A DNA stretch of 32,313 nucleotides from Bacteroidota bacterium (GTDB lineage Bacteria; Bacteroidota; Bacteroidia; Bacteroidales; FEN-979). Where the stretch lies: contig JAUZOW010000010.1 of assembly GCA_030706225.1 (NCBI GenBank), positions 1-32,313 of the forward strand, in the 5' to 3' direction. Of the stretch, positions 1-32,313 are shown piece after piece. The stretch's first letter is position 1, and the number at the start of each line of letters is the position of its first letter. The notes beneath the pieces were generated by a model. That model did no database searches. It was given only the letters and a program-made list of their open reading frames with translations, and was not told the DNA's origin. Made by a program: the position numbers and the translations under genes.

Positions 1-663
1 AGAAATAACAACATCGCATTCCATACCGATGCCTGTCAGTCGTTCGGTAAAATCCCCGTCGATCCGGAAAAAATTCATGCAGATATGATATCTCTGAACG
101 CTCATAAGATTTATGGTCCTAAGGGTGTCGGTGCTCTGTATATCCGAAAGGGAACAGTAATTGAACCCATTCTTCATGGAGGCGGACAAGAGCGCGGACT
201 CAGGTCCACTACCGAGAATATTCCCGGAATTGCCGGATTTGCTAAAGCAGCAGAACTTTGTCATGAGCAAATGGATAATGAAATCCGCAGGTTACAATCT
301 CTTCGTAATCACTTTATCGACAGGCTTCACAACGATTCTGAGGAAGTTTACTTTAACGGTCCGGAAGACGGATACCCTGGAATCATCAATTTTTCATTCC
401 GCGGCAGAGAAGGGGAATCAATACATCTGCTGCTGATGCTGGATGAAGCCGGTGTTGCTGTCTCAACCGGTTCTGCATGCTCCTCAAATCATTCAAATGC
501 ATCTGGCTCTCATGTTTTGAATGCAATGGGTCGTAACCCCGTTGAAGCCAGGGGAGCTATACGTGTCAGCATCGGCCGCTTTAATACCGTCGATGACATG
601 GATAACTTTTGTGACATTTTGCATAATGTATATTCAAAACTTAAAACGGTTTATTCTCATTAA
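1..663 (+). CDS. Cysteine desulfurase (NifS/IscS-like, aminotransferase class V), 5'-truncated by window edge
   Basis: Frame 1 is open from base 1 (RNNNIAFHTDACQSFGKIPVDPEKIHADMISLNAHKIYGPKGVGALYIRKG...). PLP-lysine region SLNAHKIYGPKGVG and catalytic Cys loop STGSACSS are present. Confidence 0.95.
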   Translation, partial: RNNNIAFHTDACQSFGKIPVDPEKIHADMISLNAHKIYGPKGVGALYIRKGTVIEPILHGGGQERGLRSTTENIPGIAGFAKAAELCHEQMDNEIRRLQSLRNHFIDRLHNDSEEVYFNGPEDGYPGIINFSFRGREGESIHLLLMLDEAGVAVSTGSACSSNHSNASGSHVLNAMGRNPVEARGAIRVSIGRFNTVDDMDNFCDILHNVYSKLKTVYSH

Positions 664-674
664 TTGATATTCCC

Positions 675-1361
675 ATGAAAGATAACGGATCTGTTTCAAA
701 CGATATTTTAAAACAGCTTCCTTCCAGTAATTGCGGAGGATGCGGTTTCAAAACCTGCCAGGAATTTGCCATGTATATCCCTGAACATCCTGAAGAAGCC
801 AAACGTTGTACTCATTTACAAGCCGCACGGCAATCGAAATCAACCCCGTCAGGCATCGGAGATCTTCTTCAGCACAGAAACCAGCAAAGGACCTGGCTCG
901 ACAATCTTCAACGCCCTTACGACTTCATTCTTGAATGTTTTGAGAATGATCCGGGCCCACGGGAAACCATTCTCCCGTATAATCCGCAGCTTGTCAAAGA
1001 GCTGGGTGTAAAGAAAGGCGATATTATGATCGGCCGGCCCATGGGAATGTCGTGTGGCTGCCCTATAACCCATTGCGGAATAGTAACCGGAGTGGATCCT
1101 CGTAATGGTGTCATTAACTGGTGCGTTACAGGTCCTCTCCGTCCCCGTACCGAAGGCTTTATCGATATCGGATATTATGTTGCACAGGCTTATGATGGCA
1201 TCATACGGGAAGCAAATACAGAAATCAAACTGGGCAAAAGATACTGGTTTCTTCCCCGGCGCTGCATGCTTCAATGGCGTCACAGCGGCCTTGTCAATGC
1301 CGTTACAAGACTAAAAGACGGAAGTATCAAAATAAGAGTGGAAGGGTTATTTATCGGGTAA
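675..1361 (+). CDS. Putative (Fe-S)-binding protein with N-terminal 4Fe-4S domain (C-x2-C-x4-C-x16-C)
   Basis: ORF of 228 aa starting 11 nt after the desulfurase stop. NCGGCGFKTC...KRC motif, plus a second Cys-rich segment SCGCPITHC and further NWC and RRC cysteines. Confidence 0.8.
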   Translation: MKDNGSVSNDILKQLPSSNCGGCGFKTCQEFAMYIPEHPEEAKRCTHLQAARQSKSTPSGIGDLLQHRNQQRTWLDNLQRPYDFILECFENDPGPRETILPYNPQLVKELGVKKGDIMIGRPMGMSCGCPITHCGIVTGVDPRNGVINWCVTGPLRPRTEGFIDIGYYVAQAYDGIIREANTEIKLGKRYWFLPRRCMLQWRHSGLVNAVTRLKDGSIKIRVEGLFIG

Positions 1362-2207
1362 AAAAAAGTTCCTGATTATTTCCCGGTTAGAAGTTCTGTG
1401 GTACCGGTTCAGCTTCGGGGAAACAAACCACCCAATGGAAGCGTGTTCATAATCAAGAACACGCATACTTTGATTATACACGACATCCAGTCCGAGTTTT
1501 AAAGTGGTTTCCGCAACGAATATCTCTTCCCCGAAAAGAAATGAGAAATGCCGGAATGTTCCTCCTCTATCAAAATAATCCTTATGAAAGATCATACAGG
1601 AACCATGAGGAGCATAGATCTTCTTTTCCACAATAGTTTCAAGGTCCTTTACTCTTTCCTTCCCCTGAAAAGCCTTAATCAGGCCTCTTTTCGCATAGGA
1701 TAGCAATGTATAAACATTGTTAAACAGAAAACATGAATAAAGCACCTGGTAGAATCTCAGCCGGGCAAGGCTGTACCGATGCATTTTCTCCGGGTTATAA
1801 TCGGTTCCCCATTTGCTTGAAATAATCGAAGGTGCAACCATCCCCACTGCAGAACGGCCGGTATAACTTTTCAATATCTCGAAAAAATGAAAATCATCGA
1901 ATACAATATCTACATTGGTCACCAGAACCCATTCCGGAAAATACGGATTTTCTTTTTTGAACTTTTCCAGTCCTTCTTCCGCTCCGGCCATATATCCATG
2001 ATTTCCGGATGATTTATAATATTCAAGAAAATCATATTTGTTCAGAGCAGTGGTAAAATCCGCCGGTGCTATTTCTTCGCTGTTATCCACCAGTAACAGA
2101 TGAAATGGCTTATCCGGAAACTTCGACAGGCTATCGGCATACCGGAGCGTCTCATCATAGGTCCGATAAATAATTCCTATAATCAGGATATCTTTTCTTT
2201 GTGCCAT
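1347..2207 (-). CDS. Glycosyltransferase family 2 protein
   Basis: 286 aa ORF; N-terminal nucleotide-binding pattern ILIIGIIYRTYDETLRYADSL...HLLLVDNSEE and VLVTNVDIVFDD. Confidence 0.8.
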   Translation of the reverse strand: MAQRKDILIIGIIYRTYDETLRYADSLSKFPDKPFHLLLVDNSEEIAPADFTTALNKYDFLEYYKSSGNHGYMAGAEEGLEKFKKENPYFPEWVLVTNVDIVFDDFHFFEILKSYTGRSAVGMVAPSIISSKWGTDYNPEKMHRYSLARLRFYQVLYSCFLFNNVYTLLSYAKRGLIKAFQGKERVKDLETIVEKKIYAPHGSCMIFHKDYFDRGGTFRHFSFLFGEEIFVAETTLKLGLDVVYNQSMRVLDYEHASIGWFVSPKLNRYHRTSNREIIRNFFLPDK

Positions 2208-3427
2208 CTGTTACGAATGATGAAAAGAATAACGATCAGTATATACATCAGCGAAGAGAGGAAAGCGCTGAATGCAGCGGCTGTCAAGCCATAAAAAGGA
2301 ACAAGTATCAGGTTTAATGCAATATTCAGGATCATGACGATCAGAATAATAATTAACATCAGCCTTTGTTTTAAAAGCAGTTCTAACGGCTTGTGAACAA
2401 TCATGGCCAGTTGCCACAGGAAGGCGCTGCCCAGCAGGAGGCCCGAAATCATCCGCGGAATGTGAACAGAAAGATGAAGAATACGCTGATACAGTATATC
2501 CTGGAGAAAGATGAATGCGACAAAGACAAGCAACAATTCCAGCAGGATGACCTGTGTTGATTCCCGGATCATAAAGCCTGCTTTCTCCTTATTCCCCTCA
2601 TTCCATTCCTTTACAATATTCGGGTGATAGGCCAGAATGACCGGTGCCGTTACAAAAGTGGCGACTTTCACAATGATATCCTTAACAGCAGAGTACACTC
2701 CGACTTCCTTATAACTGAAAAATTCGCTGATGATAAAACGGTCGGCAATGGTTACAATATTGCTGAGGAAAAGCCATATGGTAAGCGTAAACCCGAAATC
2801 AAGCATTCTTCTTGTAAAATCAGGGTCCCAGTAGAAATTAGCCAGATTGACCGGATATTTATGGGAAGCAGGCATGCTGATCCGGATCATCTCCGCAAAT
2901 ACAAGCCCGAGGCTCATAGAGACAAAAATGATGGCAAACCATTTGACGTGAACAACGAAAAGGAAAATGGAAAGTATTCCGATATAGAGAAGATTAAAGC
3001 TCCCTTCGAGTATGGCATAGCGGAGAGGCTTTGTTTGTGCCTGGTTCAGGGTAAGGTTGAAAAAGTAAAAATTATAGAGGAAAACATATAACAGAACAAT
3101 TCCCGTTTCTATCCAGGTCAATTTGAAATAAAAAATACAAACCGGAAGCATGATCAAAACCGCTGCAACGGAACTTAGAATGGTCAGATGAAATAAGCGG
3201 TTGATTGTCGTTTCCAGCTCATCCTTATATGCCGTAAGAAAACGCAGGGTACTTTGCTGTATCCATCCGAAAGTCAAAGTACTCACCAGCATGGATGCAT
3301 AAAAAACCAGTGAATAACGGCCATATTCCACTTCGCCCAGCGTCCGTACGACGAGAACGATGATGAAAAGCGTGACCAGTGCAGGAATGAGCTTACCCGT
3401 AAAATAAATAATGACTTCCTTTTTCAT
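2183..3427 (-). CDS. Polysaccharide biosynthesis flippase (Wzx/MATE-like, multi-TM)
   Basis: 414 aa hydrophobic multi-TM ORF, N-terminus KLIPALVTLFIIVLVVRTLGEVEYGRYSLVFYAS typical of oligosaccharide flippases; flanked by GT2 genes; overlaps the next gene by 25 bp. Confidence 0.85.
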   Translation of the reverse strand: MKKEVIIYFTGKLIPALVTLFIIVLVVRTLGEVEYGRYSLVFYASMLVSTLTFGWIQQSTLRFLTAYKDELETTINRLFHLTILSSVAAVLIMLPVCIFYFKLTWIETGIVLLYVFLYNFYFFNLTLNQAQTKPLRYAILEGSFNLLYIGILSIFLFVVHVKWFAIIFVSMSLGLVFAEMIRISMPASHKYPVNLANFYWDPDFTRRMLDFGFTLTIWLFLSNIVTIADRFIISEFFSYKEVGVYSAVKDIIVKVATFVTAPVILAYHPNIVKEWNEGNKEKAGFMIRESTQVILLELLLVFVAFIFLQDILYQRILHLSVHIPRMISGLLLGSAFLWQLAMIVHKPLELLLKQRLMLIIILIVMILNIALNLILVPFYGLTAAAFSAFLSSLMYILIVILFIIRNRWHKEKIS

Positions 3428-3454
3428 GATACTGAGGCTTCTTCCTGCTTTGAT

Positions 3455-4504
3455 TTAACGGGTTGATGAAGGTTTGTATTTCTTACTGCCGGTTATAAAA
3501 AATTTCCAGATCCCGGCCAGGAATCCGTATCCATAGGAGCAATGAACAAGAAAAAAAATCCAGGGAAGAAAAAAGAACAGTTTCCATTTTCCGGATTCTC
3601 CTGCAATCTTAGCTGAAAACAAGAGATCCGCGATCAGATAAAGAGAGATTCCTGCCAGCCAGGTATAAAAGATGATCCTGATGAAAATTCCGGCGAAAAG
3701 AAAAAGCGAAATGAAAAGTACAAACAGAGGTGGAATAAATTGGCGTAAAGTGACGGCTTTTCCGAGTTTCCGGGCTACCAGAGGCTTGAACAATCCGTAT
3801 TGGCAGAACATTTTCATGAGCGACTTTACAGAACTCCGGGCATAATAATCGATTTTTACATCCGGAACAAGGTAAATGACACCACCGTTTTTAATCAGCC
3901 GTGCATTGAATTCATCATCCTGGTTGCGTAACAGATCTTCATCGAAATATCCGATCTTATCAAAAACCTCTTTGCGGTAACATCCGTAAGGAACCGTATC
4001 CACGATCCGGGCATGTTTCACCTCAAAGCGGTAATGTGCATTCCCTACTCCGAAAGGAGAAGAAACTGCCGATGCAATGGCCTGAGCCGACAGGGAATTG
4101 TTTCCCGGAAGAGTATTCCATACTCCGCCGACATTGTCAGCTTTCAGCTCGTATAGATAATGAACCAGACATGAAAAATAGTTTTCCGGGTACCGGGCGT
4201 GGGCATCCAGACGGATGATCACCTCCCCTTTCGATTTCCGAATCCCTTCATTCAGTGCAAAAGGTACATAGCGTTTGGAATTATCCAGCAGATGAATATA
4301 GGGATACTTTTCAGAAAAGCCGGAAATGATTTCGCGGGACCTGTCTTTGCTTCCTCCGTCGATGATCATCACTTCCGTCAAGCTTTTCGGGTAATCCTGC
4401 CGAAGAATGTCCTCCAGCAATGAGGGGAGAAATTTCTCCTCATTATAGCAGGGAATAATGACGGAAATAAAAGGCGCCGGATTAATATCTGCAAGATCGG
4501 CCAT
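3455..4504 (-). CDS. Glycosyltransferase family 2 protein with C-terminal TM segments
   Basis: FISVIIPCYNEEKFLPSLLEDILRQDYPKSLTEVMIIDGGSKDRS...IIRLDAHARYP is a classic GT2 GT-A N-terminus; hydrophobic C-terminal helices. Confidence 0.92.
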   Translation of the reverse strand: MADLADINPAPFISVIIPCYNEEKFLPSLLEDILRQDYPKSLTEVMIIDGGSKDRSREIISGFSEKYPYIHLLDNSKRYVPFALNEGIRKSKGEVIIRLDAHARYPENYFSCLVHYLYELKADNVGGVWNTLPGNNSLSAQAIASAVSSPFGVGNAHYRFEVKHARIVDTVPYGCYRKEVFDKIGYFDEDLLRNQDDEFNARLIKNGGVIYLVPDVKIDYYARSSVKSLMKMFCQYGLFKPLVARKLGKAVTLRQFIPPLFVLFISLFLFAGIFIRIIFYTWLAGISLYLIADLLFSAKIAGESGKWKLFFFLPWIFFLVHCSYGYGFLAGIWKFFITGSKKYKPSSTR

Positions 4505-4527
4505 AATAAAATCAATAGATGATCATG

Positions 4528-4559
4528 CAAAAATAACCCTTTCGCTCAGATTTATTAAA
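4528..4559 (-). promoter_or_regulatory. Putative Bacteroidetes sigma-ABfr-type promoter for the GT/flippase cluster
   Basis: On the minus strand, TATTTTTG (4535-4528; matches TAnnTTTG) preceded by a 20-bp spacer and TTTA (one mismatch to TTTG); about 24 nt upstream of the GT2 start at 4504. Confidence 0.45.
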
Positions 4560-4595
4560 ACAGTCTTTTTTAAAGAAAGAAAAACAGAGAATTTC

Positions 4596-5312
4596 TCAAT
4601 GGCGATGGCTTTCCAGAAGCTTCTGCACCTCCTCTTTATAGGTATCCCCGATAAATAATTCAGTGTCGCCGATAAAGATGCTGTTTTTCCGGATTGAGGT
4701 AATGCTGGGGATTGCAACAAGGTATGATTTATGGATTTGTATGAAAGATGCTTCCGGCAGCTCCTCTTTCATTGCTTTGATCCCCATTCTGACTACAAGC
4801 GGCTTGGGTGTGCTTTTCAGATGGATCTTGATATATTCCCTCAATCCTTCGATGTAAACGATATCACTGAACATCACTTTCACCATGCTGTAACCGATGT
4901 TCACAAATATATACTCGGGAACATATGAAGGAAAATTCTTTTTGTTCTTAAGAAGATATAGTTCCTGAGCTTTATTACAGGCTTTTATGAACCGGTCCAT
5001 GGGGACAGGCTTGATCAGATAATCCACCACATCCAGCGAAAAGCCTTCCAGAGCATATTGTTTGTAAGCGGTAATGATAATGACCATAGGCTTTGCCGAA
5101 GAAAGACTTTCTATAAACTGAAGCCCCGTAAGGCCCGGCATCTGAATATCAATGAAAACAAGATCGATTTTCTGTTCCTGCAAAATCTTTATTGCGGCAA
5201 AAGCATCTTCACAACTGGCAATAAGATTCAGAAACGGTATTTTGCTGATGTTATCCGCCAGTAATTTTAAAGCCAGTGGCTCATCATCGACAGCAATACA
5301 TTTTAACATCAA
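4596..5312 (-). CDS. LytTR-family response regulator (receiver + LytTR DNA-binding domain)
   Basis: Receiver motif CIAVDDEPLALKLL...LVFIDIQMPGLTG; C-terminal LytTR pattern YIFVNIGYSMVKVMFSDIVYIEGLREYIKIHL. Overlaps the kinase gene by 4 bp (ATGA). Confidence 0.95.
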   Translation of the reverse strand: MMLKCIAVDDEPLALKLLADNISKIPFLNLIASCEDAFAAIKILQEQKIDLVFIDIQMPGLTGLQFIESLSSAKPMVIIITAYKQYALEGFSLDVVDYLIKPVPMDRFIKACNKAQELYLLKNKKNFPSYVPEYIFVNIGYSMVKVMFSDIVYIEGLREYIKIHLKSTPKPLVVRMGIKAMKEELPEASFIQIHKSYLVAIPSITSIRKNSIFIGDTELFIGDTYKEEVQKLLESHRH

Positions 5313-6382
5313 TGCAGTTTTATTGTAAGAAATACTTTAAAATGATCCGCTTCCCTGGTAATTGTCAGCTTGTAATTATTGTTGTATAAAATATTCAGTC
5401 TGCGCTGAACATTGTTGAGACCGATGCCGGATGTCTTATCTTTAATCTGTGTTGAAGCGGTATTGTATTTATTCCTGATCTGAAAGAACAATTCATTCTG
5501 CTTGTTGGTCTTCAGATCAATATCAATCTCCGGGTTTTCAATCATCCCAATCCCATGCTTGAAAGCATTCTCAACAAAAGGAATCAGCAGCATGGGCTCT
5601 ATTTCACTCCACTCACTGGCCAGCGAGATCTGCAGATTGATCTTGACTTTGGACCCAAAACGTTGCTGCTGCAGTTCTATATAACTTGTCAGATACTCGG
5701 CTTCCGTTTTCAGTGGTACCTTTTCTTCGTCTGTTTCGTACAGCATATATTGCATCAATCCTGACAATTTCATCAGCGTAGGTTCCAGTTCATCACTCTT
5801 CAGTCGATTTAATGCTACGATGTTATTAAGCACATTCATGAGGAAATGCGGACTTATCTGCGACCGCAGGAAAGCCAGTTCCGTCTTCATGTTTTCCTGT
5901 TGCTTTTCCATCTGCAGCTTTTCTGATCTCTGTTTGTCGACGATCAACTTAAAAGCAATGCTGACGGCAATGGTCAGTAAAAAAGCAGGAAAATTGAACC
6001 GTAAAGAACCAACAAAATCAAAAGGCTCTCCAGTTATAAGGAACCGGAAGAGCAGTGAATGCAGGGCAAGAACCAGAGCAAATGTCAGGATCAGCGAGAG
6101 AACATAATATCCGTACTTTTTCCGGTTAAAAAACCTTGGCATGAGGAAATATGTATTCAGATAGAAGGATATCACCCAGAAAAAATAGCTGTACAGGTTA
6201 AGTTTTAAGAATTCGGCTTCCTGGTTCAGGTTATGAGGCGGATGAATATGATGAGCATGGCTAATGTCGATCAGGTATGGCAAAGAGAAGATCACACTCC
6301 ATACAAGTATATGAATGCAAACCTGTATCCATTTATTTGACCAGTTGGGTCGTTTCATATCAGGAAAAATCGCTCTTGTCAA
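5309..6382 (-). CDS. LytS/YehU-like sensor histidine kinase (His_kinase family)
   Basis: N-terminal TM helices; H-box FLRSQISPHFLMNVLNNIVALNRL; ATP-binding region PMLLIPFVENAFKHGIG and SGIGLNNVQRRL. An alternative start at MKRPNWSNK (6358) is possible. Confidence 0.94.
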   Translation of the reverse strand: MTRAIFPDMKRPNWSNKWIQVCIHILVWSVIFSLPYLIDISHAHHIHPPHNLNQEAEFLKLNLYSYFFWVISFYLNTYFLMPRFFNRKKYGYYVLSLILTFALVLALHSLLFRFLITGEPFDFVGSLRFNFPAFLLTIAVSIAFKLIVDKQRSEKLQMEKQQENMKTELAFLRSQISPHFLMNVLNNIVALNRLKSDELEPTLMKLSGLMQYMLYETDEEKVPLKTEAEYLTSYIELQQQRFGSKVKINLQISLASEWSEIEPMLLIPFVENAFKHGIGMIENPEIDIDLKTNKQNELFFQIRNKYNTASTQIKDKTSGIGLNNVQRRLNILYNNNYKLTITREADHFKVFLTIKLH

Positions 6383-6399
6383 AGTTACGCTATTATTTT

Positions 6400-7623
6400 T
6401 TATTCATATTTTAAAGCATCAATAGGATCGAGCCGGGAAGCTTTTTGTGCCGGATAATAACCGAAAAAGATCCCTGTAATGCCACATACCAGGAACGAAA
6501 TCAGTATGGACATTTCGGATATCAGGATAGGCCAGTGAAGTATGATGGACACCACTTTGGAAGACGCGATGCCAAGAACGACACCAATAACACCTCCTGT
6601 AATGCTGATGATGACTGCTTCGATTAAAAATTGCATCAGAATATCCTTTTCCTTTGCGCCCAGTGACATACGCAACCCGATTTCCCGGGTTCTTTCGGTA
6701 ACCGATGTATACATGATGTTCATGATCCCGATACCCCCAATGAACAGAGAGATTCCGGCAATAGCCGTCAAAAGAATGGTCATCATGCTGGTTGTGGATC
6801 CAATTGCAGAAAGAAGCTCAGCCTGAGTTCTGACATCAAAATCATTATCTTCACTTGCTTTCAGGTGATGATTTTCCCGGATCACTTGCTTTACTTCTGC
6901 CGTTGCAGCATCACTTTGTGCTTCAGAAGCGGCCGACACATAAATGCTTTGCAGATAATGTGTTGCTGTAATTCGTTTCTGAACCGTAGTATATGGAGCC
7001 AGAATAACATCGTCCTGGTCCTGACCGAAATTGCTCTGGCCTTTGGATGCCAGAACTCCAATCACCTGGAAGGGGATTTTATTGAACCGGATAATCTTCC
7101 CGATCGGACTTTGTCCATCCGGGAAAAGATTTTTTACTACCGTTGTTCCCAGCAGACACACTTTAGTGAACGATTTGACGTCCTCTTTCGAGAAAACGAT
7201 CCCATCCTTAAGCTTGAACTGACGGATATCCAGATAATCCGTACTGACTCCTATCAAACTCGTAGGCCAGTTATTTGAAGCATTAATAGCTTGTCCGCTG
7301 GTAGAGACGATCGGCGAAACTCCTTTAATATTGGGAGAATTCAGATTTACGATGGCATCAGCATCTTCCTGCTTCAAGGTTTGCATACTGCTTCCCTGCA
7401 ACCGTACACTTCCGGGTTCATTCATAACAGGCATGATATTGATCATGTTTGACCCCATACCCGACAGGGAGGTATGAATGCTTTCCTTTGAACCTTCCCC
7501 GATAGCCATCATGGTTATTACAGCGGCAACACCGATGATAACACCCAGCATCGTCAGAAATGTTCTGAGTTTGCTTTTCTTCAGGGCTTTAAGAGATATT
7601 TTTAATAAATCAAAAATTTTCAT
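6400..7623 (-). CDS. ABC transporter permease, MacB-like (MacB periplasmic core + FtsX-like domain)
   Basis: LRTFLTMLGVIIGVAAVITMMAIGEGSKESI...GIMNIMYTSVTERTREIGLRMSLGAKEKDILMQFLIEAV...YYPAQKASRLDPIDALKYE. Confidence 0.96.
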   Translation of the reverse strand: MKIFDLLKISLKALKKSKLRTFLTMLGVIIGVAAVITMMAIGEGSKESIHTSLSGMGSNMINIMPVMNEPGSVRLQGSSMQTLKQEDADAIVNLNSPNIKGVSPIVSTSGQAINASNNWPTSLIGVSTDYLDIRQFKLKDGIVFSKEDVKSFTKVCLLGTTVVKNLFPDGQSPIGKIIRFNKIPFQVIGVLASKGQSNFGQDQDDVILAPYTTVQKRITATHYLQSIYVSAASEAQSDAATAEVKQVIRENHHLKASEDNDFDVRTQAELLSAIGSTTSMMTILLTAIAGISLFIGGIGIMNIMYTSVTERTREIGLRMSLGAKEKDILMQFLIEAVIISITGGVIGVVLGIASSKVVSIILHWPILISEMSILISFLVCGITGIFFGYYPAQKASRLDPIDALKYE

Positions 7624-7632
7624 ACTCCACCT

Positions 7633-8379
7633 TTACATTTTTTCAGGATCAGGCAAAGAGACAATTGCCTTTTTGGCCGACCGTTTCTCAGTATTGATCA
7701 CATCCTTTTGAGTCAGACCGTCGCGTAATAAAATCGTTCTTTGGCTAAACGCAGCGATATCCGGTTCGTGAGTCACAAAAACAATGGTTTTCCCTTTCTC
7801 ATTCAGATCCTGCATCAGAGATATGATCTCATATGAGGTTCGGGTATCAAGGTTCCCGGTTGCTTCATCAGCCAGGATAATGACCGGCTCGCTGACCAGC
7901 GCCCGTGCAATGGCAACTCTTTGTTGCTGTCCTCCCGACAACTGATTGGGCATATGATGCGCTCTGTTGAGAAGATTTACAGTTTTCAGCGCTTCCAGAG
8001 CCCGGTCTCTACGCTCTGAGGATGGGATATGCTTGTTGTATATCATTGGCATTTCCACATTTTCAAGTGCAGTAGTACGGGGAAGCAGGTTATACGACTG
8101 AAACACAAATCCGATCTTTTCGTTCCGGAGTTCTGCCAGCGAATTCTTATCCAGTTCTTCCACATTGACGCCATCCAGATAATAGTTCCCGTCAGTAGGC
8201 CTGTCAAGACATCCCAGAATATTCAGAAGAGTCGTTTTCCCGGAACCGCTGTGCCCCATGATGGTAACAAATTCACCGGAATGGATGGTAAAAGAAAGTC
8301 CTTTCAAGGCTTTTACCGTTTCCTCCCCCATGACGAATTCACGCTTCAGGTTTTTTACTTCCAATATCTTTTCTGACAT
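7633..8379 (-). CDS. ABC transporter ATP-binding protein (MacB/LolD-type)
   Basis: Walker [13 protein letters not shown], signature [15 protein letters not shown], Walker [14 protein letters not shown]. Confidence 0.97.
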
Positions 8380-8381
8380 GA

Positions 8382-9575
8382 TTATCTCCTCTTGTTTTTA
8401 TCACCTCCCGGCCTTTTCGGCATAAACGGGCTACTGGAATTCCCTGAAGCTGCCTGAGACATATTTCCCGTCTGACGGATTTCAACAGCTACTTCATCAT
8501 TGGGAGTTAATCCCTGTAACACTTCAACTTTGATGTTGTTATTCAGACCTGTTTTGATGTACTTCTGAACAAGCTGTCCATCCTGCCGTACCCATACAGA
8601 TGTTTCGCCTTCTGAAGCCGGTTGCCGGGAAGACACGAGATGAAAACTTTTAGCAACGCTGTCGGGTGAAAACTTAATGGCTTTCACCGGAATAAGCATG
8701 GCATTTTCAACTTCCTTCGTATAGATTGTGATGTTAGCCGTCATTCCCGGCTTTAGCTTCAGATCTTCGTTAGATGTCCTTATGATTGTAGTGTATGTAA
8801 CAACATTATTCGTAGTGGTCGGGTTCAGCCTGACTTGCTGGATCGTTCCTTTAAAAATATCATCCGGAAAAGCATCAACGGTAAATGTCACTTTATTGCC
8901 TTCTGTAATACCTCCGATATCTGCCTCATCCACCGAAGCTTCCACCTGCATTTCCTTAAGATCTTTTGCAATGCTGAAGATGGTCGGGGTGCTGAAACTA
9001 GCAGCTACCGTTTGCCCTTCACTGACGCTTCTGGAAAGGATTGTCCCGTCGATCGGAGAAAAAATACTGGCAAGAGCAAGGTTTTTCTGGGCTGTCTGAA
9101 CCTGAGCATATGCAACATTGGCTTGTGCCTTAGTGGAATTATAGGTACATAAAGCATTTTCATAATCGGCTTTACTGATGGCACCTGCATTATACAGCTG
9201 GCTCTGTCTGTCAAAATTGTTTTTCTGGTAGGAAAGCTGACTTTTTACCTGCTCGTAATTTGATTTGGCCTGGTCGAGGGATGCTATAAACAGTGTTTTA
9301 TCCAGTTCTGCAAGCAACTGGCCTTCCTTGACTACCGAGTTATAATCAACATATAGCTTTTTGATCGTTCCACTAACCTGTGAACCTACAGAAACCGTGT
9401 TCACCGGCTGAACCGTACCTGTAGTTATAACTGTCCTGGAAATACTTCCTGTCTGCGGTTTTTCAGTAACTACATCAACTTTCTGCTGATCTCCGGAAGG
9501 CTTGAAAAACCAGAACAGTCCTGCAGCTACAACTACTATCAGTACGATAATCCCTATTCTTTTTTTCTTTTTCAT
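8382..9575 (-). CDS. Periplasmic adaptor subunit (MacA/HlyD-like membrane fusion protein)
   Basis: N-terminal TM anchor; TGTVQPVNTVSVGSQVSGTIKKLYVDYNSVVKEGQLLAELDKTLF lipoyl-like motif; coiled-coil hairpin; ends 2 bp before the ATPase gene. Confidence 0.95.
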   Translation of the reverse strand: MKKKKRIGIIVLIVVVAAGLFWFFKPSGDQQKVDVVTEKPQTGSISRTVITTGTVQPVNTVSVGSQVSGTIKKLYVDYNSVVKEGQLLAELDKTLFIASLDQAKSNYEQVKSQLSYQKNNFDRQSQLYNAGAISKADYENALCTYNSTKAQANVAYAQVQTAQKNLALASIFSPIDGTILSRSVSEGQTVAASFSTPTIFSIAKDLKEMQVEASVDEADIGGITEGNKVTFTVDAFPDDIFKGTIQQVRLNPTTTNNVVTYTTIIRTSNEDLKLKPGMTANITIYTKEVENAMLIPVKAIKFSPDSVAKSFHLVSSRQPASEGETSVWVRQDGQLVQKYIKTGLNNNIKVEVLQGLTPNDEVAVEIRQTGNMSQAASGNSSSPFMPKRPGGDKNKRR

Positions 9576-9632
9576 TGTTTATTGATTTTTTATTTCTTCA
9601 TATACGAAGGCATCTGCTTATTTTTCCCGGCT

Positions 9633-10952
9633 CTAAGCGGTCACCGGAGTTCCTTTATAAAAATTGTAAATTTTAATATACAGCAACATTGAATATTTTG
9701 CCTGAACATACTGTTGGAGAGCCTGAACATAAAGATTCTTCTGTTGAAGGTATTCCACATTGTTGTTGGAGCCTATCTTCAGCTCCTCACTTGAGATTCT
9801 GTAAGATTCCTTTGCATAGTCCAGCTGCTCTTTGGCAGCATTAAACTGGCTTTGCGCATTCTTTACGTTGATGTAAGCCTGTTCTATAGTTTGCATCAGA
9901 TTTGTTTTGACATTTTCAGAGGAGAGCTTTGCCTGTTCAAGAGATATTTTTGATTTCGCAACAGCAATGGAATTTGCTTTCTTGTTGTAAATGGGAATCG
10001 ATAATGTCAGACCAATCTGGGGAGTAATCTGGTTCGACTCCTGAATAAAATATGAATTGTACTGATTCGACATGGCACTCATGGAAAGGCTTCCATCCAT
10101 GCTTAAGGTGGGGAAATACCCTGCTTTTGCCATGGCTACTTCAACGGATTGCTTGTTTACAAGGATATCACTGCTTTTAACCTGAGGCATGATCTGCAAT
10201 GCAACTTTCCGGACACTATCCAGAGAAGCAATAGAAATCTCCGTATTGGCATTCTCCGGTGCGGTAATTTCAAAGGAAGAATCAGCAGGCAGTTGAAGCA
10301 AAGTTTTCAGGGAAAGGATATTCTGCCGTCGCGTATTCTCTGCTGCCACCAGAGTATATTTATCCGTAGCAAAGGTTGATTCCAGTTGCATCAGATCTTT
10401 CAAGGCAACCGTTCCGGATTTTAACTTTTCCTTGCATTGTTCTACCTGAGATTCTGAAGTAGTGACCAGATCTTTTACATATTCAATGTTTTCACCGGCC
10501 AGTAATATGTTCAGGTAGGCCTGAGTGATCTGAAGGGTAATGTCATTTTCAGCAGAAGTTACATCCAGATTGGCAGCTTCCAGAGAAAGCTTGCTGGCTT
10601 TAATATCATTATTATAATAATTCCCTTTGAATAAAACCACAGAAGAATTTACACCGTAATTGGTCGAATTCTGAAAATCACTGTTATTGTAAGAAACATT
10701 CTGCGATACCGATGCGTTGAGGCCTGGATATCTCGCATTTTTTGAAAGGCTGAGATCCTGTTTGTCAGAAGAAGCGGTCAATCGCAAGGTATTTATCTGG
10801 ATGTTGTTTTTCTTCGCATATTCAATACATGCCTTCAGATCCCATACTTTTGTCTGTTTCTGGGCAATGCCAGCCGGCAGAAAAGACAGGAAAAGCAAAA
10901 TCATCGACAGCTCTTTGAACTTAACCCGGATCATTTTGATCAATGTCTGCAT
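9633..10952 (-). CDS. TolC-family outer membrane efflux protein (first in window)
   Basis: Signal peptide; two-fold repeated long coiled-coil pattern; VWDLKACIEYAKKNNIQINTLRL N-terminus typical of Bacteroidetes TolC-like proteins. Confidence 0.93.
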   Translation of the reverse strand: MQTLIKMIRVKFKELSMILLFLSFLPAGIAQKQTKVWDLKACIEYAKKNNIQINTLRLTASSDKQDLSLSKNARYPGLNASVSQNVSYNNSDFQNSTNYGVNSSVVLFKGNYYNNDIKASKLSLEAANLDVTSAENDITLQITQAYLNILLAGENIEYVKDLVTTSESQVEQCKEKLKSGTVALKDLMQLESTFATDKYTLVAAENTRRQNILSLKTLLQLPADSSFEITAPENANTEISIASLDSVRKVALQIMPQVKSSDILVNKQSVEVAMAKAGYFPTLSMDGSLSMSAMSNQYNSYFIQESNQITPQIGLTLSIPIYNKKANSIAVAKSKISLEQAKLSSENVKTNLMQTIEQAYINVKNAQSQFNAAKEQLDYAKESYRISSEELKIGSNNNVEYLQQKNLYVQALQQYVQAKYSMLLYIKIYNFYKGTPVTA

Positions 10953-10990
10953 AACTAAAAAAAGTTTAATATCATTTTATAAATCCAGGG

Positions 10991-10998
10991 CAAAAATA
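10991..10998 (-). promoter_or_regulatory. Putative -7 box (TATTTTTG) of the tolC-macAB-lytTR operon
   Basis: Plus-strand CAAAAATA is TATTTTTG on the minus strand (TAnnTTTG); about 38 nt upstream of the ATG at 10952. No good TTTG -33 element at the usual spacing (only TTTTC near 11025-11021). Confidence 0.45.
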
Positions 10999-11020
10999 CC
11001 TCCCCGTTCTCCGCGATTTT

Positions 11021-11080
11021 GAAAAATGCAGCAAGACCGGGAAACAAATCAGCAAAAAGGATAAAAAACGCTGCAAGACA
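11021..11080 (-). repeat. Three 18-nt direct repeat units at exact 21-bp periodicity; candidate LytTR regulator binding array
   Basis: Plus strand: 11021 gaaaaatgcagcaagacc / 11042 aaacaaatcagcaaaaag / 11063 aaaaaacgctgcaagaca. Invariant in all three: A-tract positions, C at 9, GCAA at 11-14, A at 16. Outer units match 14/18. The array sits just upstream of the -7 box at 10991-10998. Confidence 0.55.
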
Positions 11081-11146
11081 TTTTTGTATATAGTCGTACG
11101 AAGAGGTATACTGATATCAAACCGCACAATACGGAATAAAACAATT

Positions 11147-11154
11147 TATCTTTG
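11147..11154 (+). promoter_or_regulatory. Putative -7 box (TATCTTTG) for the aldo/keto reductase gene
   Basis: Exact TAnnTTTG match 20 nt before the ATG at 11175; no convincing -33 partner. Confidence 0.35.
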
Positions 11155-11174
11155 CCAGACATTATTCATGAAAT

Positions 11175-12149
11175 ATGGAAACGAAGATCACATTGCGCTC
11201 TCTTGGCAATTCAAATCTGATGGTTACACCCATCGGACTTGGTACCTGGCAATTCAGCAGGAATCAAGGATTGGCCGGCAAATTCTGGCCGGATATGGAG
11301 GATGATGTCATCAACGGTATCGTAAAAGCCAGTCTGAAAGGCGGAATCAACTGGTTTGATACAGCAGAGGTTTACGGGAACGGAGCTTCCGAAAAAGCTC
11401 TTTCCACTGCACTTACAATTAACGGTAAAAAGCCAGGTGAGGTCATTATTGCTACCAAATGGTGGCCGGCTTTACGAAGAGCTTCAAATATTTTAAGTAC
11501 TATCGACAAGCGGTTAAAAGCGCTGGACCCTTTTCCCATCGATCTGTATCAGATCCATCAACCCTTCGGTTTTTCCGGGGAGAAAGCCGAAATGGCAGCC
11601 ATGGCAAAGCTTGTAAAAGATCATAAAATAAAGTACGTCGGTGTAAGCAATTTTCCGGCCAGAAGAATGCGTTCAGCCTGGGAAGCCTTGCAAAAAGAGG
11701 GAATCTCTTTGATTTCCAACCAGGTCAGATACAATCTCATCGACCGGAAAATAGAAACCAATGGCATTCTGAATACTGCCAAAGAACTGGGTATTTCCAT
11801 CATTTCATATTCCCCGCTGGCTCAGGGGATATTGACCGGTAAGTTTCACGCCGACCCTGACCTCGTCAAAAAAGCCGGCAAACGTAAACTGACCTCCTAT
11901 TTCATGCCTTCCACAATGGATAAATGCAAACCGTTAATTACTTCCCTGAAAATACTTGCCGAAAAATACAGTGTTACCCCTTCCCAGATAGCGCTCAACT
12001 GGCTTATCAATTTTCAGGGAGATTCGATCGTAGCCATTCCCGGTGCCACCAAAGAATCTCATGCCAAAGAAAATACAGGCGCTATGAAATTCATTATGGA
12101 TCCAGAGGATATGGCTCTTTTGGATCAAAAGAGTGAAATGTTCAAATAA
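11175..12149 (+). CDS. Aldo/keto reductase
   Basis: RSLGNSNLMVTPIGLGTWQFSR...GGINWFDTAEVYGNGASEKALSTAL...IDLYQIHQPFGF...IKYVGVSNFPARRM...YSPLAQGILTGKF. Confidence 0.96.
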   Translation: METKITLRSLGNSNLMVTPIGLGTWQFSRNQGLAGKFWPDMEDDVINGIVKASLKGGINWFDTAEVYGNGASEKALSTALTINGKKPGEVIIATKWWPALRRASNILSTIDKRLKALDPFPIDLYQIHQPFGFSGEKAEMAAMAKLVKDHKIKYVGVSNFPARRMRSAWEALQKEGISLISNQVRYNLIDRKIETNGILNTAKELGISIISYSPLAQGILTGKFHADPDLVKKAGKRKLTSYFMPSTMDKCKPLITSLKILAEKYSVTPSQIALNWLINFQGDSIVAIPGATKESHAKENTGAMKFIMDPEDMALLDQKSEMFK

Positions 12150-12238
12150 ATTTACTGTAATTTTGTGCCATATCTGTTCCCGGTTTTTTCAATTTTAATC
12201 GGCTATCATCTTCACCGGGAGAATAAAAATCTTTTATT

Positions 12239-13309
12239 ATGAATAAGCATACTGCAGAACTTCATAGCCATGGTGTTAGCATCTGGCTCGACAATATCAC
12301 CCGTAAAATGCTGGATGACGGCACCATCGGGCGTTTTATCCATGAAATGAATGTAACGGGACTGACGTCCAATCCAACCATTTTTGACCATGCCATCGCC
12401 AGCTCCGATTATTACGATCAAGCTATCAACGCTCATCTGAATTGTAAAATGTCAGATGAAGACCTTTTCTTTGAACTGGCAATCGAAGATATTCAGCGAG
12501 CTGCCGACCTGTTCCTCCCCGTTTACCAAAGAACAAATGGCCTTGATGGCTTCGTCTCCATTGAGATATCTCCTTTGCTTGCCTATGATACGGAAAATAC
12601 CATCCAGGCAGCCAGGGATGTCTTCTCAAAAGTCAATCGCCCAAATGTGTTTATAAAAATTCCGGGAACACCTCAGGGGCTTCCGGCTATTGAAAAAACC
12701 ATTGCCGAAGGTATTCCTGTGAACATTACTCTCTTGTTTTCTGCTGCCCAGTATAAAGCAGCTGCAAATGCCTGCCTGAAAGGAATTGAATCCCGGATTG
12801 AAAAAGGACTTAATCCCAATGTCAGATCTGTGGCTTCTGTTTTTGTGAGCCGGTGGGATAAAGCCGTTTCCGGAAAGGTTCCTCAACATCTTCAGAATCA
12901 GCTGGGAATAGCCGTCATGCGTCACGTTTACCAGGAATACCAGGATTTCCTGTCATCGGAAAGAGTCGGTCGGATATTGAACTGTGGTGTTCTCCCCCAA
13001 CGTCTTCTCTGGGCAAGCACCGGGACAAAGGACCCCAAAGCCTCCGATATCCTTTACGTGAAAAGCCTCATCGCTCCTTTTACCATCAATACCATTCCCG
13101 ACAATACCCTTCTTGCTTACGCTGATCACGGAGAAACCGGGTCAATGGCTGATATTACTCTTGAAAAGGCTGACCTTCTCCTGAAAGAATTCAAAGAAGC
13201 CGGAATTGATTACGATGCCCTCGGAGAACGTCTCCAAAGCGAAGGCAGCGATGCATTCGTCAAATCCTGGGAACATCTGATCGAAAGTATCAAGACTAAA
13301 AGAGCCTGA
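12239..13309 (+). CDS. tal: Transaldolase
   Basis: HSHGVSIWLDNITRKMLDDGTIGRFIHEMNVTGLTSNPTIFDHAI...NVFIKIPGTPQGLPAIEKTIAEGIPVNITLLFSAAQY; catalytic Lys context VFIKIPGT. Confidence 0.95.
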   Translation: MNKHTAELHSHGVSIWLDNITRKMLDDGTIGRFIHEMNVTGLTSNPTIFDHAIASSDYYDQAINAHLNCKMSDEDLFFELAIEDIQRAADLFLPVYQRTNGLDGFVSIEISPLLAYDTENTIQAARDVFSKVNRPNVFIKIPGTPQGLPAIEKTIAEGIPVNITLLFSAAQYKAAANACLKGIESRIEKGLNPNVRSVASVFVSRWDKAVSGKVPQHLQNQLGIAVMRHVYQEYQDFLSSERVGRILNCGVLPQRLLWASTGTKDPKASDILYVKSLIAPFTINTIPDNTLLAYADHGETGSMADITLEKADLLLKEFKEAGIDYDALGERLQSEGSDAFVKSWEHLIESIKTKRA

Positions 13310-13347
13310 CGGGAAAAAGCTTTTACCTGCGTTTCTGAATAATCTTA

Positions 13348-15024
13348 TTATTTCCCTTTATATTCAATTAACGGGATTCCAAATGTAGCATCCGGTTCCT
13401 GAATGTGGATGAGATTTGCAATCGTGGGCGCTAAATCCTCTATATAAACTTCCCGGTTCGATTCCCCGGGTGTAACGTGCCATCCGTAAAAGATCATCGG
13501 AACATGGGTATCGTAATCAAAAGATGATTCATGGGATGTCCCTTCATCATCATCACCATACAGAAACAGGTTATTCACACTCAAGCTCAGGGAAAGGTCA
13601 CCGGACCGTGAGGAATTATAGCCATTTAAAAGAAATGAATTCATATTCCTTTCCGGAACCGATGCATCATCTTCAACGTTTGTAAGAATCGATCCAATCC
13701 CGGGAAAAGTGAATTTCAAAAAATTCGCCATATCTCTTCTCACCTGAGTCAGATCCAGATTCATACTGTCAATTTGGGCATGATCCAGGTAGATTTGGCT
13801 TTCGTAAACATTCTTCAAAATACCGGAATTGCCGTATTTGCGGAAACAGAAATTTTTCAGGCTGTTTTCAATGGAATCCGGAAAAACACCTCCTGCAGAA
13901 ATACGATTTTCCTTTAAATATGCACTATTGGGTTTTACGCCATGATCGCCAGTAAGGAACAGAAGATAATTACCGGCTCCAACACGCTTATCCAGCGTAT
14001 CCAGAAGATTTGCAATCTGTCGGTCCAAACGGATATAAGTATCCATGATTTCCATGGAATTCGGACCATACGCATGCCCGATGTAATCGGTGGAAGAAAA
14101 GGAAATAGCGAGAAAATCCGTGAACGGACCTTTCCCGGGATTGTTTTCCCTTAGCATGGCAAAGACAAAGTCGTTCAGTAATTCGAGACCATACGGAGTT
14201 GAAATAATTTTGTCCAGTTTTTCACTCTCTGTCAGCTTCCCGAAGGTATGCGGGAAAGTCGTCTTCCCTTCTTTGAATACATCTTCTTCTCCGGGGCCGG
14301 CATCCGGCCAGGATACTCTGTAATTAATATTGGAAACCGTATCCCAGGGTTTCGACATAAGTTTTTCCGGAATCCTTTTACTGTTGAACTGCTTTACCCA
14401 TTCCGGAAGTTCTTTCATATAATAAGAAGATGTGATAAATTTTCCGGAATGCCCATCGTACCAGTAAACCTGATTTCCCATATGCCCTCCGGGCAGAATT
14501 GCAGCCCTGTCTTTAATGGATACAGAAAAAACTCTTGAATTACCATTGTCAGACATCCTCAGCTGATCTGTAATGGTAGATGAGATGAGGTTTGCAGGCG
14601 ATGCCTGCCCGGCAATGCCTTCTTCGCCTACAGTTGAATAATTATAATCCTTAACGCAATAAACGGATTTTCCTGTTTTTTTTGAATACCAGCTGTTCGA
14701 AATAATTCCGTGATAATATGGTGTGGTTCCGGTGTAGATGCTGGCATGTCCGGGACCTGTATATGTTGGAATATAATTATACTGCGCAAAGGTAAAATTC
14801 ATCCCTTCTCTCATCAACCGTTTAAATCCTGATTCACTGTACTGGTCATAAAAACGGTACAGGTAATCGAATCTCATCTGATCGATCACAATACCTACGA
14901 CCAATTTAGGCTGAACCGGCCTTGGATTGCCTTCAGTAAGGGATTTATTGCCGGCATTGACTTTGTTCATCCCGGGAATACATCCCAGGGCAATAATACA
15001 TGAAAGTATGAACCATTTTTTCAT
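13348..15024 (-). CDS. pafA: Alkaline phosphatase family protein, PafA-like (type I phosphodiesterase/nucleotide pyrophosphatase fold)
   Basis: PKLVVGIVIDQMRFDYLYRFYDQYSESGFKRLMREGMNFTFAQYNYIPTYTGPGHASIYTGTTPYYHGII (metal site and nucleophile Thr region); ...SFSSTDYIGHAYGPNSMEIMDTYIRLD...LLFLTGDHGV; signal peptide. Confidence 0.85.
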   Translation of the reverse strand: MKKWFILSCIIALGCIPGMNKVNAGNKSLTEGNPRPVQPKLVVGIVIDQMRFDYLYRFYDQYSESGFKRLMREGMNFTFAQYNYIPTYTGPGHASIYTGTTPYYHGIISNSWYSKKTGKSVYCVKDYNYSTVGEEGIAGQASPANLISSTITDQLRMSDNGNSRVFSVSIKDRAAILPGGHMGNQVYWYDGHSGKFITSSYYMKELPEWVKQFNSKRIPEKLMSKPWDTVSNINYRVSWPDAGPGEEDVFKEGKTTFPHTFGKLTESEKLDKIISTPYGLELLNDFVFAMLRENNPGKGPFTDFLAISFSSTDYIGHAYGPNSMEIMDTYIRLDRQIANLLDTLDKRVGAGNYLLFLTGDHGVKPNSAYLKENRISAGGVFPDSIENSLKNFCFRKYGNSGILKNVYESQIYLDHAQIDSMNLDLTQVRRDMANFLKFTFPGIGSILTNVEDDASVPERNMNSFLLNGYNSSRSGDLSLSLSVNNLFLYGDDDEGTSHESSFDYDTHVPMIFYGWHVTPGESNREVYIEDLAPTIANLIHIQEPDATFGIPLIEYKGK

Positions 15025-15046
15025 ATGATGTCAGAATAGATTTAAT

Positions 15047-16081
15047 TTACATGGGTTCGATCTCAAGGATCGTAAAAGTATTTGCTTTGATTGAAGGTCT
15101 GGGGTGTGGATTTTCCTTTGTTACAGGCGATACATCCTCAAACTCAGCAACAGGCAAATAAATACGATGCGTTTCAGGATTTATTGTTATCGTTCTCGCC
15201 CCTTTCCGGGTTGGGAAATTTTCCATCATCTGAAATGAATCTCTATTTATTTCCTGTATCACCGTCATCGTCCCTTCACCATTTGAGCTATATATCCTTT
15301 TTAAGAATGGGTCAAAAGCGACTCCGTCAACATTATCTCCAATATCCAGCTTTGCAACAACCATTCCGTTATCCGCATCTGTTACGATCATTCGTTTATT
15401 TCCGCAAACTGAGAACAAAAGATGATTTTTAATATCAATTGCCAATCCACTAGGTTCTTCTCCCGGTGAAATGGACCATGTTTTTTCGACTTTTAAAGTC
15501 ACTGGATTGATTACACAAATCTGGCTTTTATCTTCAATATTGACATAAATTTTCCCCTTTTCATCCGTGACGGAAAATTCAGGTTTTCCGGGAAGCTGGA
15601 TCGTCCCAATCACTGTATTTGTGTTTGGATCTATTACTGTAGCATTGGAACTTCTTCCGTTAAATGTAAATACCTTATGAGAAAAAATATCATAAAGAAT
15701 GGCATCCGGGTTATTCCCGGTTACTTTGATCTTCGTGATCACCTGTAAAGTTTTTAGATCAAATACGGTCACAGAAGTATCCCGGCCATTACTGATAAAT
15801 CCTTTATGAAGATCCTTAGCCAGTGCGATTCCATGGACGCCTTTGGTATCGGGAATCGTACCGACAATTTTCTTCTCTTTTACATCCAGAACCTGTACGA
15901 TGTTCCCATGTGAGATATATAATCGTGAAGTGGCATTATCCATGGTAAGATAATCATAGCTCCCATTTCCTTCCATGTGGATCATATTTGCGATCCTGTA
16001 TCCGGATTTAGCGACCTGTGCAACAGAAATGCTGGTGAATAACAACAGCAAAACAGCTTGAATAAAAAATAATTTTTTCAT
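15047..16081 (-). CDS. YncE-family beta-propeller protein, secreted
   Basis: Repeating blades (LYISHGNIVQVLDVKEKKIVGTIPDTKGVHGIALAKD...GFISNGRDTSVTVFDLKTLQVITKIKVTGNNPDAILYD). The start at MKKLFFIQAVLLLLFTSISVAQ (16081) gives a clean signal peptide; the ORF itself extends to 16132. Confidence 0.85.
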   Translation of the reverse strand: MKKLFFIQAVLLLLFTSISVAQVAKSGYRIANMIHMEGNGSYDYLTMDNATSRLYISHGNIVQVLDVKEKKIVGTIPDTKGVHGIALAKDLHKGFISNGRDTSVTVFDLKTLQVITKIKVTGNNPDAILYDIFSHKVFTFNGRSSNATVIDPNTNTVIGTIQLPGKPEFSVTDEKGKIYVNIEDKSQICVINPVTLKVEKTWSISPGEEPSGLAIDIKNHLLFSVCGNKRMIVTDADNGMVVAKLDIGDNVDGVAFDPFLKRIYSSNGEGTMTVIQEINRDSFQMMENFPTRKGARTITINPETHRIYLPVAEFEDVSPVTKENPHPRPSIKANTFTILEIEPM

Positions 16082-16176
16082 CTTTTTCTTTTTTAAACAA
16101 CCGGTTAACATTATGACTCCCTGATTTCTCAATGAAAGCCGAAGTTATTCTTCTGCTATTAAAATTATTTTCTTTA

Positions 16177-16184
16177 CAAAAGTA
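16177..16184 (-). promoter_or_regulatory. Putative -7 box (TACTTTTG) for the yncE-like/pafA-like pair
   Basis: Plus-strand CAAAAGTA is TACTTTTG on the minus strand (TAnnTTTG), upstream of the divergent yncE-like gene; weak -33. Confidence 0.35.
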
Positions 16185-16293
16185 CCGGAATTACATTTGA
16201 TCCTGATAAAATAAACTTCATTTTCAATATACTGAAGGTTCAGAGTTCTGGTTGCTCTGAATGGATACCTGAATGAGTTGAGGATAAAAACTT

Positions 16294-16301
16294 TAATTTT
16301 G
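16294..16301 (+). promoter_or_regulatory. Putative -7 box (TAATTTTG) for the GH29 gene
   Basis: Exact TAnnTTTG match 32 nt before the ATG at 16334; no -33 partner at standard spacing. Confidence 0.35.
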
Positions 16302-16333
16302 AAGGGTCTAAAAAGCAAGAAGATTTATAATTC

Positions 16334-17653
16334 ATGAAGAAAATAATACTGATCTCGGCCCTGCTGATTCTTCAGCAGTCAGCTTTTTTACACGGACAGG
16401 AAGCCAGGCTTGCTGTACCCTCGCAAATCCAGTATGCATGGCAGGAACAGGAAAGGATTATGTTCATTCACCTGGGCATGGCTACCTGGCAGAATAAAGA
16501 GTACGATGACGGCCATTTTGATCTTTCAAGAGTGAACCCGACGAAGCTGAACACAGATGACTGGTGTAAAGTAGCCAAATCATGGGGAGCTAAAGAGATC
16601 ATTTTTGTCGCCAAGCACGCCGGTGGGTTTTGTTGGTGGCCGACTCATACAACGGAATATTGTGTCCGGAACATCCCCTGGAAAAACGGGAAAGGTGATC
16701 TTCTGGCTGAAGTGGCTGCATCCTGCAAGAAAACCGGTTTGAAGCTGGGTATCTATATTTATCCTGGCGATGGCGAATATGGAGCCGGCGATGGCGGAGT
16801 AACAAAAGACCCTTCAAAACAGGAAGCTTATAATAAAATTTACAGAAAACAACTTACCGAAATCCTCAGTCTCTACGGAGTAATCTCTGAAGTCTGGTTT
16901 GATGGAAGCTGTAAAATTGATGTTTCTGACATTCTGCAGAAATATGCCCGGAAATCGGTCATCTTCCAAGGTCCCATGGCCAGTATCCGGTGGCCAGGAA
17001 CTGAAAGCGGAAAGCTGGATTATCCGGTATGGAATACAGTATCTTCGGCTGCTCTGAAAACCGGTGTCAGTACCCAGAAAGATGACAATCCCGACGGGGA
17101 TGCCTGGGCTCCGCTGGAAGCGGACATCCCTTTGTATAATCACTACTGGTTCTGGGCTCCCTCCAATGAAAGCAAACGGAAAACACTTCCAGAGCTGATG
17201 GAGATCTATTACAAGTCGGTTGGATACGGCGGAGTGCTTCTGATTAACGCCTCACCGGATACCAATGGGGTTATTGTGCCGGGAGATCAGGCTCTCTATA
17301 AGAAATTTGGTGAAGAGCTTAAGAATCGCTTTGGAAAACCGCTGAAAGAGATTCAGAATATTTCCGGAAATACAGCTGAGATTGTCTTTTCAAGACCGAC
17401 TTCGGTCAATCACACCATTCTGATGGAAAACTACCTTAAAGGACAGCGTATCCGTTCCTATACCATTGAAGGTTATATCGGAGGACAGTGGAAAATCCTT
17501 TCGTCCGGCATTTCCGCCGGCAGGAAAAAAATCGATACTTTCCCTGATGTAACCGTATCCAGACTGCGGCTGACGGTGAACAAGTCAGTAGGAATACCCC
17601 TGATCCGCTCCTTTTCAGCCTTTTTTATTAAAGATTTTAATAAAAACCGGTAG
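16334..17653 (+). CDS. Alpha-L-fucosidase, GH29 family, secreted
   Basis: Signal peptide; MFIHLGMATWQNKEYDDG...GAKEIIFVAKHAGGFCWWPTHTTEYCVRNIPWKNGKGDLLAEVAASCKKTGLKLGIYIYPGD...ISEVWFDGS (GH29 nucleophile Asp region); C-terminal beta-sandwich-like domain. Confidence 0.93.
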   Translation: MKKIILISALLILQQSAFLHGQEARLAVPSQIQYAWQEQERIMFIHLGMATWQNKEYDDGHFDLSRVNPTKLNTDDWCKVAKSWGAKEIIFVAKHAGGFCWWPTHTTEYCVRNIPWKNGKGDLLAEVAASCKKTGLKLGIYIYPGDGEYGAGDGGVTKDPSKQEAYNKIYRKQLTEILSLYGVISEVWFDGSCKIDVSDILQKYARKSVIFQGPMASIRWPGTESGKLDYPVWNTVSSAALKTGVSTQKDDNPDGDAWAPLEADIPLYNHYWFWAPSNESKRKTLPELMEIYYKSVGYGGVLLINASPDTNGVIVPGDQALYKKFGEELKNRFGKPLKEIQNISGNTAEIVFSRPTSVNHTILMENYLKGQRIRSYTIEGYIGGQWKILSSGISAGRKKIDTFPDVTVSRLRLTVNKSVGIPLIRSFSAFFIKDFNKNR

Positions 17654-17676
17654 TAGCGCGGAAGAGGGGTATTATC

Positions 17677-17970
17677 TTATATCATCTTCTCAATATCCCA
17701 GACAAATGCCCTGAGGCCTTCTTTTTCAACCTCTTTATCGAGAGACTGAAGTTTTGACAACAGGGAATCAACCTTTTCATCTTCAACAATGACCAGGTTG
17801 GCATTGTTGAGATCCGGCCAGGTGTGGGTTCCTTCATGTGGAAGCCCTTTCCCCGAACCGGTTCCCATAATGTCGGTCCATCGGGTAAAACCCCGTATTG
17901 TCAGCTGATTGAGAATTTCCCGGACATGACGTCCCAATGACTGATTATAAACGACAAATACTGCTTTCAT
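17677..17970 (-). CDS. Small PII-like transporter-associated protein (PG0541 family)
   Basis: 97 aa; MKAVFVVYNQSLGRHVREILNQLTIRGFTRWTDIMGTGSGKGLPHEGTHTWPDLNNANLVIVED. Overlaps the RND pump gene by 4 bp (ATGA). Family name assigned from memory. Confidence 0.75.
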   Translation of the reverse strand: MKAVFVVYNQSLGRHVREILNQLTIRGFTRWTDIMGTGSGKGLPHEGTHTWPDLNNANLVIVEDEKVDSLLSKLQSLDKEVEKEGLRAFVWDIEKMI

Positions 17971-20900
17971 GACATTAAGATGTTTTCCGTTAAGAGTTTT
18001 ACCTGCTTTTTGCGTGACTTTTTTATCTTTCCTACACCAAAAATCGTGTAAATTGTGGGAATCAATATCAGCGTGACAAGAGTCGAGAAGGTAAGACCGC
18101 CAAAGATGGCAATAGCCATTGGCCGCCAGGTTTCCGATCCTGATCCGGTGGATACAATCATCGGGATCATAGCCAGGATCATAGTGAGTGACGTCATAAT
18201 AACAGGTCTCAGTCTTGAACGTCCAGCCATGATGACAGCCTTTTTCAAAGAATAGCCCCGATCAACCATCAGATTCGTATAATCCACCAGGATAATCCCG
18301 TTCTTGACGACTATACCGATCAGCATGACCGTCCCAATCAACGAAATGACATTGATGGTTGCATGGAAAATGAACAGTGCGATAAATACTCCTGTAAACG
18401 CAAAGGGAATCGAGAACATGATGATGAATGGCTCAATATAGGATTCAAACTGGGATGCCATAACAATATAAACCAGTACCATGGAAAGCATCAGAAGCAT
18501 GACGAGACTCTTGAAGGAATCCTGCATATTTTCAATACTGCTTCCATAATCAATCGAAACATCATCCGGAATATTCATTTTCGGAATTTCATTTTCAAGA
18601 GCTGCCTTTACGGTTCCAATATCTGTTCCTGAAACTGCAGAAGATACCTTTACCATACGGACTTTGTTTTCTCTTTCAATATTCGGTGGAGAGTAGAACC
18701 GCTTCAGAGTAGTGAGTTCACCTAACTTGACGAGTCTTCCCTGCGGAGTCGGAATACTGATGTTTGCAATATCTTCCGTCGACTGCCTGTATTTTTCATC
18801 GTAACGGACGATCACATCATATTCATTTCCGTCTTCCCTGTACTTTGTAGCCGTCAGACCGGTCACACGATTACGGATAGCCGCAGCAACCGTTGCGGTA
18901 TTCAGACCAAAATAAGTCATCTTTTCATTATCCAGAACCAGCTGCAATTCGGTCTTTTCTCTGTCCCGGCTGATCAGAATGTCCTTATTTCCTTTGATAT
19001 TTTTCAGCGCCTGGGCTATTTTTTCAGCAACAATATCCGTTTCATCAAAATTATTACCAAAAATCTTGACTTCCATGTAGTTTCCTCCGCCCATGCCCAT
19101 ACTTCCTGACATTCGCGTACTACCCGGGTCGACATAGTACTTCTCAACTTCAGGTAAAGCTTCTATGTCTTTACGCATTTCATTGGCAATATCGAAGATG
19201 CTTTTCTTTCTTTCAGCCCGGGGCTTCATTTTGAAAGTATAGTTGATAATATAGTTCCCTGTTTCCGTAAAAATAGCTGCAAGGCTGTTTTCATCTCCGG
19301 TTCCTGCACTGGTTGAAACGATCTCGATTTCCGGATATTTCTTCATAAAAATGGAATCCAGATGCTTTGCGGTCAGAACCGTCTCTTCCAACTTAGTTCC
19401 CTGAGCCAGTTTAACCTGAGCAGAAAGTCTGTCATTATCGGAAGAAGACATAAATTCCGTTCCGATGAATTTCATTAAAAATACTGACGAAAGGAACACA
19501 CAGCCTGCAATGATAATGACTGACCAACGGTGTCCTACTGCCCAGGACAGGATCTTTTCATACACATTATCGATCTTTCCAAGCATATTCTGAGAGAACG
19601 AATAAATCCTTCCTGAAAAATTTGTCGTTGAAGAAACGCGGTTCCCCAGCAACTTCGACGAAAGCATTGGCGTCAGGGTAAGAGAAACGATGACAGATGT
19701 AGTCACAGCGATCGTCACAACCATCCCCAATGGCCTGAACATAATCCCTGTGATACCTCCCAGCATGGCCATTGGCAGGAAGACCACAATAATGGTCAGC
19801 GTGGATGCCATAACAGCAAGACTTACTTCGCTGGTACCGAAAATTGCCGCTTCCCGCGCGAAACCTCCTTTCTCAAGCTTCTTTGTAATATTTTCAAGCA
19901 CGACAATGGAATCGTCAACTACCATCCCAATGGCTATGGAGAGTGATGACAGGGTAATGATATTGATGGTGCTACCCGACAGGAACATGTAAATAAACCC
20001 TGTTATCAATGATATCGGGATAGACAGGGATATGATGAATGTGGCCCTCCATCTTCCCAGGAATAAAAACACAACCAGAACGACAAACAACAAAGCGTAT
20101 AAAAGAGTGCTCGACAGGTTATTGATGGATGCCAATGTGTTGACGGAAGTATCCATGAGAATATCTACCTTGATATCCGGCGGCAGGGTTTTCTTGATCT
20201 TCTCCATCTTTGCCCTCACCTTTTCCGCTACCGTCACCGTATTGGCATCGGATTGCTTCTGAACCATGATACGCACGGATTTATTACCATTGGCACGTTC
20301 ATAGGAATCCACATCCTTCAGACTGTCTCGAACAGTGGCAATATCCCTCAGGTAAACCGTCTTACCGTTTGCATTGCTGACAATTATATTTTTAACTACA
20401 TCACTGTTTGCAAATTCACCCTGTAATCGTAAAGGCAAGTCGGATTTCCCCATCTTCAGACTACCTGAAGGAAGATTGAGGTTATTGGCGGTAAGAATAC
20501 CCGAGATCTGTTCAACCGTCAGGTCATAGGCATCCAGCTTCCGGGGATCCACATCCACCATGATTGCCCTTTCCGGAGAACCGATCTGGTATATATTTCC
20601 AACTCCATCAACACGGTTTAACGGCTGGATTACCTTGTTATCGAGAATATCCTTGATCCCTTCATAGCTTTCATTCGCGGTGACTGTAAAAACCATCACC
20701 GGTATCATACTCGTACTGATCTTAAAGATGGTTGGGGTTTTTACTCCATCAGGCAATTGCCTTTCGACCATCCCCACTGCATTACGAACTTCATTGGTTG
20801 CTTCGTCAAGATTTGTCCCCCACTCAAATTCCAGTGTGATTACCGAAATATTATCCTTGGAACTGGATGACAATGTTTTCAGATTGGTCAGTGAACCAAA

Positions 20901-21110
20901 ATTATCTTCAAGCTTTCGCGTAATATTCTGTTCAACATCAGTCGCATTTGCCCCGTCGTAATATGTAAAAACAGAAATATAGGGCGGATCAATTTTCGGG
21001 TAAAAATCAACCGGTAACTGCATATAGGAGTAAATCCCCAGGATCAATACTCCGATAAAGATCATCAACGTAGTTACGGGTTTCTTTACCGATGTGCTGT
21101 ATAAACTCAT
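17967..21110 (-). CDS. RND efflux transporter, HAE1/AcrB-like inner-membrane pump
   Basis: 1047 aa; MSLYSTSVKKPVTTLMIFIGVLILGIYSYMQLPVDFYPKIDPPYISVFTYYDGANATDVEQNITRKLED; TM4 proton-relay motif IAIGMVVDDSIVVLENI. Confidence 0.98.
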   Translation of the reverse strand: MSLYSTSVKKPVTTLMIFIGVLILGIYSYMQLPVDFYPKIDPPYISVFTYYDGANATDVEQNITRKLEDNFGSLTNLKTLSSSSKDNISVITLEFEWGTNLDEATNEVRNAVGMVERQLPDGVKTPTIFKISTSMIPVMVFTVTANESYEGIKDILDNKVIQPLNRVDGVGNIYQIGSPERAIMVDVDPRKLDAYDLTVEQISGILTANNLNLPSGSLKMGKSDLPLRLQGEFANSDVVKNIIVSNANGKTVYLRDIATVRDSLKDVDSYERANGNKSVRIMVQKQSDANTVTVAEKVRAKMEKIKKTLPPDIKVDILMDTSVNTLASINNLSSTLLYALLFVVLVVFLFLGRWRATFIISLSIPISLITGFIYMFLSGSTINIITLSSLSIAIGMVVDDSIVVLENITKKLEKGGFAREAAIFGTSEVSLAVMASTLTIIVVFLPMAMLGGITGIMFRPLGMVVTIAVTTSVIVSLTLTPMLSSKLLGNRVSSTTNFSGRIYSFSQNMLGKIDNVYEKILSWAVGHRWSVIIIAGCVFLSSVFLMKFIGTEFMSSSDNDRLSAQVKLAQGTKLEETVLTAKHLDSIFMKKYPEIEIVSTSAGTGDENSLAAIFTETGNYIINYTFKMKPRAERKKSIFDIANEMRKDIEALPEVEKYYVDPGSTRMSGSMGMGGGNYMEVKIFGNNFDETDIVAEKIAQALKNIKGNKDILISRDREKTELQLVLDNEKMTYFGLNTATVAAAIRNRVTGLTATKYREDGNEYDVIVRYDEKYRQSTEDIANISIPTPQGRLVKLGELTTLKRFYSPPNIERENKVRMVKVSSAVSGTDIGTVKAALENEIPKMNIPDDVSIDYGSSIENMQDSFKSLVMLLMLSMVLVYIVMASQFESYIEPFIIMFSIPFAFTGVFIALFIFHATINVISLIGTVMLIGIVVKNGIILVDYTNLMVDRGYSLKKAVIMAGRSRLRPVIMTSLTMILAMIPMIVSTGSGSETWRPMAIAIFGGLTFSTLVTLILIPTIYTIFGVGKIKKSRKKQVKLLTENILMS

Positions 21111-21154
21111 AATCCGAATTTTTTACTTCTTGTAAATCTTTAATTATTAACTTT

Positions 21155-22213
21155 TTATCTGACGATCCTCAGAGAAGACTTATCCTCCAGTTTGTTCTGT
21201 CCTACAATGACTATTTCATCGCCTTCATTCACCCCGTTCAGAATTTCCGTTTTGTCATCAATGATACGTCCGATCTGTACGGGTTGCTTGACGGCTTTAT
21301 TGTTTTTGTTCAGGAAAAGGTACATATCGTTGGTACCTGTCTGTTTGATCAGGGAAATGGTCGGAACCATGATGGCCTCTCCCTTTCCAAGATCCAGAGT
21401 AATTTTTGCGAACATCCCCGGACGTAACTTCAGGTTATCATTTTTGATTTTCATTTCCACCGAGAAGGTCTTGGTGGCATTGTCGATGGTCGGATAGATC
21501 CTGAAGATCTCTCCCTGGAATGTCATATTGGGATAGAGGTCGGCTTTTACATCAGCTTTCATGCCCGTCCGGATCACCGGATAATAACTTGATGAAATCC
21601 CGATAAGCGCTTTCAGACTATTGATCTGAACAATAGATAAGATAGCCGGCTTCCCGATGGTCTGGACCGGAGAACCGGAATAAATTTCCCCGTTTTCAAA
21701 ATATTTGCCTGAAACAACCCCGCTGAATGGAGCTTTCAGCTGAGTGTTTTCCAGAAGCGATTGATAGGTATTCTGAGCAATTTCATATGCAGATTTCATC
21801 TGGTCATATTGCTGGTCGGCAATACTTCTTGTTTTTTTCAGAGTGTCGAGACGCTTGAAATCCGCTTTGATCTTCATCAGGTTGATCCGTGCCTGTTCCA
21901 GGTTGGTACGATCCATACAGGCGACTACTTGCCCTTGTTTCACGTTATCACTAACTTCCACATAAATCTTTTCAATCCGGCCCGGAGCGGAGGGAGCCAG
22001 GTGAACTTCTTCAAAGGGAATCAGGCTGGCTGTAAATTCAATGATACGATTGATGGATTCCTTCTTTATTACCGATGTTTTAACCAGGACAAGATTCGTG
22101 GAATCCACTTTTGTCGCTTCAACAGTGCTTTTTTTATTACGGGAATTGCAGGATATACCAAAAAGCAATATACATGTCGCAATTACCAGTGACAGATATT
22201 TTAAAGTCTTCAT
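21155..22213 (-). CDS. RND efflux periplasmic adaptor subunit (lipoprotein)
   Basis: Lipobox-like LLFGISCNSRNKK; LIPFEEVHLAPSAPGRIEKIYVEVSDNVKQGQVVACMD lipoyl motif; NLKLRPGMFAKI. Confidence 0.96.
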   Translation of the reverse strand: MKTLKYLSLVIATCILLFGISCNSRNKKSTVEATKVDSTNLVLVKTSVIKKESINRIIEFTASLIPFEEVHLAPSAPGRIEKIYVEVSDNVKQGQVVACMDRTNLEQARINLMKIKADFKRLDTLKKTRSIADQQYDQMKSAYEIAQNTYQSLLENTQLKAPFSGVVSGKYFENGEIYSGSPVQTIGKPAILSIVQINSLKALIGISSSYYPVIRTGMKADVKADLYPNMTFQGEIFRIYPTIDNATKTFSVEMKIKNDNLKLRPGMFAKITLDLGKGEAIMVPTISLIKQTGTNDMYLFLNKNNKAVKQPVQIGRIIDDKTEILNGVNEGDEIVIVGQNKLEDKSSLRIVR

Positions 22214-22225
22214 AAATAGAGAGTA

Positions 22226-23527
22226 TTAAAATTTGTTATTTGTTTTTCTTAAAGCCAGTTCTGCGTTCAGCAACTGAAGCATTACACTGGTAAAACTGGT
22301 TTCCGCATTCAGGTATTCACTGTTGGCGCTGGTAAGTTCCAACGTAGAAACCACACCTTGCTGGTATTTCAGATTCATTTTTTCAAGTACCTCTTTAGCT
22401 ATTTCCCTGTTGGCTTTCTGATTCAGGTACTGTTCAAAAAGGTTCTGGTAATTGTATCTCATCTGCCTTTCCTGAATGGTCAGCTGCTGGGAAACAAGTT
22501 TCCGGGTATTTTCGCTGATATCGTAATCAATCTTTGCCTGTTTAAGCTGGGAATACCGCTGTCCACCCGAGAAAACGGGGATTTTCAGGGTCAAACCCAG
22601 GACATTTTTCGGACTCAGGTCGAAAATTGATTTCTGGATTTTTTCAGTATAAGAATAATACGCAGCCAGTGTCGGCAGGAAGTTGGCTTTCTGAAAATCA
22701 ATGTTTTTCTTTGCCAGTCGCCCCTGCATGCATATCAGCTTATAATCCAGATTATTCTCAATGTTAAAGGTGTCGGCCGGTGAAATATGAAGAATATAAT
22801 GTTGGGAAATTTCATCCAGCGTGGAAGCAAGTTTTATCGACTGACCCGGGTCAAGGCCCAGTTGCAAACGTAATAGATTATATCCAAGCTCCAGTTGACG
22901 TTCAGTCGATTTAATCTGGTTATCTACTGTAGTCACCATAATGGAAAGCTTCTTGGCATCGGTTTCTTCCAGGATACCGGCATTGGCCAGATTAGTGGTT
23001 TTCTCGTATATGGTCTGGGCATTTGCCTTGTTTTCTTTGATGATGTTCAGAATCCGTTCATTCGCCAGTACAATGTAATAAGCCTGTATGGTTTGTTCCT
23101 TGACATCTGACTCGTCCTTCAGATAGCTTTGCTCGGTCAGCTTTTTTGCAAGTTTTGACAGTTGGATGCCCATGTAATAATCGCCGTTGAATAGCAGCTG
23201 GGAGACGGTCGCCTGCAGATTGCTGGTCGGGTTGAATTTAAAAGTGGTCGGTGGAGCCAATTCACTGAATTGAATAGAAGCTTCGGCGCCAAGGTAATTC
23301 GTATAATCCATCGTGACATTCATTTGGGGTAAGCCCGATGAAATGGCTTCTTTGATTTTCTGAGAAGATTTATCGACAGAATACCGTGAATTGATGAGCG
23401 TTTTATTATGCCTGATCGCATAATTTATAGCACTGTCCAACGATAATACTACCGGCTCCTGTGCTTTAACAGATATTCCCAAAAGGCAGAAAAACAGAAG
23501 AAGTATATTACAAAAGCTTGTTTTCAT
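22226..23527 (-). CDS. TolC-family outer membrane efflux protein (second in window)
   Basis: Signal peptide; VLSLDSAINYAIRHNKTLINSRYSVDKSSQKIKEAISSGLPQMNVTMDY; internal two-fold coiled-coil repeats; 12 bp upstream of the adaptor gene. Confidence 0.95.
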   Translation of the reverse strand: MKTSFCNILLLFFCLLGISVKAQEPVVLSLDSAINYAIRHNKTLINSRYSVDKSSQKIKEAISSGLPQMNVTMDYTNYLGAEASIQFSELAPPTTFKFNPTSNLQATVSQLLFNGDYYMGIQLSKLAKKLTEQSYLKDESDVKEQTIQAYYIVLANERILNIIKENKANAQTIYEKTTNLANAGILEETDAKKLSIMVTTVDNQIKSTERQLELGYNLLRLQLGLDPGQSIKLASTLDEISQHYILHISPADTFNIENNLDYKLICMQGRLAKKNIDFQKANFLPTLAAYYSYTEKIQKSIFDLSPKNVLGLTLKIPVFSGGQRYSQLKQAKIDYDISENTRKLVSQQLTIQERQMRYNYQNLFEQYLNQKANREIAKEVLEKMNLKYQQGVVSTLELTSANSEYLNAETSFTSVMLQLLNAELALRKTNNKF

Positions 23528-23585
23528 TTAGACTTATATTTATTTTTTGATAATATTAGTTCCATTGCCTTTTAAAAAAAGCAAC

Positions 23586-23602
23586 CGTTGATTTTTGCAA
23601 CT
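23586..23602 (-). promoter_or_regulatory. Candidate MarR operator in front of the RND efflux operon
   Basis: Plus strand CGTTGATTTTTGCAACT; inverted-repeat core GTTG-N7-CAAC; 14/17 identical to the site at 24100-24116. Confidence 0.5.
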
Positions 23603-23616
23603 TTTTATGAGAGAAT

Positions 23617-24060
23617 TTATAAGTTTTTTGCGTTTATAACGAGTTTATCCAGTACTTTGTAACACACTTGAAGATCCTTTTGATCAATCCCTTCATGGAT
23701 CTTATCGAGTATCCCTTCTCCGATTTTTGAATATCGTTCGATAACCCGCATCCCCGTCTTGGTGACCATCAGATGATTCTTTCTTCGGTCATTTTTATCC
23801 ACCACCCTGCGAATCAGATCTTTTTCTTCCAACACATCAATCGTCCTGAGTATTACCGATTTATCCTTCTTCATTGCATTAGCCATATCCTGCTGGTTGA
23901 CTTCCACATCTTTTATCTTGATTGAATACAGGAAAGCAAACTGATGGCTGTTAACTTTAATCTTTTCTTCGTCTTGTTCATTAATCCTGTTTTCGAAAAC
24001 ATGAAACAGTGTCCTGATCAGATTCCCGAATTCGATAAGTTGAAAATTATTATCTATCAT
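23617..24060 (-). CDS. MarR-family transcriptional regulator
   Basis: NSHQFAFLYSIKIKDVEVNQQDMANAMKKDKSVILRTIDVLEEKDLIRRVVDKNDRRKNHLMVTKTG winged-helix MarR pattern. The start at MIDNNFQL (24060) is preferred; the longer ORF to 24114 would run into the promoter/operator region. Confidence 0.93.
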   Translation of the reverse strand: MIDNNFQLIEFGNLIRTLFHVFENRINEQDEEKIKVNSHQFAFLYSIKIKDVEVNQQDMANAMKKDKSVILRTIDVLEEKDLIRRVVDKNDRRKNHLMVTKTGMRVIERYSKIGEGILDKIHEGIDQKDLQVCYKVLDKLVINAKNL

Positions 24061-24077
24061 GTATTCAAATATGAAAA

Positions 24078-24116
24078 AGTTTGCAAATAAACAACTTTTA
24101 GTTGACATTTGCAACT
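24078..24116 (-). promoter_or_regulatory. marR promoter with two candidate operator sites
   Basis: Minus strand: TTG (24114-24112), 20-bp spacer, TTTATTTG (24091-24084; one mismatch to TAnnTTTG). Palindromic AGTTGACATTTGCAACT at 24100-24116 covers the -33; AGTTTGCAAATAAACAACT at 24078-24096 covers the -7. Confidence 0.55.
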
Positions 24117-24150
24117 ATTTAAAATTCTTTCAGAAAATTCCGAAAATTTA

Positions 24151-24999
24151 TTACGGCCTGACGCAAAGCACAGGGACCTTTGCATGATTCAGGATCTGCT
24201 GGGAAAACGGCCCGATAAAAAACTCTCCTTTCGACTTATCCAGGGTGGCAACAATGACAATAAGATCCACTTTTTTCTTATCGGCAACTTCAAGAATTTC
24301 ATCGGCAAAATTGTCACAACAACGATATGCGACATTGAAATTCACCTTGTCTTCTTTCAGCTTTTTTTCCAGTTCCTCCTCCAGCCTGAAAACTTTTTCC
24401 ATCTTATCCGATTCCGATTCCAACGTCAATCCGAGAATGTTCAGAATGGGTTTGTTTCTTTGGATTATAGGCCGGATGCAATCGTATTTCTTTAATGCAT
24501 CCGGGATGTATCTTATCGGGAAAAGGATATTTTTAAAATCGGTCCAGTCTCCTTTTCCAGGGATAGTCATTACCGGGTACCGGGTATGTTTGATCACCCG
24601 GTAAGCTGTCGAACCGATGAAGAACCTCCGGAATCCTGATGCTCCGTGTGTTCCGACAAGAACCATATCCGGATGCTTTTCCTCTACAGATTTCACAATT
24701 TCTTCCACAACTTCACCATATGCAACAACCTCTTCAACATCAATATTATACTCTTTCCGGATGTTGTCGCCAAATCTTTTTATTTCACTCTGTGCAGCGA
24801 TTTTCAATTCTTTTGTGTAATTCTGGGTAGGATTGAACTCGAAGTCCGGTGTGTACGCCGGTACATCCCTTACGACATGAAGGAAAACCAGTTCTGCATC
24901 ATGTTGCTGACACAGAACGGAAGCGGTTTTTACGGCATTTTCCGCCAAATCGGTATAATCTGTCGCAACCAAAATTTTTTCATACAGAATCGTTTCCAT
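24151..24999 (-). CDS. Universal stress protein, two tandem USP domains
   Basis: EKILVATDYTDLAENAVKTASVLCQQHDAELVFLHVV...MVLVGTHGASGFRRFFIGSTAYRVIKHTRYPVMTIP; second half ends LIVIVATLDKSKGEFFIGPFSQQILNHAKVPVLCVRP. Confidence 0.95.
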   Translation of the reverse strand: METILYEKILVATDYTDLAENAVKTASVLCQQHDAELVFLHVVRDVPAYTPDFEFNPTQNYTKELKIAAQSEIKRFGDNIRKEYNIDVEEVVAYGEVVEEIVKSVEEKHPDMVLVGTHGASGFRRFFIGSTAYRVIKHTRYPVMTIPGKGDWTDFKNILFPIRYIPDALKKYDCIRPIIQRNKPILNILGLTLESESDKMEKVFRLEEELEKKLKEDKVNFNVAYRCCDNFADEILEVADKKKVDLIVIVATLDKSKGEFFIGPFSQQILNHAKVPVLCVRP

Positions 25000-25028
25000 A
25001 ATTGACAGGTTTTAGACATCAGCTTTCT

Positions 25029-25059
25029 CAAATATAAGAAAATTTCTGGAGAAATTCAA
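25029..25059 (-). promoter_or_regulatory. Bacteroidetes-type promoter for the universal stress protein gene
   Basis: Minus strand: TTG (25059-25057), 20-bp spacer, TATATTTG (25036-25029; exact TAnnTTTG); about 30 nt upstream of the ATG at 24999. Confidence 0.6.
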
Positions 25060-25110
25060 GTAATCATGGAAGAAATCAATTAAACCTGCTATCAGAGAAG
25101 ATCCTGAACG

Positions 25111-28100
25111 TCAACGAATCAATACCAGTTTCCTTACGGATACTTCTTCTGTGTTTTTCATCATCAGAAAATAGGTACCCGGTGCTGCATTGGAAAGATC
25201 GAACTGCCCTTTATTATCTTTCGTATCTACTATTTTTTCAAGAATCCGTTGTCCCTCAGGGTTCCGGATAGAAATATCCATCATTGTGTTCATATTGCCG
25301 GGAAATACAATGTAAAATTCCCCCCGGGAAGGATTCGGATAGATCCTGATTTTATCCATCCATTTATTCTCTGTAGATAGAATGGCAGCTTCCTGGATCA
25401 AGCTGACGGTGGAAGGAGGTAGGCCGGAAGGAGTGATCAGAATTGTTGCCGAACGGGTATTGCTTCCCGGGTTCTCTTCATAATAAACATGCAGGGTATC
25501 ATTCCCTGATCCGGCCACGGGATTGACAAGACACCAGGGTTGATCGGTATTTGCATTCCAGTTTGTATTTGAATTGATAAAGAAGAAGGTATTTCCGGAT
25601 TCCTTTGGAATTTCCCGTACCTCCGGCGTGATGGACAGCGTGGGAACCGCTCCCGATTGGGTCAATGTAACCATTACCGGATTAAGCCCGTTTACAGAAA
25701 TATAAATATATGCCACTCGGGGACTATTGAATGAATTTTCCCCATAATTGGCATAAATAATACCATTGCCTGTTCCTTCAGGAGTCACCGAACACCAGTT
25801 TTCTGCACAGGATACCGTCCATCCTGTATTGGAAACGACATCAAAGGTAGTGGATCCTGGAGGCTGAGCCATAACATCCTGATTGGATGGTGATACGGTA
25901 AGCAAAGGAGCAACTCCGGGCTGTGTGACGGTCACAATTACCGGCGGTGCACCTGCCGACGATACTGTAATGTCGGCTACCCGCGTATCAAGGGTAGTAT
26001 TTTCCTCATATTCGATAACCAGTGAATCACTGCCAGATTCAACCCTTGGAATGGTACACCAGCTCTGATTACTGGATGCATTCCACACAGTGTTCGATGT
26101 AACAATAAAGAAAGTGCTTCCAGCCGGCTGCGACGGGACACTCTGGTTCTGGGGTGAAACAGAAAGCTCAGGAGCTGCTCCCGACTGGGTAACCGTAACC
26201 GTTGCCGGTGGCAAGCCTGTCACGGTAACTGTAATGGTCGCAACCCGCTGACTGAGATATGTATTTTCTGAATAAGTTGCTGTGATTATCCCATTCCCGT
26301 TTCCGGAAGGAGTGACAGTACACCAGGACGCGTTGCCGGATACCGTCCAGGGACTGTTTGAAGTTACCGTAAAATTCACATAACCACCGGGAGTAGCCGG
26401 AACATTCTGATTCTGTGGTACTACCGATAAGGTTGGGGCAATCCCATACAGATCCGATTGCCATAGTCCTCTTCCGTATGTGGCAGCTTTTATTCTGTTA
26501 TTGGTTACATTATTAGCATCATAATATATTTCCAACTCACGTACATCAATAGAAGGAAGCCCGTTACTGAAGGAAATCCAGTCGGGCATCGTCGCATCCT
26601 TATAAAAAACACCTGTCTTGTTTCCGATATAGATCCCTTCATTACTATTCTTATCATACACAATGGTATTGATTACCGAAGAGGGAAGTGATCCGGAAAT
26701 ATTGCTCCATGTCATCCCTTTATCCGTCGATTTGTAGATTTTTGATCCGGCGCTAACATAAACGATATCCGGGTTGGAAGGATGGGCTTTCAAAGCGGTA
26801 ATATTACAGGAAGCAGGTGAAGTGCAGGGTATCCATGATGGATTCTGATCGTTGGCATTATCGGTACGTTTCAGTACAGATCCCCTTGAAACATAAAGGA
26901 TATCCGGATCTGCAGGAGATTGTTCCAATACATTGCAGTTAACGGATTCCCCGGATGAAATCCGGATCCACACAGGTGCCGCCGATTTAACATTTGAGCA
27001 TTTCCACACATTGATATATCCCGCAAACATTACAGAAGGCGAGGTGTTATGTAGAATATATGGTGTTACCCATGCCCCGCATTCGGTAATTCCATTAATC
27101 CCATTTCCGGCAATAGAACTGTATCCGGCACCGGATGTACGGAAGATAGTGCCGTAATTATTTTCTCCGTAACGGAAATTTGTATCCGAATAATCAACCA
27201 TACATTCCATCCCGTCGCCTGAAATGAATGTTGTGAAGGATGAACCCGACATACAGGTTGTTCCGTTATCCTGATAGCCGCTCATGACCAGATTCATTGA
27301 AGTTGCACTCTGTCCGATTTTATAAACCTGGGCAATGCCTAAGCCGTTCGAAAGATCTGTCCAGGTTGTGCCGTTGTTTGCCGAATAACTTATTCCGGCA
27401 TCACATCCTGCATAGAGTTTTCCGTCGGAGGATCTTTCCAGCGTATGAATATCGGCATGAACGGAAGGAGCACATGAAGTACCAAAGGAACTGCCGATCC
27501 AGTGAGTGACAATCGACCACGAAACCCCTCCGTTTGTTGATTTCCAGATATTGATTCCTCCTGTATATAAAATACTGGCATCTGCCGGATCAACGGAAAT
27601 ACACAAATCGTAATAGGATTGTCCGCAAACTCCCGTTCCTGAACAGGTATTATCCATAATATTGGGAGTAGTGGATTGGGTCACAAAATTCTGGCCATTA
27701 TCTGTGGATTTCATACAGCCTGAAAATATACCGCTGGTCTGGATCAGGTAAACCCAGGAAGGTTGTGCCGGACTCACCCCGATAACCATCCGGGTACCGC
27801 TGATCACTCCTGAAGTAACCTGTGTCCAGGAATCTCCTGTATTGACAGACCTGTAAAAACGGCCTCCTTCGGTTGCATAAACAATGGAAGGATCACCGGG
27901 ATTAAACCGGATATCTTTATAATTCGATGAATTGAAAGATTTCTTATTCCAGGTAAGTCCGCCATCGGTGGATTTATAAATGCCACTGCTGGTCGCTGCA
28001 AGTAAAATATCCGGATTGGATGGATGAATCAACATCATCCCGACAGTGACATTTCCCATTCCCGAATTGGAAGCTTCCCATGCATTTCCTCCGTCAACGC

Positions 28101-28740
28101 TTTTATAAACGCCCATTCCCGGCGCATCTGAAGCGTCCCTGTCACCGGTTCCGATCCAGACAATATTGCTGTTGACGGGATTTATTAATATGGATGAAAC
28201 GCCTAAGGTCGGTATGTCGCCTGCAAGTGCATTCCAGGAAGAGCCACCATTTGTGGTTTTCCATAACCCTCCGGAAGGAGAGCCCGCATAAATTGTCCCT
28301 GGAATGACAGGATGTATGCAGATGGCATTGATCCTGCCTAATCCGTTAGGTTGATTTGTCGCGTTAGCTGGAACCGACATTGGACCGCACTGCGACCAGT
28401 TGCCACTTTGTGAAAAAGGCGCATTAACCTGTCTCCAATGATTATAATCATCTTTAATGGAACCCCAGGAAGGAAGTTTTCCATCAGGGCCGGCCTGATC
28501 CTGCATAATGTATTCCCAACGTTTGAAAATCCGCCATCCATTGCTCTTGTAATCTTTCCTCCCCGACCAGTAAAGCTCAAATGCATGGCGGGCAGCATGG
28601 AAATTCACATCAGGATCCTGCATCATGAAGATCCAGTAAGGAAAGTGCGTGGTATCTTGGATGGAACTATCGGCGTTATATTGCGAACGTCCGGTTCCAT
28701 AAAGGAATACGGCGATAATTATAATTATTAAACGCTTCAT
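25111..28740 (-). CDS. Large secreted protein: Asp-box/sortilin-like (BNR) beta-propeller + four BACON-like repeats + T9SS type A sorting domain
   Basis: 1209 aa with signal peptide; many Asp-box motifs (WKTTNGGSSWN, YKSVDGGNAWE, YKSTDGGLTWN, WKSTNGGVSWS, YKSTDKGMTWS); four ~88-aa repeats with SN..W.....WC and TVTQ motifs; C-terminal IRIYPNPSRGEFYI...GTYFLMMKNTEEVSVRKLVLIR. Confidence 0.93.
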   Translation of the reverse strand: MKRLIIIIIAVFLYGTGRSQYNADSSIQDTTHFPYWIFMMQDPDVNFHAARHAFELYWSGRKDYKSNGWRIFKRWEYIMQDQAGPDGKLPSWGSIKDDYNHWRQVNAPFSQSGNWSQCGPMSVPANATNQPNGLGRINAICIHPVIPGTIYAGSPSGGLWKTTNGGSSWNALAGDIPTLGVSSILINPVNSNIVWIGTGDRDASDAPGMGVYKSVDGGNAWEASNSGMGNVTVGMMLIHPSNPDILLAATSSGIYKSTDGGLTWNKKSFNSSNYKDIRFNPGDPSIVYATEGGRFYRSVNTGDSWTQVTSGVISGTRMVIGVSPAQPSWVYLIQTSGIFSGCMKSTDNGQNFVTQSTTPNIMDNTCSGTGVCGQSYYDLCISVDPADASILYTGGINIWKSTNGGVSWSIVTHWIGSSFGTSCAPSVHADIHTLERSSDGKLYAGCDAGISYSANNGTTWTDLSNGLGIAQVYKIGQSATSMNLVMSGYQDNGTTCMSGSSFTTFISGDGMECMVDYSDTNFRYGENNYGTIFRTSGAGYSSIAGNGINGITECGAWVTPYILHNTSPSVMFAGYINVWKCSNVKSAAPVWIRISSGESVNCNVLEQSPADPDILYVSRGSVLKRTDNANDQNPSWIPCTSPASCNITALKAHPSNPDIVYVSAGSKIYKSTDKGMTWSNISGSLPSSVINTIVYDKNSNEGIYIGNKTGVFYKDATMPDWISFSNGLPSIDVRELEIYYDANNVTNNRIKAATYGRGLWQSDLYGIAPTLSVVPQNQNVPATPGGYVNFTVTSNSPWTVSGNASWCTVTPSGNGNGIITATYSENTYLSQRVATITVTVTGLPPATVTVTQSGAAPELSVSPQNQSVPSQPAGSTFFIVTSNTVWNASSNQSWCTIPRVESGSDSLVIEYEENTTLDTRVADITVSSAGAPPVIVTVTQPGVAPLLTVSPSNQDVMAQPPGSTTFDVVSNTGWTVSCAENWCSVTPEGTGNGIIYANYGENSFNSPRVAYIYISVNGLNPVMVTLTQSGAVPTLSITPEVREIPKESGNTFFFINSNTNWNANTDQPWCLVNPVAGSGNDTLHVYYEENPGSNTRSATILITPSGLPPSTVSLIQEAAILSTENKWMDKIRIYPNPSRGEFYIVFPGNMNTMMDISIRNPEGQRILEKIVDTKDNKGQFDLSNAAPGTYFLMMKNTEEVSVRKLVLIR
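25384..26436 (-). repeat. Four tandem BACON-like domain repeats (88, 88, 88, 87 aa) within the T9SS protein
   Basis: Units at 26173-26436, 25909-26172, 25645-25908 and 25384-25644, each beginning P.L.[VI].P and ending [VL]TQ.G or equivalent. Confidence 0.85.
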
Positions 28741-28760
28741 CTAAACAGCACGAGTAATCC

Positions 28761-28786
28761 AATCCGGGTAAAAATAATCCCGGATT
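28761..28786. repeat. Perfect 8-bp inverted repeat AATCCGGG-N10-CCCGGATT
   Basis: Read directly; lies between aspS and the T9SS gene, ending 20 nt before the T9SS start codon on the minus strand. Confidence 0.6.
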
Positions 28787-28862
28787 ATTGTAAATCAACG
28801 AGTTCCAAGGACAAGTAATCAACATGGGACGTTTAATAACCTGAAAAATTAAAAATCGGAAA

Positions 28863-30605
28863 CTATACTAATCTGATATTCAACTCTTTAAGTTGAGCTT
28901 CCGTAATAGGAGCCGGGGAATCGATCATGACATCGCGGCCTGAATTATTTTTGGGAAAGGCTATAAAATCGCGGATGGATTCGCCGCCACTGAAAACAGT
29001 ACACCAGCGGTCGAAGCCAAAAGCAATGCCACCGTGAGGAGGAGCGCCATATTCAAAGGCATTCATTAAGAATCCGAATTGTTCCTGTGCAAGTTTATCT
29101 GTAAATCCAAGAACATTGAGCATTTTTTTCTGAAGTTCTTTATTGTGAATACGGATAGAACCTCCACCTATTTCTACTCCATTGATAACCATGTCATAAG
29201 CATTTGCCCGAACAACGCCGGGATTGGTATCAAGCAGAGGAATATCTTCTGCTTTCGGAGAGGTAAACGGATGGTGTTTTGCATAGTACCGGTTGGTCTC
29301 GTCATCCCACTCCAGTAAAGGAAATCCGGTAATCCAGAGAGGCTTGAAATTGAAAGGATCCATCAGATTCAAACGTCTTCCCATTTCCAACCGGAGAGCA
29401 CCAAGGGCTTCCTGGGTATGCTGGCATTTTCCTGCTAAAATCAGGACCAGGTCACCGGGTTTTGCCTGAAATACATTAATTAGATTCTTCAATTCATCTG
29501 TCGTAAAAAACTTATCAACAGATGTTTTAACAATTCCATCCGGGTTATACTTCATATAGATTAATCCTGAAGCACCCACCTGAGGTCTTTTTACCCATTC
29601 TGTCAGTTCGTCAAGCTGTTTTCTTGAATAACCCGAACAGCCTTCTGCACAAAAACCTGCTACCAGTTCGGCATCGTCAAATACTTTAAACCCTTTTCCC
29701 CTGACATGAGAAGTGATTTCGGTAAATGTCATACCAAAACGGATATCGGGCTTATCAGAGCCATAAAGCCTCATGGCATCATTGTATTCCATCCGGGGAA
29801 AATCCGGTATTTCCAGATTCAGGATGGATTTGAACATATGTTTGGCTAATCCTTCAAAAATAGTCAGGATATCTTCTTCCGTCACAAACGACATTTCGCA
29901 ATCGATCTGCGTAAATTCCGGCTGCCGGTCAGCCCGTAAATCTTCATCACGAAAACATTTCACTAACTGGTAATAGCGGTCAAAACCAGCTACCATCAAT
30001 AGTTGCTTGAAAGTTTGCGGTGATTGCGGCAATGCATAAAAATCACCGGGATTCATCCGGGAAGGTACCACAAAATCGCGGGCTCCTTCCGGAGTAGAGT
30101 TGATCAGATAGGGAGTCTCTATTTCTATAAAATTCAGGCTGTTCAGATAATTTCTGGCCTGAATTGCCATTTTATGGCGGAATTCAAGATTTTTTCTATT
30201 GGGATTCCGGCGAAGGTCAAGATAACGGTATTTCATCCGGAGCTCTTCTCCGCCATCGGAATTGTCTTCAATCGTAAACGGAGGAACCCGGGAAGGATTC
30301 AGAACGGTTAATTCACTGACAAGAATTTCAATCTCCCCGGTAGGGATCTTTAAGTTCTTATTGCTCCTTTCCGCAACAATTCCGGAAGCACTGATGACAT
30401 ATTCCCGTCCCAGTTCCCTGGCTTTTGCACAAAGACCGGGATTTTTTTCCATATTAAATACAAGCTGAGTAATCCCATAACGGTCACGAAGATCGATAAA
30501 GGTTAATCCACCCATTTCGCGTGTGCGCTGAACCCAACCGCACAGAGTAACTGACTGGCCTGTATGTAAAGGCCTTAGTTCACCACAAGTATGTGTCCGT
30601 AACAT
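28863..30605 (-). CDS. aspS: Aspartyl-tRNA synthetase
   Basis: [96 protein letters not shown] motif 3; bacterial-type insertion domain. Confidence 0.98.
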
Positions 30606-30637
30606 TATTTCAAGTTATCTTATAGAAAACGATGCTG

Positions 30638-30645
30638 CAAAAGTA
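30638..30645 (-). promoter_or_regulatory. Putative -7 box (TACTTTTG) for aspS
   Basis: Plus-strand CAAAAGTA, TAnnTTTG on the minus strand; 32 nt before the ATG at 30605; no clear -33. Confidence 0.35.
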
Positions 30646-30663
30646 CTCTTTTTTCAGATGCAA

Positions 30664-32313
30664 CTATTTAACAGAAAGATGAATCCCTCCGGAATGAGAA
30701 GAAAATTCCGGAGCATACAGGCATTGAACTGTCGCAATGCCATTTGAGTACTCTCCGGCAGCATTTACTACCAGGGGATATTCAAAAACAAATGTTCCTT
30801 TTGGCAAATAATCAAAAAAGAAATTTGTCGCCTGATCGGTTGTTGCTTGATAATAACCCAACCCGTCTTTGTAACGGTATCCGGAAAGCTGTTCGCTTTC
30901 ACCACCAGGCAAGGAAAATGTCGTCGCAGAAGTACCCGGCTCAAGAGCAGATGCACGCATATCTTTCAGATGGACATATTCCAGATTACGGTCAACCGTA
31001 AGAACGATCCTTACTTTCAGCCTGTCTCCTGCATGAAGAACTTCTCCTGAAGATTTGCCGATCTCAGTCAAAACAGGCCCCGAAGAGGTATTCTTTTCCA
31101 GGAATATTTTCTTTTCCAGCTTCAGCGCGGAAGGAGCGGAAGAGATCTTGTCGAGATTTTCGAAATACTGCCAGTACAGAGCTCCCCAGGCAATGCCTTC
31201 ACCAGTTTTGGTAATCGTCAGATTTCCCATATCCGGACGGATCTCGCGGCCGTTGCGTGTCACCTGGAAATATCCGGTCCCGGCTTCAACCTTTTGGTCC
31301 ATCAGCTTTTTCGGATCAATCTTATCATTTCCCAGGTTAATCAGAACATCCGGGACTGACGACAAGAAATTGCTGCCTTTTAATAACAATGCATATACTG
31401 CATCTGCCGTAGCTCTTCCTGTTTGCCAGTTCTGTGTTTGTTTTTGCTTTAACAACCAGATCTTCATTTCATCTACAGAAGCCCGGTCGGCTTTTACCTC
31501 ATCGTAAGCTTCAATCAGCAAAGCCTGTGTCTCAACCGGAGCATGATACCATTCATATCCTGCAACAGCTGCCCAGTACATGCCCATTTCGGGAGAATGA
31601 AGAGCTTTTTCGGAAAGTGACCGGAGGATTATTTCCGGAACGGTCGTATTCCCCAACCGGTTCAATGCCAGGGCAATCATCCCCTGAAAATAAAGGTCAT
31701 TCTTTAACCAGTATTTCTCAGCCTGCCCCCGGAAATAATCAAAAGCTTTTTGTGTGCTGCTTTCCAAAGGAATATCTTTCATAAAATAACTACGGCAATA
31801 GAGATACTGTATCTGGTCGGGTCCCAGATGGTTTTCATTCATCTTCCCGGGATATTTTTTCAGAAGATCATAATCCTTTTCAATCTGGATGTCAAGATAA
31901 CGGACTGCTTTGGTCATCATGTCCCGGGAAGCCCGGTCGTCTCTGATATTTTTTACCCCCAGGTGATCGAGATGAGCCAGGCCGGTAACAATATTCCGGG
32001 TTATGTAACTGTTTTCCGGCATACCGTCAAACCATGGCCAGGCACCATCTGAAAGCTGCATCTTCTTCAACTTTGAGAGATTATCTTCAAGCTTTGCTTT
32101 CATGGTATTCACATCAAACAAAGCAGCGATTTTTTGCTTTTGCTGCGATTCCGAACTTGCCTCTGCTACCCATGGTGTTTCCTGTAATAAAGCTGATTTC
32201 AGGTCCTGGTTCTTTTCAAGATTCGACAGCAGGGCATCGGGAGTCAGATTTTTCCAGCTTTCAAACACCTGCTGAATTTTTGGATCGGATTGAGCGATAT
32301 AAGAAGCAATTGA
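30664..32313 (-). CDS. Alpha-2-macroglobulin-like protein, C-terminal part (N-terminus beyond window)
   Basis: Frame stays open upstream of the called GTG at 32268 to the window edge (SIASYIAQSDPKIQQVFESWKNL). KKMQLSDGAWPWFDGMPENSYITRNIVTGLAHL toroid-helix region; C-terminal LEYVHLKDMRASALEPG...YYQATTDQATNFFFDYLPKGTFVFEYPLVVNAAGEYSNGIATVQCLYAPEFSSHS receptor-binding-like domain. Confidence 0.88.
   Translation of the reverse strand, partial: SIASYIAQSDPKIQQVFESWKNLTPDALLSNLEKNQDLKSALLQETPWVAEASSESQQKQKIAALFDVNTMKAKLEDNLSKLKKMQLSDGAWPWFDGMPENSYITRNIVTGLAHLDHLGVKNIRDDRASRDMMTKAVRYLDIQIEKDYDLLKKYPGKMNENHLGPDQIQYLYCRSYFMKDIPLESSTQKAFDYFRGQAEKYWLKNDLYFQGMIALALNRLGNTTVPEIILRSLSEKALHSPEMGMYWAAVAGYEWYHAPVETQALLIEAYDEVKADRASVDEMKIWLLKQKQTQNWQTGRATADAVYALLLKGSNFLSSVPDVLINLGNDKIDPKKLMDQKVEAGTGYFQVTRNGREIRPDMGNLTITKTGEGIAWGALYWQYFENLDKISSAPSALKLEKKIFLEKNTSSGPVLTEIGKSSGEVLHAGDRLKVRIVLTVDRNLEYVHLKDMRASALEPGTSATTFSLPGGESEQLSGYRYKDGLGYYQATTDQATNFFFDYLPKGTFVFEYPLVVNAAGEYSNGIATVQCLYAPEFSSHSGGIHLSVK

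Follow-up and report, generated by a model that had tools for sequence, protein, structure and literature searches.

Three direct repeats, phased at exactly 21 bp, lie upstream of an operon that encodes a MacAB-TolC-type exporter, a LytS-type kinase and a LytTR response regulator in a 32,313-nucleotide stretch of DNA from a Bacteroidota bacterium (the window). On the strength of sequence comparison, we consider it very probable that the LytTR response regulator encoded in the operon itself (4596-5312) uses this array as its operator, for autoactivation. The array, its spacing, its orientation, its fixed distance from the promoter box and its linkage to a family of regulators are directly apparent in the DNA and in its relatives. 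It is a concrete predicted operator of fixed geometry, which links the kinase/regulator pair to the exporter.

The efflux operon, its repeats and its promoter

The operon is located on the minus strand and begins with tolC, encoding a TolC-type outer-membrane efflux protein (9633-10952), followed by genes for a MacA-like periplasmic adaptor (8382-9575), a MacB/LolD-like ABC ATPase (7633-8379), a MacB/FtsX-type ABC permease (6400-7623), a LytS-type sensor histidine kinase (5309-6382; PF06580) and the LytTR response regulator that is the putative binder of the array (4596-5312). By gene content (TolC-family protein, MacA-like adaptor, MacB-like ATPase and permease) the operon specifies a MacAB-TolC type exporter; two distinct genes encode the ATPase and the permease, and the match stays below the MacB equivalog cut-off. 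The regulator consists of a receiver domain (PF00072, E 4.5e-20) and a C-terminal LytTR DNA-binding domain (PF04397, E 2.9e-14), both above their gathering scores, and therefore belongs to the LytTR response regulators. Its best NCBIfam match is BtsR (NF008677), but with 110.7 bits against a cut-off of 246 bits it does not qualify as a BtsR equivalog, and a PDB sequence search returned, among the matches listed, matches to the receiver domain only. The divergent neighbour (11175-12149) encodes an aldo/keto reductase and is outside the argument.

The three repeats, taken as 18-nt units, occupy positions 11021-11038, 11042-11059 and 11063-11080. Their three-way identity at lag 21, summed over the array, is 37/54, a value matched nowhere else in the window when lags 12 to 40 were scanned. 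Of dinucleotide shuffles made from the 222-bp intergenic region, 0.05% reached it at lag 21 and 0.15% at any lag (p 0.0015). The positions and the exact phasing described in the earlier note are thus confirmed. Since tolC is on the minus strand, the array is upstream of tolC and has to be read on that strand, where the operator units predicted from the sequence and its relatives are CTTGCAGCG (unit 1, distal; 11069-11077), TTTGCTGAT (unit 2, middle and weakest; 11048-11056) and CTTGCTGCA (unit 3, proximal; 11027-11035). The relatives point to a functional core of about 9 bp, so that the coordinates and spacing of the original description hold while its 18-nt repeat unit is too long. Direct repeats of ~9 bp that are 10-13 bp apart, with a period of ~21 bp, are the arrangement of a LytTR-type operator (PMC11347149), and the window array, with its three units at a period of exactly 21, conforms to it.

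The promoter of the operon is marked by a -7 box, TATTTTTG, which conforms to the TAnnTTTG element of the Bacteroidota sigma-A; with the position of the box relative to the transcription start taken from PMC9723704, transcription is expected to begin near 10986. The array had been said to lie immediately upstream of this box. It does lie upstream, with the core G of the proximal unit (11032) 34 bp from the box and hence just upstream of the -35/-33 position of the target promoter; the position of the box itself has to be corrected to 10998-10991 on the minus strand. There is no TTG at the -33 position of the window promoter. At 21-25 bp before the box, a TTG is present in 0 of 31 promoters examined, a count that is supportive and not proof, as few would be expected by chance anyway and the sequences are related. 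The poor -33 element remarked upon in the earlier note is accordingly common to all 31.

Conservation of the array and its link to the regulator

We scanned a collection of species genomes with the window permease, which yielded 80 loci, and mapped the operon in each. In Pedobacter and in a few Chitinophagaceae, the efflux genes are followed by those for an orthologous kinase and regulator (~50-64% identity). Upstream of tolC in Pedobacter there are three units exactly 21 bp apart, with the typical cores ATCTCA, GTCKCA and GTCTCA, and the last core starts 34 bp upstream of TATTTTTG, the same distance as in the window; the unit itself has drifted, being TTCGTCKCA in Pedobacter versus CTTGCTGCA in the window. 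In the efflux loci of Chitinophagaceae (L100, L216, L219 and L239) this distance is instead 35 bp, and the second or third unit is less clear. The comparison of orthologues proposed in the earlier note therefore shows that tolC upstream regions retain three units at exactly 21 bp. What the relatives keep is the number of units, their spacing, their orientation and their distance from the promoter, not the letters of the GCAA core whose conservation had been anticipated.

Because self-similarity alone is only modestly discriminating, we added controls for motif, lag and strand, and because a permissive hand-made score was too loose for individual loci, we used a strict matrix and a regular expression. 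Among 82 efflux loci whose upstream DNA was long enough (phylogenetically related and counted unweighted), same-strand triples of [GA]TC[GT][AGC] at lag 21 occur in 26, with none at any other lag from 12 to 30 and none on the opposite strand; these lag and strand controls matter since the expression was chosen after seeing the sequences. When the strict arrays were paired with TAnnTT-type boxes, the distance from the proximal core was 34 bp in 15 cases, 35 bp in six, 45 bp in two and 16 bp in one, so that 21 of the 24 pairings have a distance of 34 or 35 bp. Moreover, when a matrix built from loci without efflux genes was applied to the window, the best of 48 phases was the one at exactly 34 (score 5.5), and the second best (-4.8) was the identical array shifted by one unit.

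The window units score poorly against a matrix of the Pedobacter units and only moderately against one from Chitinophagaceae. The variants closest to them, TTTGCAGCA and TTTGCCGCA, are found at L222 and L205, respectively, where the kinases are among the most similar to that of the window (59% and 56%); the regulator of the window clusters with those of the Pedobacter efflux operons (support 0.886). The permease of the window is 72-74% identical to those of Pedobacter and at most 61% identical to any in 247 genomes sampled from the window's own order, and the sampled relatives from the same family contain no close TolC (best 35%). As the permease is nearer to Pedobacter than to its own order and a close TolC is missing from the sampled relatives, the operon (4596-10952) was probably acquired horizontally together with its operator.

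The strongest test used a matrix derived solely from the Pedobacter efflux operons, with which we scanned 47 loci (likewise unweighted) that contain a regulator orthologue and lack the efflux genes. Pairs at lag 21 were present in the 300 bp preceding the kinase gene in 15 of these loci and in the 300 bp following the regulator gene in 13, against 0-2 at other lags in either case. There were no lag-21 pairs on the opposite strand of these loci, in 82 kb of kinase and regulator coding sequence or in 121 kb further upstream. The occurrence of such pairs beside regulator orthologues that lack efflux genes indicates that the motif follows the regulator and not the pump, which upholds the proposed tie between the array and the LytTR protein. 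In Chitinophagaceae the operator follows the regulator to other targets, namely the kinase gene itself and neighbouring genes for outer-membrane proteins.

We note some individual arrangements among these loci. At L207, L210, L221, L230 and L238 an operator downstream of the regulator is 34-35 bp from the box of the adjacent gene, whose product appears by eye to be an outer-membrane, TonB-receptor-like protein, and at L208 an operator precedes a gene that looks YceI-like by eye. At the Chitinophagaceae loci L211, L217, L218 and L230, the lag-21 arrays that precede the kinase gene are ~45 bp from a -7-like box, one helical turn beyond 34, and further kinase-gene promoters appear by eye to use ~45 bp as well, the boxes being degenerate.

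Motif searches outside these loci were less productive. In the genome of the window a triple TTGYNKM pattern matches exactly only at the array upstream of tolC, and its four one-mismatch matches are at chance level (control 3), so the genome scan suggested for further targets disclosed no second exact array and no wider regulon in this genome. Across 121 Sphingobacteriaceae genomes, a census of lag-21 GTCKM triples is uninformative, since most of its matches come from 7-bp tandem repeats (3 x 7 = 21) and coding repeats and the backward control gives similar numbers. Many intergenic 7-bp tandem repeats of the GTCTAAT/GTCTCAT type, which spoil lag-21 censuses, are present in G891, G969, G983 and other Sphingobacteriaceae.

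Proposed autoactivation and competing explanations

We propose that the LytS-type kinase (5309-6382) senses a signal and phosphorylates the regulator (4596-5312), whose LytTR domains, in a manner dependent on phosphorylation, would bind three units that face the same way, spaced by two helical turns along one face of the helix. With the proximal unit 34 bp upstream of the TAnnTTTG box, its core would be near -46 if the box spans -12 to -5. The bound regulator would then sit just upstream of the missing -33 element, placed to recruit RNA polymerase, and the operon, from TolC through adaptor, ABC ATPase, permease and kinase to the regulator, would thereby be autoactivated. Binding, its dependence on phosphorylation, activation in preference to repression, a signal and an exported substrate are all inferences.

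The opposite sign of control, in which the LytTR protein would block the promoter until released by a signal, has a precedent in CoxC, which represses from three direct repeats that overlap the -35 element (PMC11347149). In the window the proximal core is instead ~28-34 bp upstream of the -7 box, above the -33 position and not over it; this placement, together with the lack of a TTG at -33, suits activation, and we regard repression as unlikely. Somewhat less likely still is that a different LytTR protein of the genome binds the array. Lag-21 arrays do occur upstream of efflux operons that have no adjacent kinase/regulator pair, and since no LytTR gene of this group adjoins them, a LytTR protein may act there from elsewhere. 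Within the orthologue group, however, the motif adjoins the regulator genes even where efflux genes are lacking, and the window genome holds no second exact triple.

Two explanations dispense with a dedicated activator altogether. Phased A/T tracts might bend the DNA and serve as an upstream promoter element, and T runs do give the window array an extra autocorrelation peak at lag 10 (0.427). Averaged over the set of loci, however, lag 21 is the only clear peak and lag 10 is not a peak, while the relatives conserve the GTCKCA core rather than the T runs and the motif follows the regulator, all of which makes this explanation very improbable. That the repeats are a chance similarity in an A+T-rich intergenic region might be suspected from units that are only moderately alike, the middle one weak, but given the shuffle result at any lag and the orthologues that keep the architecture at the same distance from the box, we give this next to no credence. 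Autoactivation by the operon's own regulator thus remains our preferred reading.

Relation to known LytTR operators

LytTR proteins are known to bind pairs of 9-bp repeats that are 10-13 bp apart, and operators with three repeats have been described for RcoM-1 and CoxC (PMC11347149). Like the window array, the RcoM-1/CoxC operators comprise three direct repeats of the LytTR type (TTCNNGCA / TTNNNGCN), which are spaced by about two helical turns and lie near a promoter (PMC11347149). These proteins are, however, one-component CO sensors of Proteobacteria that control cox genes (PMC11347149), whereas in the window the regulator belongs to a two-component system, the proposed target is an efflux operon and the promoter is a Bacteroidota one with the TAnnTTTG box. 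Autoactivating LytTR operons include Bacteroides examples with TATCTTTG boxes (PMC6193735). HdrRM, BrsRM and the Bacteroides LRS-like systems resemble the window in that autoactivation proceeds from direct repeats that immediately precede -35 and are separated by 11-13 bp, but have two repeats, a membrane inhibitor instead of a kinase and other units; the LRS-like repeats have a period of 22, compared with 21 in the window (PMC6193735). BtsS/BtsR and YpdA/YpdB are likewise kinase/LytTR pairs, which switch on transport genes by way of conserved motifs (PMC5552118, PMC4847170), although their targets are pyruvate and MFS-type transporters, unlike the efflux operon of the window. What is already known, then, is the pairing of LytTR repeats at this spacing and the three-unit sites of RcoM and CoxC. 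The sites of BtsR and YpdB consist of two repeats ~21 bp apart. The fixed geometry of array and promoter is apparently new for this bacterial group, and we found no description of an operator of this kind in Pedobacter or Chitinophagaceae in the open-access literature.

LytTR regulators are numerous in Bacteroidota, and we found few of their operators described in the open-access literature. We see about an even chance that the window array exemplifies a general class in this phylum, in which arrays of two or three units phased at 21 bp, 34 or 35 bp from TAnnTTTG (or, in some kinase-gene promoters, ~45 bp, one helical turn more), would replace the -33 element and be driven by LytTR proteins, the unit varying among CTCA/CGCA, GCWGC and GTCGA with the regulator subfamily. 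If so, the targets of many uncharacterised Bacteroidota LytTR regulators could be read from sequence.

In several efflux operons (L044, L045, L050, L051, L103, L107 and L111) the region upstream of tolC holds two- or three-unit 21-bp arrays of GTCGA/GTCTA, and the LytTR pair is distant or none is adjacent. The regulators at these loci differ in their LytTR domain (RKNS against ERNR in one region), a difference that might be a specificity code.
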